Shown: piece after piece, positions 1 through 64,000 of the stretch
How positions within the stretch are numbered: position 1 is the stretch's first letter
How the letters are laid out: the number at the start of each line of letters is the position of its first letter
Assembly: GCF_010671565.1 (NCBI RefSeq)
Contig: NZ_JAABOQ010000001.1
Coordinates: 558,001 to 622,000, forward strand
Reading direction: 5' to 3'
Source: Spongiivirga citrea
GTDB lineage: Bacteria; Bacteroidota; Bacteroidia; Flavobacteriales; Flavobacteriaceae
DNA: 64,000 bases
The notes under the pieces: generated by a model
What the model saw: the letters and a program-made list of their open reading frames with translations, nothing else
Databases searched by the model: none
Told to the model about the DNA's origin: nothing
Translations under genes and position numbers: made by a program

Positions 1-1
1 A

Positions 2-214
2 AAGGGAATAGGAAATCAATCGCTAGCGCATATTATTTCAGGAGCGAAGCAAAAAGGGAAATCGGTGTTTTGGGTGGATGTAATGGACACCAGCCCAGCC
101 AAATTCTTCTATCAAAAAATGGGATTTGAAACGTTTAGTTATTGGGATTTAGACTATCCTGGCTTAAAGGCTGACCAGTTGAAGATGCATCGGATGGTTA
201 AGAAGCTTTTGTGA
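2..214 (+). CDS. GNAT-type N-acetyltransferase, C-terminal fragment
   Basis: This is the open 3' end of a gene that begins before the window; frame 2 is open from base 2 to the TGA at 212-214, giving about 70 residues. It starts with KGIGNQSLAHIISGAKQKGK, which resembles the acetyl-CoA pyrophosphate-binding loop and following helix of GNAT enzymes. It continues with a VFWVDV strand and the typical late motif SPAKFFYQKMGFE (the GNAT 'A-x-x-F-Y-x-K-x-G-F' signature). The substrate cannot be inferred. The length after the loop fits a normal GNAT C-terminus, so the end looks intact. Confidence 0.75.
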   Translation, partial: KGIGNQSLAHIISGAKQKGKSVFWVDVMDTSPAKFFYQKMGFETFSYWDLDYPGLKADQLKMHRMVKKLL

Positions 215-280
215 AGCCAAAACTGTTATTATGATGTAGTAAATAATAACTACGATTTGTTATCTTGGTTGTTATAAGTG

Positions 281-303
281 GGATAGCATCAATGATGTTA
301 TCC
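281..303. promoter_or_regulatory. Hairpin or operator upstream of the HNH nuclease gene
   Basis: GGATAGCATC (281-290) and GATGTTATCC (294-303) form a 10-bp inverted repeat with one G.T mismatch and a 3-base AAT centre. It lies 25 bases before the start codon at 329. No T-run follows, so it is not an obvious terminator. TTGTTATC-like words also recur nearby (256-263, 306-313). An operator or a 5'-UTR hairpin is possible; the function is inferred only. Confidence 0.3.
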
Positions 304-328
304 AATTGTTATCTGTAATTAAAACTGA

Positions 329-1237
329 ATGGAAAATATCTTAAATGAACCAATTAAAAATTATCTGACCGAAAAATCGAAAAGTTTTGGGGGTAACGAG
401 TTGGCCGCTAAGTTTAGAAAAGATTTCCCTTCTGAAATAGAAAAAATAATAGTTGACAAAAATAGATTTAAAGTTGTTGGCTCACCAGGAAAAGGTAATT
501 GGACAGAATGTCCTTGGATCGCAATTTTGGACGTTTTGATAACTGATAGTCCTCAAAAAGGGTATTATCCTGTTCTAATATATAAATCTGATATGTCAGG
601 AATTTATTTATCCTTAAATCAAGGTGTGACTGACGTAATAGAAAATTACAAAAAAGAAGCAATCTCAGTATTAAAACTAAGAGCTGAAGATTTTAGAGCC
701 AAGATTGACTTTGATTCAAAAAACTATTTAATAGATATTGATTTAAATTCTACAACTCGAAATGCAAAACACTATCAGGCGGGTAATATAATAGCCAAAT
801 ACTATCCCAAGGAAAATTTACCAAACTCAATACAGCTAAGAAATGACTTAACTGAGATTTTGGAATTCTATGAAAACCTAACCTATTCAGATAATTCCTT
901 TAGCGATGATTTAAGCACTATAGGATTTGAAAGAAAACAAGTTCGATTGCATAGAAGAATAGAAAGAAATACTTCATTGTCTAAAAAAGTAAAAAAACTG
1001 AAAGGTTATCGGTGTGAAGTCTGTGAAATAAAATTTACCGAAATATATGGTGATATTGGAAAAGACTTTATCGAAGCTCATCACCTAAACCCTATTTCCG
1101 AACTCGGAATTGGTAGTTTTAAAGTAGATCTGAAAAATGATTTTGCTGTACTTTGCAGTAATTGTCATAGTATGATACACAAATTGGACGATCCAAGTGA
1201 TCTAATTAAACTAAAGCAAATAATAAAAAACACATAA
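329..1237 (+). CDS. McrB N-terminal-like (DUF3578) + HNH endonuclease
   Basis: This 302-aa protein has two recognisable parts. Residues about 1-165 look like the MrcB/McrB N-terminal domain (DUF3578), with GKGNW, a PWIAI strand, QKGYYPVLIYK and the DMSGIYLSLNQG motif. In family members that have been studied this domain recognises modified DNA bases. Residues about 215-300 form an HNH nuclease: CEVC (zinc pair 1), EAHHLNPI (catalytic HH), and CSNCHSMIH (zinc pair 2 plus the final H). The combination predicts a stand-alone type IV, modification-dependent restriction enzyme. No methyltransferase or McrC partner is adjacent, as expected for a type IV enzyme. The base recognised cannot be told. 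Confidence 0.8.
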   Translation: MENILNEPIKNYLTEKSKSFGGNELAAKFRKDFPSEIEKIIVDKNRFKVVGSPGKGNWTECPWIAILDVLITDSPQKGYYPVLIYKSDMSGIYLSLNQGVTDVIENYKKEAISVLKLRAEDFRAKIDFDSKNYLIDIDLNSTTRNAKHYQAGNIIAKYYPKENLPNSIQLRNDLTEILEFYENLTYSDNSFSDDLSTIGFERKQVRLHRRIERNTSLSKKVKKLKGYRCEVCEIKFTEIYGDIGKDFIEAHHLNPISELGIGSFKVDLKNDFAVLCSNCHSMIHKLDDPSDLIKLKQIIKNT

Positions 1238-1318
1238 TAATTTGTATAGTACATATGCCCTTCGGGATGCAAACGTATAGTACAAGAGACGTTGTAAAAC
1301 ATTTAAACCAAACCGATA

Positions 1319-1912
1319 ATGGGATTAGATTCAGTTGAATTAGTAATGTCAATCGAGGACAAATTTGGAATACAAATTGAGGATTCTGAAGCGGAAAAAA
1401 TTCGCACAGTTCAGGATTTCGCAGATATTGTTTTCAGTAGAATTATCACAAATCCTACGGATAAATGTTTGACTCAAATAGTATTTTATCGAATAAGAAA
1501 AGTATTAAGAAATTTGAGTTCAACCGAAAAGGAAATAAGACCTGATACCAAAATATCCGAATTACTCACTCAAACGCAACTGAAAGAAAAGTGGAGTCTA
1601 TTAAAAACAGAACTTGGACTTGAATTACCTAATTTAGTTGCTTTAGATTTTAATCCAGAATTAGGTTCTCACGTCAAGATTTTCGGAATTAAAACCATTA
1701 AACGAACAACACCTGTTTCAAAAGGGACAATCAGGCAGTTAGTGGATTGGACAATATCGTTAAACCGAGATAAATTCATCGATGTTGAAAAAATATCAAG
1801 TAAATATGAAATTGAGCGGATTATTTGTGGAATTACAGAAGATAGAATTGGAGTTCCAATAAGCGAAATCGAATTACATCATTCTTTTACAAATGACCTA
1901 GGAGTTGATTAA
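1319..1912 (+). CDS. Acyl-carrier-protein-like protein, apparently circularly permuted
   Basis: This is a 197-aa protein. The N-terminus (MGLDSVELVMSIEDKFGI, then IEDSEAEKIRTVQDF) matches ACP from the start of helix II onward; in E. coli ACP the matching stretch begins at SLDTVELVM. The C-terminus (IERIICGITEDRIGV, then HHSFTNDLGVD and stop) matches ACP helix I up to the residue just before the DSL phosphopantetheine serine. The two ACP halves therefore sit in swapped order around a ~115-residue middle (about 45-160) that I do not recognise. By alignment the carrier serine is replaced by the initiator Met/Gly, so a normal 4'-phosphopantetheine site seems absent. An in-frame TAA at 1304-1306 excludes an earlier start. 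I vaguely recall similar proteins starting 'MGLDxVELVM' in other bacteria, so a conserved family is likely; its role is unknown. Confidence 0.6.
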   Translation: MGLDSVELVMSIEDKFGIQIEDSEAEKIRTVQDFADIVFSRIITNPTDKCLTQIVFYRIRKVLRNLSSTEKEIRPDTKISELLTQTQLKEKWSLLKTELGLELPNLVALDFNPELGSHVKIFGIKTIKRTTPVSKGTIRQLVDWTISLNRDKFIDVEKISSKYEIERIICGITEDRIGVPISEIELHHSFTNDLGVD

Positions 1913-1997
1913 AAGTATTTTACAACAATATGTCCCATTAAAAGCTTTGTCAAAATTTTTAAAATAACTTAAGGCTTTCATCCTTTTTACCCCTCTC

Positions 1998-2050
1998 TTA
2001 ACTCCTATAAACCACAGGCAACTGTAACTTAAACTTCACAGCCAGCAGTC
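1998..2050 (-). pseudogene. Relic of the 3' end of a TRIC-channel gene
   Basis: Read on the minus strand this encodes LLAVKFKLQLPVVYRS followed by a stop. The intact TRIC-family gene at 4360-4968 ends LLAVKFRLQLPVVYKN-stop. The DNA match is about 45 bases with few differences, most of them silent or conservative, and it stops abruptly near 2050. It is a leftover end of a second copy. The two related ends are in the same orientation and bracket the two genes at 2180-4307. Bases 1913-1997 and 2051-2179 hold no other gene that I can see. Confidence 0.7.
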
Positions 2051-2179
2051 ATTAATAAGCTTAATGTTTGGCCATATCTATGTAATGCGCCTAATTATTA
2101 GGATTTGCTATCTTTAGTTACAACAAAAAAAATACCACTTAGGCAACCGCTAGCTTTTATTATAACCAACCATTAACCA

Positions 2180-3316
2180 ATGATAGAATTCTTTGTACGA
2201 AATAAAACTGAGGTCACAATTCTTGTTTTTTACTGCGTGTGCCAATTTGGTTTTACACAAGAACATGAAATGCGATCAAATGGACGTTCTATTTTAGGCA
2301 CCTATGAAGAACGCACGGCGTCAGTTGCTACTGGAGATGTTGATGGTGATGGTGATATTGATATTATTGTAGCTAATGGAAGACATTGGCCAGGTCAAAA
2401 TCGAATTTTCATAAATAATGGTAGAGGGATTTTCACTGTTGAAAAGAATTTAGGTGATCAAAGGTCAACAACTTACGCGGCTGAATTGGCAGATCTTGAT
2501 AATGATGGTGATCTTGACATTGTAGTTGGAAACGACATGGCTCCCAATTATATTTATAAAAATGACGGAAAAGGCAACTTTTCAAAGAGTTCCTCCTTTG
2601 GAATAGAATATGCCCCTACGAGAAATTTGACATTAGCTGACCTAGATCAGGATGGCGATATCGATATTCTTATAACAAATAGAGGTCGCACTAATGAAAT
2701 TTGTTTGAATAATGGTGATGGAGTTTTTTCAAAGAACTTGAGTTTTGGAACTAAAAAGGATTCGACTATAGATGTAGAAATTGCAGACATGAATAATGAT
2801 GGCAATCTGGATTTAATTTTAGCAAATCGTGATGCGCAATCAAATTATGTTTATTTGAATGATGGCAAGCTAGATTTTTCTGAAAAAATTCCTTTCGGAA
2901 CAGGTAGCGATAACACGCGTTCTGTAAGTGTTTCCGATTTAAATAATGACAAATTATCAGATATTGTTGTTGCCAATATTGGCGAACCCAACGTAATTTA
3001 CTTCGGAAGTAGCAACACACCCTATAAAACTTCTGTTGTTTTTGATTCATCTAAATTGAGAAGTTATGCTGTTTCTGTTGCCGATCTAGATTTAGATAAC
3101 GACATAGATATCATCATAGGAAACGCTGGTAGTCCGAACACTCTGTTTTGGAATTCAGAAAATGGCAAAAAATGGACTAAGTCAACATTATCTGATGAAG
3201 AATTTCGAACGTACGATATAATCCCCGCGGATTTAAACAATGATGGTTTTATCGATATTATTGAAGCGAATTCAGATGCTATTAATCGCTACTATTTTAA
3301 CCAAAAAAAGAAATAA
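2180..3316 (+). CDS. Secreted FG-GAP/VCBS repeat protein
   Basis: This 378-aa protein has a weak N-terminal export segment (hydrophobic residues about 12-25, ending near FGFTQ). About seven repeats follow, each with an Asp-rich calcium-loop motif such as DVDGDGDIDI, DLDNDGDLDI, DLDQDGDIDI, DMNNDGNLDL and DLNNDGFIDI, spaced at roughly 45-50 residues. These are FG-GAP/VCBS repeats and predict a seven-bladed beta-propeller of the integrin-alpha type outside the cytoplasm. There is no catalytic domain and no type IX sorting domain. It ends 16 bases before the metallo-hydrolase start and is probably co-transcribed with it. The ligand is unknown. Confidence 0.8.
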   Translation: MIEFFVRNKTEVTILVFYCVCQFGFTQEHEMRSNGRSILGTYEERTASVATGDVDGDGDIDIIVANGRHWPGQNRIFINNGRGIFTVEKNLGDQRSTTYAAELADLDNDGDLDIVVGNDMAPNYIYKNDGKGNFSKSSSFGIEYAPTRNLTLADLDQDGDIDILITNRGRTNEICLNNGDGVFSKNLSFGTKKDSTIDVEIADMNNDGNLDLILANRDAQSNYVYLNDGKLDFSEKIPFGTGSDNTRSVSVSDLNNDKLSDIVVANIGEPNVIYFGSSNTPYKTSVVFDSSKLRSYAVSVADLDLDNDIDIIIGNAGSPNTLFWNSENGKKWTKSTLSDEEFRTYDIIPADLNNDGFIDIIEANSDAINRYYFNQKKK

Positions 3317-3332
3317 AACCAAACTAACCGAT

Positions 3333-4307
3333 ATGGGCACCTTTAATAAAATCAAGCATATGAATTCCAGCAGACACAAACTGTTTGCACTCTTAAGTGC
3401 TATTATTTTTTGTCTCTCTCTGAGTACACATGCTCAAACTAACCCCATTAAATTAAAATATCTTGGAACTGCAGGTTGGGAGATAACCGATGGCGACATT
3501 ACTGTATTAATAGATCCTTATATCTCGCGGTTCAAACTCGGTACCGGCCCTGGTATAAGTCCTGATGACAAAAGAGCAACTGTTAAGCGATCAGATATTG
3601 CAGTTTCAGATACAATCACTATTGATAGTCTAATTACCAAAGCTGACTTTATCTTGGTTCATCATTCCCATTTTGACCATCTTGCCGATGTGCCCTATAT
3701 CGCCAAAAAAACTGGAGCAAAAGTTGTTGGCACTGAAACAACCTGCAATATTTTACGCGGATATGGAATCCCAAACGAGCAATTATATCCCGTCAAAGGT
3801 GGAGAAGATTATCAATTTGATAATTTTTCGGTAAAAGTTATTCCTACGTTGCATTCCGCATTAAATCAAAAGCATTATATCGATAATAGGGTTTATACCG
3901 AAGTACCTGAAACGCCACTTAAAGTATCTGAATTTATAGAAGGTGGATCACTTATGTTTCTTGCTAGATTTTCAAATCATCAAGTATTAACTATGGGTTC
4001 AATGAACTTTATTGAAAGAGAACTATTGGGTATTAAGCCTGATATCTTATTAGCCGGTGTGAATCGTTCACAACTTGGTCTCTATAAATACAACGAACGT
4101 CTTCTTGCCATTACAAATTATCCAAAGGTGATTATTCCAACTCATTGGGACAATTTTAGACTGCCTTACGGATTTTCACAAAAAAAAGGCGTCGAGGATA
4201 AACTAATTCCATTTCAAAAAGATGTAAAAAAACTCGCTCCCCAAACAAAGGTTATCATTCCTACACATTTAGAAACGATAACTATTAATGAAAGGATAAA
4301 ACCCTAA
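3333..4307 (+). CDS. Exported metallo-beta-lactamase-fold hydrolase
   Basis: The protein has about 324 aa. The open frame extends back to 3240, but that overlaps the preceding gene, so ATG 3333 (or 3360, which puts a cleaner signal peptide first) is chosen. A signal segment (KLFALLSAIIFCLSLSTHAQ) precedes the mature domain. The metal motif HHSHFDH (HxHxDH) is followed by later metal-ligand candidates in TLHSA and IPTHWDN. The overall order resembles UlaG-like/MBL-fold hydrolases, and export with a QTNP mature start places it in the periplasm. The substrate is unknown. It sits downstream of the propeller protein in the segment bracketed by the TRIC gene end and its relic. Confidence 0.8.
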   Translation: MGTFNKIKHMNSSRHKLFALLSAIIFCLSLSTHAQTNPIKLKYLGTAGWEITDGDITVLIDPYISRFKLGTGPGISPDDKRATVKRSDIAVSDTITIDSLITKADFILVHHSHFDHLADVPYIAKKTGAKVVGTETTCNILRGYGIPNEQLYPVKGGEDYQFDNFSVKVIPTLHSALNQKHYIDNRVYTEVPETPLKVSEFIEGGSLMFLARFSNHQVLTMGSMNFIERELLGIKPDILLAGVNRSQLGLYKYNERLLAITNYPKVIIPTHWDNFRLPYGFSQKKGVEDKLIPFQKDVKKLAPQTKVIIPTHLETITINERIKP

Positions 4308-4359
4308 TCATTATTTCTAATAATGCGGGCGAATTGGTATTATTGCCTAAATCTCCTTA

Positions 4360-4968
4360 TCAGTTCTTATAAACCACCGGCAACTGCAACCTAAACTTAA
4401 CAGCCAGCAGTCGAACTAAAATTACTGTAAGTGCTGTACCAATATCAATAACCAATGTATTGGCTCCTAGGTACTGTGCCACGAAATAAAATACACCACC
4501 CAAAATACAGGCAGTCGCATATACTTCTTTTCTAAAAATAACAGGAATCTCATTACACAAAATATCACGTATCACGCCGCCAAAACTTCCTGTCATCGTA
4601 CCAAGACCAACACAGGCAACGGCACTAATCTCTACAGATAATCCTGCTTTTATACCTAATAAAGTGAATACACCAAGTCCGATGGTATCAAATAGAAAAA
4701 GTGATTTACTTAAGTATTTTAAGTAGTTTCTAAATAAGATGGTAAATACGGTTGCACCAAAAATGATATACACATTAAGTAGATCGGTCATCCAGGAAAC
4801 AGGCGTTTTCCCGATTAATACATCTCTTAAAGTACCTCCACCAACTGCAGTAACAAAGGCAATGATAAAAATGCCAAAGGTATCCATGCGTTTATTCAAG
4901 GCCACAAGTGCACCGGAGACAGCAAAAGCAAAGGTTCCGGTCATATCAAAAATCTCAAACAAACTCAC
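4360..4968 (-). CDS. TRIC-type cation channel family membrane protein (UPF0126)
   Basis: This 202-aa protein is almost entirely hydrophobic with about seven membrane spans. It is built from two similar halves, each with a glycine-rich GG..RD motif: GGGTLRDVLIGKTP near residue 43 and GGVIRDILCNEIP near 130. These duplicated motifs define the bacterial UPF0126/TRIC family, whose studied members are homotrimeric potassium-permeable channels in the inner membrane. The start overlaps the stop of the RDD gene by four bases (ATGA-type junction), so the two are translationally coupled. A partial second copy of its 3' end lies at 1998-2050. Confidence 0.85.
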   Translation of the reverse strand: MSLFEIFDMTGTFAFAVSGALVALNKRMDTFGIFIIAFVTAVGGGTLRDVLIGKTPVSWMTDLLNVYIIFGATVFTILFRNYLKYLSKSLFLFDTIGLGVFTLLGIKAGLSVEISAVACVGLGTMTGSFGGVIRDILCNEIPVIFRKEVYATACILGGVFYFVAQYLGANTLVIDIGTALTVILVRLLAVKFRLQLPVVYKN

Positions 4969-5708
4969 ATCTGCTGGGTGTAAAAATTGTAGTCTTTTAA
5001 GATGGTATCAATAAAATGATAGTCGGATGAGAGGGTATTTTTAACATCGATCACCTCTTCAATTTTCTTGCGAAGTTTGACAATAGTATTCAAGTCATTA
5101 TTCTTCTTCGCAATAAGATAGCTGTCTTTAATAATCGTTGCATCACGATCTGACAGTCGTATCACACTAGGGAACATCGGTTGATACTGCTCGTGAATTT
5201 CCTCTAATATGGTGTGCGAAATATTAATATCATTTTTAAGGCGAATTACTGCGGTACCGGCTGCGATATCCCCTAGCCTTCTGTTTTTATCGTTGAACAC
5301 AATCGCCAGCATACCGATAATACCACTTCCTAAATAAATCTCCACGGTGCGAAACATCCAACGCACAATATAATCCGCAAAGCCGGCTTGATACCCATCG
5401 ATTTTAATCACCTTTACTTTCATGACCCGCTTACCTACAGTCTGCCCTTCTAATAACATTTCGAATAAGAGAGTATGAAAAATTGCAGGTAGTAATACAA
5501 TCGTTACAACAGTTCCTTTTGACCAACCATCCCAGTCGCTAGTCCAACTATCAAAATTGAAAACATTAAAGAGCAAATAGAGAGAAATAAACACATATGC
5601 TCCTATGATTAAAAAATCAATTATAAATGCAAGAATACGATGTCCTACGGTTGCTGCCGTGAAGTTTAAATTCACATTTTGTGTAGTGTTTACTTGTAAT
5701 TCTGACAT
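4965..5708 (-). CDS. RDD family membrane protein
   Basis: About 247 aa. A longer frame to 5759 would overlap the divergent gene; ATG at 5706-5708 (MSELQVNTTQ) is the natural start. The RDD domain occupies residues about 20-165: GHRILAFIIDFLIIG carries the R and first D, with membrane spans following, and GKRVMKVKV is the conserved loop. The C-terminal ~80 residues are soluble and helical. RDD proteins are poorly characterised inner-membrane proteins; some are ion exchangers. Only 24 bases separate it from the divergent SpoIIM-like gene, so promoters probably overlap. This RDD/SpoIIM divergence leading into DUF4129-MoxR-DUF58 genes is a familiar bacterial arrangement. Confidence 0.85.
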   Translation of the reverse strand: MSELQVNTTQNVNLNFTAATVGHRILAFIIDFLIIGAYVFISLYLLFNVFNFDSWTSDWDGWSKGTVVTIVLLPAIFHTLLFEMLLEGQTVGKRVMKVKVIKIDGYQAGFADYIVRWMFRTVEIYLGSGIIGMLAIVFNDKNRRLGDIAAGTAVIRLKNDINISHTILEEIHEQYQPMFPSVIRLSDRDATIIKDSYLIAKKNNDLNTIVKLRKKIEEVIDVKNTLSSDYHFIDTILKDYNFYTQQM

Positions 5709-5732
5709 ATATTGTATTACATTAGCCCCAGT

Positions 5733-6710
5733 ATGAGAGAGGCTGCATTTATTAAGCAAAATAAGGAAAAATGGCTCGATTTCGAAAAAGCGATTTTTAC
5801 CAATAATTTTAAAAATCCCGATGAGCTCGCTTCACTTTACATTCAGTTAATGAATGACCTTTCTTTCGCTCAAACCTATTACGCCAAAAGTAAGACAATA
5901 ATCTATTTAAACAATTTGGCGGCAAAGGCTTTTCAAAAAATATACAAGACCAAACGAGAAGACAAAAATCGCTTTGTACATTTCTTTAAAACTGAAATTC
6001 CCCTGCTAATGCATGAATATCGTCGTTATGTCTTATACGCTTTTCTTGTTTTCGGATTGTTTGTTACCATTGGCGTTGTTTCGGCAATGAATGATGATTC
6101 TTTTGTGCGATTGATCTTAGGAGATAACTATGTAAACATGACCTTAGAAAATATCGAAAAAGGTGATCCCGCTGCTGTTTACAAAGGTGGTAGTCATTTC
6201 GGGACTTTCTTCGGTATTACCTTCAATAATTTAAGAGTTGGTATTTACAACTTCTTCTTGGGTATTTTTGGTGGCATAGGAACTGGTTTTGTCATGTTCA
6301 AAAATGGGATAATGCTTGGCTCTTTTCAATACTTCTTTTATGAACAAGGTGTATTTTGGGAGAGTGTTCGCGCTATTTGGATTCATGGCAGCATGGAGAT
6401 TTTTGCTATCGTAATCGAAGGCGCAGCTGGTTTTATGCTAGGTGCAAGTATCTTGTTTCCTAAGACATATTCAAGAAAAATATCGTTTGTTCGCGGTTTA
6501 CGCGATGGCTTTAAAATATTAATTAGTACCATGCCTTTTACTATTGCTGCTGGCTTTCTAGAAGGCTTTATAACCCGATATTATAACACCATGCCCAATT
6601 GGGGATCGGTAACCATAATTTTAGTGACCTTAAGTGCGATATCATATTATTATTTGATCTATCCGCATATTGTGAAAAGAAAATTTAATGCCCAGTATGG
6701 AATTATTTAA
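5733..6710 (+). CDS. SpoIIM-like (stage II sporulation protein M family) membrane protein
   Basis: About 325 aa from ATG 5733 (MREAAFIKQNKEKW); the frame is open upstream to 5712 but that would run into the RDD promoter region. The N-terminal ~100 residues are soluble and helical. Several membrane segments follow with features typical of the DUF95/SpoIIM family: a large G-rich span (FLGIFGGIGTGFVMFKNGIMLGSF), IHGSMEIFAIVIEGAAGFMLG, and a basic C-terminus. This organism would not sporulate; the family is widespread and its role outside Firmicutes is unknown. It is the first gene of the plus-strand run ending with DUF58. Confidence 0.85.
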   Translation: MREAAFIKQNKEKWLDFEKAIFTNNFKNPDELASLYIQLMNDLSFAQTYYAKSKTIIYLNNLAAKAFQKIYKTKREDKNRFVHFFKTEIPLLMHEYRRYVLYAFLVFGLFVTIGVVSAMNDDSFVRLILGDNYVNMTLENIEKGDPAAVYKGGSHFGTFFGITFNNLRVGIYNFFLGIFGGIGTGFVMFKNGIMLGSFQYFFYEQGVFWESVRAIWIHGSMEIFAIVIEGAAGFMLGASILFPKTYSRKISFVRGLRDGFKILISTMPFTIAAGFLEGFITRYYNTMPNWGSVTIILVTLSAISYYYLIYPHIVKRKFNAQYGII

Positions 6711-7638
6711 ATCAAGAGATTTTAGTTCATTTTTTAGTGATACGTTCGATTTTGTAAAGTTTAACGGAAAGCATTTTTTTAAGCATTACCTGATCATTAA
6801 CGGAATATTCTTAATGGTGTTAATGACATTTATGTACTTCTTTTCAAAGTTTTACGCCAATCTACTTACGAGTTCATTATACGGCGGGGGGCAGTCTGAA
6901 TTCGAAACATTTATAGATAATTATGGCCCAATAGCAATTGTACTGGTAATTCTGTTTTTCTTTTTCGCAATTTTCGCAGGACTTGTTAGCTACTCATTTA
7001 CCCCGATTTACTTTCGGCTTTACGAAGAAAACAGCGGTCCTAATTTCAGTACTAAAGAAATACTAGCAAGCTTTAAATCAAAGTTTGGCAAATTGATCAT
7101 TTTCGTTTTAGTATCCGTTTTTTTACTTTCAATTCCCACAATCATTGCTACAGGAATTGCGGTGTTTATCGTGATGATAACTATTGTTGGTATTTTGCTA
7201 ATACCAGTTGTATTAGCTATACCCATGCTCTTTTTTCACTCGATGCTAATGGAATACATAAGAGGCGAAAAAGGTATTTTTGATTCCATGGGGTATAGTT
7301 TCAGTGTAATCGGCAATAAGTTTGTTCATGCCGTGGGTTGCTTAGGTATTCTGCTTTTTATGTCCTATATCGTTCAGTTAGGATTTGGTTTTGTACAATC
7401 TATCTTTACCGGAGCCGGCATTTATACCATGACTCCGGAAGCACAAATGGACGTAGCAGATTCCTCAGCCATTATGATAACGGTAATGGTAGTTACCTAT
7501 GCCATTAGTTTTGTGGTACAGACCTTTTGCGGCTTGATTCTCCAAATAAATCAAAGCCTTGTTTTTTATACGTATAAAGAAGAAACTGAACACATTAACA
7601 CCAATAGCGTAATAGACCAGATAGGTGCGGGTGAGTAG
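6697..7638 (+). CDS. Polytopic membrane protein of the MoxR cluster
   Basis: About 313 aa from ATG 6697 (MELFKSRDF); an ATG at 6688 is an alternative. Both overlap the 3' end of the preceding gene, which implies coupling. There are roughly five to six hydrophobic spans: near residues 30-50, 85-115, 140-195 (a long pair), 215-240 and 265-290. No catalytic motif is seen. I cannot assign a named family with confidence; its conserved place between SpoIIM-like and DUF4129 genes suggests a membrane component of the same system. Confidence 0.7.
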   Translation: MELFKSRDFSSFFSDTFDFVKFNGKHFFKHYLIINGIFLMVLMTFMYFFSKFYANLLTSSLYGGGQSEFETFIDNYGPIAIVLVILFFFFAIFAGLVSYSFTPIYFRLYEENSGPNFSTKEILASFKSKFGKLIIFVLVSVFLLSIPTIIATGIAVFIVMITIVGILLIPVVLAIPMLFFHSMLMEYIRGEKGIFDSMGYSFSVIGNKFVHAVGCLGILLFMSYIVQLGFGFVQSIFTGAGIYTMTPEAQMDVADSSAIMITVMVVTYAISFVVQTFCGLILQINQSLVFYTYKEETEHINTNSVIDQIGAGE

Positions 7639-8443
7639 GTTTTTAAAACATATCAATTTTATTATTATCCCTTTATCTCTACTTCTTTTTGTAGGACAGA
7701 TTAGTTATGCCCAGGAAGTTGTTGAGCCTGACACTGAGGAAAAAGAAGAAAGCATCCTGCACCATGTAAAAGATCCCAGATCAGTTTTAGAAGATGCAGA
7801 AGATAATTCAGCCCGATCTCCTCGAGAATTTCAAGAGGATTTAAATGAGATTTACGAAGGAGAAGAATATCGATATGACCGTGAGACCAATCCTACAGGT
7901 TGGTGGGCCCGGTTTAAAGAAAGCTGGCGTAGGTTTTGGGACGAATTATTTGGTGCGCAAAGAGATGCATCAGCTTCTGGCGTTGTACGAATCCTTTATT
8001 GGATAGGTGGAATTGCCTTATTAGGACTTGTAATCTACTTTATTGTACGAGCCATCATGAATGATGAAGGTAATTGGATATTTGGCAGAGCGTCTGACAA
8101 GGGTGTGGTCAATGCCATTGATGTGGAAACGAATATTCATGAAACCGATTTTATCGCTTTGGTAAAACAGGCTAAAGAAGAAAAGAATTATAGATTGGCT
8201 GTTCGATATTACTACCTCTGGGTGCTTAAAAATTTAAGTAGTAAGGAGCTTATTGAATATGATGTTGAAAAAACGAATAGTGATTATCAACATGAGTTAA
8301 AAGACAAAAACTTACAAAAGGATTTTGGCTATACATCCTACTTATACAATTATATATGGTATGGTGAGTTCGATGTAAACGAAGACGAGTTCAAAAAGGC
8401 AAGCGCGGCCTTTGATTCATTAATCAAAGCTACTGCCGCATGA
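7625..8443 (+). CDS. DUF4129-type membrane protein (GTG start)
   Basis: This 272-aa protein starts with GTG at 7625 inside the end of the previous gene. A signal-like segment (FIIIPLSLLLFVGQISYAQ) is followed by a charged acidic region, a membrane span near residue 120 (LYWIGGIALLGLVIYFIV) and a C-terminal domain. That domain has YRLAVRYYYLWVLKNLSSK and, near the end, YNYIWYGEFDVNEDEFKKA, which match my recollection of DUF4129. It overlaps the next gene by four bases (ATGA). It is commonly found beside MoxR ATPases and DUF58 proteins. Confidence 0.75.
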   Translation: MRVSRFLKHINFIIIPLSLLLFVGQISYAQEVVEPDTEEKEESILHHVKDPRSVLEDAEDNSARSPREFQEDLNEIYEGEEYRYDRETNPTGWWARFKESWRRFWDELFGAQRDASASGVVRILYWIGGIALLGLVIYFIVRAIMNDEGNWIFGRASDKGVVNAIDVETNIHETDFIALVKQAKEEKNYRLAVRYYYLWVLKNLSSKELIEYDVEKTNSDYQHELKDKNLQKDFGYTSYLYNYIWYGEFDVNEDEFKKASAAFDSLIKATAA

Positions 8444-9645
8444 ACAAAACAGCTCGCATATATATCGGCGTACTCCTACTCTTCTTTGTGGGCATTATTG
8501 CTATCGAATTCTCTCAACCCACACCGGTCGATTGGCGACCTAGCTATAACGAACAGCATAGCAAACCTTTTGGTTTAAAGATTTTTAGGGAGCAGCTTCC
8601 TAAAATGGAGGGCATTGACTCCGTAGTTACCATACGTCGCACGGCTTATGAATTTCTAGATAATGAGTTCGACTGGGAAGAAGGTACTTTTAACGCTAAG
8701 GGTACATTCCTATCCATTAATACTAGTGGATATATGGATGAATATTCCACCAAAGAATTGCTAAAGTTTGTTGATGAAGGGAATTCCATTTTTATTTCAA
8801 ACACTTACCCCTCTTCTTATTTATTAGATACGCTAGAACTTGATATAAAAACAGATTATAAGCCGGCAAAGAAGGGTGCACTTCTTTTGGCTAATAGTCG
8901 ATTTAAAGAAGATTCTATAAATATCAATAGAGGGCTTAACCAAAGTTACTTTACAACACTTGACACCACAACGACAACGGTTTTAGGGTATCACAAACTA
9001 ACATCACACGATACTACTCGTGTAAATTTTGTAAAAGTTGATTTTAATAAAAAAGGTTCAATCTTTTTACATCTTCAACCAGCAACCTTTACCAATTATC
9101 ATTTACTGAAAAATGAGAATAAAAAATATGCTGAAGCTGCGCTTTCTTATATTCCAGATGGTGCCGTGTATTTTGCGTCGGTAAACCGAGTTGGCGATGA
9201 ACTTGGTGACAACGAACTGCGATTTATCATGAATCAGCCGCCACTTCGTTGGGCTTGGCAATTTGGTCTTGTTGCCTTATTAATTTTCATGATCTTTAAT
9301 GCTAAGCGTCGTCAGCGTATCGTAAAGGTCATTAAACCACTAGAAAACACTACCATTGCATTTACCAAAACCATTGGTAATTTGTATTATGAAAGTAAGA
9401 ATCACAATAATTTAGTTGATAAAAAGATCACTTATTTTCTAGAAAACATTAGACGTACCTATTACCTCAACACTCAGGTAATGGACGATAAGTTCGTTAA
9501 AAACCTCGCTATGAAATCGGGCAAGGATAGAGAACAAATAGCGCGACTTTTTAAGTTGATCGCACAACTAAAAGGAAAAAAATACTGTTCAGAAGACGAT
9601 TTACTTCGGATTAATAAAAACATTGAAAATTTTTATAGCAACTAG
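8440..9645 (+). CDS. DUF4350-domain membrane protein
   Basis: This 401-aa protein begins with a membrane span (IYIGVLLLFFVGIIAIEF), followed by the sequence PVDWRPSYNEQHSKPFGLKI that I recognise from DUF4350 proteins. A ~240-residue extracytoplasmic domain is followed by a second span near residue 275 (WQFGLVALLIFMIFN), a basic stop (AKRRQR) and a cytoplasmic helical tail. The topology is thus a periplasmic domain between two spans. The start codon overlaps the previous stop, and MoxR follows after six bases. The function is unknown; it is a consistent partner of DUF4129, MoxR and DUF58. Confidence 0.75.
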   Translation: MNKTARIYIGVLLLFFVGIIAIEFSQPTPVDWRPSYNEQHSKPFGLKIFREQLPKMEGIDSVVTIRRTAYEFLDNEFDWEEGTFNAKGTFLSINTSGYMDEYSTKELLKFVDEGNSIFISNTYPSSYLLDTLELDIKTDYKPAKKGALLLANSRFKEDSININRGLNQSYFTTLDTTTTTVLGYHKLTSHDTTRVNFVKVDFNKKGSIFLHLQPATFTNYHLLKNENKKYAEAALSYIPDGAVYFASVNRVGDELGDNELRFIMNQPPLRWAWQFGLVALLIFMIFNAKRRQRIVKVIKPLENTTIAFTKTIGNLYYESKNHNNLVDKKITYFLENIRRTYYLNTQVMDDKFVKNLAMKSGKDREQIARLFKLIAQLKGKKYCSEDDLLRINKNIENFYSN

Positions 9646-9651
9646 CATACT

Positions 9652-10722
9652 ATGGAACATCAAGAAGGAGCACAACCAGAAGAAAACAAACAAGAAATAA
9701 ATCCGATACCACCTGTTGGTAATGTACCGGAAATCACTCCAGCTAGTGATGATCTTAGTTTTCAGAATAGAATAGATCTAAGCGAATTGCAAGAAGGAAT
9801 TGCATCAATCCGCGCAGAAATAGGCCGGGTTATCGTTGGCCAAAAAGAAATGGTCGATATGCTTATCGTTGCGATGTTAGCAAAAGGACACGCACTTATT
9901 GAGGGTGTGCCTGGTGTAGCAAAAACAATCTCAGCAAAGCTATTAGCAAGATCATTAGATGTTGGTTTTAGTAGAATTCAATTCACGCCCGATTTAATGC
10001 CTTCTGATATTTTAGGAACTTCAATTTTCGATATGAAAAAATCGGAATTTGAGTTTAAAAAAGGTCCGATTTTCTCTAATATGATCCTAATTGACGAGAT
10101 TAACCGTGCTCCTGCAAAAACGCAAGCAGCATTGTTCGAAGTAATGGAAGAACGTCAAATCACTATCGATGGTTCTAAGTATGTATTGGATTCTCCTTTT
10201 ATGGTATTGGCAACTCAAAACCCAGTTGAGCAAGAAGGAACTTACAGACTTCCAGAAGCACAGTTAGACCGTTTCCTATTTAAAGTTGATGTCGATTATC
10301 CGAATCTTGATGAAGAAGTAGAAATACTAACAAGAGAGCATGCGTTAAAGGGCGCAAACAAATTAGGTAAAGTACAATCGCATCTAACAAAAGAGAAAAT
10401 TGAAAAATTTCAAGGCCTAGTCAATGAGATTATTGTTGAACCACACCTATTAACTTATATCGCACAGCTAATTGTAAATACGCGAAGCAATCCGTTTTTA
10501 TTCCTAGGCGCCTCACCACGTGCATCGATAGCAATTTTGGCATCATCAAAAGGTTTTGCGGCAATTGAAGGTCGAGATTTTGTGACTCCTGAAGATATTA
10601 AAAGAGCAGCTATACCTGTATTACAACATCGTGTGATCGTGACTCCAGAGCGTGAGATGGAAGGAATCAGTGCAAAACAAATAATTAGACAAATTATTGA
10701 TGCGGTAGAAATACCTCGCTAA
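9652..10722 (+). CDS. MoxR family AAA+ ATPase
   Basis: This 356-aa cytoplasmic ATPase has the Walker A loop GVPGVAKT at residues about 85-92 and Walker B MILIDEINRAPAKTQ near 143-157. It also has the FEVMEERQ helix, ATQNPVEQEGTYRLPEAQLDRF (split here across sensor 1 and the arginine region) and the C-terminal lid. The ~40 N-terminal residues are Pro/Glu-rich and probably disordered. MoxR proteins act as chaperone-like ATPases for assembling metal- or envelope-associated complexes. Position between DUF4350 and DUF58 genes is the classical context. Confidence 0.92.
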   Translation: MEHQEGAQPEENKQEINPIPPVGNVPEITPASDDLSFQNRIDLSELQEGIASIRAEIGRVIVGQKEMVDMLIVAMLAKGHALIEGVPGVAKTISAKLLARSLDVGFSRIQFTPDLMPSDILGTSIFDMKKSEFEFKKGPIFSNMILIDEINRAPAKTQAALFEVMEERQITIDGSKYVLDSPFMVLATQNPVEQEGTYRLPEAQLDRFLFKVDVDYPNLDEEVEILTREHALKGANKLGKVQSHLTKEKIEKFQGLVNEIIVEPHLLTYIAQLIVNTRSNPFLFLGASPRASIAILASSKGFAAIEGRDFVTPEDIKRAAIPVLQHRVIVTPEREMEGISAKQIIRQIIDAVEIPR

Positions 10723-10730
10723 AACTAGTT

Positions 10731-12065
10731 ATGCTAAAAACGATTAAAGCACTTTATATAAACAACAGCTTTTTTTATTGCTGTATTGGCATATTTGCCC
10801 TGTTTATTGCCAGCTATATATACCCACAACTATTTAATGTGGTGAAATGGTTGTTGGTCGCTTTGGTCATTTTCACCATACTCGACATCATTATTTTATT
10901 TGCCACTAGGAAAGGAATTTTAGGTAAACGAACAACAACGGAAAAGTTTTCAAATGGTGACAACAATCCCATTACAGTAACCATAACCAACTATTACACC
11001 TTTAAGGTTCATGCCAAGATTATTGATGAAATTCCTGAGCAATTTCAGGTTCGAAATTTCAGCGTAAAGCGGGCAATAGATGCATCGAGTAATAAAGCAA
11101 TAGAATATGAATTGCGGCCTACGGAGCGTGGAGAGTATCACTTTGGAAAATTAAACATTTACATCAGCTCTGCAATCGGCCTTGTAAGTCGTCGTTTCAT
11201 TTTTGATGATCAGGAAATGGTGCCTACCTACCCTTCTTTTATTCAATTAAAAAAATATGACCTGCTAGCAATTAGCAATAATTTATTGCAATACGGTATT
11301 AAAAAAATCCGTCGTCTGGGTCATACGATGGAGTTTGAACAAATAAAAGAATATGTTCTAGGTGACGATATCCGTACGATCAATTGGAAGGCTACTGCGA
11401 AGAAAAATCAGTTAATGATTAATCAATTTCAAGATGAAAAATCACAACCCGTTTATTCAGTAATCGACAAAGGGCGTTTAATGAAAATGCCATTTGAGGG
11501 ATTAAGTCTTTTGGATTATGCTATTAATGCGACGCTTGTGATTAGCAACGTCGCTACAAAAAAACAAGATAAAGCAGGAATGTTCGCCTTTTCTAAAAAG
11601 GTGGAGAATATGGTGGTGGCAGAGCGCCGCAATTCACAAATGAACTTGATCATGGAAGCTTTGTACAATGTGGAAACGGACTTCTATGAATCGGATTTCG
11701 GAAGGCTCTATGCTGACATTAAGAAAAATATATCACACAGAAGTTTACTCTTATTATATACCAACTTTGAAACACTTGACGGATTAAATCGCCAACTACC
11801 CTATTTAAAAGGACTTGCTAAAAATCATTTACTGGTTGTTATCTTTTTTAAGAACACTGAGCTAAATGAGCTTATTAAAAACGAGGCGAAAACAACACAA
11901 CAAGTCTATGATAAGGTAATCGCTGAAAAATTCGCCTACGAGAAACGACTTATTGTAAATGAGTTGAAAAAATACGGTATCTACTCCATTTTAACCGAGC
12001 CAGAAGATCTTACCATTAATACAATTAACAAGTATTTGGAGATTAAGGCTAGAGGCTTGTTATAA
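10731..12065 (+). CDS. DUF58 domain protein
   Basis: This 444-aa protein has two N-terminal spans (FFYCCIGIFALFIASYIY; WLLVALVIFTILDIIILF), then an immunoglobulin-like region, and from about residue 200 the DUF58 motif. The diagnostic run is LGHTMEFEQIKEYVLGDDIRTINWKATAKKN, written here only to locate it: GDDIR-x-INWKATA lies near residues 217-229. A von Willebrand-A-like fold follows. DUF58 proteins are the usual partner of MoxR ATPases. It starts eight bases after moxR and closes the operon; dispersed repeats begin immediately after its stop. Confidence 0.9.
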   Translation: MLKTIKALYINNSFFYCCIGIFALFIASYIYPQLFNVVKWLLVALVIFTILDIIILFATRKGILGKRTTTEKFSNGDNNPITVTITNYYTFKVHAKIIDEIPEQFQVRNFSVKRAIDASSNKAIEYELRPTERGEYHFGKLNIYISSAIGLVSRRFIFDDQEMVPTYPSFIQLKKYDLLAISNNLLQYGIKKIRRLGHTMEFEQIKEYVLGDDIRTINWKATAKKNQLMINQFQDEKSQPVYSVIDKGRLMKMPFEGLSLLDYAINATLVISNVATKKQDKAGMFAFSKKVENMVVAERRNSQMNLIMEALYNVETDFYESDFGRLYADIKKNISHRSLLLLYTNFETLDGLNRQLPYLKGLAKNHLLVVIFFKNTELNELIKNEAKTTQQVYDKVIAEKFAYEKRLIVNELKKYGIYSILTEPEDLTINTINKYLEIKARGLL

Positions 12066-12375
12066 CAGTTGGCAGTGGCAGTCTTCAGTCTGCAGTATCT
12101 GAATGCCCCTGATATAGGTTGACCACTGTACGTAAATAACAAAGTTTCAAATTCCATTTTTTTAGATATGTCACTTCGAGTGGTTTTTATTGACTGATAA
12201 GGAAATAAAAAATGTATCGAGAAGCTTTTGCTAACCTTCATTTCATGAGTTATTTCACAGAGTTGCTCAGATTTTTCGCTGAGACTCACAGAGAAAAATA
12301 TCCAATAGAATCTATCTTAACGAAGTAGCTAGATTGAAAACTGCATACTGCCACTGAGGGCTGCATACTGAATCT
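12066..12375. repeat. Mosaic of dispersed intergenic repeats
   Basis: The 439 bases between the DUF58 and DUF2141 genes contain no gene. They hold three repeat-like pieces. First, CAGT/ACTGCC-type words at 12066-12110 recur inverted at 12332-12375. Second, an inverted pair built on CTTCGAG (12176-12182) and TCGAGAAGC (12217-12225) surrounds an AT-rich core. Third, a CACAGAGTTGCTCAG...CTGAGACTCACAGAG palindrome-like block lies near 12257-12295. The ACTGCC words recur again at 13234-13273. I associate such words with genome-wide repeats of Flavobacteriaceae, which is recollection rather than a search. Confidence 0.55.
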
Positions 12376-12504
12376 GACAACTCATCCTACAAAAACTACA
12401 ATTCGGTATTTCCTTTTTCTCAAGATCGAACAATGTGTTGATATTTGACATGTCATTAACAAAGAACGAACACTAATTAATTATCAATCATTAAAAACTA
12501 AATC

Positions 12505-12927
12505 ATGAAAAAACTAACATTAATTTTCGCATTGGCACTAGCAACATTAACCAGTTTCGCACAAGAAAAAACAGAAGGAATTACAATTACTGTAGCAACA
12601 GACAACTTTAACAACAACGAAGGAAAAGCCATGTATGCGCTTCATACAGTCGATACATTTATGAAAGGCCCCGGCATACAAAATGCAGAAGCTAAAATTG
12701 AAGAAGGTAAAGTGACAGTTACTTTTAAAAATGTAACTCCAGGAACATACGCAATCATGTTATTGCACGATGCAAATGAAAATCAAAAAATGGATTATGA
12801 TGCCAGCGGGATGCCAAAGGAGTCATACGGAATGAGTGGCAATGATATGAGTTTTGGTCCACCACAATTTGATTCAGCTAAATTTGAAGTAGCGAAAGAA
12901 GATCTTGAATTAAATATAAGATTATAA
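12505..12927 (+). CDS. DUF2141 family secreted protein
   Basis: This 140-aa protein has a clear signal peptide (KKLTLIFALALATLTSFAQ, cleaved after SFA). The mature part matches DUF2141 features: an Ig-like beta fold, VTPGTYAIMLLHDANENQKMD with its Asp/Asn-rich loop, and the GMPKESYG motif. The family is common in Bacteroidota and probably periplasmic or surface exposed, with no known activity. It stands alone between repeat regions and has its own terminator at 12989-13014. Confidence 0.9.
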   Translation: MKKLTLIFALALATLTSFAQEKTEGITITVATDNFNNNEGKAMYALHTVDTFMKGPGIQNAEAKIEEGKVTVTFKNVTPGTYAIMLLHDANENQKMDYDASGMPKESYGMSGNDMSFGPPQFDSAKFEVAKEDLELNIRL

Positions 12928-12988
12928 GTAAATAACCTGGAAACAGGTCAAGAAAAAGAACAACCGTTCTATCGGCTTATGGCTGATG

Positions 12989-13014
12989 CCCCTCTGCTCT
13001 GCGGAGGGGTTTTT
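12989..13014 (+). terminator. Rho-independent terminator after the DUF2141 gene
   Basis: CCCCTCTGC (12989-12997) pairs with GCGGAGGGG (13001-13009) around a TCT loop, with one T.G wobble. A run of five T follows (13010-13014). It is 61 bases past the stop codon, on the same strand. Confidence 0.85.
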
Positions 13015-13044
13015 GGGTTTCAGATATTTTTATTGTAACATTTT

Positions 13045-13193
13045 AAGCTCCCCTCTTTAGTAAAGAGGGGAATGAATTTCGCTTGCAGAAGAAAAGGGAG
13101 ATGTGTCGGGCTTTTTCTAATTTAAATTGGTCTACGGTAGAATCCCTCCGTCCAACTGTGTTGGACACCTCCCTTTATTAAAGGGAGGAGCTT
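13045..13193. repeat. MITE-like palindromic intergenic element
   Basis: This 149-bp segment is bounded by inverted ends: AAGCTCCCCTCTTTAG-TAAAG on the left, and on the right the complement of AAGCTCCTCCCTTTAATAAA. Each end is itself a hairpin (CCCCTCTTTA/TAAAGAGGGG left; CTCCCTTT/AAAGGGAG right). A small inner palindrome, CCAACTGTGTTGG, lies at 13152-13164. No ORF is present. This looks like a non-autonomous, REP/MITE-type repeat. I recall similar 'CTCCGTC...GACACCTCCC' sequences in flavobacterial genomes. Confidence 0.6.
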
Positions 13194-13233
13194 TGAGGTT
13201 TATCAAAAAAGCAACCATTTTCAGGCAAGGTGA

Positions 13234-13273
13234 GACTGCAAACTGCTACTGCCAACTGAACACTGCCTACTGA
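13234..13273. repeat. ACTGCC-type dispersed repeat
   Basis: The words ACTGCAAACTGC, TACTGCCAACTG and ACACTGCCTACTGA run in tandem with a roughly 7-12 base rhythm. The same vocabulary occurs at 12066-12110 and 12332-12375. It ends one base before the stop codon of the DUF1853 gene. Confidence 0.5.
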
Positions 13274-13274
13274 T

Positions 13275-14081
13275 TTAGCCCCACCAAACAACAAAAAACT
13301 TTTCCATAGTTCCATCTGGTTTTTTCATCCAGACCATAGGAGCACGTTCATTTAAGTGCTGAAGGTTAATCTCCATCAAAGTATCGAAATAGCTACTGAA
13401 TTTTACTAGAGCGTGAGGATTATGCAACCATTCATACTTTCTAGGCAAATAGAAACGGTTAGCCTTAAAATCTCCATTTTCAAAATCAGAAAACCTCAGC
13501 CAGTAACCAACAATACAATTGGTGTTTAGTGGTCGAATAGATGGTGATTTCTGCCCATAAGGAGCAAATAATTGTGCCTTAAAACAAACTTGCTGTTCAA
13601 TATTTTCTGTGGGAAGCCCTTTACCAATTAAGGTTCGCTTAGAATGATCTGTAAATAGTAAAGGAAGCTGTTTGTCTTTGGTTTTATCCAATTTTGTAAA
13701 AAACATATCTCGTCGATTCGGCCCTACCAAACGATGAATCGGTTCGGAAATATCGGGGTCTAATAGGTAGAATTTATAGCTAAGTTCCAGATGAATAGTC
13801 CGTTGATTTTCATCCGCGGATTGTATTAAATAATCCAATTCGCCTATCGTATCATTCCCATTTTTTATTTGAATACTATGTGCTAGTAACTCATATTCAT
13901 TGCAATGATGAAGCAGTTGCGTGAAAATATGTTCTATTTGATGTCCTAATCGAAGATTGGTAGGAATTGGTTTAGTCTTGAATGTTTGAAGATCGATTAA
14001 AGGTATTTCAAATTGTTCTAATCCAAATTGATTGCCAGTCCACAGGACTTCCGAATTTATAAAACCCCTAATGTGTTTCAA
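13275..14081 (-). CDS. DUF1853 family protein, PD-(D/E)xK nuclease-like
   Basis: This 268-aa soluble protein contains GELDYLIQS near residue 80 and HLELSYKFYLLD near residue 96. This E...D...ExxxK pattern is typical of the restriction-nuclease-like fold assigned to DUF1853. Further DUF1853-like pieces are GPNRRDMFFTKLDK, and CIVGYWLRFSDF with a tryptophan-rich C-terminus. DNA cleavage has not been shown for the family to my knowledge. Its start overlaps the end of the 212-aa gene by four bases, so they are coupled. Confidence 0.75.
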   Translation of the reverse strand: MKHIRGFINSEVLWTGNQFGLEQFEIPLIDLQTFKTKPIPTNLRLGHQIEHIFTQLLHHCNEYELLAHSIQIKNGNDTIGELDYLIQSADENQRTIHLELSYKFYLLDPDISEPIHRLVGPNRRDMFFTKLDKTKDKQLPLLFTDHSKRTLIGKGLPTENIEQQVCFKAQLFAPYGQKSPSIRPLNTNCIVGYWLRFSDFENGDFKANRFYLPRKYEWLHNPHALVKFSSYFDTLMEINLQHLNERAPMVWMKKPDGTMEKFFVVWWG

Positions 14082-14716
14082 ACCTTCTGTTTAAGCATCG
14101 AGTGATAATACGTTTCTAAGTATTTACTAGTCGTACCTTTTTCAGCTTTGGATTTTTTTAGCTCCTTTAAAACACCACCGATAGATAACTTAGTTTCTGG
14201 AAGCTTTTGATGCCCCTTGGCATGTGCTATTATCACTTTAGTATCTGAAATCTCGTCCCGCACTTCGTATACATCGAACTGGTCAATAATAGGAATCATG
14301 CTAAAGGTGGTTACTTTACCAGTCATAATTGGAATCATAATAAAACCATTAAATTCAGTTTGACTGTCCACTAACTTTGGAACGCCTTCAATAATAATAC
14401 TTGATGATAGCTTGCCGTGATCAATTGCCGCAGCAACAGTCATATGTTTTGGCTGATATTTTTGGTAAGCGAGTTTCAAGGTATCATCCAATTTTGATAG
14501 TACATTATTCTTACTACTAACACTAAGCTCAGATAGCAACATTTCTAAATGTAGAATCATTTCTTGTTTACCACTTAAAAAACCAGCTACCTTGCTAAGT
14601 TCAGCTTGGCTAATAACACCATCATCTTCTTTAGTAAATACGTTAAAAAAGCGGCCTCCGTTATCTAAGGATTCCACAGCCTGCATGTTGTTTGTATATG
14701 GTATGATCTCTTTCAT
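14078..14716 (-). CDS. Conserved hypothetical protein, translationally coupled to DUF1853
   Basis: This 212-aa protein is not one I recognise. It has no signal peptide or membrane span. Features include an EF-hand-like start region (EDDGVISQAELSKVAGFLSG), a middle of beta strands (IIIEGVPKLVDSQ, FNGFIMIPIMTGK), and a Lys-rich helical C-terminus (GGVLKELKKSKAEKG). It precedes and overlaps the DUF1853 gene and follows the nitrilase gene after 61 bases. A shared transcript with DUF1853 is very likely; with the nitrilase it is possible. Confidence 0.65.
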   Translation of the reverse strand: MKEIIPYTNNMQAVESLDNGGRFFNVFTKEDDGVISQAELSKVAGFLSGKQEMILHLEMLLSELSVSSKNNVLSKLDDTLKLAYQKYQPKHMTVAAAIDHGKLSSSIIIEGVPKLVDSQTEFNGFIMIPIMTGKVTTFSMIPIIDQFDVYEVRDEISDTKVIIAHAKGHQKLPETKLSIGGVLKELKKSKAEKGTTSKYLETYYHSMLKQKV

Positions 14717-14777
14717 TAAAGCGTAGTTTAGTTACCAAATAAGTGTGAGCAAAACTCTTTTTGTTACAAAAACGAGA

Positions 14778-15707
14778 CTAACTTTTATTTTCATCTTCAA
14801 TTTCTGGTTGCCCCTGCACCTCAAAATTAAACAGATCATTACGGGAGTAATGACCAGTAACATCAAAGTCCAATTTGCTGCGCGTCACATCTTCAAGATC
14901 AATCTCGGTAATTAAAGCTTTTGCTTCATTAAAGACAGGGCCCGCAATAACTTTTCCTAAGGGGGAAACAATTACACTACCGCCAGGACACATTGCTTCA
15001 GTCTCGTCTTTAGCAAGCGGCTGATACCGATCAGGTAACATTGATTTTGTAAAATATTGATTACAACCTAAAACAAAGCATCTGCCTTCTAACGCAATTT
15101 GCTGCATGGTAGCTGTCCACGCTTCTCTTGAATCGGCAGTTGGTGCTATGTAAATTTCTACGCCTTTTTGATACATCGACATTCGAGCGAGCGGCATATA
15201 GTTTTCCCAACAAATAAGTCCACCTAACTTGCCGATATTAGTTTGAAAAGTTACTAAAGACTCTGCTCCTGCTTCTGCCCATATAAGCCGTTCTGTTCCC
15301 GTTGGTTTAATTTTTCGGTGTACACCTAACAATCCAACTTTTGGAGAAATGTAGAGCATGGAACAAAATAAACTTCCGTTAGCATTTTGTTTCTCAGTAG
15401 CACCAATCACAAGATAGGTATTGGTGCTTTTGGCAAGTTTCTCTAGCCGTTTTAGATCATCACTTTCTAAGTCAATACTGTTTTTATAGTACTCGTTGTA
15501 TAGTTCACGACCCTCATCCGTTCTACTACCTATTACCGCACCAAAGGAAAACCCACGTGGATATCCTGGAATAAACGATTCTGGAAATACTATTAATTGA
15601 CAGCCATCGCTTGCATGCTTTTGAGTAAGATCTTCTATTTTTTGGATAGTTTTTCCCTTGTCGAAAAAAACAGGACTATCTTGAATAAGGCAGACTTTTA
15701 GCTTCAT
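14778..15707 (-). CDS. Nitrilase-family carbon-nitrogen hydrolase
   Basis: This 309-aa enzyme carries the nitrilase triad: Glu43 in FPESFIPGYPRGFSFG, Lys near 132 in HRKIKPTGTERLIWAEG, and Cys166 in GGLICWENYMPLARM. CWENYMPL and the PRGFSFG region fit true aliphatic or aromatic nitrilases (nitrile to carboxylic acid plus ammonia) better than amidases. Family members form spiral oligomers in the cytoplasm. The length is close to the usual 310-350. The natural substrate is not inferable from its neighbours. Confidence 0.88.
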   Translation of the reverse strand: MKLKVCLIQDSPVFFDKGKTIQKIEDLTQKHASDGCQLIVFPESFIPGYPRGFSFGAVIGSRTDEGRELYNEYYKNSIDLESDDLKRLEKLAKSTNTYLVIGATEKQNANGSLFCSMLYISPKVGLLGVHRKIKPTGTERLIWAEAGAESLVTFQTNIGKLGGLICWENYMPLARMSMYQKGVEIYIAPTADSREAWTATMQQIALEGRCFVLGCNQYFTKSMLPDRYQPLAKDETEAMCPGGSVIVSPLGKVIAGPVFNEAKALITEIDLEDVTRSKLDFDVTGHYSRNDLFNFEVQGQPEIEDENKS

Positions 15708-15801
15708 TTGGCCAAATTGAAATTAGCCTAAAACTAAACAATATAATTTAAGCAAAAATAGGTTGCATTAATCCAAAGAATCAGGCCCAAACCAACTTTA
15801 A

Positions 15802-15838
15802 ATAAAAAAGCCTTACGATTTAAATCATAAGGCTTTCA
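15802..15838 (-). terminator. Rho-independent terminator of the small lipoprotein gene
   Basis: AAAGCCTTA (15808-15816) pairs with TAAGGCTTT (15828-15836), and GATTT/AAATC extends the stem inward. Read on the minus strand the stem is followed by a T-run (the A-rich bases 15802-15810). It lies about 20 bases beyond the stop at 15858. Confidence 0.85.
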
Positions 15839-15857
15839 ATAAACTTATATTTTGATT

Positions 15858-16283
15858 TTAGTTTCCTTCGCTCAGGGAATAACTACCATCTCCGTTAAAA
15901 TTAGTAATTGTTATGGTTACTGTCCAATCTCCTGGAGTACCAGCAGCAGTTACTCCAGAAAAAGAGTCTGGCTCAACATCTCCATTAAGTGATCGGTCAA
16001 GCACTGTATTTCCTTCAGCATCAACAACAACCATCTGAAAAATACCAACCGCTGAACTAGTAATGTCAGCGTTATAGTCTGCTGTTGCTAAACTATTGCT
16101 CCAGCTAATTGTTCTAGCAGCATTTCCTCCGTTACCGGTAAAATCGCCTCCTATATCACCAGATGGTCCTTCATTGACAGTAATACTTGCAACTGGTCCA
16201 TCATCATCACTACATGAAGTAGATAATACTAATAAAAGGGCAACAAAAACAACTTTTAAAAATTTAAAGTTTGGGGAATTCAT
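15858..16283 (-). CDS. Small lipoprotein, probably outer-membrane or surface
   Basis: About 141 aa from ATG 16281-16283 (MNSPNFKFLK); the open frame extends upstream but without signal-like character. The signal peptide ends in the lipobox LVLSTSC followed by SDDD, an acidic stretch after the lipid-modified Cys of the kind linked to surface export in Bacteroidota. The rest is Gly/Asn/Thr-rich and beta-predicted, with repeated TVTITITNFNGDGSYSL-like strands at the C-terminus. The family is unknown. It has its own terminator. Confidence 0.75.
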   Translation of the reverse strand: MNSPNFKFLKVVFVALLLVLSTSCSDDDGPVASITVNEGPSGDIGGDFTGNGGNAARTISWSNSLATADYNADITSSAVGIFQMVVVDAEGNTVLDRSLNGDVEPDSFSGVTAAGTPGDWTVTITITNFNGDGSYSLSEGN

Positions 16284-16429
16284 ATTTATGTATTTAAAAT
16301 TAGTGTTCAATAGTATAACAATCGAAATCCTAATATTCCTACTTGCTTTTTTATTTTTTTTAACAAAAAAAAACAAACCGTAACTATATCAACGAGTTAC
16401 AGCCTAAATTATTTCTTATAGTTTCTTAA

Positions 16430-17317
16430 CTATTTTAACTCCATTACCTCGCCCAACAATAATGGCAATCCATTTTCTTCAATTTGATCGTTATTCCAAT
16501 GGCTTAGTACACAGCCTACATAATTGCCGCGAACGGGAGCTGCAACATAATAGATAGTTAGGGTTTCACCGCCAGACATACTTGCTAGGAGCGATTTAAT
16601 TCCTTTAAAATCATAAACTACTTTTTTTGCTTTCACTTCCTCTCCTTCAAAAACAATATCAACCTCTTCTTCCGAAATGACCTTCCCTCCTCTTTTAGCC
16701 TTAGTAATTTCGAATTGATATTGAATTGCATTTTTAGCACTTTCTAGGTCCTTGTAAACCGACCAATTCATCTGTCCATGACCTGGGCATTGAACAGAAT
16801 TCACATCCATCCAACGACAAACACCTCCTAATTTAATCTGTCTTCCCGCAAAATTGATACTGTCCGTCGAAGTAGGCGAAAAGTTTGATTTTGGAATCTT
16901 ATTATTAATGATCAAATCCAGCATTTTTCCTTCAAACGACTTATCCCGCTTATTAATATTACTAAATCGAATGATATCAACTCTTTTCTTCTCATTCTCC
17001 AAAAAGTAAAATGAGTTTTTTTGAACAATACCATCTGTTAATACGTCATTGTTAGTCACATAAAAATTCTGATTTGCAATTGCCACATCTTTAGTTTTAG
17101 GATCATCTTTCTTAACCTTATACTTACGGTAGATTTTCTTAAGTCCTTTTTCCGTAAACGGGTAATTCAAAGTTTCTTTTGTAATACTGTAACCATCAAT
17201 ATTAAAATAAACCGTTCCCCCATTTGCAATGGCTGTAAGTCTTTCGAAAATGGGATTTTGCTGCCCAAAAGTGAATGAGGTCGCGAACAGTATTACAAGA
17301 ATCAGGTATCTTCTCAT
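16430..17317 (-). CDS. Secreted protein of unknown function
   Basis: This 295-aa protein has a typical signal peptide (MRRYLILVILFATSFTFGQQ). The mature region has no domain that I recognise. It contains a Lys/Asp-rich stretch (KYKVKKDDPKTKD) and a pair of cysteines in GGVCRWMDVNSVQCPGHGQM that could form a disulfide. A later third Cys lies in YVGCVLSHWNND. It is probably periplasmic or outer-membrane associated. It stands alone on the minus strand and is divergent from the GLPGLI gene. Confidence 0.65.
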   Translation of the reverse strand: MRRYLILVILFATSFTFGQQNPIFERLTAIANGGTVYFNIDGYSITKETLNYPFTEKGLKKIYRKYKVKKDDPKTKDVAIANQNFYVTNNDVLTDGIVQKNSFYFLENEKKRVDIIRFSNINKRDKSFEGKMLDLIINNKIPKSNFSPTSTDSINFAGRQIKLGGVCRWMDVNSVQCPGHGQMNWSVYKDLESAKNAIQYQFEITKAKRGGKVISEEEVDIVFEGEEVKAKKVVYDFKGIKSLLASMSGGETLTIYYVAAPVRGNYVGCVLSHWNNDQIEENGLPLLLGEVMELK

Positions 17318-17555
17318 AGTTTGAATAAAATAGTTGTTGTTTTAGGTAAGAGGCAAAATAGCTTTTATTTGATGGATATCAAGTTAAAAGCTTGTTAGTT
17401 TTTAGTCGACAGTTTTCTCTTTATCAAATATAAATCTGATACCTGCTTTTACCTCATCCTTCGACTTTGCATGTTAATGTTTTGGTAAATACCATCTATT
17501 TGTTTCACTATTGATTAAATTCGTTAAACAAAATAACCAACTTTAGATTAAGGTC

Positions 17556-18386
17556 ATGAAATCACTTCTATTTAAATTCAGTCTCCTTTCCCTTGTTTTA
17601 TTAATGTCTAACAAACCAGCTCCTCAGGAGTTTCAGGGGCAAGCCACCTATTTTGCCAAATCGACTATGGATTTAGGTAGTTGGGGAGCTAGAATGAGTG
17701 AAGCTCAGAAAAAACAGATCATGGCGCGCCTTAAAAATCGACTTGAAAAAACGTTTGTTCTTAACTTCAATAAAGAGGAATCAGTATTTAATGAAGAAGA
17801 GAAGTTGGATGCCATCTCTGGAGCTACCGACTCTTGGGGTAAAAATTTCTCACAAGGAGAATCTTATAAAAATGTAAAAGAAAATGCCTTAGTCCAACAG
17901 CAAGAATTTTATGGCAAACAATTTTTGGTAAAAGATAAGCTGCAAAAATTCGAATGGAAAATGGGTTCTGAAACAAAGCAAATAGGCCAATATACTTGTT
18001 TCAAGGCTACTGCTACCGTGCCAACGGATGAATTGACTTGGTATAATTTCTCTTGGGGTAAATTAAGACAACAAGCCAAAAAAGAAGGCGATTCTACAAA
18101 TACAGAGCCCGAAATAAAAATGACGGAAGTTGAAGCTTGGTATACGCCACAAGTTCCTGTAGGTCACGGTCCAGCTGAATTTTGGGGATTGCCTGGTTTA
18201 ATTTTAGAGGTAAGCGCTGGTAACACTACAATGCTATGCTCTAAAATTGTAATGAATCCTAAAGAAAAAATTAAAATCGAAGCTCCTAAAAAAGGAAAGG
18301 AAATAACCAAAGATAGCTACCAAGAAACCATAGTCGGTAAGATGAGGGAAATGGCAAATAATCGTGGACGCAGAAGAAGTCGATAA
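17556..18386 (+). CDS. GLPGLI family protein
   Basis: This 276-aa exported protein carries the family hallmark EFWGLPGLILEVSAG near residue 212, preceded by the ...AWYTPQVPVGHGP stretch that family members also share. The N-terminal hydrophobic segment (LLFKFSLLSLVLLMSN) serves as signal. Lys/Arg-rich residues (NNRGRRRSR) form an unusual basic C-terminal tail. GLPGLI proteins are Bacteroidota-specific and nearly always precede an outer-membrane TonB-receptor-like gene, as here 46 bases downstream. The pair is likely a two-gene operon. Confidence 0.9.
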   Translation: MKSLLFKFSLLSLVLLMSNKPAPQEFQGQATYFAKSTMDLGSWGARMSEAQKKQIMARLKNRLEKTFVLNFNKEESVFNEEEKLDAISGATDSWGKNFSQGESYKNVKENALVQQQEFYGKQFLVKDKLQKFEWKMGSETKQIGQYTCFKATATVPTDELTWYNFSWGKLRQQAKKEGDSTNTEPEIKMTEVEAWYTPQVPVGHGPAEFWGLPGLILEVSAGNTTMLCSKIVMNPKEKIKIEAPKKGKEITKDSYQETIVGKMREMANNRGRRRSR

Positions 18387-18432
18387 TTTTTGTAGCATAC
18401 ATTTTCATCAAACTAGTACCTAAGACATTACT

Positions 18433-21147
18433 ATGAAACATTTTCTTTGCGTCGCACTTCTTTTCGTAGCGAGCATTGCTCAGGCCCAAATAAAAATTGA
18501 AGGCTTCGTAAGAGACAGTTTAAAAACTCCTTTAGAACTAGCAAATGTCATTGCTATAAATCAAAAAACAAAGGCATTAGAATCTTTCGGTATTACTAGT
18601 GAAGCAGGTCGATATAGGCTAGAGTTGACTACAAACGCTACCTACGAAATTCAAATAAGTTACGTAGGGATGAAAACCCTGAAAGAGGTTGTAACTACAA
18701 AAGAGGTCGATATCAAGAAAGATTTTATAATGACACCTGATAATGCGTTAGATGAAGTCGAAGTCATATATGAGATGCCAGTGCAAGTTAAAGGGGATAC
18801 CATTGTTTACAATGCGGACTCCTTCAAAAATGGAAGTGAACGAAAACTAGAAGATGTGCTGGAAAAACTACCAGGTGTAGAAATCAATGAAGATGGGCAG
18901 GTCGAAGTTGAAGGGAAAGTAGTCAACAAATTAATGGTTAACGGCAAAGACTTTTTTGATGGCGACACCAAATTAGCGACAAAAAATATCCCATCAAAAG
19001 CAGTAGATAAAATACAAGTACTCCGAAATTATTCCGAAGTCGGACAACTACGTGGAGTAACCAATAATCAAGATAATGTAGCCTTAAATATCAAACTTAA
19101 AGAAGGAAAAGAGAACTTCTGGTTTGGTAATATTACTGCAGGTGGAGGTATCTCACCCGATAATGAATTGTATGTATTACAACCCAAGTTGTTTTATTAC
19201 AGCCCGAACTATAGTCTTAATTTTATAGGAGACCTTAACAATACTGGAGAAGCTGCTTTAACGCGACGCGATATACGAAACTTCGGTGGTGGATTTAGGG
19301 CACCTAGCAGAAGTAGTGGGACCAATATCAATCTTGGAAATAACAGTCTTAACTTCTTGACAACTCAGGGTAATGCCCTTGAGATTGAAAATAAATTAGC
19401 AACAGGTAATTTTAGCTATTCTCCTACTAAAGCATTAGATTTAAGTGGATTCTTGATATACAACTCAAGTCGTATTCTTTCTAGAGAAACGAGTTTTGTA
19501 CAGTACACCAATCCTGACTTGGGCATTCCTGACGAAGCTACGGAGCAGTCAAGTAAGGAACGTTCTAATCAAGGATTATTAAAACTAAGTGCATCTTACC
19601 AACCCAACCTTAGTAATCAATTAGATTATGATGTGTTGGGACGAATATCGAATGACAGACAAAATCAGAATCTTTTTTCATCAGTTATTGGCAATACTAC
19701 TCAAGTTGATGAAGTGACTCCGTTTAGTGTGAATCAGAACTTAAATTATTACTACACCCTTAACGAAAAAAATATATTTGCCTTTGAGGCACAACATTTA
19801 CTAAAAGATGAAGATCCATTTTACAATGCACTCTTGGTAAATGACCCCAATGGTCCTGATGCATTTGACACCACTGCTGAAGCTTTAGGTATAGACACCT
19901 CTTTAACCAATTATGACCTAGGACAAAACAGGCGAATTAAGTCAAATCAATTAGATGCCAAATTAGATTATTATTATCTGATCAATCAAAAAAGCAACCT
20001 CAACATAACGCTTGGAACGATCTTGAGTAACCAAGAGTTTAATTCCAATATTTTTCAATTTCTAGGAGATGGATCCCTTTTTAATCCGACTCCGACTATT
20101 AATAATGGTCGGGCGACAAACGATACAGAGTATAATTTTAGCGATCTCTACATGGGATTTCATTACCGCTTAAAAACAGGAAAATTCACTATTACCCCAG
20201 GTTTTTCATTACATTCCTATGGGAACAAGAATACCCAATTTGGCGAAACATTTAAGGATAATTTCTTTCGCGTCTTACCAGACTTTGAAACCAGAATACA
20301 GTTAAAAAAGAGTGAATCATTAACCCTGCGATATGATATGCGAAATCAATTTACAGATGTCACTCGATTAGCGCAAGGATTGGTTTTGAATAATTTTAAT
20401 AGTATTCAGTTTGGTGAACCTGATCTTCAAAATGCGCTATCGCATAATGTAAGTTTGTTTTATAGTAGTTTCAATCTATTTAATTATACCAATGTATTTG
20501 CCAGAGCGGCCTACTCAAGCAATATAGATCAGATACGAAGTTTGACCAGTTTTGAAAATGTCATTAGAACAAGTACTTTTTTCAATTCTAGTTTTGCTGA
20601 TGAAAATGTTAATGTATTTGGCCGTGTACAAAGAACTTTTGGCAAAATAAGAGCTGAATTACGGGCTAGTTTTAACTACAGTAAAATCAACCAGTTTATT
20701 CAAGGACAACAGTCATTAAACGAGGGCTTTACGCAAAGCTATACTCCAGGTCTTAGAACAAATTTTAAAGTAGCGCCAAACATTAATGTAAGATATCGCT
20801 ACAGTGTAACTGACAATAATCAAGGTGGGCGTAAGACAACTTTCAGAACAAATGCTCCTTCAGTAGAGTTTGATGCATATATATGGAAAAAAGTAACATT
20901 CCGCACCAACTACACTTATACTAATCAAGATCTTGGTAATGGTAATTCACAGTCTTTTCAAAATTGGGATGCTACTCTTGCTTATAGAAAAGATCGTGAC
21001 GCTAAATGGGAATATGAACTAAAGGCAACCAATATTCTTGATATTGATTCACAGGTTCGAAATAGTGCAAATAATTTATCAGTATTTACTTCAGAAACTT
21101 TTATTCAACCGCGATTTGTGACTTTTAGGTTTGTGTATACACTTTAA
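18433..21147 (+). CDS. TonB-dependent-receptor-like outer-membrane beta-barrel protein
   Basis: This 904-aa protein has a signal peptide (KHFLCVALLFVASIAQAQ). A CarboxypepD_reg-like domain follows (residues about 22-100, KIEGFVRDSLKTPLELANV), then a plug-like region with LEDVLEKLPGVEINEDGQVEVEGKVV. A long C-terminal beta-barrel is rich in alternating aromatic strands and ends ...RFVTFRFVYTL. It resembles the 'outer membrane beta-barrel family protein' group rather than SusC. The cargo is unknown; the linked GLPGLI protein is probably a functional partner. Confidence 0.85.
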   Translation: MKHFLCVALLFVASIAQAQIKIEGFVRDSLKTPLELANVIAINQKTKALESFGITSEAGRYRLELTTNATYEIQISYVGMKTLKEVVTTKEVDIKKDFIMTPDNALDEVEVIYEMPVQVKGDTIVYNADSFKNGSERKLEDVLEKLPGVEINEDGQVEVEGKVVNKLMVNGKDFFDGDTKLATKNIPSKAVDKIQVLRNYSEVGQLRGVTNNQDNVALNIKLKEGKENFWFGNITAGGGISPDNELYVLQPKLFYYSPNYSLNFIGDLNNTGEAALTRRDIRNFGGGFRAPSRSSGTNINLGNNSLNFLTTQGNALEIENKLATGNFSYSPTKALDLSGFLIYNSSRILSRETSFVQYTNPDLGIPDEATEQSSKERSNQGLLKLSASYQPNLSNQLDYDVLGRISNDRQNQNLFSSVIGNTTQVDEVTPFSVNQNLNYYYTLNEKNIFAFEAQHLLKDEDPFYNALLVNDPNGPDAFDTTAEALGIDTSLTNYDLGQNRRIKSNQLDAKLDYYYLINQKSNLNITLGTILSNQEFNSNIFQFLGDGSLFNPTPTINNGRATNDTEYNFSDLYMGFHYRLKTGKFTITPGFSLHSYGNKNTQFGETFKDNFFRVLPDFETRIQLKKSESLTLRYDMRNQFTDVTRLAQGLVLNNFNSIQFGEPDLQNALSHNVSLFYSSFNLFNYTNVFARAAYSSNIDQIRSLTSFENVIRTSTFFNSSFADENVNVFGRVQRTFGKIRAELRASFNYSKINQFIQGQQSLNEGFTQSYTPGLRTNFKVAPNINVRYRYSVTDNNQGGRKTTFRTNAPSVEFDAYIWKKVTFRTNYTYTNQDLGNGNSQSFQNWDATLAYRKDRDAKWEYELKATNILDIDSQVRNSANNLSVFTSETFIQPRFVTFRFVYTL

Positions 21148-21182
21148 GACCAAACCAGCAGATGTAATTTATTGACGAAGGA

Positions 21183-21833
21183 TTAGTAATAAAATAGTTT
21201 AGTAAACTGGAAAATTGAAATGCAAACTAATAGAACGCCTATAACCCTATTAATCCTTGTTGTGATATTTTTCATTCTTACCTTTAACATATGACTAAAT
21301 TTTCCATAACCGTAAAGCGTAATTACTTTTCCTGAAAAAACACCAATAATAAATAGGATTAATAATGTATATCCAACATTTACGTCGAAGTAAATCATTC
21401 TATTATTTAAAAATGAAATTACTAAAATCCAATAAATCAATACTGTAGGATTAACCAATCCAAGTATGAATCCGAGCGTTTGCTTTGAAATTTGAAATCT
21501 TCTTTTTTTAATAATAATGCATTCTTCATTTTCATCTTTAACGCATTCTTTCCTTCCTAAAATAAGAATAATACCTACCAGTAATAATAACACCGCAATT
21601 CCATATTGTATCCAAATATTCATATCTACAAAATTTTCAATTTGCATGTTAAAATTGAGCGCAATTAACACGAGAATTAGTTCTGCGAGAGCAGCGGTAT
21701 AGACAATTTTTAATGCGCTTTGAATATTCTCTTTTATAGTTGTGTTTATAACAGCCACGTTAGTAGTGCCTAATGGTAAAGCACCAATGATTGCCGTTAT
21801 AAATCCTAAGAACAAATATGTTATTATAGTCAT
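21183..21833 (-). CDS. LysE-type transporter family protein
   Basis: This 216-aa membrane protein has about six spans. The N-terminus ITYLFLGFITAIIGALPLGTTNVAVIN has the P-x-G-x-x-N-x-x-V-x-x pattern of the LysE/RhtB exporter family. A second conserved piece is GFILGLVNPTVLIYWI near residue 122. Family members export amino acids or related small molecules through the inner membrane. It is the last gene on this strand after the Rieske cluster, separated from it by 125 bases, so membership in that operon is uncertain. Confidence 0.8.
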   Translation of the reverse strand: MTIITYLFLGFITAIIGALPLGTTNVAVINTTIKENIQSALKIVYTAALAELILVLIALNFNMQIENFVDMNIWIQYGIAVLLLLVGIILILGRKECVKDENEECIIIKKRRFQISKQTLGFILGLVNPTVLIYWILVISFLNNRMIYFDVNVGYTLLILFIIGVFSGKVITLYGYGKFSHMLKVRMKNITTRINRVIGVLLVCISIFQFTKLFYY

Positions 21834-21958
21834 AATATTATTTAAGTCAATAAACAGTAGATTAGTTTAGTTTTTTGCGGTTTTCATCCGCCTTAGCTTT
21901 CAATTCTTTAGAAGATTCGTATGTGTTATTTTCCAAAGAATTATAAAAAAGGAATAAT

Positions 21959-22750
21959 TTAATATATGGATGATTTCTTGTCTAATTCTCGGATATCGGA
22001 TACCTGTATTTTTATAATGGACCAGTCTTCCATTTTTTCAACAATTCCTGTTATTTCAGATGGTTTTCCTATGTATTCAAGTATGTCTTTATTGATAGGT
22101 TTCCCATTTAAATCTGTGATTAAAAAATACTCCGAAATGTTATTTTTATCTGTGGTTGCTAACACAGGTGGAATACCACCCGAAACGCACCGAACAGCAC
22201 AACTTCTATGAATTTTTCCCTTACCTGGTTTCATGACACCGAAATAACATTTAGGATCGATGATCTCGCCGGTTAATGTCATTTTACTGATCACTTCCTT
22301 TTCAGGTAGTCGTTTTTTTGAAGAACTCTCCAAGATTACTTTTTCGTCATCCGTAATTTGAATGAGTGTCTTCCCATTATAATAAATGAGATTACCTTCA
22401 ATACTTACGTTTTTCCCGTTTAAATCTTTAACTTCCTTTTGAAGTTTTTCCAAATAAGGGTTGGCGCTTGATTTGCCAAAACCTAAAAGCAAAATATTTT
22501 TAAAAGTATTCTCAGCTACCTCAACCCTAAGCATGGGATAAGGCTTTTCGTAATAGGTTCCAGTAATATTTGTAGCACTTGTAAGTTCGAACGTACTGTT
22601 TTTAAAAGGCTTCTGAAAAAAGCTAAATAACAACGCCCCAATTACAATTGTTGCCAACGCAATTATGGAAAATCGTTTTAGTGTAGTTTTTGTTTTAGGA
22701 CCTAAGCTTCTGTCTATATAAGACACATAAAATTCATCATTCTTTTTCAT
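21959..22750 (-). CDS. Membrane-anchored protein with conserved Cys motif, last gene of the Rieske cluster
   Basis: This 263-aa protein has a single N-terminal span (residues about 27-45, FSIIALATIVIGALLFSFF). The remainder, presumably periplasmic, contains two similar OB-like halves: NLNGKNVSIEGNLIYYNGKTLIQI-type strands first, and GKPSEITGIVEKMEDWSIIKI later. A striking block reads DPKCYFGVMKPG-x-GKIHRSCAVRCVSGGIPPVL, with three cysteines and a histidine in the second half. Those residues could ligate a metal or form a disulfide. I do not know a named function. Three bases separate it from the ferric-reductase-Rieske gene, so they are surely co-transcribed. Confidence 0.75.
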   Translation of the reverse strand: MKKNDEFYVSYIDRSLGPKTKTTLKRFSIIALATIVIGALLFSFFQKPFKNSTFELTSATNITGTYYEKPYPMLRVEVAENTFKNILLLGFGKSSANPYLEKLQKEVKDLNGKNVSIEGNLIYYNGKTLIQITDDEKVILESSSKKRLPEKEVISKMTLTGEIIDPKCYFGVMKPGKGKIHRSCAVRCVSGGIPPVLATTDKNNISEYFLITDLNGKPINKDILEYIGKPSEITGIVEKMEDWSIIKIQVSDIRELDKKSSIY

Positions 22751-22753
22751 TAC

Positions 22754-23782
22754 TTAAATTTTACAAGGGTTAACTTCTGTTCCTTCCTCAAAAGCTTTCG
22801 GGTTAATGTAAACGGTTTTCCCATCTAGTTTTAATTCATAAGTCGCTACTTTTTCTGTGAATGGAGGCGGCGATTGTCCGTTAGCTGGTAAATATTGATA
22901 TCCATGCCAAGGGCATGTAATACAGCCATCTATAATTTTTCCCTCGCCTAATGGGCCACCTTGATGCTTGCAAACATTATGAATTGCGGATAATTTTCCA
23001 TCGTATTTAAAAATAGCGATACGCTCTTTTTCAACGGTAAATATTTTAGCTCGATCTTCTTCAATTTCTGAAATATCACAAACTTTTAGCCAGCCCTCTT
23101 TTTCTTCAGTTTTGGCAGTATCGATATGACCTTCTTTAAATGCTGTTATTAAATGTAAACTAGATACCAGTATAAATCCGAAAACCAAAATACCAATGGT
23201 GAAGGGAGATGTTTCTTGTTGAAAGGCACCAAGAAAAACATGAGCGATAATTAAGGCATATGCAGCATAAACCATCATATGAAGACGCTTCCAGGTTTTT
23301 GCAGATAAGTTTCCGAGGAAAAAATCATGACTTGTAGATGCCATTACAAACAAGATAAGTAAAGCTAAAAACCCTAAAACTTGAAAAGGAAAATCAGTAA
23401 GAGAACCATAATCCATGTTTGAAATAAAAATCGAATAGATGGGATTTACATCACCTAAGGCATGAAATTGAAACATGGAAAAACCACCATGAATAAAGGC
23501 TGCAATAAACATACTAACACCTAAATGCCTTCGATTGTAAAGTATAGGCAAGAAAGCACTATTTAACCTAGCTAAGGGTCCGATAACTAAAATGATGTGC
23601 AACATAATGATAGCTAAAGACCCAAATGCCCTAATCACTAATGTCTCAATACTTGTTTCAGAATTAAAAACAAGTGTTACGACGGCAAACAAAATGATAT
23701 AAAGCAGCATGCCAAGCACAATAAGCTTATCATATGTTTTCTTGTGGTTATTCCACAATACTAATTGATAGTTTAATCCCAT
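22754..23782 (-). CDS. Ferric-reductase-like transmembrane protein with C-terminal Rieske domain
   Basis: This 342-aa protein has two parts. Residues about 20-210 hold roughly six spans with conserved histidines (LHIILVIGPLARLN, AAFIHGGFSMFQFH, KRLHMMVYAAYALIIAHVFLG), matching the two-heme ferric-reductase/YedZ-like fold. Residues about 235-325 form a Rieske domain: CKHQGGPLGEG (C-x-H) and CPWHGYQY (C-x2-H). Heme and [2Fe-2S] in one chain suggest electron transfer across or along the inner membrane. It abuts the 139-aa gene with no gap. This is the membrane member of three Rieske proteins in the operon. Confidence 0.85.
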   Translation of the reverse strand: MGLNYQLVLWNNHKKTYDKLIVLGMLLYIILFAVVTLVFNSETSIETLVIRAFGSLAIIMLHIILVIGPLARLNSAFLPILYNRRHLGVSMFIAAFIHGGFSMFQFHALGDVNPIYSIFISNMDYGSLTDFPFQVLGFLALLILFVMASTSHDFFLGNLSAKTWKRLHMMVYAAYALIIAHVFLGAFQQETSPFTIGILVFGFILVSSLHLITAFKEGHIDTAKTEEKEGWLKVCDISEIEEDRAKIFTVEKERIAIFKYDGKLSAIHNVCKHQGGPLGEGKIIDGCITCPWHGYQYLPANGQSPPPFTEKVATYELKLDGKTVYINPKAFEEGTEVNPCKI

Positions 23783-24202
23783 TTATAGCGGTAATACGGT
23801 TAATATATTTATATCTTCTTTTCCTAAGGGGTCTTTTAGTATAATAGCTTCAATAACTTCATCAACTTCGAATTTGTAAATCCCAACAGATGACAGTTGG
23901 CCAATAACTTTAGCTCCGTCTTGGGCCTGCAAGCTTTCTATTACAAGAGACGCCTGTTTAATAGGTTTTTTTAATATGACCTCTAAAGAATACAAGCTAT
24001 CTTTTTTTATAAGTGATGCTTTGAGTATTTTGTTTTCCGAAGTTTTAACGATAGTACCTTTGGTGGCACTAAACTTCGGTTTTAAATCTTCTTTTAGCGA
24101 AAAAACATCCAAATCCTTTACGGCAAAAATCATCAAGATCGGAATAGTCATTACTAATAGTAACCAAACATATTTATGCGCTTTTCTTTGTCCAGAAGTC
24201 AT
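23783..24202 (-). CDS. Small single-span membrane protein of the Rieske cluster
   Basis: This 139-aa protein starts MTSGQRKAHKYVWLLLVMTIPILMIFAV, one N-terminal span. About 100 periplasmic residues of predicted beta structure follow (LKASLIKKDSLYSLEVILKKPI, VIGQLSSVGIYKFEVDEV). There are no cysteines and no known motif. The topology recalls small FixH-like or cytochrome-assembly accessory proteins, but I cannot support a family. It lies one base after the 69-aa gene and directly before the ferric-reductase gene. Confidence 0.65.
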   Translation of the reverse strand: MTSGQRKAHKYVWLLLVMTIPILMIFAVKDLDVFSLKEDLKPKFSATKGTIVKTSENKILKASLIKKDSLYSLEVILKKPIKQASLVIESLQAQDGAKVIGQLSSVGIYKFEVDEVIEAIILKDPLGKEDINILTVLPL

Positions 24203-24203
24203 A

Positions 24204-24413
24204 TTAAGCAGTTTTAGAATTGAATAATTTGCCTATAAGAAAAGGCCATGTCGCTGCGACACCTGGGAATAATAAAAAGCGAACTTTCTTTTTTGTATCA
24301 GCCATTAGCGGATCAATTTTGGGTGCTTTAATTAAAAAGAAAACACCAAAGAGAATTCCAATTAAAGTATACACTCCCAAAATCCCTAGAAATATTTTGA
24401 TTACGATTTCCAT
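24204..24413 (-). CDS. Very small membrane protein of the Rieske cluster
   Basis: About 69 aa from ATG 24411-24413 (MEIVIKIFLGILGVYTLIG); a longer frame to 24431 would overlap the upstream gene. It has two hydrophobic segments: residues 3-27, and a shorter one near 49-60 (FLLFPGVAATWPFLIG). A basic middle lies between them (DTKKKVR). No family is recognised. Its position two bases after the ThDP enzyme gene makes co-expression certain; it may anchor or assemble one of the redox partners. Confidence 0.65.
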   Translation of the reverse strand: MEIVIKIFLGILGVYTLIGILFGVFFLIKAPKIDPLMADTKKKVRFLLFPGVAATWPFLIGKLFNSKTA

Positions 24414-24414
24414 A

Positions 24415-26367
24415 TTAAATGAGGTTAACATCGGTTATTACTTCTAAAACACCAGCTTTTGGTTGTCTAAACAATTCTTTCATTGCTGTTTCCAAATCTT
24501 CTTGTTTTTCGACCCGCTTTCCCCACGCACCGCATGATCGTGCAAAGTCTGCAAAATTTGGATTCGATAAAGACGTTTTCCAAACATCAAATTCGCCTGC
24601 ACGTTGTTCTTTAGAAATCTTACCCAACTCATCGTTGTTCAATACAATCAATTTGATAGGCATATTGTATTTAACAAGTGTTGTTATTTCTGCCAAATAT
24701 TGACATAAACCGCCATCTCCTGCAACTGCAATTACAGGTCTTGAATCTCCTACAGCAGCCCAGGCCCCAATAGCTGCAGGTAAGGCAAACCCGATAGATC
24801 CTAAATAGCCGGACATTAAAAAGTCTTGGTTTTTTGGTTCGAAATAACGACCAAAAGAATAGGCGTTATTCCCCACATCAACACACATTACTGCATCTTC
24901 TGGAGTGTGTTTATTCATAGTTTCAAAAACAGCTATAGAGCTTATACCTTTATCAGACCTTTCTAATAAGCGCTTTGCTTTCTCGGCTTTCCAGATTTTC
25001 CAGCGAGCTGCTATTTCGGGGCCTTGATCTTCAGTATTAATATGTCCTTTTAATTCCGAATTGAAAATAGCTAAGGTCCTAGAGATTTCTCCCCATACTG
25101 CGACTTCAACTTTATGAAATTTACTTAAGGCTAAAGGATCAAAATCTATCTGAATAATCGGTTTCTTGGGTGTGATTCCGGTATGATTAGAAAAAGAAGC
25201 GCCAAAAACAATTAATAGGTCTGCTTCATTCATAAACCAGGAAGCTATCGGTGTACCACTTCTCCCTAAAACTCCACCCCCAAGTGTGTGGCCGTCTGCG
25301 ATTAAACCTTTCCCTTTAAAAGTAGTTACAACCGCAGCGTTTAAGCTTTCGGCAAATTCAACTACCGCTTTTTTATGTTCTCTTGCTCCATGCCCCATAA
25401 CTATAACGGGGCGTTTTGATTTTTTAATTAATGATACCGCATCATTTACCGCTGCAATAGGTGGCGCAATTTCCAAAGAGGTTATCCTTTTTTCTGGAGT
25501 CTTCACTTTAGCACCAGTTTTGGCGTATTGCTCCTGTACTTCATCTGGAAATGTTAAGTGGGAAACATCGCGTTTTAAAATTGCGTGCTTTATCGCTAAA
25601 GACATTAATTCAGCATGTTGACTATCACTTTGAACACGCTGATTAAATTCGGCCACTGTATTGAAACCTTGCACCAAATCGACTTCTTGAAAATTGCCTG
25701 TACCGACCACTTGTGTTTTCACCTGACCTGTTAATGCCAGAATGGGTGCTCGATCTACTTTAGCATCCCAAAGTCCAGTATACATATTCGTAGCTCCAGG
25801 ACCAGCAATTGAAAAACAGGCTGCAGGTTTGCCAGTCAATTTCCCATAGGCCGAAGCAGCAAAAGAGGCTGCGCCTTCATGACGAATACCATAAAAATTA
25901 AGATTTCCCTTATTCTCTTGGCGTCTCATGGCATCTGCAAACCCAAGATTAGAGTGACCAACCATTCCGAAGACTTTCGTAACTCCCCAATTAACCATTG
26001 TTTCTACCATAATATCTGAAACAGTTGGTTGATGTGCAGGTTCCTCTTCTAAGCCTACATAAATAGCATCTCCCTCTTCTTTTATAGGGAACGTGTCAAC
26101 CCCATCATCAAAACCTCCAGGTGAATTGCCTGTACATGGATGGTAATCCCAACCGTGCCAAGGACAGCGTAACATTCCATTCTCTATGGAACCTTCCCCC
26201 AATGGTCCACCTTGATGCGGACAGCGATTATCTAAAGCCGAAAATTTCCCCTCATAATGTGTTAAACAAATACCTTTATGATCCGCAGTTACTGTTTTTA
26301 CACGACCTTCAGGAAGGTCTTTTTTATTTAGTAATACTTTATGCCAAATTATTTTTTTATCCTGCAT
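24415..26367 (-). CDS. Rieske - ThDP-dependent enzyme fusion (pyruvate-oxidase/acetolactate-synthase type)
   Basis: This is a 650-aa protein. Residues about 5-107 form a Rieske domain with Cys49-x-His51 (CPHQGGPLGEG) and Cys68-x2-His71 (CPWHGWDY). From about 113 it is a complete ThDP enzyme. The parts are the N-terminal PYR domain with catalytic Glu164 (RHEGAASFAASAYG), a central DHS-like domain (VIVMGHGAREHKKAV) and a PP domain. The PP domain carries the GDGGLCQYL...VLNND ThDP/Mg motif near 555-590. The closest type is pyruvate oxidase or another decarboxylating oxidoreductase. No export signal is seen. The fused [2Fe-2S] centre could accept electrons from the ThDP intermediate, which would be unusual. 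It follows the outer-membrane protein gene by 25 bases. Confidence 0.88.
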   Translation of the reverse strand: MQDKKIIWHKVLLNKKDLPEGRVKTVTADHKGICLTHYEGKFSALDNRCPHQGGPLGEGSIENGMLRCPWHGWDYHPCTGNSPGGFDDGVDTFPIKEEGDAIYVGLEEEPAHQPTVSDIMVETMVNWGVTKVFGMVGHSNLGFADAMRRQENKGNLNFYGIRHEGAASFAASAYGKLTGKPAACFSIAGPGATNMYTGLWDAKVDRAPILALTGQVKTQVVGTGNFQEVDLVQGFNTVAEFNQRVQSDSQHAELMSLAIKHAILKRDVSHLTFPDEVQEQYAKTGAKVKTPEKRITSLEIAPPIAAVNDAVSLIKKSKRPVIVMGHGAREHKKAVVEFAESLNAAVVTTFKGKGLIADGHTLGGGVLGRSGTPIASWFMNEADLLIVFGASFSNHTGITPKKPIIQIDFDPLALSKFHKVEVAVWGEISRTLAIFNSELKGHINTEDQGPEIAARWKIWKAEKAKRLLERSDKGISSIAVFETMNKHTPEDAVMCVDVGNNAYSFGRYFEPKNQDFLMSGYLGSIGFALPAAIGAWAAVGDSRPVIAVAGDGGLCQYLAEITTLVKYNMPIKLIVLNNDELGKISKEQRAGEFDVWKTSLSNPNFADFARSCGAWGKRVEKQEDLETAMKELFRQPKAGVLEVITDVNLI

Positions 26368-26392
26368 AGTCTCTTGTTGTTTCTTTTTACTA

Positions 26393-26950
26393 TTAATGAG
26401 GTATTTCTTTTTCTTTTTTAGCCAGAGAAAAGTTAATTAGGGCTCCTACGGAAATAAAATGATCATCTAATTCACTGACCACATATTTGTATTCTCCAAA
26501 AAAGAGAATTCTCCCAGAGGCATAATGCATACCCGCTCCAATATTTAATCCAAACGCGTTCTCGGTATGTTTTTCCTCTGTTTCATTAAGATCTTTGGTT
26601 TCTGTCTCAGTAGTATAGTTGAATCCCCCTAAGGGATAAACCCCTAATCCTTTTTTTAAATCTAGAATGTAATGAAGATTGGCATTTGCCTCAAATAAAG
26701 ATAGTTCACCCTCTTCTGTATCTTTTTTAAAAAAAGAAACTTCCGGTCCAAAACAATAATGATGATCTGCCGCATAATACAACCTTGCATTTATTCCAGT
26801 TACTTCAAGCTTAGTGGAATATGTAGCCGCAAGTCCAGGCATAATTGTTGGCGGCTCTACTTGTGCCTTTACATGATAGCTTGTTAAAATCCAGAAAAAC
26901 GCACAAAAGGTTTTGAAATTAGAAGCAATCCAAACTATCTTTTTTTCCAT
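26393..26950 (-). CDS. Outer-membrane beta-barrel-like protein in the Rieske cluster
   Basis: This 185-aa protein has a signal-like start (FKTFCAFFWILTSYHVKAQ, cleavage after KAQ). Alternating amphipathic strands typical of a small 8-strand barrel follow: LNIGAGMHYASGRILFFGEYKYVVS and FISVGALINFSL near the end. A family (OmpW- or porin-like) cannot be fixed. It sits between the unknown 248-aa gene and the Rieske-ThDP gene, so an envelope step may belong to the same pathway. Confidence 0.65.
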   Translation of the reverse strand: MEKKIVWIASNFKTFCAFFWILTSYHVKAQVEPPTIMPGLAATYSTKLEVTGINARLYYAADHHYCFGPEVSFFKKDTEEGELSLFEANANLHYILDLKKGLGVYPLGGFNYTTETETKDLNETEEKHTENAFGLNIGAGMHYASGRILFFGEYKYVVSELDDHFISVGALINFSLAKKEKEIPH

Positions 26951-27029
26951 CAGTGTTGCTTTAAAAGTTTAGAAACCAGTTTCTCTATGTTTAACCCTTG
27001 GGTAATAATATCAACAACTATTTCAAACA

Positions 27030-27776
27030 TTATGCTATTGTATTTAGATAACTATTAATAGCCGTTTGAGAGAAATCAATTGCTGTCTCGTTATCAAGCC
27101 CATTTAAAGAAATAGCAAAACCTTGCCATTCATTAGTGTAATAATTACCGTGTTTTAAATCGTCAACGGACTTCAAGATTACAGGATCATGCCCATCATA
27201 ACCACTTATATAAAAATAGAAGTCGTTAATGAACGAATCAGGAATAGCCATACCAATGCCTATGGATAAGTTATCATTAACTATAACAAAAGCTCCTGTA
27301 TCAAAATGATGAGGCCATATTCTAATTGCACTATCGAATTCGTTAAATTTCAAAATACTGCTAATAACATCTTGCGCTAAATCTCTTTGTTTAATTAATG
27401 TATTTAGATCTTCCCTATTTGTTAATTCATAATTACTCTCATCTGTAACCTCATTATATGGAAGTTCATAGTGCAACTCATATTTATATGGTTTTTGTAT
27501 GTCTTTACTAATGCTTGTTTGAGAGATCCAATCTGTAATCTCCTTATGAGTTGATTGATTTAAACTAAATGATTCTTTGCTCCCATTTTGTTGCATCCAT
27601 TCTAAAGAGAAGTTCTGATAGTTTAGACCTAGTTTATCTCCATTTGAAAATTCATGTGTTTCAAGAATATGGTCGTTCCAACCTAAATTAGTATGGCTGT
27701 CGTCCTCTTTTTTAACAATAAAACTGATGGCTGCAGTTGCGAGATACTGCGCGGCTAAGTGCATTGTAGTTTTCAT
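27030..27776 (-). CDS. Conserved hypothetical protein of the Rieske cluster
   Basis: This 248-aa, apparently soluble and acidic protein has no signal peptide strong enough to call. It contains IRIWPHHFDTGAFVIV near residue 152, with His-His-x-Asp that could bind metal. Further on come IGIGMAIPDSFINDFYFYISGY and an HGNYYTNEWQGFAISL stretch. I recall PHHFD motifs in uncharacterised proteins but cannot name the family. It begins three bases after the Rieske-GOGAT gene and so is its direct operon partner. Confidence 0.65.
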   Translation of the reverse strand: MKTTMHLAAQYLATAAISFIVKKEDDSHTNLGWNDHILETHEFSNGDKLGLNYQNFSLEWMQQNGSKESFSLNQSTHKEITDWISQTSISKDIQKPYKYELHYELPYNEVTDESNYELTNREDLNTLIKQRDLAQDVISSILKFNEFDSAIRIWPHHFDTGAFVIVNDNLSIGIGMAIPDSFINDFYFYISGYDGHDPVILKSVDDLKHGNYYTNEWQGFAISLNGLDNETAIDFSQTAINSYLNTIA

Positions 27777-27779
27777 AGT

Positions 27780-29396
27780 TTAAAGTGTTACGCCAGCATA
27801 GCTAATTCCAGTTAATTTGTGCATATCTAGGTCAAAAGTTGATAGGTCATTGTGATTAAATTTTGCAACATCATCATAGCCGCAAGAGCGAGCCACTACC
27901 TTAATTAAATCGTTTGTCGCTTCAAAATAGTTGTGCAATTGTTTCGCAGATGAATCTATTATTAATCGGCTTCTTAAGGACTCCTTTTGAGTAGCAATGC
28001 CAACGGGACAATTATTACTACCACAGGCGCGCATACCCAAACATCCAATAGCCTGTAAAGCTGAGTTTGAAACGGCAATTGCATCTGCCCCCAGCATCAT
28101 GGCTTTTGCAAAATCTTCAGCTACTCTAAGACCACCAGTAATTACTAAACTAACATTGGTGGCCCCTACACTATCCATATATTTTCTGGCTCTTGCCAAT
28201 GCTGGAATAGTAGGTACATTTATATGGTCGCGCAAAATGGTTGGCGCAGAACCAGTGCCGCCTCCACGACCATCGAGAATGATATAATCAACACCACAAT
28301 CTAAAGCGAATTGAATATCCTTTTCGATATGGCTTGCAGCAATTTTAAACCCGATAGGAATTCCGTCAGTACGTTCACGAACTTTAGCACTAAAATCTTT
28401 AAAATCCTTTACAGAATGAAAATTAGGGTTTGCTGCTGGAGAAATGGCTGTTTCTCCTTCTTTTAGCCCTCTTACTTCGGCAATTTCTTTACTTACTTTA
28501 TTTCCTGGTAAGTGACCCCCAGTTCCTGTTTTTGCACCTTGACCACCTTTAAAGTGAAAGGCTTGTACATTATCTAATTTATCCCATGAAAACCCGAATT
28601 GGGCTGATGCTAATTCATAAAAATATTTTGAATTATTAGATTGTTCTTCTGGCAACATACCACCTTCACCTGAGCAGATTCCTGTTCCAGCCATTTCCGC
28701 ACCTTTACTTAATGCTATTTTTGCCTCACGGGATAAAGCGCCAAAACTCATATCACTTACAAAAAGAGGAATATCTAATTCCAAAGGCTTTTTTGCATTT
28801 GGACCAATAACGACTTTGGTAGCCACATCTTCATGGTCTAATAAAGGCCTTGTTGCTAATTGGGCTGGAAGAAATTGAATGTCATTCCACTTTGGTAATA
28901 TATTTCTATCAACTCCCATGGAAGCTGAAAAACCATGATGACCAATATTCTTTAATCCATTTTGAGCGAGCTCTTTGATATATGATGTATAAGGTTCCGT
29001 ATCTTCTGGATGCGTATCTGCATATGCTCCTAAGTATTCATCACGGTTAAAAGGCTGTGGGTGATCAACCTCAAAGGCTACAATCTCATTTTCATCGACT
29101 AAAAGCGAATCGCCCTCTATATATTCTTGAAATTTATGAAGTACCTCTTTATTATTATATTCTGAAACTCCAGTATCAACTCGGTAATCCCAACCGTGAA
29201 CACCACAAATAAGATTGTGCCCATCAACATAGCCGTCAGACATTAATGCACCACGATGTAAACATCTACCATAAAGAACCGAAATTCCCATTTCATGCTT
29301 TGTTATAACGAGATCTGTATTTTTAACTAAGGCGTGTGAAGGTTGGTTTTGTTTTAATTCAGAAATTTTAGCAATTTTAATTTTGTTGACTTTCAT
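27780..29396 (-). CDS. Rieske - glutamate-synthase-like FMN protein fusion
   Basis: This is a 538-aa protein. Residues about 1-105 are a Rieske domain with Cys45-x-His47 (CLHRGALMSDG) and Cys64-x2-His67 (CGVHGWDY). From about 150 it is the GltB2/GltS FMN-binding barrel: SDMSFGALSREAKIAL, GEGGMLPEEQ, QGAKTGTGGHLPG and LDGRGGGTGSAP. The [3Fe-4S] cysteines are in CLGMRACGSNNCPVG (C-x5-C-x4-C). There is no glutaminase domain, so it resembles the stand-alone 'glutamate synthase-related' enzymes whose reactions vary. The Rieske cluster would supply or remove electrons from the FMN/[3Fe-4S] pair. It is the first gene of the minus-strand run, with 332 gene-free bases upstream. Confidence 0.88.
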   Translation of the reverse strand: MKVNKIKIAKISELKQNQPSHALVKNTDLVITKHEMGISVLYGRCLHRGALMSDGYVDGHNLICGVHGWDYRVDTGVSEYNNKEVLHKFQEYIEGDSLLVDENEIVAFEVDHPQPFNRDEYLGAYADTHPEDTEPYTSYIKELAQNGLKNIGHHGFSASMGVDRNILPKWNDIQFLPAQLATRPLLDHEDVATKVVIGPNAKKPLELDIPLFVSDMSFGALSREAKIALSKGAEMAGTGICSGEGGMLPEEQSNNSKYFYELASAQFGFSWDKLDNVQAFHFKGGQGAKTGTGGHLPGNKVSKEIAEVRGLKEGETAISPAANPNFHSVKDFKDFSAKVRERTDGIPIGFKIAASHIEKDIQFALDCGVDYIILDGRGGGTGSAPTILRDHINVPTIPALARARKYMDSVGATNVSLVITGGLRVAEDFAKAMMLGADAIAVSNSALQAIGCLGMRACGSNNCPVGIATQKESLRSRLIIDSSAKQLHNYFEATNDLIKVVARSCGYDDVAKFNHNDLSTFDLDMHKLTGISYAGVTL

Positions 29397-29728
29397 TTAA
29401 ATGATTGTTTAGTGTATGACTATTTTAGGGTCGAGAGGCTTCGAAATTGTAAAGTTCAAAGAGCTAGGGTCTCAGGAAATGTCATTAGCACAATCTTTTT
29501 TTTTAACACTTTTATTTTTCTCATACCAAATTAATTTAAACGCTATAAAAAAATTCACGTCTATAGGTGAAATTCCTGAAATACGCTAAGGAAAGTGTTA
29601 AGTTATTGAATTTTACTGTAAAATATTGTACAACAGTCCTAAAGCAACTTTTATTTAATGAGCTATTAGTTTTATAATACTTGTTATTGTATATATTCTG
29701 TAAGTATATTCGAACACCTCATTAGTAT
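29397..29728. promoter_or_regulatory. Divergent control region of the Rieske cluster
   Basis: These 332 bases separate the Rieske-GOGAT gene from the divergent methyltransferase gene and hold no ORF that I can support. A 13-base palindrome, TTTTACTGTAAAA, lies at 29611-29623 followed by TATTGTACAAC. A near-identical palindrome is found upstream of susC at 52999-53011. It is a candidate regulator site. No riboswitch consensus was recognised; in particular no TPP box is seen despite the ThDP enzyme in the cluster. Confidence 0.35.
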
Positions 29729-30424
29729 ATGCAAATAGACTGTTTTATGAAAAAGAAAGAAAATAGCCCTTCCAAAACAAAAATGCCATGGCCAACTGCA
29801 GATGCAATGAAGCAGATCTACGAAATGAAACTTTGGGGTGGTAATAACACTCCTTTTTATTCAGGTGATGGGTCGCATGATACAGCTATTGTCAATCCGT
29901 ATATAGCTGTAGTGATTTCTTTTTTAAAATCATTTCAAAGTCCTCTAGTGGTTTGTGATTTGGGTTGTGGCGATTTTAATATTGGAAAACAACTTATCGA
30001 GCACACCAAAAAATATATTGCCATCGATATTGTGCCCGACTTAATAGGTCATAATAAGCAACAATTTCAAAACGAAAATTTAGAATTTAAGTGTTTAGAT
30101 ATCGCAAAAGACGATTTACCCAAAGGAGATTGTGCGATCATACGACAAGTATTACAACATCTATCTAATGTTGAAGTTCAAGGTGTTCTAGATAAACTAA
30201 CTGCGTATAAATATGTCATATTAACAGAGCATATCCCAACTGGAAAGTTTACTCCAAATAAAGATATCATTTCAGGCCAAGGCATTCGCCTAAAAAAGCA
30301 GAGTGGACTAGATATTTTGGCTGCTCCATTAAGATTTAAGGTGAAAAGTGAAAAGGAATTACAATCTTATTATTTAGAGGACGGGAAGGGTTTGATTAGG
30401 ACCTTACTTTATGAAGTTCTGTGA
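29729..30424 (+). CDS. Class I SAM-dependent methyltransferase
   Basis: This protein has 231 aa from ATG 29729, or about 225 from ATG 29747 (MKKKENSPSK), which may be the true start. The SAM-binding motif is VVCDLGCGDFNIGKQL near residue 74, followed by the acidic YIAIDIVPDLI strand. A later post-motif is GDCAIIRQVLQHLSN. The C-terminal half is shorter than usual and lacks a specificity signature that I can name. It is soluble and cytoplasmic, a stand-alone gene divergent from the Rieske cluster. Confidence 0.8.
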   Translation: MQIDCFMKKKENSPSKTKMPWPTADAMKQIYEMKLWGGNNTPFYSGDGSHDTAIVNPYIAVVISFLKSFQSPLVVCDLGCGDFNIGKQLIEHTKKYIAIDIVPDLIGHNKQQFQNENLEFKCLDIAKDDLPKGDCAIIRQVLQHLSNVEVQGVLDKLTAYKYVILTEHIPTGKFTPNKDIISGQGIRLKKQSGLDILAAPLRFKVKSEKELQSYYLEDGKGLIRTLLYEVL

Positions 30425-30429
30425 GATAA

Positions 30430-31029
30430 TTATCTTGACGGCTCAACTTCTTTCCATTCCACTTTCAACGTCTCTGGATTGTATGTTCCATGAACAATGA
30501 GGTTTGAACGTCTCGAGTGTTTCCATTCTACTTTTTCCGTGTTCGGATTGTACACTCCATAAACGGTATAATGCGCATGATTGGGCTCATTCCATTGTAC
30601 TTTTTTGAGATGAGGATTATATACCCCATGCACCTTACGATGACCATGCCTTGAATGTTTCCATTCTACCTTTTTCTCGCTTGGATTATAAACTCCGAAA
30701 ACGGTATAATATTCATGCTTCGAATTTTCCCATTCTACTTCTTTCAAATCTGGGTTATATACGCCGTGAATAGTATAATTTTCATGCCTAGCTTTTTGCT
30801 CTTCTACTTTATTCGTATTTGGATTATACACCGAAAAAGTCATGGTAAATGTAGGCTCCTCTTCTTCTTCTTCAAATAGATAACTTAGTGCTATATTTTG
30901 AGGACATGAATAATCAACAAACAAAATATCCTCACCCAATAAATGATTTATCAAAACGGGATTTTGAGAGCGTAATTGGTTTACTGAAAAAAGTATAAAA
31001 AAAAGGAAGATGGAATGTCTGGTATTCAT
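30430..31029 (-). CDS. Secreted tandem-repeat protein (23-residue YNP repeats)
   Basis: This 199-aa protein has a signal peptide (RHSIFLFFILFSVNQLRSQ). A short region ending in a run of six Glu follows. From residue 67 there are six repeats of exactly 23 residues with consensus VYNPxxxKVEWKxSRHxxYTVHG; the last is truncated at 18. Conserved are Tyr-Asn-Pro, Val-Glu-Trp and a His. The pattern suggests a beta-hairpin repeat stack or filament outside the cell. I know no named family for it. The coding repeats are 69 bases long with many silent differences, so the array is old and under selection. Confidence 0.75.
   Translation of the reverse strand: MNTRHSIFLFFILFSVNQLRSQNPVLINHLLGEDILFVDYSCPQNIALSYLFEEEEEEPTFTMTFSVYNPNTNKVEEQKARHENYTIHGVYNPDLKEVEWENSKHEYYTVFGVYNPSEKKVEWKHSRHGHRKVHGVYNPHLKKVQWNEPNHAHYTVYGVYNPNTEKVEWKHSRRSNLIVHGTYNPETLKVEWKEVEPSR
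30433..30831 (-). repeat. 69-bp coding tandem repeat array (about six units)
   Basis: The repeats encode the YNP units of the preceding feature. Unit length is constant at 69 bases. On the plus strand each unit carries a GGATT(A/G)TA word (complement of the YNP codons) and a TTCCATTCTACTT word (complement of KVEWK). Confidence 0.85.
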
Positions 31030-31200
31030 AACACAAATATTTATTGTACTATAGAAATATCAATAATAATGCCAGGCACATGATTAATTTGAAGTTGCAA
31101 ACTTCGGAGAGCTGGAGATAAAGGTGCTATTGTAACTACTCTTTATGAAGTATGATAAACAGGTTTTTAGCTGAATTATTTACTAGTTTTACTTCCAACT

Positions 31201-32007
31201 TCAAATATTGGAATCAATATAGATATTCCAATTTCCGTCTAATTCTTTTTTCCAGATAAGAATGTATTTCCCATTATAACTTCCGCTACATTGGCCTATT
31301 TCAAAGACGAAATTTGCATTTAGCACTTCCAATTTCATTGGTTCAAGGCTTAGGTTATAATTACTATTATTCATGTAATCATATTCCTTAACCAAATCGT
31401 CCCACCCTTTTACTATTGGTTTATGATTGAAATAAATAGTATTAGCACTATAGAGCTGTTTGACAAGGTTCTCGGCATTATTCGCATTACAAAGTTCCAT
31501 CCATAAATTTCTTCTATCGTTTATCTGGTTTAAATCCACCTTTTTTGTTTCTGGAGTATTTCGTTCGGTAAACTCAAATTCCCGTATAACCTTTCTGTTT
31601 TCTAATCTCCAAATTACAAGCTGGATATTTTCATTTAAATCCTCGGTTTTATATTTGATTAATTCATAATTGATGTGTCTGTCTTTATTAGCTTCTACAC
31701 TAAATAATGATTCAATTGAGGTAATACCGTTTTTACTAATTCCATAAGAAGTAGCTATCTTTGACGAACTTTCAATTATACTATCCGCAGAAATCACCTT
31801 CATAGCATCAGGTGCATACATCTTTTCCAAAGCGTTAACATTATTACTATTTATTGCATCGACCCAATCACTGATATAATCAGCAACTTTTTCGGATTCA
31901 ACAATCTTCGTTTTGGATTCGGTTTTGCTTTCTTCTTCATTAGTATGCTGTTTACATCCTATACTAAGTAAAGCAACAAAGGAAAGTATTATGGTATGTA
32001 ATTTCAT
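31201..32007 (-). CDS. Lipoprotein with duplicated SnoaL/NTF2-like domain
   Basis: This 268-aa protein has the lipobox ALLSIGC at Cys18 followed by a Glu/Lys-rich linker. Two copies of an NTF2-like pattern follow. The first (residues about 42-150) includes VADYISDWVDAINSNNVNALEKMYAPDA; the second (about 165-268) includes DRRNLWMELCNANNAENLVKQLYSA. Each shows the helix 'W..A.N..N...L..LYA' typical of SnoaL-like proteins. It is anchored in the envelope; no catalytic residues can be assigned. It appears monocistronic. Confidence 0.7.
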   Translation of the reverse strand: MKLHTIILSFVALLSIGCKQHTNEEESKTESKTKIVESEKVADYISDWVDAINSNNVNALEKMYAPDAMKVISADSIIESSSKIATSYGISKNGITSIESLFSVEANKDRHINYELIKYKTEDLNENIQLVIWRLENRKVIREFEFTERNTPETKKVDLNQINDRRNLWMELCNANNAENLVKQLYSANTIYFNHKPIVKGWDDLVKEYDYMNNSNYNLSLEPMKLEVLNANFVFEIGQCSGSYNGKYILIWKKELDGNWNIYIDSNI

Positions 32008-32082
32008 ATTCTTGTTGTGTTGAAATCAATGGTCCTGTTATCAGTCGTTATACCTTAGCGTTGAATAATAACCATTACTTCC

Positions 32083-32583
32083 CTACTCATCCACTAACTC
32101 CAATTGTTTATGGTAGTTTTCAATTCTGGAATTGGCATTACTGTCTACCAACAAAATAGCTACCATCATCGCAATGGTTGTGATGCTTATTGCTCGCCAA
32201 AGCGGTTTGTCAAAAACAACAATTAATAAGGCAGCAACTATTATAATCATCGGTATAACTTTGAAAACGATGATCCTATATTCCCCCATTGATTTTTCTG
32301 TGCGTATTATTTCCGATTGTACAAACTCTGTGGGGTTGGTATTGTAAGCTTCAGCGAAACTTGTGACACGTGATTTATTAGTAAAAAATATACCAAGACC
32401 CACAGCTAAAAGTAAAACTCCGGCCACTAATGTTGGAATGATATAGGCTTTAGCGGTTCCCGTTTTTCCGAGTTGCCAAAATCCTATACTCGCGGTTAGG
32501 AATAAGATTGCGAAAAGAATGAAGAATCTTGATGAAAAAACTTCAGCTTTGGCCCATTCAATTGCTATTTTTAATATATCCAT
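32083..32583 (-). CDS. Four-span integral membrane protein
   Basis: This 166-aa protein has four hydrophobic spans near residues 17-35 (FFILFAILFLTASIGFWQLG), 47-67 (YIIPTLVAGVLLLAVGLGIFF), 105-122 (VFKVIPMIIIVAALLIVVF) and 129-146 (AISITTIAMMVAILLV). A short soluble stretch lies between spans two and three. It is not recognised as a named family. It is a single gene bounded by gene-poor stretches of about 75 and 200 bases. Confidence 0.65.
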   Translation of the reverse strand: MDILKIAIEWAKAEVFSSRFFILFAILFLTASIGFWQLGKTGTAKAYIIPTLVAGVLLLAVGLGIFFTNKSRVTSFAEAYNTNPTEFVQSEIIRTEKSMGEYRIIVFKVIPMIIIVAALLIVVFDKPLWRAISITTIAMMVAILLVDSNANSRIENYHKQLELVDE

Positions 32584-32667
32584 GATGCTAATTTCTATTT
32601 ATAACATTGTATAGTGTATTGTAGTTTCTAATTTCACATTCGCGTTTTTTTAATGAGGTCTTGGTTT

Positions 32668-32765
32668 CATTGCAAAATCATCCATTAGAACATTCTGAGA
32701 TAACCAAGCCTTCACTGCAAGATAAGAATTTCGGGTAGGAAATTCAGGCGCTGTTAGTTATAGCC
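32668..32765. repeat. Intergenic repeat, copy A (related to 34670-34775)
   Basis: TTCATTGCAAAATCATCC and the next 16 bases match the segment at 34672-34705, differing in about seven of 34 positions, all transitions. Copy A then carries some 36 extra bases before the shared TAGGAAATTC. It lies in the ~200-bp gap upstream of the 166-aa membrane protein and holds no ORF. Confidence 0.45.
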
Positions 32766-32783
32766 TTTATGCAATGGTTTTTT

Positions 32784-33212
32784 TTACTTTTTTCTAGTAA
32801 TTAACATATCTAATTCCAAGTATTTATTCTTCATTATACTCAATCCAAATGCACCGGCTGAGGCTGCGAAGACAGAATAATCAAAAGCCCCTTTTATTCC
32901 CGAAGAAAACGTAATTGCTAAGGCAAAGATTATCATAAGATAACCACTCAATTTTGCCGTCAATTCGGTTTTCAATCCTATAATCAAACAAATTCCGAAT
33001 AATACTTCAGCGATGGTCACCATAACCCCAACAGTTGGAATTAATATTTCCGGAATTATTGCATTAATTGATTTGGTATATCCCAGAAAATTCTCCCAAT
33101 TCCCCCAAGCCGATATTTCCGCAGGCCATAATCCCAATCTATCGGCAACAGCGGATAAAAACCCAACTCCAATTGTAATTCTTAAAAATAATTTGATGAC
33201 TCTTGAATTCAT
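32784..33212 (-). CDS. DoxX family membrane protein
   Basis: About 142 aa from ATG 33210-33212 (MNSRVIKLFLRITIGVGFLSAVADRLGLW); the frame extends a little further upstream without a better start. It has four spans, and the DoxX signature appears as the first-span R-x-x-x-G-x-x-F-x-x-x-x-x-D pattern plus EVLFGICLIIGLKTELTAKLSG in the third. DoxX proteins are small inner-membrane proteins, some quinone- or thiosulfate-linked, others tied to oxidative stress. It lies downstream of, and on the same strand as, a Crp/Fnr gene, with an Fnr-like palindrome between them. Confidence 0.82.
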   Translation of the reverse strand: MNSRVIKLFLRITIGVGFLSAVADRLGLWPAEISAWGNWENFLGYTKSINAIIPEILIPTVGVMVTIAEVLFGICLIIGLKTELTAKLSGYLMIIFALAITFSSGIKGAFDYSVFAASAGAFGLSIMKNKYLELDMLITRKK

Positions 33213-33233
33213 TTGTACAAACTTTAATTTGCA

Positions 33234-33241
33234 CAAAACTA
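33234..33241 (-). promoter_or_regulatory. Bacteroidota -7 promoter box for doxX
   Basis: On the minus strand the sequence is TAGTTTTG, matching the TAnnTTTG consensus of Bacteroidota primary promoters. It is about 22 bases before the DoxX start codon. No good TTG -33 element is seen at standard spacing; the Fnr-like palindrome occupies roughly that place. Confidence 0.45.
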
Positions 33242-33260
33242 AGTGCTATAAAGTCTATAC

Positions 33261-33280
33261 TTTTTGACAATTGTCAAAAA
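33261..33280. promoter_or_regulatory. Perfect palindrome, candidate Crp/Fnr-family operator
   Basis: TTTTTGAC-AATT-GTCAAAAA is a perfect 20-base inverted repeat. Its core TTGAC-N4-GTCAA has the architecture of the Fnr box (TTGAT-N4-ATCAA). It lies between the end of a Crp/Fnr regulator gene and the start of doxX. Its centre is about 40 bases upstream of the transcription start expected from the -7 box, the position of class II activator sites. Confidence 0.6.
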
Positions 33281-33288
33281 ATGAAAAA

Positions 33289-33840
33289 TTAGGGATGCTT
33301 TCTTATTCGACTTAAGGTCTCTTGTGTTATACCGAGATAGGAAGCAATATGACCCAAATTAACCCTATTTATAAGATGAGGCCTTTTCTTGATCAAATTG
33401 TCATATCGCTCTTTAGCTGAGTAAAATAAAAACTCTTCAATTCTATCAGCTCCTTCAGCATATAACTGTTCTAAAATTAACCTCATATATTTTTCGTGCT
33501 CAGGGTGTTTTTCCATAAGGGATTGAAGCGCTTTGTAAGAGATTGTAAGAATTTCACTGTCTTCTAACAATTCAACATTATACCGACTTTTTTTTAAGCT
33601 TATTACGCTGTCGATAGCCGTTATAAGCTCTCCTTCTGAAGCAATATGGACTGTAATATCTTTACCTTCTTTGTAAAAAAAAGTCCTAGCTATTCCTTTT
33701 TGCACTAGGTATATATGGTTGCAAATAGTACCCTGTTTATGTAGTAAATGATTTTTAGAAAATGTTTGTTTTTCTAGCAGACTTAGAATTTCAGAAGCTA
33801 GATCTAACGGTACTATTCCGCTTAAATTATTGAAATTCAT
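33289..33840 (-). CDS. Crp/Fnr family transcriptional regulator
   Basis: This 183-aa protein has an N-terminal cyclic-nucleotide-binding-like beta-roll: FSKNHLLHKQGTICNHIYLVQKGIARTFFY, residues about 32-62. A dimerisation helix follows, then a C-terminal helix-turn-helix (NLGHIASYLGITQETLSRIRKH) ending almost at the stop. It has no Cys cluster of the classical Fnr type, so its signal is not oxygen through [4Fe-4S]. The length is slightly short, as in many Bacteroidota Crp-like regulators. It very likely acts on the adjacent palindrome and doxX. Confidence 0.9.
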   Translation of the reverse strand: MNFNNLSGIVPLDLASEILSLLEKQTFSKNHLLHKQGTICNHIYLVQKGIARTFFYKEGKDITVHIASEGELITAIDSVISLKKSRYNVELLEDSEILTISYKALQSLMEKHPEHEKYMRLILEQLYAEGADRIEEFLFYSAKERYDNLIKKRPHLINRVNLGHIASYLGITQETLSRIRKHP

Positions 33841-33976
33841 GAGTTCTAAGATCTAATAATTTTGGATTTAAGAATTAATTTTTTTGCTTGTTCACAACGG
33901 ACTTGTATATGAAACGTAGCGCGAACAAAGACGTTAATTCTTCGGATTAAACATAGTCCAATTTTATATTTTGTTA

Positions 33977-34642
33977 TTAATTTATCCAACTCAATATTTT
34001 TTCCGGTTCAGCAAAGTTTCCAATTACTTTTTCTACTCCAATATTTTTTAACTTTCGATTGTTTTTAAAGTCCACACCAATAAAGTCAATTCCAAGTGCC
34101 CTAGTTGTTTTATAGTCCCAGAGTCCATCTCCGAAATAAGTAATAGACTCAAACGCCTTTACATTATTAATTCTCAAAGCTTCTTCAATAACAAATTCAA
34201 TGATCTTAGCTCTATTGTAATGGTCATTAGAGGATTTAAAAATGTAATCATTAAGACTAAGACCTACTGAATTACATTTCAATTCAGCCGTTTCTTTCCA
34301 ACCACCAGTTGCAAAACCAACTGCAAAATCAGTTTTAAGAGAAGTTTGTTTTATAAAGGCCAAGGATTTTTCAATTTCAGTACATTGTTGAATATGGTCT
34401 TTTAATAAGTTTTTGAAATATAATTTTAAGTTTTCTATTTCTTCTTTTTTGGGTTTTCTATTAAACCATTTTTCAAAAATTTCAATCGTCAAGCCAGTAT
34501 CAGTTACATTCGTGAAATCATTCCAGTCCGTATTTATCAAACTAATTTGATACAAATCTTTAAAAGTTTGGATAAAGCATTTATCATCTGCATTTACAGA
34601 ATCTAAAATTGTTCCATCTATATCGAATATTAAGAGTTTCAT
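33977..34642 (-). CDS. HAD-superfamily hydrolase
   Basis: This 221-aa protein begins with motif I, LLIFDIDGTILDS, giving the nucleophile and acid Asp pair. Motif II is GFATGGWKET (a Thr is present); the Lys motif is probably NRAKIIEFV; motif IV is ITYFGDGLWDYKTTRALG with the GDGxxD acids. A helical cap domain sits between motifs I and II. It resembles phosphoglycolate-phosphatase-like HADs; the substrate is unassigned. Monocistronic. Confidence 0.85.
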   Translation of the reverse strand: MKLLIFDIDGTILDSVNADDKCFIQTFKDLYQISLINTDWNDFTNVTDTGLTIEIFEKWFNRKPKKEEIENLKLYFKNLLKDHIQQCTEIEKSLAFIKQTSLKTDFAVGFATGGWKETAELKCNSVGLSLNDYIFKSSNDHYNRAKIIEFVIEEALRINNVKAFESITYFGDGLWDYKTTRALGIDFIGVDFKNNRKLKNIGVEKVIGNFAEPEKILSWIN

Positions 34643-34669
34643 TTAATGACTGGTAAATGTTGGGCTATT

Positions 34670-34775
34670 GTTTCGTTGCAGAATCATCCGCTAAGACATT
34701 CCGAGTAGGAAATTCCACGGCAACCCGCCAGAACGACTCTGTCGGGCTGGTGAATTATATCCGTTGCTATACTTT
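34670..34775. repeat. Intergenic repeat, copy B
   Basis: TTCGTTGCAGAATCATCC and the following bases match copy A at 32668-32701, followed directly by TAGGAAATTC. Copy B then continues into an imperfect hairpin, AACCCGCCAGA...TCGGGCTGGT, at about 34721-34750, and ends in CCGTTGCTATAC. No ORF is present between the HAD and sulfatase genes. Confidence 0.45.
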
Positions 34776-34790
34776 CGTGATTAGTAATAC

Positions 34791-36239
34791 TCAATTCTTT
34801 TCATATGCAAAGCTAAATTCCTTTGAATAGACATGTTCTTTCTTCATGATCTTGACAATTTTTTCTACAATTTCAGGATTTTCAGTAGCAACATTATATT
34901 GTTCACCTATGTCGGTAGCTAAATTATAGAGTTCAATAGGCACTTTTGGGTTATTGTCCATGTTCAAGCGTATCCCTTTCCAATCCCCAAGTCTTACTGC
35001 TTGTTTCCCTCCTTTGGCTTGAAATTCCCAGTACAGATAGTCATGATGGTCTTGTTTTTCTCCCAATAATTCTGGTAAGAATGAGATGCCGTCTATATTT
35101 TTTGGAGTTTCTATTTGTGCAAGGTCACAAACGGTAGGTAAAAAGTCCCAAAAAGCTGAAATGTGATTAGAAATAGAATTTGGTTTAATTTTGTTTGGCC
35201 AATATGTAATCATAGGTACTCGTATTCCACCTTCATACAAATCGCGTTTGTATCCTCTTAATTCTGCATTGCTATTAAAATAGTCGGGGTCAGCTCCACC
35301 TTCTTGGTGAGGGCCATTATCTGATGTAAATAGTATGATGGTATTTTCTCCAATACCCAGCTCTTCTACTTTTTTTCTTATTTCTCCTACTTGCTTATCT
35401 AAAAGATAGATCATCGCTGCAAAAGCAGTATGGGGTTCTTTTTGCGAACCATATCCTCCATTTTTATACCCCCTACCATCATCTACTCCCAGGTAGCTTT
35501 TTTCAGGTAATAATTTTCCTCTAAATTTTGTCATATATTCTTCTGGTGCAGCAAGTTCCGCATGAGGAATAATCGAGGGATAATACATAAAAAAAGTAGT
35601 GTCTTTATTCTTTTCAAGAAACTCCATTGCCTTATCATGAATAATATTAGGAGCATATTTTTCTGTTTTTTTTTCACTATTATCTATTAGTGAATCTTTG
35701 GTTTGATTGTGCCACAAGTAATATGGGTAGTAATTATGTCCAAGCCGTTGACAATTGAAGCCATAAAACTCGTCAAATCCTTGGTTATTTGGATCTCCCT
35801 CTGAAGATGGATATCCTAAACCCCATTTTCCAAAAGCTCCTGTTACATAACCTCCAGATTTTAAAAGTTCAGCAACTGTTACTATAGATGAATCTAAAGG
35901 ATGTTGTCCTTCTGGTTGGACCTCTCTATTTCCACGAATGTAAGTATGGCCTGTATGTTGGCCTGTCATTAATGCCGAACGTGAAGGGGCACAAACTGTT
36001 GAACCTGAATAATGTTGGGTGAAAAACATTCCATTTTTTGCTAATTTGTCAATATTTGGTGTTGAAAAATTTACTTGACCTGTTAAACTTAAATCACCAT
36101 AGCCTAAATCATCTGCCAGAATATAAATAATGTTAGGTTTTGGTATTTGACTACCCTCATTAGTCTTTTTTTGATGGTTACAACCACCAATTGTAGACAA
36201 TAAAATAACCAGAGATACTATTTTTATTATTTGATTCAT
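34791..36239 (-). CDS. Arylsulfatase-type sulfatase (family S1), lipoprotein
   Basis: This 482-aa protein has lipobox LLSTIGGC (Cys20). The metal and substrate motifs follow the type I order: ADDLGYGDLS near 42-51, and the formylglycine signature Cys83-A-P-S-R87 with the SALMTGQHTGHT extension. GKWGLG comes near 140, and later FTSDNGPHQEGG supplies the second metal site. The Cys must be matured by a formylglycine-generating enzyme or anSME, which is not in this window. Lipidation puts it in the periplasm or at the surface for desulfating polysaccharides. The exact sulfated glycan is unknown. Confidence 0.92.
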   Translation of the reverse strand: MNQIIKIVSLVILLSTIGGCNHQKKTNEGSQIPKPNIIYILADDLGYGDLSLTGQVNFSTPNIDKLAKNGMFFTQHYSGSTVCAPSRSALMTGQHTGHTYIRGNREVQPEGQHPLDSSIVTVAELLKSGGYVTGAFGKWGLGYPSSEGDPNNQGFDEFYGFNCQRLGHNYYPYYLWHNQTKDSLIDNSEKKTEKYAPNIIHDKAMEFLEKNKDTTFFMYYPSIIPHAELAAPEEYMTKFRGKLLPEKSYLGVDDGRGYKNGGYGSQKEPHTAFAAMIYLLDKQVGEIRKKVEELGIGENTIILFTSDNGPHQEGGADPDYFNSNAELRGYKRDLYEGGIRVPMITYWPNKIKPNSISNHISAFWDFLPTVCDLAQIETPKNIDGISFLPELLGEKQDHHDYLYWEFQAKGGKQAVRLGDWKGIRLNMDNNPKVPIELYNLATDIGEQYNVATENPEIVEKIVKIMKKEHVYSKEFSFAYEKN

Positions 36240-36379
36240 ATGTTTCTTTTGCTATTTTAATTCGTCACAAATACATTTCATGAAGCACAACTTTTTATAT
36301 CAATCATAAATACACTGTTATCAGTCTGTATATTTCCCCATAACAGCACTTTACATGATCTTTATCTTCTTTCCTGTTT

Positions 36380-37918
36380 CTACTCTTCTTGCTGCTGTTC
36401 TTGTTCTGGCTGCTTAAACAAAGCAACATAAGCTTTGCCAATATGGTTAATAATATCGCCAGCAATCATCGCTTGGTAGCCTCGACCTTCTAATGCTAAA
36501 TCTCCTGCTGTGCCATGTAAATACACTCCAAATACGGTAGCTTGTAGTGGGTCATAGCCTTGTGAGATTAATCCCGTGATGATTCCCGTTAATACATCTC
36601 CACTTCCGGCAGTTGCCATACCAGGATTTCCTGTAACATTAATGTATATTTTTTCGGGATGTACCGTAATTGTATTGGCGCCTTTAATGGTAACAATCAA
36701 CTTATATTTTGCAGCAAATGCTTTTGTACGTTCTAATTTATCAAAATCGTCTTCCCATTTTCCTACCAGTCGTTCTAGCTCTCCCGGGTGAGGTGTTAAG
36801 ACTGTATTCTCAGGAAGCAATTCTAATAAGGTTTTATCAGCTGCCATAATATTCAATGCGTCAGCATCAATGACTAGTGGTTTTCTATTATCTTTCAAAA
36901 ATACCTCAAGCGCAATTTTCGCTTTTTTCCCAGTCCCCATTCCCATTCCGAGTCCGATTACGGTTGGGTCTATTTTGAACTTTATTTGGGTAATCTCTTC
37001 TTCAGAACTATCGGTCAATACCATTGCTTCAGGTAATGCTGTTTGCATACTATGATAACCACAACCTGGCACATAGGCGGTTACTAGTCCAGCTCCTGCG
37101 GTTAAAGCTGCTCGTGATGCTAGTTGTACAGCACCTATTTTACCGTGACTTCCACCAATGATCAGGCTATGACCGTAAGTGCCTTTATGATCGAATTTTT
37201 CTCTAGGCTGGTATATGGGCAATACTTCATGTTTCCCGATAAGCTCCGCTGCTGTTTGTGTTTCGACTAGATACTGTCGGTCTAATCCGATGTCGAGTAT
37301 TTCCCACTGCTCGGTATAATGTCCGGTCTGCGGTAAAAAGAATATAAGTTTTGGTGTTTGAAAGGATAAGGTATAACCAGCTCTAATTACCGCTTCAGGC
37401 TTCTCAGGAAGTTTATCCGAAAAAAGTCCAGAAGGTATATCTACAGAAACAATGTAGGCCCCTGCATTATTCAAACCTTGCATAATCGTAATTACCCAAT
37501 CATCTGGGCATCGGTTAATGCCAATTCCGAAAATAGCATCAACAATAATATCGTCTTTCCCTATTTCAGGCAATTCATCTCCTTTTTTTATTAAAGTAGG
37601 CCAGGATTTGGTCTCTGCTTTAATACGATCATAGTTCACCAAAAAATTCTTAGACCGTTTATCACTACAATTCACCACATAGGTATCGACATTATAACCG
37701 TGTTGATATAAATGTCTAGCAAGCACCAAACCGTCGCCTCCATTATTCCCTATTCCGCAAAACACATGAATCTTTACTTGTGCGCCTTGCATACGTTGGT
37801 GCATCCAATTAAATACCTGTGTTGCGGCACGTTCCATTAATTCAATCGAAGAAATGCCTTGACGCTCCGTGGTTATTTTATCAGCTTCGTAAATTTGAGC
37901 TGCTGAAAATATCTTCAT
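36380..37918 (-). CDS. nnr: Bifunctional NAD(P)H-hydrate epimerase / dehydratase
   Basis: This 512-aa cytoplasmic enzyme has the YjeF-N epimerase domain at residues about 1-215 (MKIFSAAQIYEADKIT, FCGIGNNGGDGLVLAR, DAIFGIGINR, SVDIPSGL). The YjeF-C ADP-dependent dehydratase domain covers about 225-505: GHSLIIGGSHGKIGA, GLGMGMG, VIDADALN, LTPHPGEL and GNPGMATAGSGDVLTG. Together they repair hydrated NADH/NADPH. The length is standard. A Gln/Glu-rich tail (PEQEQQQEE) is an oddity without known meaning. Confidence 0.95.
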   Translation of the reverse strand: MKIFSAAQIYEADKITTERQGISSIELMERAATQVFNWMHQRMQGAQVKIHVFCGIGNNGGDGLVLARHLYQHGYNVDTYVVNCSDKRSKNFLVNYDRIKAETKSWPTLIKKGDELPEIGKDDIIVDAIFGIGINRCPDDWVITIMQGLNNAGAYIVSVDIPSGLFSDKLPEKPEAVIRAGYTLSFQTPKLIFFLPQTGHYTEQWEILDIGLDRQYLVETQTAAELIGKHEVLPIYQPREKFDHKGTYGHSLIIGGSHGKIGAVQLASRAALTAGAGLVTAYVPGCGYHSMQTALPEAMVLTDSSEEEITQIKFKIDPTVIGLGMGMGTGKKAKIALEVFLKDNRKPLVIDADALNIMAADKTLLELLPENTVLTPHPGELERLVGKWEDDFDKLERTKAFAAKYKLIVTIKGANTITVHPEKIYINVTGNPGMATAGSGDVLTGIITGLISQGYDPLQATVFGVYLHGTAGDLALEGRGYQAMIAGDIINHIGKAYVALFKQPEQEQQQEE

Positions 37919-38013
37919 TTATTAATTTTTAAGTTTTTTATGGGCTTTATTATCAATATCATATAAATATTGAATATCTACCGAAAAGTATTCATCAGTA
38001 AAAATAAAAATTA

Positions 38014-38021
38014 TAAGTTTG
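38014..38021 (+). promoter_or_regulatory. Bacteroidota -7 promoter box for the thr operon
   Basis: TAAGTTTG fits TAnnTTTG. It is about 18 bases before the GTG that opens the Thr/Ile-rich leader frame, so the leader would lie at the very 5' end of the thrABC transcript. A clear -33 TTG is not seen at usual spacing. Confidence 0.45.
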
Positions 38022-38038
38022 CCATGTAAATAGTAATC

Positions 38039-38134
38039 GTGAATACTACAACTTCACTTATCGGCACAGCGATCATCCCAATGGGAGGCACTATTACTAT
38101 GACTATTATTACAATGACCCTTAGGGGTTTATAA
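38039..38134 (+). CDS. Threonine-operon leader peptide (candidate thrL)
   Basis: This is a short frame upstream of thrA. From GTG 38039 it encodes 31 residues including 9 Thr and 6 Ile (NTTTSLIGTAII, then GGTITMTIITMTL). From ATG 38081 a 17-residue version would keep 5 Thr and 3 Ile. Threonine and isoleucine are exactly the residues that regulate thr operons by attenuation in enterobacteria. The TAA lies 129 bases before thrA. I could not identify a clean terminator/antiterminator pair, so the mechanism is inferred from composition and position. Confidence 0.6.
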   Translation: MNTTTSLIGTAIIPMGGTITMTIITMTLRGL

Positions 38135-38199
38135 TTGTACATATCACCACCGGCTTATATCTATTTTTTAGATCAACATTTATTTTTAAAAAAACCAGA

Positions 38200-38239
38200 T
38201 GTCAATTATGACCTAGGCGGCAAGCGGATGCAATTGACA
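38200..38239 (+). promoter_or_regulatory. Inverted repeat just upstream of thrA
   Basis: TGTCAATT (38200-38207) and AATTGACA (38232-38239) are perfect complements separated by a G-rich 24-base loop. They end 24 bases before the thrA ATG. It may sequester the ribosome entry region or take part in attenuation switching. There is no T-run, so it is not itself a terminator. Confidence 0.4.
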
Positions 38240-38263
38240 CATATTTTCTGATAACAAACCATC

Positions 38264-40711
38264 ATGAACGTTTTAAAATTTGGAGGGACTTCAGTCGCTA
38301 ATCCAGAAAACATACAAAAAACATTATCAGTAGTTTCAAAAACTGCTGAGAACTCGAAATTATTAGTTGTTGTTTCTGCTTTTGGTGGGGTCACCGATCT
38401 ATTGTTAAATGCGGCCGATCTCGCAGGCAAAAGAGATGATTCATACCGCACTATCTTTCAAGAAATTGAAACGCGACATATAAATGCAGTAAAAGAATTG
38501 ATTCCTGTAGCCAATCAAAGCGCAGTACTTAGTGCCGTTAAAACACGTCTTAATCGCCTTGAAACCTTGTTTGAAGGTGCCTTTATGTTAAGTGAGTTAT
38601 CACCAAAAACAGCCGACTTAATCGCTGGTCATGGCGAACTTTTAAGCTCATTTATCATCGCAGAAACAGCCAAAATAAATGGATTAAATGCAGCGTTTAA
38701 AGATAGTCGTGAACTCGTTATTACAAGCAACGCATACGGAAAAGCTTCCGTTGACTTTAAGGAAACTGCTAAACGTGTTTCAAATTTTGTGGCAACCAAT
38801 AAGGCCCAAGTTAATATATTACCGGGCTTTGTGGCTTCAACCCTCGATGGAAACACCACTACCCTCGGTCGCGGTGGGTCTGATTATACAGCTGCAATTT
38901 TAGCTTCGCTTGTCAATGCAACTGAATTACAAATTTGGACAGATGTGAGTGGTATGTACACGGCGAATCCGCGAGTCGTAAAGCAAGCATTTCCTATCGC
39001 TCATATTTCGTATCGAGAAGCGATGGAATTATCCCATTTTGGGGCGAAGGTTATTTATCCGCCGACCATTCAACCGGTCCTAGAAAAAGGCATTCCTATT
39101 TGGATAAAAAACACCTTTTCACCTGATGATATCGGAACCTTAGTAACGGACAAACCCAATGGGAAAAATCGGCCGGTAAAAGGTATTTCTCATATTGAAA
39201 ATATTGCATTGATTACTCTAGAAGGTAGCGGCATGATAGGAATTCCAGGAGTTTCTAAGCGATTTTTAGAAGTGTTTTATCAAAAGAACACCAATGTAAT
39301 CATGATTACGCAAGCGTCGTCGGAGCAATCAATTTGTGTAGGCGTAGATCAGGCAGATGCCGATGCTATTGAAATTGCTATTAACGAAGCCTTTGAATTG
39401 GAGATTATGCGCAAACATATCGAACCTGTACAGGTTGAAAAAGATCTCGCTATTCTTGCCTTGGTTGGAGACAGAATGAAAAGCCACCAAGGACTTTCTG
39501 GTAAAATGTTTAGCTCCCTTGGCAAGAACAACGTAAACATTCGTGCTATTGCGCAAGGTGCTTCTGAGAAAAATATATCGGCCGTTATCGCTAAGACTGA
39601 TGTAAAGAAAGGCTTAAATATTCTTCATGAGGAGTTCTTTGAGGACAGACTAAAACAACTCAACTTGTTTATTACCGGTGTGGGTAATGTGGGTGGAAAA
39701 CTGCTAGAGCAAATTAAACAGCAACAATCGTATCTGAACGAAAAATTACGATTGAATATTCGGGTGATCGCTTTATCCAATTCAAGAACAATGGTTTTTG
39801 ATGAAAAAGGATTGGATCTTGACAATTGGGAACAATTGTTGGCCAATGGTGAAAAAGCAGATCCTGAAGCATTCTTAAAGCGAACTACCGAACTAAACAT
39901 CAGAAACAGCATTTTTGTCGATAATACAGCGACTGAATTTATTTCTAGAAAATACTCCGATTATTTAAGAAACAGTATTGGTGTGGTCACCTGTAATAAG
40001 ATAGCTTGTGCCGATGATTATGAAAATTATGAGGACCTGCAGCGCCTTTCAAGAAAATATGGCGGTTCGTTTTTATATGAAACGAATGTAGGTGCTGGAC
40101 TTCCAATTATTGATACACTAAACAATCTTGTAGCCTCGGGTGATGAAGTTCATAAAATACAGGCCGTACTATCTGGAAGTCTAAATTTTGTATTCAACAA
40201 TTTTGATGAAAATTCTTCTTTTCATGATGTTGTAAAACAAGCGCAAGAAGAAGGATATACAGAACCAGACCCTAAGATCGACTTAAGCGGAGTTGATGTT
40301 GCTAGAAAGATTTTGATATTGGCTCGTGAGAGTGGCTATCAATTGGAATTATCTGACATTGAAAATGAGTCTTTCCTACCTGAAGAATCATTGAATACTA
40401 AAGACAATGATTCATTTTTCGCTTCTTTAAAAACTCATGCAAGTTCATTTAATGATTTGCTAGCGAATGCTAAAAAGAACAATTGCCGTTTAAAATATGT
40501 GGCACAATTTGAAGAGGGGAAAGCGAGTGTTGGCTTGCAACAAATTCCTGAGGGACATCCTTTTTATAACTTAGAGGGTAGTGATAATATTGTACTTTTT
40601 TATACAAATCGTTATAGTCAACAACCATTAATCATAAAAGGTGCAGGTGCAGGTGCAGATGTTACTGCATCGGGTATATTTGCTGATATCATTAGAATAG
40701 GAAAGAATTAA
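38264..40711 (+). CDS. thrA: Bifunctional aspartokinase / homoserine dehydrogenase
   Basis: This 815-aa enzyme begins with the aspartokinase motif KFGGTSVANPENI and continues with GRGGSDYTAA near residue 205, completing the kinase (to about 300). Tandem ACT domains occupy about 310-455 (NIALITLEGSGMIGIPGV; AILALVGDRMKSHQGLSG), the usual site of threonine feedback. The homoserine dehydrogenase half begins LNLFITGVGNVGG near 465, with LSGSLNFVFNNF and GVDVARKILILARE in the catalytic part. It converts aspartate to aspartyl phosphate and aspartate semialdehyde to homoserine. One base separates it from thrB. Confidence 0.97.
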   Translation: MNVLKFGGTSVANPENIQKTLSVVSKTAENSKLLVVVSAFGGVTDLLLNAADLAGKRDDSYRTIFQEIETRHINAVKELIPVANQSAVLSAVKTRLNRLETLFEGAFMLSELSPKTADLIAGHGELLSSFIIAETAKINGLNAAFKDSRELVITSNAYGKASVDFKETAKRVSNFVATNKAQVNILPGFVASTLDGNTTTLGRGGSDYTAAILASLVNATELQIWTDVSGMYTANPRVVKQAFPIAHISYREAMELSHFGAKVIYPPTIQPVLEKGIPIWIKNTFSPDDIGTLVTDKPNGKNRPVKGISHIENIALITLEGSGMIGIPGVSKRFLEVFYQKNTNVIMITQASSEQSICVGVDQADADAIEIAINEAFELEIMRKHIEPVQVEKDLAILALVGDRMKSHQGLSGKMFSSLGKNNVNIRAIAQGASEKNISAVIAKTDVKKGLNILHEEFFEDRLKQLNLFITGVGNVGGKLLEQIKQQQSYLNEKLRLNIRVIALSNSRTMVFDEKGLDLDNWEQLLANGEKADPEAFLKRTTELNIRNSIFVDNTATEFISRKYSDYLRNSIGVVTCNKIACADDYENYEDLQRLSRKYGGSFLYETNVGAGLPIIDTLNNLVASGDEVHKIQAVLSGSLNFVFNNFDENSSFHDVVKQAQEEGYTEPDPKIDLSGVDVARKILILARESGYQLELSDIENESFLPEESLNTKDNDSFFASLKTHASSFNDLLANAKKNNCRLKYVAQFEEGKASVGLQQIPEGHPFYNLEGSDNIVLFYTNRYSQQPLIIKGAGAGADVTASGIFADIIRIGKN

Positions 40712-40712
40712 T

Positions 40713-41633
40713 ATGGATACAGTTCGTGTTTTTTGCCCGGCTACTATTGCCAATATATCTTGCGGATTTGATGTATTAGGACTTTGTCTTGATGCAGTTG
40801 GTGACGAAATGATTATTAAAAAAGTGGATCGTCCTGGTGTAGTTATTACTAAAATTACTGGACAAGACCTTCCTTTAGAGACAGAAAAAAATGTGGCTGG
40901 CGTTGCAGCACTAGCGATGCTTAATGCATTAAAAAGTGATGCTGGATTTGAGATTGAGATTCACAAAGGAATAAAAGCAGGAAGTGGTATTGGTAGTAGT
41001 GCTGCAAGTGCGGCAGGTGCCGTTTTTGGAATCAACAAACTGTTGAATGAGCCTTTTACGAAAGCTGAATTGGTTGCTTTTGCTGCGGAAGGTGAAAAAA
41101 TAGCTAGTGGGGTGGCTCATGCAGACAATGTAGCTCCTGCCCTATTAGGCGGATTCACTTTAGTACGTAGTTGCGATCCGCTTGATGTGATTGCCATTCC
41201 CGTTCCCGATGAGTTAATGGCTGTGGTAATTCATCCGCAAATTGAGGTACGTACGGAGGATTCACGAGCGGTTTTGAAAGAAAATATTCCTTTGAAAAAG
41301 GCCATTGTACAATGGGGCAATGTCGGTGCGCTGGTCGCAGCATTATATTCTAATGACTATGAGCTTTTAAGTCGATCATTACATGATGAAATTGTCGAGC
41401 CGCATCGGTCCATTTTAATTCCAGGATTTGATAAACTGAAGAAAGCCGCATTAAAGGCTGGTGCTTTAGGCTGCGGAATATCTGGTTCTGGTCCATCTAT
41501 TTTTGCGCTGACCAAAGGGGAAACTAATGCAAAAGAAGTGGCTTCTGCAATGAAAAATGCATACGCTGATTTTGATATCCAACACGATATTCATATTTCA
41601 AAAATAAATACAAAAGGTACTGTTGTTATCTAA
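40713..41633 (+). CDS. thrB: Homoserine kinase
   Basis: This 306-aa GHMP kinase has PATIANISCGFDVLGL at the N-terminus and the ATP loop GIKAGSGIGSSAASAAGAV near residue 88. The C-terminal motif GCGISGSGPSIFAL lies near 250. It phosphorylates homoserine for ThrC. The ATG follows the thrA stop with one intervening base, and its own 3' end lies just before the thrC start. Confidence 0.97.
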   Translation: MDTVRVFCPATIANISCGFDVLGLCLDAVGDEMIIKKVDRPGVVITKITGQDLPLETEKNVAGVAALAMLNALKSDAGFEIEIHKGIKAGSGIGSSAASAAGAVFGINKLLNEPFTKAELVAFAAEGEKIASGVAHADNVAPALLGGFTLVRSCDPLDVIAIPVPDELMAVVIHPQIEVRTEDSRAVLKENIPLKKAIVQWGNVGALVAALYSNDYELLSRSLHDEIVEPHRSILIPGFDKLKKAALKAGALGCGISGSGPSIFALTKGETNAKEVASAMKNAYADFDIQHDIHISKINTKGTVVI

Positions 41634-41643
41634 ATTACCATCA

Positions 41644-42936
41644 ATGAATTATTACAGTCTAAATAAAAAAGCTCCTAACACAACCTTCAGGCATGCGGTC
41701 ATCAATGGCATTGCTCCTGATCGTGGATTGTATTTTCCTGAGTCGATTACACCGTTGCCAGCTTATTTTTTTGAACATATAGATCAACTCAGCAACACTG
41801 AAATCGCATTTACAGCAATCAAACAATTCGTTGGCGATGATATTCCTGAAAAGGATTTAAAAGCAATTATTGAAGATACTTTACAGTTTGATTTTCCTCT
41901 AGTGGAAGTGGAAGACAATGTGTATTCGCTAGAACTTTTTCACGGCCCTACCATGGCATTTAAAGATGTGGGGGCTCGTTTTATGGCCCGCTGTCTTCAA
42001 TACTTTAATAAAAATAATGACGAAAAAGTAACAGTATTGGTAGCCACTTCTGGTGATACTGGCGGTGCGGTAGCAAGTGGCTTTCTTGGCGTTAAGGGCG
42101 TAGACGTGGTTATTCTATACCCTAAAGGAAAGGTAAGTGATATTCAAGAAAGACAACTTACCACCTTAGGACAAAATATTACAGCCCTTGAAGTTGATGG
42201 CGTTTTTGATGATTGCCAGGATATGGTGAAATCCGCATTTTTGGATACCGATATTACCAATAGTCGGAAACTGACTTCAGCAAATTCGATTAATGTAGCT
42301 CGTTGGATGCCCCAACTTTTTTATTTCTTGTTTGCCTATAAAAGATTAAAAAAACATGGACAAAAGATCGCTTTTTCAGTTCCTAGTGGGAATTTTGGGA
42401 ATATTTGTGCTGGAATTTTAGCTCATAAATTGGGAATGCCTGCGGATCAATTTATAGCATCAACCAACGTAAATGATGTCGTGCCTAAGTTTTTAGAAAC
42501 TGGCAACTATGAACCTGTCGCCTCTAAACAAACTATTTCGAATGCGATGGATGTCGGAAATCCGAGTAATTTTATTCGCATTCAGGAATTGTATGGTAAT
42601 GATACTAATGCGTTAAAAGAAGTATTTTCCTCTAGTAGTTATACTGATGATACTACCAAAGACGCAATGAAATCTATTTACAATAAATCGGGTTACACGG
42701 CCGATCCGCATGGAGCTGTTGGCTATTTAGGATTGAAAAACTATCTAAAAGATCATCCTGAAACGGTTGGTGCTTTTTTAGAAACTGCGCATCCAGTTAA
42801 ATTTTTAGATGTTGTAAAAGAAACGCTTGACATCGATATTGCTATTCCTGAGCAAATCCAGTCGGTTTTAAACAAGAAAAAAGAAAAGATCAGTATATCA
42901 GATTATAGCGGATTGAAACGCTTTTTATTGAGCTAA
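41644..42936 (+). CDS. thrC: Threonine synthase
   Basis: About 430 aa from ATG 41644 (MNYYSLNKKAPNTTF); the frame is open to 41623 but that start lies inside thrB. It is a PLP fold-type II enzyme: the lysine motif is FHGPTMAFKDVGARFMAR near residue 105, and SGDTGGAVASGF and VPSGNFGNICAG bind the phosphate. It converts O-phosphohomoserine to threonine. It is the last gene of thrABC; its stop codon overlaps that of the convergent PepSY gene in a shared CTAA. Confidence 0.97.
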   Translation: MNYYSLNKKAPNTTFRHAVINGIAPDRGLYFPESITPLPAYFFEHIDQLSNTEIAFTAIKQFVGDDIPEKDLKAIIEDTLQFDFPLVEVEDNVYSLELFHGPTMAFKDVGARFMARCLQYFNKNNDEKVTVLVATSGDTGGAVASGFLGVKGVDVVILYPKGKVSDIQERQLTTLGQNITALEVDGVFDDCQDMVKSAFLDTDITNSRKLTSANSINVARWMPQLFYFLFAYKRLKKHGQKIAFSVPSGNFGNICAGILAHKLGMPADQFIASTNVNDVVPKFLETGNYEPVASKQTISNAMDVGNPSNFIRIQELYGNDTNALKEVFSSSSYTDDTTKDAMKSIYNKSGYTADPHGAVGYLGLKNYLKDHPETVGAFLETAHPVKFLDVVKETLDIDIAIPEQIQSVLNKKKEKISISDYSGLKRFLLS

Positions 42937-43448
42937 ACAAACAATAAAATCACTGTCACCAAAGCTCCTGCCAAAGCAAAATAAAGTCCTTTTTTAAAGA
43001 TAGGTGAACTTGGCAAAAACATCCAAAATGCACTGATAACAAAAAACAACAGTGCTAAACCGAAAAATATATTCAAAAAGAATAACGGATCTCCCGATTT
43101 CGCCTTGTGAAATTTAGTGATCTTATTGAGTATATAGGGTAGTTCTTTTTTGGTGTAATTCGCTACTCCTGTTTTTGTGTTGTAAGTACCTGTTTCAAAA
43201 TAATAAATTCCATTTTCTTCTTTACTAACAGCAAGTTTTTTAATCCCAAGTGCTTTACCCAGGGTTTCTTTATTTACATTTGGTTCTAGTGTTTTTTCAA
43301 TAGCCACTTCTTTCTTAAATGTATCAGAATCTCTAAAAATTAATGTGATACCACTAATGGCATAAACAGCCATAATACCAGTTAAAAAATAGCCTAAATA
43401 GCGATGTGCAATTCTTGCCTTCATTGAAGGCTTTTTCACTTTGTTCAT
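42933..43448 (-). CDS. PepSY-domain transmembrane protein
   Basis: This 171-aa protein has a first span near residues 15-35 with AHRYLGYFLTGIMAVYAISG, the H-R-x-x-G-x-x-x-G pattern of PepSY-associated TM proteins. A periplasmic PepSY-like domain follows (about 50-100, GIKKLAVSKEENGIYYFETGTYN). Two C-terminal spans come last: FFLNIFFGLALLFFVISAFWMF and a terminal hydrophobic segment. Family members are linked to iron or flavin reduction in the inner membrane. Its 3' end overlaps thrC convergently. Confidence 0.8.
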   Translation of the reverse strand: MNKVKKPSMKARIAHRYLGYFLTGIMAVYAISGITLIFRDSDTFKKEVAIEKTLEPNVNKETLGKALGIKKLAVSKEENGIYYFETGTYNTKTGVANYTKKELPYILNKITKFHKAKSGDPLFFLNIFFGLALLFFVISAFWMFLPSSPIFKKGLYFALAGALVTVILLFV

Positions 43449-43472
43449 AAATGAATAATTGGTTTGAGATGT

Positions 43473-44441
43473 TTAAATCATCTCCTTTAAGTTCTTGAAA
43501 GAATTTTGAAGTGTTTCAGTTGGAGTTGGTGTAAGGTCACGCTCTAAATAAAAATGATCTACACCTGATTTTATTGCTTGTTTTATGATTGATTTTATAT
43601 CGAAAATACCATCTCCGGGGTCGGCCATTTTTGGAAATCCTGCCATCCATTGATCTTGTGTTCCACCATCTCCAGAAAAACGATATGTTGAAGCAGCATC
43701 TTTAATATGAAGCATTTTAAATCGACCTGGATACTTTTTCAAATACGCTATTGGATCTGCACCAGCAGCTGCCATCCAAAAAATATCAAGTTCGAACTTG
43801 ACTGTATCCTCATTTGTATTTTCAATAAGATATTCTAACGGGATTTTATCATCCATCAATGTATGTTCATACCCATGGTTGTGATATACAAACTGTATCC
43901 CATATGGTTTCATTTGATCTCCAAATGCATTGAACTCCTCTACTCGTTTTTTGTAATCGTCTAAAGAAGATCTGCCTTCCATTAAAATTGGTAAAACAAC
44001 ATACTTGGTTTCCAAAGGAGCTAAACCATCTAATAACTCATTCATATTAGAACGTAGCGAATCAATATTGACATGGACGGATGGCGTGGTTAAAGTAAAC
44101 TCATCTAACATCGACTTCACCGCTTTTGTATCATGACCATAAAAAGCATGTTGCTCTAAACCAAGCATTGATTTCATTTGCTCAAAACCTTTTTTAGCAG
44201 AATCAGCACTGAACGGATAGGGGCCAAAAAACTCAATTTCCTTATATCCAATTTCCGAAAGCAACTTTAAAGTCCCCCGTAAATCTTTTTCAACCATCGC
44301 CGGAATGGTAAATAATTGTATGCCAAAATTAATCGATGTATTAGTCATTGGTAAAAATTGTTTCATTGCATTTAAACTTGGAATCAAGGCCAATGTCCCA
44401 GTTGCTAAAGCAGTTTTCTTTAAAGCTTGTCTCCTGTTCAT
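43473..44441 (-). CDS. Tat-exported sugar phosphate isomerase/epimerase-like protein
   Basis: About 322 aa from ATG 44439-44441 (MNRRQALKKTALATGTLALIP), a twin-arginine signal; the longer open frame upstream lacks one. The mature protein is an AP-endonuclease-2/xylose-isomerase-like TIM barrel. Parts seen are LSEIGYKEIEFFGPYPFSA, a YGIQFVYHNHGYE metal site, KFELDIFWMAAAGADP and the FKMLHIKDA strand, ending in HFYLERDLTP. Such exported proteins often act on keto-sugars with GMC/Gfo-Idh oxidoreductases. A GMC enzyme lies 4 kb away, but no direct operon link exists. Confidence 0.85.
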   Translation of the reverse strand: MNRRQALKKTALATGTLALIPSLNAMKQFLPMTNTSINFGIQLFTIPAMVEKDLRGTLKLLSEIGYKEIEFFGPYPFSADSAKKGFEQMKSMLGLEQHAFYGHDTKAVKSMLDEFTLTTPSVHVNIDSLRSNMNELLDGLAPLETKYVVLPILMEGRSSLDDYKKRVEEFNAFGDQMKPYGIQFVYHNHGYEHTLMDDKIPLEYLIENTNEDTVKFELDIFWMAAAGADPIAYLKKYPGRFKMLHIKDAASTYRFSGDGGTQDQWMAGFPKMADPGDGIFDIKSIIKQAIKSGVDHFYLERDLTPTPTETLQNSFKNLKEMI

Positions 44442-44475
44442 TCTTCGTCCTAAATAGTAATATGAAATAGTTCTA

Positions 44476-44736
44476 TCATTTTTTTGAAATGGTATTTCTA
44501 ATCTTATAAACCAATACAATCCAAGCAAAGATAGAAGTGATAAAATTTGAATAAATCATGGGAGCATTGTCAATTAACACGCCATAAACAAACCACAACA
44601 CAATTCCAATACAGAACATACTATACATCCATAAAGAAATGCCGCTTGTGTCGTTTGTCCTAATTGTTTTAATAGCCTGCGGTATAAAGGAACATGTAGT
44701 TAGAACGGCAGCTGTTTGTCCGATTAATTCGGTCAT
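44476..44736 (-). CDS. SemiSWEET sugar transporter
   Basis: About 86 aa from ATG 44734-44736 (MTELIGQTAAVLTTCSFIPQAI); seven more in-frame codons are possible upstream. It has three spans and the PQ-loop signature: CSFIPQAIKTIRTNDTSGISLWMY, in which the Pro-Gln hinge and the SGIS-x-W-x-Y segment are diagnostic. It works as a homodimer that passes sugars across the inner membrane. It follows the SulP operon after that operon's terminator, so it is probably transcribed separately. Confidence 0.9.
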   Translation of the reverse strand: MTELIGQTAAVLTTCSFIPQAIKTIRTNDTSGISLWMYSMFCIGIVLWFVYGVLIDNAPMIYSNFITSIFAWIVLVYKIRNTISKK

Positions 44737-44756
44737 CTTGGTTTCGTCTTTAATCA

Positions 44757-44790
44757 ATAAAAAAAACCTCCATTATAAGTTAATGGAGGT
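44757..44790 (-). terminator. Rho-independent terminator of the SulP/carbonic anhydrase operon
   Basis: ACCTCCATTA (44766-44775) and TAATGGAGGT (44781-44790) form a perfect 10-bp stem with a TAAGT loop. On the minus strand an eight-base T-run follows. It is nine bases after the SulP stop codon. Confidence 0.92.
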
Positions 44791-44799
44791 CTTTATCTT

Positions 44800-46692
44800 T
44801 TAGCCCTCTTTGGGTTGATATTTATCTTCTACATTCTCTTTGACATATTCGATACAGGATGAGAAATCCTCGAAAATACGATCAGGAGATACCAAATCTG
44901 GAACAATATCAATTTGCTTTAGCATCATTAAAGGCTGTTTTTGCGGATTAATAAGTAATGTATGTACATCACGTTGCTCTAGATCTAGTAAAACATCTTC
45001 CAACGCATATAGACCAGATTGATCTACATAAGGCACTCTATCCATCCTTAAAATAACATGTGATGCCGTATCTGGAATTTGTTTTGCTAATACTTGGAAA
45101 TCGCTTGTATAACCGAAAAACAATGGTCCTTCTAAATGTTTGATAAACACTTCCTCAGCAAACTCTTTAGGGAAATCACCTTCATCATTCCAACTGAGCT
45201 CTCCTTTATCCAAATTTTCAAGATTGGTTATGCGTGATTCATCGGCTGTAAAGTCTCCCATTTTTTTCATAAAAGACAGGGAAGCCATAACAAGTCCGAT
45301 CCCAACGGCTGCAACCAAATCCCATACTACGGATAATACCAATACCACTAGCATGATTACCACCTCGGAACTAAGTTTGAAATATTTTAGATCTATATCC
45401 TTTTGCATACTCGGTATTGCACGTAGTCCTTTATAATCCATAACACCAATACCAACTGTAATTAAGATACCCGCTAATACCGCTGCTGGAATTTTTGATG
45501 CAATAGGTCCCATTGCCATTAATATAACGAGTAATAAAAGTCCAGCAATCATACCAGACAGTCTTGTTTTACCCCCTGAGTTAATATTTACAACTGTTCT
45601 AATAGTCGCACCCGCACCTGGAATACCACCAAATAAGGCCGCTATACTATTTCCTATACCTTGACCAATTAATTCTTTATTGGGTTTGTGCCTTGTTTTG
45701 GTCATGTTATCCGCCACTACAGATGTTAGTAACGAATCAATTGCCCCAAGAAATGCCAATGAAACTCCGGCAAATAAATAGGGTTTAATCGACCCAAAAC
45801 TAAAATCGGTAATAATCCCAAGATTGATCTCAGGAAAACCCTGAGGAATAGTTTCAATAGGAATATATTTGAATCCTGCAAAGTAAGCAACACCAGAAAC
45901 AGCTAACAATGCAACCAATGTACTCGGAACGGCAGTCGTAATTTTCTTAAAACCATAAATTATAGCTATCGTGACTAAACATAATATGAGTTCTAAAAAA
46001 TTAATGTTCTTAAATGCTCTTGGCATTGTTCTTACCGCACCAACCACTCCACTTGCACTTCCTTTGGCTAGTGTCTCAGCCTCGATCATAATATCAGCTT
46101 CGGTTATTTCTCCAGCTCTTTTAATAGTTTCTTTGAAATCCTCAAGCACCAAAATACCTTCCCCTGCTTCATTTTTAAGAATCTTATCAAGTAATACTTC
46201 CTCCGCTTGCGGTATAAATGAATTGACCAGATCTTCGTCTTCCTTAGGATAATATCCAACAGCTGGTAATATTTGCGTAAGTAAAATCATGACACCAATA
46301 GCTGTCATAAAACCAGAAACAACAGGATATGGAATGTATTTGATATAGCTACCAATACCAATAAAACCAAATAAGACTTGTAATAAACCTGCTAGCAAAA
46401 AGATGGTTAAAATAGCCGGCAATGCTTTCTCTACATTTCCTTCATTAGCTGCCACAATTCCGGCAATTACTAACATACTTACAGCTGTCATAGGTGCTGT
46501 TGGGCCAGAAATCTGTGTATTTGTGCCGCCAAAAAGCGCTGCGAAAAATCCTATGAAAATCGCACCATATAATCCAGCACTAGGCCCTAAACCGGAACTT
46601 ACACCGAAAGCCAATGCCAACGGTAATGCGACTATACCAGCGGTTATACCACCAAAGGCATCACCTTTAAAATGTTTAAAAAAGTCTTTCAT
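44800..46692 (-). CDS. SulP family anion transporter with STAS domain (probable bicarbonate transporter)
   Basis: This 630-aa protein begins FKGDAFGGITAGIVALPLALAFG..SGLGPSAGLYGA, the SulP signature, with about 12-14 spans. TQISGPTAPM and the IPGAGATIRTVVN stretch are further conserved parts. The STAS domain covers about 510-620, including VILRMDRVPYVDQSGLYALEDV. An extra ~75-residue, Glu/Lys-rich soluble insertion (about 147-225) interrupts the membrane domain. The adjacent carbonic anhydrase gene suggests bicarbonate as substrate, by analogy with SulP-CA pairs; sulfate cannot be excluded. Confidence 0.9.
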   Translation of the reverse strand: MKDFFKHFKGDAFGGITAGIVALPLALAFGVSSGLGPSAGLYGAIFIGFFAALFGGTNTQISGPTAPMTAVSMLVIAGIVAANEGNVEKALPAILTIFLLAGLLQVLFGFIGIGSYIKYIPYPVVSGFMTAIGVMILLTQILPAVGYYPKEDEDLVNSFIPQAEEVLLDKILKNEAGEGILVLEDFKETIKRAGEITEADIMIEAETLAKGSASGVVGAVRTMPRAFKNINFLELILCLVTIAIIYGFKKITTAVPSTLVALLAVSGVAYFAGFKYIPIETIPQGFPEINLGIITDFSFGSIKPYLFAGVSLAFLGAIDSLLTSVVADNMTKTRHKPNKELIGQGIGNSIAALFGGIPGAGATIRTVVNINSGGKTRLSGMIAGLLLLVILMAMGPIASKIPAAVLAGILITVGIGVMDYKGLRAIPSMQKDIDLKYFKLSSEVVIMLVVLVLSVVWDLVAAVGIGLVMASLSFMKKMGDFTADESRITNLENLDKGELSWNDEGDFPKEFAEEVFIKHLEGPLFFGYTSDFQVLAKQIPDTASHVILRMDRVPYVDQSGLYALEDVLLDLEQRDVHTLLINPQKQPLMMLKQIDIVPDLVSPDRIFEDFSSCIEYVKENVEDKYQPKEG

Positions 46693-46711
46693 TATAGTTG
46701 TTCAGGATAGA

Positions 46712-47341
46712 TTATACTAAGGTCACTTTTCCGCTTGCCAATGCGTATACACCGCCAACGATAGTTATTTCGCCATTGTCTTCCATTTCTTTTAAGATCG
46801 GGCTTCTTTCACGGATTCTTTTAATAGTCAATTTCACATTATTCTCGACCGTTTTAGCGACAAAAGCCTTGTTAGAAGAATTTGCTTCACCCTCGACCTC
46901 TTCAGAAGATTGCTTAACAGCAGGAATGATATTATCGAGCATTGCAGTAATATTACCTAACTCAACTCCGTCACAAGCCGCTTTAACTGCTCCGCAAGCC
47001 TCATGACCTAGCACCATGATCAACTTACTACCTGCAACTTTACAACTGTATTCCATACTTCCCAAAATGTCAACATTCTCGAAATTACCAGCAACACGTG
47101 CTACAAAAACATCCCCTATTCCCTGATCAAAAATGGTTTCTACAGGAACTCTAGAGTCAATGCATGACAACACCACTGCTTTCGGAAACTGTCCAGAAAC
47201 GGTACCACTGCGCTGCGCTGCATAATCGCGCTGCAATGCGCTGGCATTTGTAAATCTTTCATTACCGCTAATTAAATCTTCTAATACGCTAGTTGGAGTA
47301 AAATTGTCTTGAGTGATTTTATCTACTGTTGTTGTGATCAT
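46712..47341 (-). CDS. Beta-class carbonic anhydrase
   Basis: About 209 aa from ATG 47339-47341; an upstream TTG is a less likely start. Zinc ligands are Cys60, His113 and Cys116 (VLSCIDSRVP and VLGHEACGAVKAAC), with the Asp62-Arg64 dyad. It interconverts CO2 and bicarbonate in the cytoplasm. It lies 19 bases upstream of the SulP gene on the same strand, a functional pairing. No signal peptide. Confidence 0.95.
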   Translation of the reverse strand: MITTTVDKITQDNFTPTSVLEDLISGNERFTNASALQRDYAAQRSGTVSGQFPKAVVLSCIDSRVPVETIFDQGIGDVFVARVAGNFENVDILGSMEYSCKVAGSKLIMVLGHEACGAVKAACDGVELGNITAMLDNIIPAVKQSSEEVEGEANSSNKAFVAKTVENNVKLTIKRIRERSPILKEMEDNGEITIVGGVYALASGKVTLV

Positions 47342-47427
47342 TTTATTATTCAATTTGGTTATAAATTAATTAGGTTGGACGGCTTTCATAAAGAACGCTA
47401 TCCGTTAGTTTAAATATTTAGATGAAT

Positions 47428-47736
47428 TTAGCTGTTTATTTCCGGAGGAGGAGAGAATATAGCTAACAAAATGGAATGTGGCAGCTCAATGCCATTATCA
47501 CCATTAAATTCGTGATCATTAAAAGAAAATGAAATGTTGTTGTGTGATATTGCATCTACTACTTCGTTAAAATCCGACTCGTTAGAACATTCATGTGATT
47601 CGCTTTCGCCGTCTATTAAATCGATTAAACATATCTCATCAACACCCGTTATGTCAACAAGTGGTAATAAGGTGATACTACAAGCGATCGAAATCGCACT
47701 AAGAATAACAACGAACTGTTTTGTACTACTCATCAT
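47428..47736 (-). CDS. Small exported or membrane protein, unknown
   Basis: About 102 aa from ATG 47734-47736 (or the next Met). One N-terminal hydrophobic segment (FVVILSAISIACSITLLPLV) is followed by an acidic tail (LIDLIDGESESHECSNESDFNE). Two later Cys could pair. The C-terminal ILLAIFSPPPEINS is semi-hydrophobic. No family is known. It lies upstream of the carbonic anhydrase gene on the same strand with an 86-base gap. Confidence 0.5.
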   Translation of the reverse strand: MMSSTKQFVVILSAISIACSITLLPLVDITGVDEICLIDLIDGESESHECSNESDFNEVVDAISHNNISFSFNDHEFNGDNGIELPHSILLAIFSPPPEINS

Positions 47737-47819
47737 AAACAAAGATAAAAGGAAAGTACATACAGTTCGTTAAATCTTTTTAAAAAGTGGCTAAGCAGCC
47801 CTTAATTGCAAGAGTAAAG

Positions 47820-48536
47820 CTAGGTAAGTAAATTACCTTCATCGTCCCAAACAGCCTGCTCGCCTCTTTTGCTTTGATCAACACATTTTGCAATCCACTC
47901 GGGATCATAGGCAACTCCATGTTGATCGAGCACATCTTGTGGCACTCCGTCCCAAACATTTGGCTGATTTCCCTTATACCCCAAATCTGCAATACCTACT
48001 TTAGAAGTGTAGTACCCAGTAAGAGTAAGGTTTCGCATTAAGGCAAAAAATTGGATTTCTAATGGCTGCTCATCTAAAGGGACCTCTATATCATGCCAGC
48101 AAATCTCATCACATATTTGCTTTTGCTGTTCCAATGTAGCCGATTTAAATTCTATACCGAACTCTGTATTACTTTTATGATCCATCCACATAAGCCCTCC
48201 TAAGAGTGTGTTTTGCATTTCAGGAATATCTTTTGCCATGAATTCTATCAACTCTGGAACCTCAGCTTCTATAGGTCCTCCATGTGGTTCTTTTGGAGGA
48301 AGAATTACCGTACTTAAGACCCCTATTGTTTCCATTTCATGTTCGTTGAAAACCTGTTCGGCTTGTAGCTTTTCAAGTCGTTCTAATTCTTCAGGTGTTC
48401 TACCGAAATACTTGGTTTCTTCTACTTTAGTAAGTGCTTTATCTTTATCATCTCCATCAACTTTACAACCGTGAAATGCCAATGCAGATGCTCCTGCTCC
48501 CAAGATAATCGTCTGTATACTTTTTCTCCTGTCCAT
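47820..48536 (-). CDS. Gluconate 2-dehydrogenase subunit 3-like protein (GMC oxidoreductase partner)
   Basis: This 238-aa protein has a twin-arginine start, DRRKSIQTIILGAGASALAFHGC, which could also be lipidated at Cys24. The mature domain has FNEHEMETIGVLSTVILPPKEPHGG, the pattern I recognise in 'gluconate 2-dehydrogenase subunit 3' proteins. It ends the two-gene unit with the GMC enzyme, whose stop is three bases before its start. Such small subunits escort the folded GMC partner through Tat and form the periplasmic complex. Confidence 0.85.
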   Translation of the reverse strand: MDRRKSIQTIILGAGASALAFHGCKVDGDDKDKALTKVEETKYFGRTPEELERLEKLQAEQVFNEHEMETIGVLSTVILPPKEPHGGPIEAEVPELIEFMAKDIPEMQNTLLGGLMWMDHKSNTEFGIEFKSATLEQQKQICDEICWHDIEVPLDEQPLEIQFFALMRNLTLTGYYTSKVGIADLGYKGNQPNVWDGVPQDVLDQHGVAYDPEWIAKCVDQSKRGEQAVWDDEGNLLT

Positions 48537-48539
48537 TTC

Positions 48540-50264
48540 TTAGATGTTTTGTTCTTTAAGTTGCTGTATAATATAATCAGATGCTCTCCAAGACAACGCT
48601 AAAATAGTCCACGTACAGTTCTTATCAGCTTGGGAAACAAACGGGCCAGCATCTATAATAAAAACATTATCAACGTCATGCAACTGATTGAATTTATTGG
48701 TCACTGAAGTCTTGGGATCGTTCCCCATACGGGTCGTTCCTACTTCGTGAATGATCTCTCCCGGTGCATGTAAACCATAATCGCTATCCTTACCAGGCTT
48801 ACCACCCCATAATTGATGGCCTCCCATATTGTGAATAAGCTCTGAGAACGTATCTTGCATATGTTTTGCCTGACGTACTTCGAGGTCGGACCATTTATAG
48901 TTAAATTTCAGGACAGGAATCCCATAATCATCAACTGTTGTTGGATCGATTTCACAATAGTTATCCTTTCTAGCTATACCTTCACCGCGACCTCCAAAGC
49001 CGACTACAGAGCCGTAATACTTCTTCACGTCATCTCTTAAAATATCTCCATATCCTCCAACTTTAGTTCCGAAGAACTCATTAAATGCGTTGGCATCAAA
49101 ACCAAAACCGTAGTTTGGTTGTCCCATTCCGCCCCATACTTCAATGTGGTATCCTCGAGGAAAGTCTAGCTTAGAATTGTTACCCCACCAGGGAGAATAG
49201 ACGTGCATTCCGCCTACGCCATCTTCGTTATATGATGTCTTCCGGTTCATAAGACCAGGAATAAACCCAGCAGCACTAGCTCCTGTAGAGTCGTGTAAAT
49301 ATTTACCGACTAGATCACTACTATTTCCAAGTCCGTTAGGGTGCTGCTTGCTTTTAGAATTCAATAAAATTCTAGCCGAGCTACAAGCGGATGCCGCTAA
49401 AATAACGACTCTAGCCTTTAATTTATATTCCTTTCTGTCTTCTTTATTTATATAAGATACTCCGGTTGCTTTACCCTCTTCATTTGTAGTAACTTCTCGT
49501 ACCATCGAGTTTACATAAATCTTTACCTGACCTCCATTTTTCTGAGCAGGAAATATTAAGCAACTTCCCGAAGAAAAATCAGCGTATACCGAGCATGAAC
49601 GTGAGCATTGCCCACAATAAAAACAAACACCTCTATCGTCATTTATTTTTTTGGTAAGCATCGACATCCGGCTTGGTATAACAGGAATACCCGATTTTTT
49701 TGCTCCTTTTATATAAAATAATTCATGTAATCTAGGTTTTGGCGGAGGCAGAAAAAATCCATCAGGATCGTTCTCAAGACCTTCATTGGTACCAAAAACC
49801 CCAATTAATTTGTCAACCTTATCATAATATGGTTTTACATCATCATAACCAATAGGCCAATCTTCACCATAACCATCACGCGTTTTTCCTTTGAAATCCT
49901 TAGGCCCAAAACGCAAAGAAATGCGCCCCCAATGGTTGGTTCGACCACCTAGCATTCTAGATCGCCACCAACGAAACTTGGTTCCCTCTTCAACTGTGTA
50001 CGGCTCCCCTTCTACTTCCCAATCACCCCAAGACATATCCCATTCTCCAAAAGCACGATCTGTACCTGCACCTCTTCGAGGAGAATCGTAAGGATTCTTT
50101 AATTGGGTCATTGTTTTCGGGTCTGCCGGATCAAAAAATGGACCTGCCTCTACAACTGCGACTTTAAAACCGGCATCGGCTAACTGTTTAGTTGCCATTC
50201 CTCCACCAGCACCAGAGCCAACAATAATAACATCATAGACTTCGGCGGATTCTTTTATTTGCAT
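48540..50264 (-). CDS. GMC family FAD-dependent oxidoreductase
   Basis: This 574-aa enzyme has the FAD Rossmann motif VIIVGSGAGGGMATKQLADAG near residue 14. GGRTNHWGRISLRF follows near 110, and the C-terminal GMC signature HEVGTTRMGNDPKTSV is near 510. A Cys-rich run near 218-230 (CFYCGQCSRSC) is typical of the gluconate-dehydrogenase/glucoside-3-dehydrogenase branch. It lacks its own signal and is probably exported with the Tat subunit. By analogy with flavobacterial LacA-LacC it could oxidise sugars or glycosides at C3; a cytochrome subunit is not in this window. Confidence 0.88.
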   Translation of the reverse strand: MQIKESAEVYDVIIVGSGAGGGMATKQLADAGFKVAVVEAGPFFDPADPKTMTQLKNPYDSPRRGAGTDRAFGEWDMSWGDWEVEGEPYTVEEGTKFRWWRSRMLGGRTNHWGRISLRFGPKDFKGKTRDGYGEDWPIGYDDVKPYYDKVDKLIGVFGTNEGLENDPDGFFLPPPKPRLHELFYIKGAKKSGIPVIPSRMSMLTKKINDDRGVCFYCGQCSRSCSVYADFSSGSCLIFPAQKNGGQVKIYVNSMVREVTTNEEGKATGVSYINKEDRKEYKLKARVVILAASACSSARILLNSKSKQHPNGLGNSSDLVGKYLHDSTGASAAGFIPGLMNRKTSYNEDGVGGMHVYSPWWGNNSKLDFPRGYHIEVWGGMGQPNYGFGFDANAFNEFFGTKVGGYGDILRDDVKKYYGSVVGFGGRGEGIARKDNYCEIDPTTVDDYGIPVLKFNYKWSDLEVRQAKHMQDTFSELIHNMGGHQLWGGKPGKDSDYGLHAPGEIIHEVGTTRMGNDPKTSVTNKFNQLHDVDNVFIIDAGPFVSQADKNCTWTILALSWRASDYIIQQLKEQNI

Positions 50265-50385
50265 ACTGTAATTTTTAGTAGAACTATTTAGAGTAGAGTC
50301 TGTTTGAAAGCTAAAAATTACGAATTATTGGTCAAGAAAAATAAGGAATGACAAAATTGAATAAGAAATCGATAAAAAATTAACA

Positions 50386-51921
50386 CTACCAATCTACCTT
50401 TGATGATTTGTAGTAATTAATATTCATTTTTTCAAAACGATTTTTAAAGCTCGCAAGTCGTGTTTTATATTCACCCCAGGACCGAAGACTATCTTGTGTC
50501 CAGCCTATTTCAGCGTATCCAGGTAGTCTTGGAAAAACCAAAAACTGCAACTCATTCATATTTGTCACAGTTTCTGTCCATAATGGCGCTTCAATTCCTA
50601 ATATATTTTCTTTAGTAATACCTTCAACATAGGCCGCAGGATTCCAATCATAACCCGTATCAACTTCAACATAGCCAGCCCACTTTAAGCCAAGCTTTGT
50701 AATGGAATCATACTTCATGTCTAAGTACGCTTTTTTCGCTGGAGACATAATGAGTTTAACATTCTTCTCTACCGCTGTTTTAGCATTGTCTTCACTTGCC
50801 CAAAACTGAGCGATGGATGATGATTTGATATTTGCAGTTACTACTTCGTCCCATCCGACCATTGTTTTGCCATGTTTGGAAACGATGTCTTGTACTTTAT
50901 CTACAAAAATTACATAATCGGCCTTCTTGGTCGCATGAGATTCATCACCACCGATGTGAAAGTACTTTCCCGGACTTATGGCCGCCAATTCTCTAACTAC
51001 ATCGTCAATAAACTTATAGGTTATTTCCTTATCTACGCAGAAAGAGCTAAAGCCAACTTTCATACCAGTATAAGGTTCTGGTGATTTTCCATCACAATTC
51101 AACTCAGGATACGATGCTAACGCAGCATTGGTATGTCCAGGCATGTCAATTTCAGGAATTATTGTTATAAACCTATCGGCAGCATATTGTACAATTTCTT
51201 TGTAGTCTTCTTGAGTGTAGTATCCGCCTTCGGTACCACCAACTTCGGTTTTACCTCCTATTTCGGCAAGCTTTGGCCAGGATTTTATTTCAATTCGCCA
51301 ACCTTGATCATCAGATAAATGCAAATGAAGCACATTCATTTTAAACATTGCCAAATAGTCAATGTACTGTTTCACATCATCTACACTAAAAAAATGTCTT
51401 GAAACATCGAGCATAGCGCCGCGATATTCATAGTTAGGATAATCGATTATTTTTCCTGAAGCAATCTCAATTTTATTGGAATCAATAGTAGTTGGCAGTA
51501 GTTGTTTTATCGTTTGGATAGCATTGAAAATTCCAGAAGGATGATTAGAAGAAATGGTCATCACATCTTCTTCAATATTCAACTCGTAGCCTTCTTCTTT
51601 AAGATCATCATTAGTAGTTTTCTTTGAAAGAATTATCCCCTCTGATTTTGATTCATCTTCGTTTTCAGCAATACCTATGTTAATTCCGGTGATTTCTTTT
51701 AATTCCGCAGCCAAGGTTTGTGCTTGAGCTCTAAATTCTTGGTCTGTATAGATAACACTTTCTGAGCTTAGTAAGAATGAGCTACCCGTAGCCACCATAC
51801 CAACTGGCTTTGGAATAAGGTTTTCCTTTGCTAAATCCATCGGTGTGGCAACTCTTTTTTCTTTACACCCCATAAATAACAATAGACTAAAACAGGTGAT
51901 TAGTGTGGATACATTTTTCAT
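50386..51921 (-). CDS. Beta-N-acetylhexosaminidase, glycoside hydrolase family 20, lipoprotein
   Basis: This 511-aa protein has lipobox LLLFMGC (Cys19). An N-terminal GH20b-like alpha/beta domain (about 35-160) precedes the barrel. The GH20 core has YRGAMLDVSRHFFS, HLHLSDDQGWRIEIKSWP, IPEIDMPGHTNAALASYP, and the catalytic pair Asp326-Glu327 in FHIGGDESHA. It releases terminal N-acetyl-hexosamines by substrate-assisted catalysis. Twelve bases separate its start from the AraC stop, so regulator and enzyme form one unit, opposite the SusC/SusD pair. Confidence 0.95.
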   Translation of the reverse strand: MKNVSTLITCFSLLLFMGCKEKRVATPMDLAKENLIPKPVGMVATGSSFLLSSESVIYTDQEFRAQAQTLAAELKEITGINIGIAENEDESKSEGIILSKKTTNDDLKEEGYELNIEEDVMTISSNHPSGIFNAIQTIKQLLPTTIDSNKIEIASGKIIDYPNYEYRGAMLDVSRHFFSVDDVKQYIDYLAMFKMNVLHLHLSDDQGWRIEIKSWPKLAEIGGKTEVGGTEGGYYTQEDYKEIVQYAADRFITIIPEIDMPGHTNAALASYPELNCDGKSPEPYTGMKVGFSSFCVDKEITYKFIDDVVRELAAISPGKYFHIGGDESHATKKADYVIFVDKVQDIVSKHGKTMVGWDEVVTANIKSSSIAQFWASEDNAKTAVEKNVKLIMSPAKKAYLDMKYDSITKLGLKWAGYVEVDTGYDWNPAAYVEGITKENILGIEAPLWTETVTNMNELQFLVFPRLPGYAEIGWTQDSLRSWGEYKTRLASFKNRFEKMNINYYKSSKVDW

Positions 51922-51932
51922 GATTGCGTATT

Positions 51933-52814
51933 TTAAAGCACTCTTCGTATTCCCGAAAGCTCCTGACGGTATTGGGTGGGAGTGCGGCCTTTATTTCGTT
52001 TAAAAATCCTATTAAAGTTAGCTATATTATTGAAGCCACATAAAAAAGCAATTTCCGATATACTCAGATCTTTTTCCAATAACAACCGAGCAGCATAACC
52101 TATTCTAACTTCGTTAACATAGTCAACAAAAGTTTTTCCCGTTCGTTTCTTAATAAATCTATTAAAAGACACATTACTCATATTCACTAATTCCGAAACT
52201 TCAGTCAATGTGATCTTCTTTGAATAATTTGCTTGTACGAAGTCATAGACAAGCTTTATTTTGTCGCTATTTTCAAAACTTTCTCGATAGCCAACACTGG
52301 AAGAAATTAGTCGCTGATTTCGAGAAATAGCCATATCGTGTAGCACAGACATCATTTCAAGGAAATAATCCATACCATCTAACTTAGCCACTTTATGTAA
52401 TCGAGGCTTAAGTTCTAATGCTGTTTTTTCTGAGAATGAAATTCCGTAAACACATCTGGCCAGCATATCTTTAATTGGCTTCATAATAGTTTTAGAAAGG
52501 AGATCTTCATTTAGCAAAGTATCATGAAACTGTACCATGATCTCGTGAATCTCCCCGCCAGCAAAATTTGCGTTGGTCCATCCATGTGGCAGATTTGGGC
52601 CGATAAGCACAAGACTTAAGCTACCCAACTCTTCAACGCTATCCCCTATAAACTGATGCACACCAGAGGCATTCGAAATCAAAAGCATCTCATATTCCGG
52701 ATGAAAGTGCAAAGGAAAATCAAAATGGTCTTTTCTTCTGTCAAAAACTAGAAAGCTATCTTCTTTTTTAAGCTGGGTAATTTCACGATGTACTTTTCCA
52801 AATCCTATCATCAA
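51933..52814 (-). CDS. AraC family transcriptional regulator
   Basis: This 293-aa protein has an N-terminal cupin sensing domain (FPLHFHPEYEMLLISNASG; LSLVLIGPNLPHGW) and a C-terminal double helix-turn-helix. That part holds ITLTEVSELVNMSNVSFNRFIKKRTGKTF and LSISEIAFLCGFNNIANFNRIFKRNKGRTPTQYR, quoted in part as the AraC signature. It lies between the GH20 gene (same strand) and susC (divergent) and probably controls both, responding to an amino-sugar ligand. Confidence 0.92.
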   Translation of the reverse strand: MMIGFGKVHREITQLKKEDSFLVFDRRKDHFDFPLHFHPEYEMLLISNASGVHQFIGDSVEELGSLSLVLIGPNLPHGWTNANFAGGEIHEIMVQFHDTLLNEDLLSKTIMKPIKDMLARCVYGISFSEKTALELKPRLHKVAKLDGMDYFLEMMSVLHDMAISRNQRLISSSVGYRESFENSDKIKLVYDFVQANYSKKITLTEVSELVNMSNVSFNRFIKKRTGKTFVDYVNEVRIGYAARLLLEKDLSISEIAFLCGFNNIANFNRIFKRNKGRTPTQYRQELSGIRRVL

Positions 52815-53334
52815 AAAAAATTTAATTTTTTACCAGTAAATGATAAAATCATACCACAGCAATATTAACAAAAAATTTAATTTTGAAGAGCATTTTTAGA
52901 TTCAAATTGATTAGAACTATTGAAAAACTAATCGAATTAGTAAATTAAAGATAAAGTATTTGAAAACCATATAGGTTTGAATTACCGAGTAAAATCAATT
53001 TTACAGTAAAATATGGTTTGTATTGCACATCCCGCAATTCAAAATACTTTCAAATCACCCAAAATAGAACTCCACAGACTGTTTTAGGTGTCTTTTTTGT
53101 GACAATTTCGACAAAATAATACTACAAAAAGCCAATTTAATATTGCTCTAAAAGTTTATTATTTCACATAAATATGACAAAATAATACTAAACTATAAAT
53201 AGCTGATTAATTTAACTTAGTCTTAAGATTAATATCTTATCAAAATCATAATTACTGAATAATTTATATGTGAATTATTCAAAAATTATGTTAATTTTTT
53301 TAAACAACCATAATTCATTTCAAACAACTCTATT
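52815..53334. promoter_or_regulatory. Control region between araC-type regulator and susC
   Basis: These 520 AT-rich bases hold no ORF that I can support. They contain two copies of AAAATTTAATTTT (52817-52829 and 52872-52884), and the palindrome TTTTACAGTAAAA at 52999-53011, followed by a TATGGTTTG box. Two copies of GACAAAATAATACTA lie at 53110-53124 and 53176-53190. Direct-repeat pairs are the usual form of AraC-family sites. A long 5' leader before susC is likely. Confidence 0.45.
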
Positions 53335-56300
53335 ATGAAGAAAACCAACATTTTACAACTTCAAAAAACCTCCCCTCCCGACAAAGGAAGCCTAAAGAAA
53401 GTGCTGCTAGGCGTTTTCTTAATGCTCTTTTTTACAGTTACTGGTTTTGCCCAACAAACCATTTCTGGAACCGTTTATGATTCAGACGGAGCTCCTTTAC
53501 CAGGAGCAAGTGTTGTAGTTAAAGGAACTACAACTGGTACACAAACTGATTTTGACGGTAATTATTCTATCTCAGCCGCTAGTGATGCTACCTTAGTATT
53601 CAGCTATGTCGGTTTTGCAACTCAAGAAGTAGCCGTTAATGGCCAAACTACTATTGATGTGACTCTTGCAGAGGCCGAGAATCAGTTGAGTGAGGTGGTA
53701 GTTACTGGTTATAGCACCCAAACAAGGGGTGATATTACGGGTTCAATTTCGTCCGTGGACGTTTCTGAAGCTACGAAAGCACCTATCGTGAATGCCGCTG
53801 AAGCTTTACAAGGGCGCGTAACTGGTGTTACTGTAGTTAATAACGGTAATCCTGGAGCTGCTCCAAAAATTAATATCCGCGGTTTTGGTACAAGTAATAA
53901 TACCAATCCATTATATATAATTGACGGAGTGCAAACGGACAATCCCTCAGTACTAAACAGTATTAATCCAAATGACATAGCGCAATTCAACGTTTTAAAA
54001 GATGGTGCGGCAGCTATTTATGGTGCACGTGCATCCAATGGGGTTGTAATTATCACTACCAAAAGTGGTGGTTATAATATGTCTAAACCAGTCATTTCTG
54101 TGGATTTGTATACTGGTTTTTCTCAGGCTACTAATATTCCAGAGCTTTTAAATGCTCAACAACACGGTGACATGTTATTTCAAAGTGCAGCAAATGACGG
54201 TGTAGCTGCCTTCAGCCATCCACAATATGGGAGTGGTGCAAATGCAGTAGTACCTACTACTTTAAATGGATATACCCGCGTGGTGTCATATAATCCCATA
54301 GTTAGAGGACCAGCCTCTGCTTCCGTTACACCTGGGGGTACAGATTGGTTAGATGCAATTTTGGACACTGCTCCAACGCAAAGCGGTTCTATTTCGATTC
54401 AAAATGGTAATGAGACTGGCAAGTATTTAATGTCAGCATCTTTTTTAAATAGAGATGGAATTCAACGAACCACTGGATTTAAACAGGGAATTACTCGACT
54501 AAATTCAGAGTTTAAGTTAAATGAATACATTACTATTGGTGAACACTTAAGTGCATCGTTTTCAAATACTGTAAATGGAAATCAAGTAAATGGCGCATTA
54601 CGGAGTAGCCCACTTATACCGGTATTTGATGATGAAGGTCGTTTTGCTGGAACAGGTGGAGCAGGTGGGTTAGGTAATGCTAGAAGTCCTGTTGCCCAAT
54701 TAGAAAGAGGTGCTGATAACTTTAATAAACTGTTCCGTGTTTTTGGTGATGTTTATCTTTCTGCCAAAATATTTGATGGATTTACTGCAAAGACAACTAT
54801 TAGTGGAAATATCGAATCATTTGATAGTAGATCTTTTCAAGCCTTAGACCCTGAACACGGTGAGCCTTTGGGAACCAATACGTTAACTGAACAAAGTATC
54901 AACAATTATAATTGGACTTGGACCAATACAGTTAACTACAATAAGACTTTTGGTGATCACAGCATAAATGCTCTAGCCGGTATTGAGGCGGTTAAAGAAG
55001 GTAGTAAAGGAAATTCAATATCTGTTGATGGTTTCCTATTTGAAACTCCTGATTTCTACTTATTAGAGAACGGTACGGGTACGCCTAATGTAGGTTTTGC
55101 TTTTGACGGCAGTAATAGTTTATTCTCAATCTTCGGTACGGCAAATTATTCGTACCAAGGAAAGTATTTTGCTACTGTTACGGTACGTAATGACAAATCT
55201 TCTCGTTTCTTAGGAGATAATCAAAGTCAGACCTTTCCATCTTTTAGTGCTGGTTGGTTGTTAAGTGATGAAGATTTCTTCCCATCTGATGGATTTCTTA
55301 ATCGTGCGAAAATAAAAGCTTCTTGGGGTGAACTAGGTAATCAAACATTACCGGCCAATAACCCAACCGTAAACATATCTGCCTTAAGTTTAAACTTGGC
55401 AAACTATGCTATTAACGGAAGTACGATTGCCACTGGTGCAATTTTAAGAGATGTAGGGAACCCAAATTTAAAGTGGGAAACAAGTGTTACTACCAATGTT
55501 GGGTTTGAGTTGGGAATGCTAGACAATAAACTGTCTTTAGAGTTTGAATATTTTAATATTGAAACCGACGATCTTATAACAAGAGATTTTAGTTTAATTA
55601 GTTCCACCGCTATTGATGCCAGCGCACCTTTTGTTAATTTAGGAACGGTAAAGAATACTGGTTTCGACCTTGCTCTTGGTTTTAATGACCAAAGTGATTC
55701 TGGTTTCGCTTATGGTATTTCTGCCAATATTTCCGCGTATAAAAATGAGGTAACGGAGCTAATCAGTGATTTTCAAACTGGTGCATCATTTAGACCTGGT
55801 ACGCTCACACGTACAGAAGTGGGTCGTCCAATATCATCGTTTTATGGATTAAACATAACGGGTTTTGATGCTAATGGAAGATTTACTTATGAAGATTTGA
55901 ATGGTGATAATACCATAAATGCAGAGGACCGACAGTTCATTGGTTCTCCGCATCCAGATTTTACTTTTGGTCTTAATCTAAATGCGTCATACAAAGGATT
56001 CGATATATCAGCTTTCTTTAATGGATCTCAAGGAAACGACATTTACAATTACGAGAAGATATTTACTGATTTCCCTACCTTCGTTAATGGTAATAGAAGT
56101 GTACGAGTTTTAGATTCATGGACGCCAACAAACACCAATGCTATATTACCTGCATTAAGTTTGGGTGGTACTGGAGAAACTGCACCTAGTACATATTTCG
56201 TTGAAGATGGATCCTTTATAAGATTGAGAAATTTACAAATTGGATATACACTACCTTCTAATGTAACGGATAAAATTGGCATGGATAATCTTAGAGTTTA

Positions 56301-56448
56301 TGTACAAGGCTCTAATTTGTTTACCATTACCGATTACGAAGGGTTTGATCCAGAAATAATTACAAATGATAACCTAACTCTAGGTGTTGATAGTAATATA
56401 TTTCCACAAGCAAGAATAATAACCTTAGGAGTTAATCTAAAATTATAA
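53335..56448 (+). CDS. SusC/RagA-type TonB-linked outer-membrane transporter
   Basis: This is a 1037-aa protein. A signal sequence starts near residue 22 (VLLGVFLMLFFTVTGFAQQ), preceded by an extra ~20 basic residues. A CarboxypepD_reg-like domain follows (TISGTVYDSDGAPLPGASVVVKG...), then the TonB box and plug with QLSEVVVTGYSTQ, GRVTGVTVVNNGNPG, IRGFG and the SusC hallmark ILKDGAAAIYGARASNGVVIITTK-type run (here FNVLKDGAAAIYGARASNGV). The barrel continues to a C-terminal LGVNLKL. It imports oligosaccharides with the SusD partner two bases downstream. The linked GH20 enzyme suggests amino-sugar glycans. Confidence 0.96.
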   Translation: MKKTNILQLQKTSPPDKGSLKKVLLGVFLMLFFTVTGFAQQTISGTVYDSDGAPLPGASVVVKGTTTGTQTDFDGNYSISAASDATLVFSYVGFATQEVAVNGQTTIDVTLAEAENQLSEVVVTGYSTQTRGDITGSISSVDVSEATKAPIVNAAEALQGRVTGVTVVNNGNPGAAPKINIRGFGTSNNTNPLYIIDGVQTDNPSVLNSINPNDIAQFNVLKDGAAAIYGARASNGVVIITTKSGGYNMSKPVISVDLYTGFSQATNIPELLNAQQHGDMLFQSAANDGVAAFSHPQYGSGANAVVPTTLNGYTRVVSYNPIVRGPASASVTPGGTDWLDAILDTAPTQSGSISIQNGNETGKYLMSASFLNRDGIQRTTGFKQGITRLNSEFKLNEYITIGEHLSASFSNTVNGNQVNGALRSSPLIPVFDDEGRFAGTGGAGGLGNARSPVAQLERGADNFNKLFRVFGDVYLSAKIFDGFTAKTTISGNIESFDSRSFQALDPEHGEPLGTNTLTEQSINNYNWTWTNTVNYNKTFGDHSINALAGIEAVKEGSKGNSISVDGFLFETPDFYLLENGTGTPNVGFAFDGSNSLFSIFGTANYSYQGKYFATVTVRNDKSSRFLGDNQSQTFPSFSAGWLLSDEDFFPSDGFLNRAKIKASWGELGNQTLPANNPTVNISALSLNLANYAINGSTIATGAILRDVGNPNLKWETSVTTNVGFELGMLDNKLSLEFEYFNIETDDLITRDFSLISSTAIDASAPFVNLGTVKNTGFDLALGFNDQSDSGFAYGISANISAYKNEVTELISDFQTGASFRPGTLTRTEVGRPISSFYGLNITGFDANGRFTYEDLNGDNTINAEDRQFIGSPHPDFTFGLNLNASYKGFDISAFFNGSQGNDIYNYEKIFTDFPTFVNGNRSVRVLDSWTPTNTNAILPALSLGGTGETAPSTYFVEDGSFIRLRNLQIGYTLPSNVTDKIGMDNLRVYVQGSNLFTITDYEGFDPEIITNDNLTLGVDSNIFPQARIITLGVNLKL

Positions 56449-56450
56449 AA

Positions 56451-58211
56451 ATGAAAAAGAGAATAATTTATGTATTTATTGCATTCATAGCAGTATTTGC
56501 ATGCAGTGATGATTTCACGACTATTCCTGCAGTTGGAGCTTTAAGTGATGAAGCAGTTCAAAATGAAGCAGGAGTTGACCTTTTACTAATTGGTGCTTAC
56601 TCTACTTTAGATGGCAGAAGGAATAACGGTGCAGGTAATGGTTTTGCTCAAACCGGCGATAACTGGTGGTTAGATGTATTAACAGATGACGCTCATAAAG
56701 GAAGTACCGATGATGATCAAGCGGATTTGTTTGAAATGGAACGTATTAATTGGGATGCTTCTAACCCATATATACTGGGAAGGTGGTCATCTATTTTTGC
56801 AGGTATTAATAGATCAAATGCTGTAATAGCGTTGATAAATACTATTGAGGGTGCTGACTTGACCGGCAAACTTGCTGAAGCGCGTTTTTTGCGAGGACAT
56901 TTCAACTTTGAATTACAGCGTATGTATGGGAATGTCCCTTATATATCTGATGAAAACTATGCGAATACTGAATTCAACCAGCCAAACCCAGGTCCAATTT
57001 GGGATCAAATTGAAGCTGATTTTCAGTTTGCCATTGATAATTTACCAGATTCACAGGCAGATGTAGGTAGACCCTCTTCTTGGACTGCGAAAGCCTACCA
57101 AGGAAAAGTGCATTTGCAACAATCTGAATGGGATCAAGCATCTACTCTATTTACTGATGTTATTAATAATGGTCCTTATGCATTGAATGGCGAGTTTTTC
57201 GACAATTTCTCGGCAGGTGGAGAAAATAGTGCCGAGTCAGTTTTTGCAATACAATTTACTGCAGATGCTGCTCAATCACCTAATGGTAATATCGGTGGGG
57301 TATTAAACTTCCCCAACCCTGGTCCTTTTGGTTCATGTTGTGGTTTTTACCAACCTTCTCAAGATTTGGTAAACGCATTTCAAACTGAAGACGGAACTGG
57401 ACTTCCTCTGCTAGATACATTTAATCAAACAGATGTTTTTAATGATTATAATACGGATTCTTTTGAGCCTGCTCCAGATCCGTTACCAGATGATTATGTA
57501 CCAGTTCCAACCCCATATACCCCGCATACAGGACCTCTTGATCCTAGGTTAGATTATACAGTAGGAAGAAGAGGAATAAATTACAATGGTTATGGTCGAC
57601 ATGTAGGCCAAGCTTGGATTCGTGCAACAGCTGCAGATATTTCAGGTCCATATTTGCCGTCTAAAAATGTATATCGCTCTGGGGAAGAAGGAACCAACCA
57701 AGGTACTGGGGCATGGGGTCAACAACATTCTGGAATTAACTACAATATTATCCGTTATGCAGATGTATTATTAATGGCCGCGGAAGCTGCCGTTGAAAAG
57801 TCTTCTCCTGATCTTGCCGCTGCGTTAGATTATGTGAATCAGGTACGTAACAGAGCTAAGAACATGACATATGTCGAAACTACGGATGCAGATGGTAATG
57901 TTATTAATACTCCTAATTATCAGATAGAACCTTATCCTGCTTTTGCAGACCAAGCTTTTGCAAGAAAAGCTGTTCGACATGAAAGACGTCTCGAACTTGG
58001 AATGGAGGGGCATCGTTTATTTGACCTGAGAAGATGGGGCAACGCTGTTGCCACCATGAATGCTTTTTATATAAATGAGGCTCGTACTATCACAGAGGGG
58101 AATTACTCTACAAAGTTCAATACCTTTGAAGCTAAACATGATTTATTACCAATTCCTGTTGATGCAATCGACTTAAGTGGAGGTGTTCTAAACCAAAATA
58201 CTGGTTTCTAA
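56451..58211 (+). CDS. SusD/RagB-type glycan-binding lipoprotein
   Basis: This 586-aa protein has lipobox AVFACSDDF (Cys at about 18) with an acidic follow-on, as expected for surface lipoproteins. TPR-like helices and SusD motifs follow: AEARFLRGHFNFELQRMYGNVPYI near 143, AKAYQGKVHLQQSEWDQA near 208, and RHERRLELGMEGHRLFDLRRWG near 518. It covers the SusC channel and binds the glycan. The start is two bases after the susC stop; a strong terminator follows. Confidence 0.96.
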   Translation: MKKRIIYVFIAFIAVFACSDDFTTIPAVGALSDEAVQNEAGVDLLLIGAYSTLDGRRNNGAGNGFAQTGDNWWLDVLTDDAHKGSTDDDQADLFEMERINWDASNPYILGRWSSIFAGINRSNAVIALINTIEGADLTGKLAEARFLRGHFNFELQRMYGNVPYISDENYANTEFNQPNPGPIWDQIEADFQFAIDNLPDSQADVGRPSSWTAKAYQGKVHLQQSEWDQASTLFTDVINNGPYALNGEFFDNFSAGGENSAESVFAIQFTADAAQSPNGNIGGVLNFPNPGPFGSCCGFYQPSQDLVNAFQTEDGTGLPLLDTFNQTDVFNDYNTDSFEPAPDPLPDDYVPVPTPYTPHTGPLDPRLDYTVGRRGINYNGYGRHVGQAWIRATAADISGPYLPSKNVYRSGEEGTNQGTGAWGQQHSGINYNIIRYADVLLMAAEAAVEKSSPDLAAALDYVNQVRNRAKNMTYVETTDADGNVINTPNYQIEPYPAFADQAFARKAVRHERRLELGMEGHRLFDLRRWGNAVATMNAFYINEARTITEGNYSTKFNTFEAKHDLLPIPVDAIDLSGGVLNQNTGF

Positions 58212-58235
58212 TACAATCGAATATTTAGCTATTAA

Positions 58236-58270
58236 AACAGGGTGTTTTTTCATAATACCCTGTTTTTTTT
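58236..58270 (+). terminator. Rho-independent terminator of the susCD operon
   Basis: AACAGGGT (58236-58243) pairs with ACCCTGTT (58257-58264), followed by a run of eight T. It is 25 bases after the susD stop and separates susCD from the CRTAC1-like gene. Confidence 0.92.
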
Positions 58271-58328
58271 ATTATAGACATCCACACTCTTATTAGTATA
58301 TTGTTATTACTAAAATGCGCATATATCA

Positions 58329-61300
58329 ATGAACAGATTTTCCTTGTTTACAATCTTAAGTTTTCTTCTTTTCTCGTCTTGCAACGAAGAGGGCAAAGAC
58401 GTAAAAATTTTTAAAAAGCTATCGGCGAAAGAAACAGGAATCCAATTTGCCAATAACCTCGTCGAAAATGATTCAATAAACTATTTCACTTATGCCTACA
58501 TATACATGGGCGGTGGTGTTTCTGCAGGTGATATAAATAATGACGGACTTATTGATCTATTCTTTACTGGAAACATGGTTTCTAATAAGCTATACCTTAA
58601 CAAAGGAGGCCTAAAATTTGAAGATATTACTAAAACTGCAAGAATATCCGGTGATAAACGTTGGTATACAGGCTCCACCATGGCCGATGTAAACAATGAT
58701 GGCTTTATCGATATTTATTGCTCTGTAGCCGGCAAAAATGGGAATAAAGAAAATCAACTATTTATTAATAACGGTGATAATACCTTTACCGAAAAGGCAA
58801 AAGAATATGGCATTGCTGACTTAGGTAATAGCGTTCAAGCTACCTTTTTTGATTATGATCTAGATGGTGATCTCGATCTTTACGTGGCCAACTACCCTCC
58901 TACCGCCTTCAATGCCCCCAATAGTTTTTACAGGTTTAAACAACAATATTTAAAAAACATTGAATCAGATAGATTATACAGAAACGACGGGGACACATTC
59001 ACCAATGTCACTAGAGAATCAGGCATACGCAATTTCGGTCTTTCGTTAAGTGCAACCGTATCCGATATCAATAGTGATGGCTGGCCAGATATTTACGTGT
59101 CCAATGATTTTAGTACACCTGATTATTTCTTTCTTAATAATAAAGACGGAACCTTTTCTGAGAGTGTAAAAAAAGTAACAAAAAATACCTCGTTCTATGG
59201 TATGGGCGTCGACATAGCGGACTTCAATAATGATCTCCTTCCTGATATATTTCAGGTTGATATGAGCCCAAAAAACAACAGACGGGCAAAAGCCAACATG
59301 GCGAGTATGGACCCTGCTCTATTCTGGGGAACAGTAAATTCAGGTTTCCATTATCAGTATATGCAAAACAGTTTGCAACTTAACAACGGGGTTGTTAATG
59401 ATTCGCTACCCGATTTTAGCAATGTCTCACGACTTGCGGGAGTATCATCCAGTGATTGGAGCTGGGGACCGCTTTTTGCCGATCTAGACAATGATGGCTG
59501 GAAGGATATTTTTGTTTCAAATGGAACAAGGCGCGAAATAAACAACCGTGACTACTTTCTGGCATTGGAAGGTAAAAAAATACCTAAAGATAGTTTCTTA
59601 GCAAAAAGTCTTGCAATTCCATCTGAAAAGATAGACAACTTTGTTTTTGAAAATAGTAAAGATCTCACGTTTGAAAAGGCAAATGATAAATGGGGAATCT
59701 CTTTCGAAGGGTTTTCGAACGGAAGTGTTTATGCCGATCTTGATAACGATGGTGACCTCGAAATTGTTCTAAACAATATCGATGATAAAGCAGTAATATT
59801 TGAAAATATAAGTTCGGATAACACCAATTACATCTCACTTAAATTTGAAGGATTAAAAGGAAACACCAATGGACTTGGGGCTAAAGCCTATATCTACGCA
59901 AATGGCCAATCGCAATTTCAAGAATTGACTCTAACCAGAGGCTTTCAGTCTTCAGTGGCGCCGCAAATGCATTTTGGTTTGGGTAAAGCGCAAATAATAG
60001 ATTCTATTAAGATAGTTTGGCCCGGAGGTAATTTCCAATTACTAAAAAACCCAAAGATTAATGAACTATTGGCTCTCAACTACTCAAATAGTCTTGAGAA
60101 AGAAAAGCAAAATTTAAAAAGCAACACACTTTTCGCAACAGTTAAGGACTCACTAGTCGCGCCAAAACATCTTCATATTGAAAATTATTTTGACGATTTT
60201 TTAAATGAAATTCTCCTACCTCATCGAACCTCAATGTTTGGACCAGGACTTGCTGTTGGCGATCTTAATGGAGATAATAAAGATGATTTTATTGTTGGTG
60301 GTGCTAAAGACCAACCAACTGCAATCTTTTTTCAACAAGAAAAGGGTTTCGAACTTCAAAACATAAGTGTAATTGAAAATGACAAGATCTATGAGGACTT
60401 AGGCACAGCATTATTTGATGCTGATGGCGACGGAGATAATGACATTTATGTAGTAAGTGGTGGTAACGAGTTCTCATATAATTCCGAGTATTTACAGGAT
60501 CGTTTGTACATTAATAATGGAAAAGGTGAATTCGAAAAAGTTTCAGATGCGCTACCAGAAATGATTACAAGTGGTTCTCGAGTAAAACCATATGACTTTG
60601 ATAAAGATGGTGACCTCGATCTTTTTGTTGGAGGTCGACTTATTCCAGGCAATTATCCATCTCCAGCCAATAGCTACATATTAGAAAATATAAATGAAAA
60701 TGGGAATTTAAAGTTTAAGAATATTACTGATGAAATTGCGCCAATGCTTACCAAATTAGGCATGGTAACAGACGCCACTTGGACTGACTATAATAACGAT
60801 GGTCAAATAGATCTTATCGTTGTGGGAGAATGGATGCCGATTACCATCCTAAAAAATAACAACGGTGTATTCGAAAATGAAACGGAAAACTTAGAGCTAG
60901 ACCAATCTAACGGTTGGTGGTTTAACATTGAAAAAGCCGATTTTGATGGTGATGGAGACGAGGATTATATTGTAGGAAACCTGGGCTTAAACTATAAATA
61001 CAAAGCAAAAAAAGACGAAACTTTTGATATTTATTTCGATGATTTTGATGGAAATAACAAAAATGATATTGTGTTGAGTTATTATAATGACGGCGAACAA
61101 TTTCCTGTACGAGGCCGCGAATGTACATCGCAACAAATGCCCGCTATTAAATCTAAGTTTAAAGACTATGAGTCTTTTTCATTAGCTACCATGGATGATA
61201 TTTATTCTGAAGATAAGCTTGAAAATTCACTGCATTATCAAGTAAAGTCATTTGCAAGTATTTACCTTGAAAATACTGGAAACGGGTTCAAAAAACATCA

Positions 61301-61613
61301 ACTTCCTAATCTTGCACAGTTATCGTCTATCAACAAATCATTAATCAAGGATTATGATAAGGACGGGAGTCTTGATGTTTTGATAGCAGGTAACCTTCAT
61401 GCATCCGAAGTTGAAACTCCAAGAAATGATGCATCAAACGGATTACTTTTAAAACAAAATAAATCTGGTGATTTTTACCCAATTTCAACCTCAAAATCCG
61501 GTTTTTATGTCCCGGGCGACGTAAAAGATATTGCTGAGATTATGGTTCATGATCAACTCTATATTATAGCGGCTAAAAACAATGCTTATTTACAATTTAT
61601 TCGTCTTAATTAA
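58329..61613 (+). CDS. CRTAC1-like FG-GAP/ASPIC-UnbV lipoprotein
   Basis: This 1094-aa protein has lipobox SFLLFSSC (Cys18). Many VCBS/FG-GAP repeats with calcium-loop motifs run along it: DINNDGLIDL, DVNNDGFIDI, DYDLDGDLDL, DLDNDGWKDI, DLNGDNKDD, DFDKDGDLDL and DFDGDGDED. In the middle (about 505-580) is an ASPIC/UnbV domain: GLGAKAYIYANGQSQ, RGFQSSVAPQMHFGLG and IKIVWPGG. Such proteins commonly follow SusCD pairs in marine Bacteroidota and are thought to be surface binding proteins. It has its own transcript, since a terminator lies 59 bases before its start. Confidence 0.92.
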   Translation: MNRFSLFTILSFLLFSSCNEEGKDVKIFKKLSAKETGIQFANNLVENDSINYFTYAYIYMGGGVSAGDINNDGLIDLFFTGNMVSNKLYLNKGGLKFEDITKTARISGDKRWYTGSTMADVNNDGFIDIYCSVAGKNGNKENQLFINNGDNTFTEKAKEYGIADLGNSVQATFFDYDLDGDLDLYVANYPPTAFNAPNSFYRFKQQYLKNIESDRLYRNDGDTFTNVTRESGIRNFGLSLSATVSDINSDGWPDIYVSNDFSTPDYFFLNNKDGTFSESVKKVTKNTSFYGMGVDIADFNNDLLPDIFQVDMSPKNNRRAKANMASMDPALFWGTVNSGFHYQYMQNSLQLNNGVVNDSLPDFSNVSRLAGVSSSDWSWGPLFADLDNDGWKDIFVSNGTRREINNRDYFLALEGKKIPKDSFLAKSLAIPSEKIDNFVFENSKDLTFEKANDKWGISFEGFSNGSVYADLDNDGDLEIVLNNIDDKAVIFENISSDNTNYISLKFEGLKGNTNGLGAKAYIYANGQSQFQELTLTRGFQSSVAPQMHFGLGKAQIIDSIKIVWPGGNFQLLKNPKINELLALNYSNSLEKEKQNLKSNTLFATVKDSLVAPKHLHIENYFDDFLNEILLPHRTSMFGPGLAVGDLNGDNKDDFIVGGAKDQPTAIFFQQEKGFELQNISVIENDKIYEDLGTALFDADGDGDNDIYVVSGGNEFSYNSEYLQDRLYINNGKGEFEKVSDALPEMITSGSRVKPYDFDKDGDLDLFVGGRLIPGNYPSPANSYILENINENGNLKFKNITDEIAPMLTKLGMVTDATWTDYNNDGQIDLIVVGEWMPITILKNNNGVFENETENLELDQSNGWWFNIEKADFDGDGDEDYIVGNLGLNYKYKAKKDETFDIYFDDFDGNNKNDIVLSYYNDGEQFPVRGRECTSQQMPAIKSKFKDYESFSLATMDDIYSEDKLENSLHYQVKSFASIYLENTGNGFKKHQLPNLAQLSSINKSLIKDYDKDGSLDVLIAGNLHASEVETPRNDASNGLLLKQNKSGDFYPISTSKSGFYVPGDVKDIAEIMVHDQLYIIAAKNNAYLQFIRLN

Positions 61614-61822
61614 AGAATAATTTCTAATTAATTTAGAGTGGAAAGAAGTAAGATCCTGATTTTTTATCAAAATTAGTACTGTCCATGCATCGGAAAAATT
61701 AGCATAAAAATCTTACAAAACACATATATATTCGATGAAATACACTTTTTGAAGTATTTTACCTACAAATAAATACAAATTAAATTTTACATTTGTTTTC
61801 CCAACCAAAAATCTTACTTGTT

Positions 61823-62137
61823 ATGAAACGTGTATTTCCATTGCTGCTTTTTGTCAGCAGTGTTTTGTTTCCGCATTTGGCAGAAGCCAAACACAATTTT
61901 CTCTTATTAACCTTATTCTCAAGCCCAACCGCTTCTGAAGCACCACAGCCAACCTTGTTTGTACAACATGCAGCCAAAGTGGCCTCATCAAACGAGATTA
62001 CCATTTTATTATCTAGCGGAGTTCTTGTTGCAATTAGCTTACTAGTTTATGTTATTTATCGAAACAAGATTCTTAACAAAAAATTCCACAAGCTTAAAAA
62101 AGAGCTTTATGGTGAAACGATAAAATTAGAAAGTTAA
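61823..62137 (+). CDS. Small membrane protein, unknown
   Basis: About 104 aa from ATG 61823 (MKRVFPLLLFVSSVLFPHLAEAKHN); a TTG further upstream is less likely. A signal peptide cleaved after AEA is followed by a periplasmic ~40 residues. A C-terminal span (ITILLSSGVLVAISLLVYVIYR) and a basic cytoplasmic tail (NKILNKKFHKLKKELYGE) complete it. No family is recognised. The 209 bases before it carry nothing that I can name. Its 3' end overlaps the convergent M20 peptidase gene by four bases. Confidence 0.6.
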   Translation: MKRVFPLLLFVSSVLFPHLAEAKHNFLLLTLFSSPTASEAPQPTLFVQHAAKVASSNEITILLSSGVLVAISLLVYVIYRNKILNKKFHKLKKELYGETIKLES

Positions 62138-63441
62138 TTTTCTGAATTTATTAAGCGATAAATTAATAACGCAGCTCTTTTAGTAAGTGTTTCAACAGTA
62201 TTTAAGTTCACTGTTTCTTGAGGAGTATGGGCATCTGTTCCCATTGTTCCTAATCCGTCTAGGCAATCGACATATTGTGCTACAAAAGAGATATCAGCAG
62301 CACCTCGACCTCCTGGGTCATAGGCTTTAACACGACCTTGACCTAAATCTTTACTAACTCTATCGAGTGCTTTTAGTAATTTTTCATTTCCAGGAGTAGG
62401 TCCCATTGCCGGGTAACTATCAGTAAACTCAATTGTGGCCTTAGTCTTTGGTAGATTATCAGCAACGATTGCTCTCATTTTAGTTCTCGCCTCTTCTTTT
62501 TGCGCTTCTGATATAAATCTAAGCCCTCCTTTTACAACTGTTTTCTGAGCAACGACATTACTCTTACCAAAAGCGTTGCCACGGCTTGCATTATAGTCAA
62601 TAGACAAATCCGTCCCACCCATTATAATTCCAGGATTAAACGTCAAGTATTCTGGACCTTTCACTTTGGTATAAAACTCATTGAGAATACGGGACATTTC
62701 AAAAATAGCTCCTGCTCCTACACGCTCATTAAAAATACCTGATGAGTGTGCTCTAAAACCAGAAACCTCTACCTTCCACCCACTACTTCCTCGTCTTGCA
62801 GTAGTAGCATCATTATATCCCGTAGATGTTTCAAAACCCAATGCAATATCACTGCGCTTTGCGGCATCAATTAGTGGTTTTCGGCTTATACTTAATGGCT
62901 TTCCTGTACTTTCTTCATCGCCCGTAAATGCCACAATTATTTGCGCATCTTTCAATAGCTTATTTTCTTGTAAGGCTTTAAGCGCGTATAGAATAACAAC
63001 ATCTCCGCCTTTCATATCATTTGCTCCTGGACCTTTTGCTATACTATCATTCACTTTTTCAAATTGCTGAAAGGGACTATCTTCTTCAAAAACGGTATCC
63101 AAATGCCCTATTAAAAGTATCTTTTTTCCAGTATTTCCTTTATGCTCAGCAAATAAATGTCCAGCACGTTTCATGTCCGTTGGCATATCAATCCAATTTG
63201 CGGAGAAACCAATATCATTAAACTCTTTTTGAAATACCATACCAACTTGCTTTACTCCTTTTAAGTTTTGAGTACCGCTATTGATATTGACTACTTTTTC
63301 TAAAAATTGAAGAGCTTCTTTATTATTACGTTCGATCGTCTTAATGATCTTACGTTCTTTTCTAGAAAGATTTTTTTGTGCAAAAAGTGGCTGAATACAT
63401 AAAAATGAAACAACCACCAAAAGAAGAGTAAACGACCTCAT
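62134..63441 (-). CDS. M20 family metallopeptidase (glutamate carboxypeptidase type), secreted
   Basis: This 435-aa protein has a signal peptide (RSFTLLLVVVSFLCIQPLFAQ). Metal-ligand motifs follow M20 order: LLIGHLDTVFEED (His and the Asp two residues on), GPGANDMKGGDVVIL (bridging Asp), AFTGDEESTG (catalytic Glu pair) and a final His in GTDAHTPQETVN. A dimerisation or lid domain lies between. It resembles CPG2-type M20A carboxypeptidases and would release C-terminal glutamate or similar residues in the periplasm. Confidence 0.9.
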   Translation of the reverse strand: MRSFTLLLVVVSFLCIQPLFAQKNLSRKERKIIKTIERNNKEALQFLEKVVNINSGTQNLKGVKQVGMVFQKEFNDIGFSANWIDMPTDMKRAGHLFAEHKGNTGKKILLIGHLDTVFEEDSPFQQFEKVNDSIAKGPGANDMKGGDVVILYALKALQENKLLKDAQIIVAFTGDEESTGKPLSISRKPLIDAAKRSDIALGFETSTGYNDATTARRGSSGWKVEVSGFRAHSSGIFNERVGAGAIFEMSRILNEFYTKVKGPEYLTFNPGIIMGGTDLSIDYNASRGNAFGKSNVVAQKTVVKGGLRFISEAQKEEARTKMRAIVADNLPKTKATIEFTDSYPAMGPTPGNEKLLKALDRVSKDLGQGRVKAYDPGGRGAADISFVAQYVDCLDGLGTMGTDAHTPQETVNLNTVETLTKRAALLIYRLINSEN

Positions 63442-63497
63442 GTCAAATTGAATTTAAACTAAAAGTAATCAATTTGACATGAAATCAGTTTAGAAAA

Positions 63498-64000
63498 TTA
63501 AATAGCACTAATGATATCGTGCTTGGTAATAATATGATGCTTGCCGTTACTTAATTCCACCAGTACAGCTTGATTTTCTTTAGTAATCAAATTAGAAACC
63601 TTATCTATTGTCGCATCCGCCTTCACAATCGGAAAAGCAGCTTGCATTACATCTTTAATAGGAACAGTTGCAATGTCACCATTTTTGATATAGGCCTGCA
63701 GTAACGCAGTCTCATCTAAAGAACCTACGAAACCTTCATGGTCTTCGACTGGAATCTGAGAAATTTTATACTCGCGCATGCGTTCAATAGCATGTTGCAC
63801 TAATTCTTCAGTTCTTACTGTCACCAAAGGTTTATCACTATGATCTTTTATAAGATCAGCAGCCACTGTTACCTCTTCATCTAAAAATCCACGGTCCCGC
63901 ATCCAATCGTCATTAAACATTTTACCAACATAACGACTACCATGATCGTGGAATAAAATAACCACCACATCATCTTTTGTGAAGTGTTCTTTTAATTGCA
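63498..64000 (-). CDS. Cystathionine beta-synthase / cysteine synthase-like enzyme, C-terminal part with CBS domains
   Basis: The frame is open to the right edge of the window with no stop, reading ...QLKEHFTKDDVVVILFHDHGSRYVGKMFNDDWM; the GTG at 63966-63968 is not its start. VVVILFHDHGSRY...FNDDWMRDRGFL is the end of a fold-type II PLP enzyme of the cystathionine beta-synthase/cysteine synthase type. It is followed by two CBS domains (residues VRTEELVQHAIERMREY and MQAAFPIVKADATIDKVSN). The PLP lysine and substrate loops lie outside the window, so the exact reaction is not certain. CBS domains usually bind adenosyl ligands and regulate. Confidence 0.85.
   Translation of the reverse strand, partial: QLKEHFTKDDVVVILFHDHGSRYVGKMFNDDWMRDRGFLDEEVTVAADLIKDHSDKPLVTVRTEELVQHAIERMREYKISQIPVEDHEGFVGSLDETALLQAYIKNGDIATVPIKDVMQAAFPIVKADATIDKVSNLITKENQAVLVELSNGKHHIITKHDIISAI

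Follow-up and report, generated by a model that had tools for sequence, protein, structure and literature searches.

The window, a stretch of 64,000 nucleotides from Spongiivirga citrea, carries a run of eight genes (open reading frames), all on the minus strand, from 29396 down to 21959. In operon order, and followed by one uncertain member downstream, they are:

RskGlt: 27780..29396, minus strand, 538 aa; N-terminal Rieske domain and GOGAT-like core of FMN/[3Fe-4S] type (Pfam Rieske 45.3 bits, Glu_synthase 291 bits; motifs)
PHHFD: 27030..27776, minus strand, 248 aa; putative divergent DUF5996-like protein (profile-linked relatives, AlphaFold)
OMP: 26393..26950, minus strand, 185 aa; outer-membrane beta-barrel (Pfam OMP_b-brl 34.1 bits)
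RskThDP: 24415..26367, minus strand, 650 aa; N-terminal Rieske domain and pyruvate-oxidase-like ThDP core (Pfam Rieske 58 bits, TPP_enzyme N/M/C; GDG..NN)
p75: 24204..24431, minus strand; small membrane protein (hydropathy; orthologues in 70/80 loci)
p139: 23783..24202, minus strand; one transmembrane segment and a predicted outward domain (hydropathy; orthologues in 66/80 loci)
RskHeme: 22754..23782, minus strand, 342 aa; ferric-reductase-like (YedZ/MsrQ-type) b-haem membrane domain and C-terminal Rieske domain (Pfam Ferric_reduct 45.7 bits, Rieske 63 bits)
CysR: 21959..22750, minus strand, 263 aa; one transmembrane helix and two OB-like domains, C-x12-H-x2-C-x3-C (motif, AlphaFold model)
LysE-type transporter: 21183..21833, minus strand; uncertain member, downstream after a 125-base gap (Pfam LysE 34.1 bits)

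The intergenic gaps along the operon are 3, 79, 25, -17, 1, 0 and 3 bases, so an earlier description made from the sequence alone (the sequence-only reading), which gave most gaps as 1-25 bases, was fair, the exception being the 79 bases between PHHFD and OMP. The gap of -17 between RskThDP and p75 probably reflects a p75 start annotated too early; since p75 orthologues begin at the corresponding Met, the start is likely to lie at 24413, which turns the gap into 1 base. OMP relatives (>=90 bits) were found in 11 of 80 named loci, and OMP is therefore not considered a core member. Relatives of the LysE-type probe from locus L052 occur in 20 of the 80 loci, the LysE protein of the window scoring 36.8 bits against this probe. 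The promoter scan returned 37 sites against 36.2 expected from shuffles, and the Bacteroidetes-type pattern three against a shuffle mean of 5.64; eight terminator-like sites were found, 5.9 being expected.

The Rieske domains of RskGlt, RskThDP and RskHeme all exceed the Pfam cut-off of 20.3 bits and contain the full CxH-x16-CxxH motif (residues 45-67, 49-71 and 271-293, respectively). A Rieske search of the organism's own genome gave five matches above the Pfam cut-off, of which three (66.2, 62 and 49.1 bits) are those of the operon. The claim of three Rieske fusions within one minus-strand run is thus borne out, as is the claim that their cores are unrelated, these matching Glu_synthase (291 bits), TPP_enzyme N/M/C (113/114/108 bits) and Ferric_reduct (45.7 bits, cut-off 28). 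All three domains would be predicted to bind a redox-active [2Fe-2S] cluster. In the Rieske tree each fusion forms a separate group, haloarchaeal copies clustering with their own fusion type; the simple story of a single Rieske domain recently triplicated was rejected on these grounds. The proposal that the domains be examined for sisterhood has accordingly a divided answer: they group separately, yet a joint clade of all three was not rejected by the AU test (p 0.276; ThDP plus Heme 0.276, ThDP plus Glt 0.495), in which the long rows L169 and L014 had been dropped from 59.

RskGlt shares with glutamate synthase (GltB and ferredoxin GOGAT) both the Glu_synthase domain and a [3Fe-4S]-type C-x5-C-x4-C motif, which starts at residue 452 (C452, C458 and C463). 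It differs in that its 538 residues gave no Pfam match at E<=0.1 to the glutaminase or GXGXG domains, and in that the GltB stretch SPPPHHD, on the substrate side, is SPAANPN in RskGlt and SPAAFPD-like in its relatives. Because the same genome also has a separate GltB-type frame of 1503 aa, RskGlt is not the sole glutamate synthase; this frame, together with the altered stretch, makes it unlikely that RskGlt serves as the cell's glutamate synthase. The N-terminus of the RskGlt-type core is occupied by a Rieske, CDGSH or rubredoxin domain depending on the homologue (L150 has two CDGSH stretches before its Glu_synthase core), indicating that the iron domain is exchangeable. All three are one-electron-capable iron sites, as would be expected of an electron port on this core. 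In the core tree the CDGSH rows are scattered among the Rieske rows, although a single Rieske clade was not rejected (p-AU 0.105); this tree holds three rubredoxin rows, two of which (L136 and L173) are one protein, and leaves out L181 from Pseudoalteromonas, L182 from Monoglobus (no frame by the motif filter) and the outgroup L176. A related architecture, tandem CDGSH with the glutamate synthase FMN domain, is given as the type 5 CISD (PMC3174974). Its core is homologous to that of RskGlt and also follows an N-terminal iron-sulfur domain, the difference being the tandem CDGSH where RskGlt has a Rieske domain.

The ThDP motif GDG..NN of RskThDP is located at residue 550, and the top NCBIfam match is the pyruvate oxidase PRK08611 (409 bits, below the cut-off of 742). 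Escherichia coli PoxB aligns almost end to end with the RskThDP core (215 bits) and has the ThDP motif in common with it. PoxB differs in having no N-terminal Rieske domain, in a Phe after NNSVLG that aligns with a Lys of RskThDP, and in extending about 55 residues past the alignment compared with about 15 in RskThDP. RskThDP may be predicted to decarboxylate a 2-oxo acid, the putative substrate. Relatives from the organism's own family and from a second family within its phylum are 61-83% identical to RskThDP and 72-88% identical to RskGlt; such high identity across families suggests that the fusions are more than chance.

PHHFD itself had no Pfam match at E<=0.1, so the PF19459 cut-off is not reached by the protein of the window. 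A PHHFD profile, in turn, picks up proteins at L128 and L143 (37 and 40 bits), which score 189 and 152 bits against PF19459 (DUF5996), the protein at L127 having no match. PHHFD may therefore be regarded, through these profile-linked relatives, as a divergent DUF5996-like protein. Its AlphaFold model is of high confidence (pLDDT 95.1) and found no PDB match at E<=0.001 with Foldseek, Z being no higher than 6.1; this is not put forward as evidence of a new fold.

Residues R84, H98, H168 and H181 of RskHeme are invariant in an 11-row alignment and fit the YedZ-type pattern of FRD proteins, namely Arg..His in TM3 and His-x12-His in TM5. In YedZ the first His of TM3 is replaced by Arg and three His are retained (PMC3591440; for general FRD background see PMC5676040, PMC10715153 and PMC8097209), so that RskHeme has both the membrane b-haem fold and the Arg/three-His pattern in common with it. 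Identity with MsrPQ was rejected, as RskHeme scored 41.4 bits against NCBIfam MsrQ (cut-off 130); moreover, the partner in MsrPQ is the molybdoenzyme MsrP, none of which was recognized by Pfam among the operon genes, whereas the partners of RskHeme are p75, p139 and CysR. NOX/FRE proteins, for their part, carry a flavin dehydrogenase domain where RskHeme has a predicted cytosolic Rieske domain. At least 582 relatives of RskHeme are encoded, so it is common.

The CysR motif C-x12-H-x2-C-x3-C starts at residue 168, and C168, H181, C184 and C188 are invariant in 78 rows, a set that resembles a metal site. The AlphaFold model (pLDDT 90.9) matches OB folds with Z of at most 7.5 over 80 residues, under the caution level of Z 8, and a sequence search of the PDB gave nothing at E<=1. 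At some loci the membrane genes are adjoined by a YHS/LysE/DinB/TANGO2/ATP-grasp cluster; a search of the Spongiivirga genome, run without a positive control, found no relative of its ATP-grasp protein.

Conservation was assessed in 80 named loci, the best-scoring RskHeme matches, a sample that favours near relatives and in which contig ends cut some loci. The non-overlapping ORF rule used for gene calling undercounts genes beneath longer antisense frames; CysR was found in 79 loci by the first script and in the 80th (L111) on recheck, where p75 had likewise been missed by the rule and was recovered. Beside p75 (70) and p139 (66), RskThDP was found in 49 loci, RskGlt in 40 and both in 39. A cultured marine flavobacterium, Flagellimonas flava, is among the carriers of the operon (locus L061). 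The gene neighbourhood, whose order the sequence-only reading had proposed to follow across Bacteroidota, is indeed kept in many families, together with the tight spacing and the completeness of the membrane module. No description of the Rieske-ThDP fusion, the Rieske-GOGAT fusion or the p75-p139-RskHeme-CysR set was found in searches of an open-access library (the small proteins were not sought singly), in agreement with the suggestion that the composition is undescribed. The enzymes themselves have known folds, and two architectures are already in print: FRD-Rieske, Rieske being named in a figure legend among the domains added to FRD proteins (PMC3591440), and CDGSH-glutamate synthase (PMC3174974).

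The originally proposed chain to the membrane reductase was not supported as a single, obligatory one by the wider survey. Among 296 Bacteroidota genomes, full-length RskGlt was found in 37 and RskHeme in 10, and a long CysR match occurs in those same 10 genomes and in none of the others. RskGlt occurs in 9 of these 10 compared with 28 of the other 286 (Fisher p 2.7e-8), and RskThDP in 5 of 10 compared with 3 of 286 (p 7.4e-7), counts that are inflated by kinship, which the test ignores; RskGlt lies within 10 kb of RskHeme in just six of the 10. Seven of the eight RskThDP genomes also hold RskGlt. Neither enzyme lies near the membrane genes in 30 of the 80 loci, nor does either on a Rhizobium plasmid that carries these genes. 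Conversely, of the four haloarchaeal plasmids listed among the best 25 of 110 and best 25 of 144 records of a plasmid-only collection, three carry both RskThDP and RskGlt, at 55-58% identity, and RskHeme was not found on these three plasmid records. On sequence grounds there are thus two modules, p75-p139-RskHeme-CysR and RskThDP-RskGlt. Where the two enzymes are kept in the absence of RskHeme, some other electron partner must serve them.

The reading we favour, although at somewhat less than an even chance, is a modular redox system whose two parts are transferable and in which the enzymes feed RskHeme where the modules meet. The soluble module would comprise RskThDP, a pyruvate-oxidase-like enzyme decarboxylating a 2-oxo acid, and RskGlt, an FMN/[3Fe-4S] oxidoreductase, joined by PHHFD and, often, by a CPA1 Na+/H+ antiporter, the Rieske domain on each enzyme acting as a one-electron plug. 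In the membrane module, the b-haem protein RskHeme would receive electrons through its own Rieske domain as cytosolic port, with CysR as partner on the outer face. Where the operon is shared, electrons would pass from the enzyme Rieske to the RskHeme Rieske, then to haem b and to CysR outside; CysR could instead be structural. Weighing against this reading are the potentials of Rieske clusters, often too high for GOGAT-type reduction, and the survival of both enzymes where RskHeme is absent. A broader version, that of a new kind of membrane electron-transfer system, is rather unlikely: that Rieske domains serve as standard, interchangeable connectors by which unrelated cytosolic oxidases, here a ThDP 2-oxo-acid oxidase and a GOGAT-like flavoenzyme, plug into a haem-b/Rieske transmembrane reductase feeding a metal-binding OB protein outside. 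If so, it would be a route of 2-oxo-acid oxidation bypassing NADH. Should the electron route itself be right, a class of membrane oxidoreductases would be added, along with a bacterial route of oxidative 2-oxo-acid use whose enzymes haloarchaea share, and type 5 CDGSH proteins would gain a family context for comparing their electron port.

A serious contender, held to be almost as probable, is co-regulation of stress genes, with which the separate existence of the modules agrees. The two would then be independent redox modules with their own partners and no electron transfer between them, joined by a shared condition such as salt, pH, redox or starvation. Stress-like neighbours are consistent with this: the CPA1 antiporter (34 of the 50 loci that have RskThDP, RskGlt or both, compared with 2 of the 30 that have neither), NAD(P)H-hydrate epimerase in the vicinity of one or other enzyme in both flavobacteria and haloarchaea, an OsmC-hydrolase at L009, and FMN reductase at 7 of the 80 loci and on a Mycobacteroides plasmid. 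The clustering of three Rieske fusions, their tight spacing and the near-constant company of RskGlt in RskThDP genomes nevertheless suggest more than timing.

Reverse flow appears improbable. A quinol or outer donor would reduce RskHeme, whose Rieske domain would in turn reduce RskGlt and perhaps protect or activate RskThDP. Classical GOGAT-type enzymes are reductive, and RskGlt has kept the GOGAT core with its [3Fe-4S] cysteine motif. However, the potentials of Rieske and b-haem centres make them poor donors for such a reduction, and pyruvate oxidases, the best relatives on the ThDP side, release electrons. Least probable is a mobile metabolic island, linked by joint horizontal transfer and with its shared Rieske domains coincidental: the haloarchaeal, Rhizobium and Mycobacteroides copies are on plasmids (only the plasmid collection was searched there) and RskThDP is 56-58% identical between domains of life, but neither the ORF list nor Pfam gave a mobile-element gene among the operon frames, and neighbourhood, spacing and a complete membrane module are kept across many Bacteroidota families.

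Eight genes lie on the minus strand between window positions 29396 and 21959, with intergenic gaps of 3, 79, 25, -17, 1, 0 and 3 bases. Three of the encoded proteins carry a full Rieske domain by both Pfam and motif, as the sequence-only reading had claimed for this run: RskGlt (N-terminal Rieske domain, GOGAT-like core), RskThDP (N-terminal Rieske domain, pyruvate-oxidase-like ThDP enzyme) and RskHeme (ferric-reductase-like membrane b-haem protein, C-terminal Rieske domain). They account for three of the five Rieske matches in a search of the organism's own genome. The partner folds also proved to be those proposed, with Glu_synthase and the [3Fe-4S] cysteine pattern in RskGlt, a three-domain ThDP enzyme in RskThDP and a ferric-reductase-like protein in RskHeme. 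The same reading knew of no described pathway of this kind, and a search of the open-access literature likewise found no account of a Rieske-ThDP fusion, a Rieske-GOGAT fusion or the operon. A 199-aa protein at window 30430-31029 appears by eye to be secreted, with repeats of about 20 residues (VYNP..KVEW).

The gene neighbourhood is conserved across Bacteroidota, the check that had been suggested for the cluster. Among 60 genomes of the same family (one per genus, S. citrea included), several have side-by-side Rieske matches of fitting lengths. Of the nine such loci that were read, L006 and L007 have all three fusions, L008 and L009 have two, L010-L013 have one and L014 has none. When named genomes were scanned using the RskHeme alignment, at least 582 relatives were confirmed, and the best 80 were kept for locus counts. 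Judged by record title, 79 of these belong to Bacteroidota, including Flavobacteriaceae, Saprospiraceae, Cytophagales and Chitinophagales, and the remaining one (L111) is an Acidobacteria MAG. The membrane-anchored CysR was found by script in 79 of the 80 loci, and on recheck in L111 as well, while the small membrane proteins p75 and p139 occur in 70 and 66. By score thresholds, RskThDP is present in 49 and RskGlt in 40, the latter excluding RskGlt-like genes below threshold in L100 and L105; both enzymes occur in 39 loci, RskGlt only in 1, RskThDP only in 10 and neither in 30.

The operon is modular. The membrane module (p75-p139-RskHeme-CysR) stands without either enzyme nearby in those 30 loci, including Chitinophagales and many Cytophagales. 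RskHeme matches in the plasmid collection comprise five records, all Rhizobium; the single locus read (L151) has all four membrane-module genes, the p139-like one being short, and its CysR retains the Cys-His-Cys-Cys set; no enzyme lies nearby. Conversely, RskThDP and RskGlt are adjacent in genome G147 and on different contigs in G296, both without RskHeme. The G147 RskThDP gene (L141, C2:445171-447120) has one in-frame TGA and may be broken. Among the matches listed, four haloarchaeal plasmid records carry RskThDP (56-58% identity), three of them with RskGlt (55-57% identity) 1.4 to 17 kb away; RskHeme was not found among haloarchaeal plasmids in the plasmid-record search.

Of the 296 Bacteroidota genomes in a single sample, 10 had RskHeme, 8 had RskThDP and 37 had full-length RskGlt including the Rieske domain (38 rows; 65 genomes at a loose limit). 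CysR matches occurred in 16 genomes, the 10 long ones in exactly the 10 RskHeme genomes and the other 6 being short. RskGlt was found in nine of the ten RskHeme genomes (less than 10 kb away in six), and seven of the eight RskThDP genomes had RskGlt and five RskHeme. Fisher tests, uncorrected for kinship, gave p = 2.7e-8 for RskHeme-RskGlt, 2.0e-6 for RskThDP-RskGlt and 7.4e-7 for RskThDP-RskHeme.

The Rieske tree (59 rows, 107 columns) has one group per fusion, with supports of 99/98 for RskGlt, 93/81 for RskThDP and 89/79 for RskHeme, and archaeal rows group with their own fusion type. With two long rows omitted the supports were 98/97, 76/89 and 93/76, respectively, and no sister order was settled among the groups.

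The nearest Rieske-less relatives of RskGlt carry other iron domains at this N-terminal position: L173 has two rubredoxin stretches and L174 has one, and L150 has two CDGSH stretches; CDGSH motifs are also present in L179 and L180. Such CDGSH-glutamate-synthase proteins appear as type 5 CISD in PMC3174974, and also in PMC5859297. A tree of the catalytic core, built from 30 rows of which 29 differ, places three CDGSH rows within a set of 22 Rieske rows and leaves the rubredoxin rows outside it; constraining the Rieske rows to one clade was 6.2 log units worse and not rejected (p-AU 0.105). Since three different iron sites occupy one place, we argue that this N-terminal domain would serve as an electron port. 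RskGlt resembles GltB in retaining K-x2-QGAK and the cluster cysteines, but lacks the SPPPHHD stretch. Given this difference, and the presence in S. citrea of a separate GltB-type gene and a third paralogue, RskGlt is unlikely to act simply on glutamine/2-oxoglutarate.

RskThDP is closest to pyruvate oxidases, aligning with PoxB across nearly its full length. RskHeme shares with YedZ the pattern of an Arg and three His, and has further invariant histidines (H62, H86, H107, H152); a Rieske extension is named for the FRD superfamily in PMC3591440. CysR is predicted to combine a single TM helix with a pair of OB-like domains, its PDB matches reaching Z 7.5 at most. All 78 CysR rows compared retain C168, H181, C184 and C188, as does every row of a 15-row alignment including five short homologues. 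In two congeneric genomes, genes for short CysR-like proteins (L042:8257-8838, L044:7734-8318) adjoin one for an Fe/Mn superoxide dismutase.

Where the modules meet, electrons would pass from the Rieske domain of an enzyme to that of RskHeme, then to haem b and CysR. We favour this Rieske-plug model, at somewhat under even chances; the data establish its anatomy, gene neighbourhood and modularity, and the electron direction, substrates, topology and contact between partners are what we infer. Its main rival, nearly as likely, is that the modules are co-regulated and unconnected.

A CPA1 Na+/H+ antiporter gene accompanies 34 of the 50 best-80 loci with an enzyme, compared with 2 of the 30 without. 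This is paralleled on a Halorarius plasmid, where a Na+/H+ antiporter follows RskThDP. The RskThDP gene of a Mycobacteroides plasmid likewise has a cation:proton antiporter, along with an FMN-reductase-type flavodoxin, less than 5 kb away. NAD(P)H-hydrate epimerase occurs near RskGlt in L138 (Pfam), L011 (by eye) and Halorubrum, and, by annotation, near RskThDP in Haloferax; a protein resembling NAD(P)H-hydrate epimerase/dehydratase by eye is encoded at window 36383-37918, about 7 kb from the operon. Relatives of a Crp/Fnr-type regulator are found in 13 of the best 80 loci, and 11 of those 13 also carry an enzyme; by eye, such a regulator lies upstream of RskGlt in L046, L047, L050 and L075. 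In L098 a cNMP-binding-domain protein is encoded between RskHeme and CysR.

A second cluster near the membrane module encodes a YHS protein, LysE, a DinB-like protein, TANGO2 and an ATP-grasp-like protein (L052:11777-15756; L036, L037, L039, L048, L117). YHS, DinB-like and ATP-grasp-like genes occur in 34, 26 and 21 of the best 80 loci, respectively. The DinB-like and ATP-grasp-like proteins of L052 fall below Pfam cut-offs and were named from relatives; the pair recurs in L036, L037 and L039, in three other families, the ATP-grasp protein of L037 being fused to hydrolase-VTT. A subtilase relative is present in nine of the best 80 loci, and by gene order and length it directly precedes the membrane module, upstream of p75, in L097, L103, L114, L115 and L125; Pfam confirmed those of L097 and L103, which also bear a glycogen-recognition domain.
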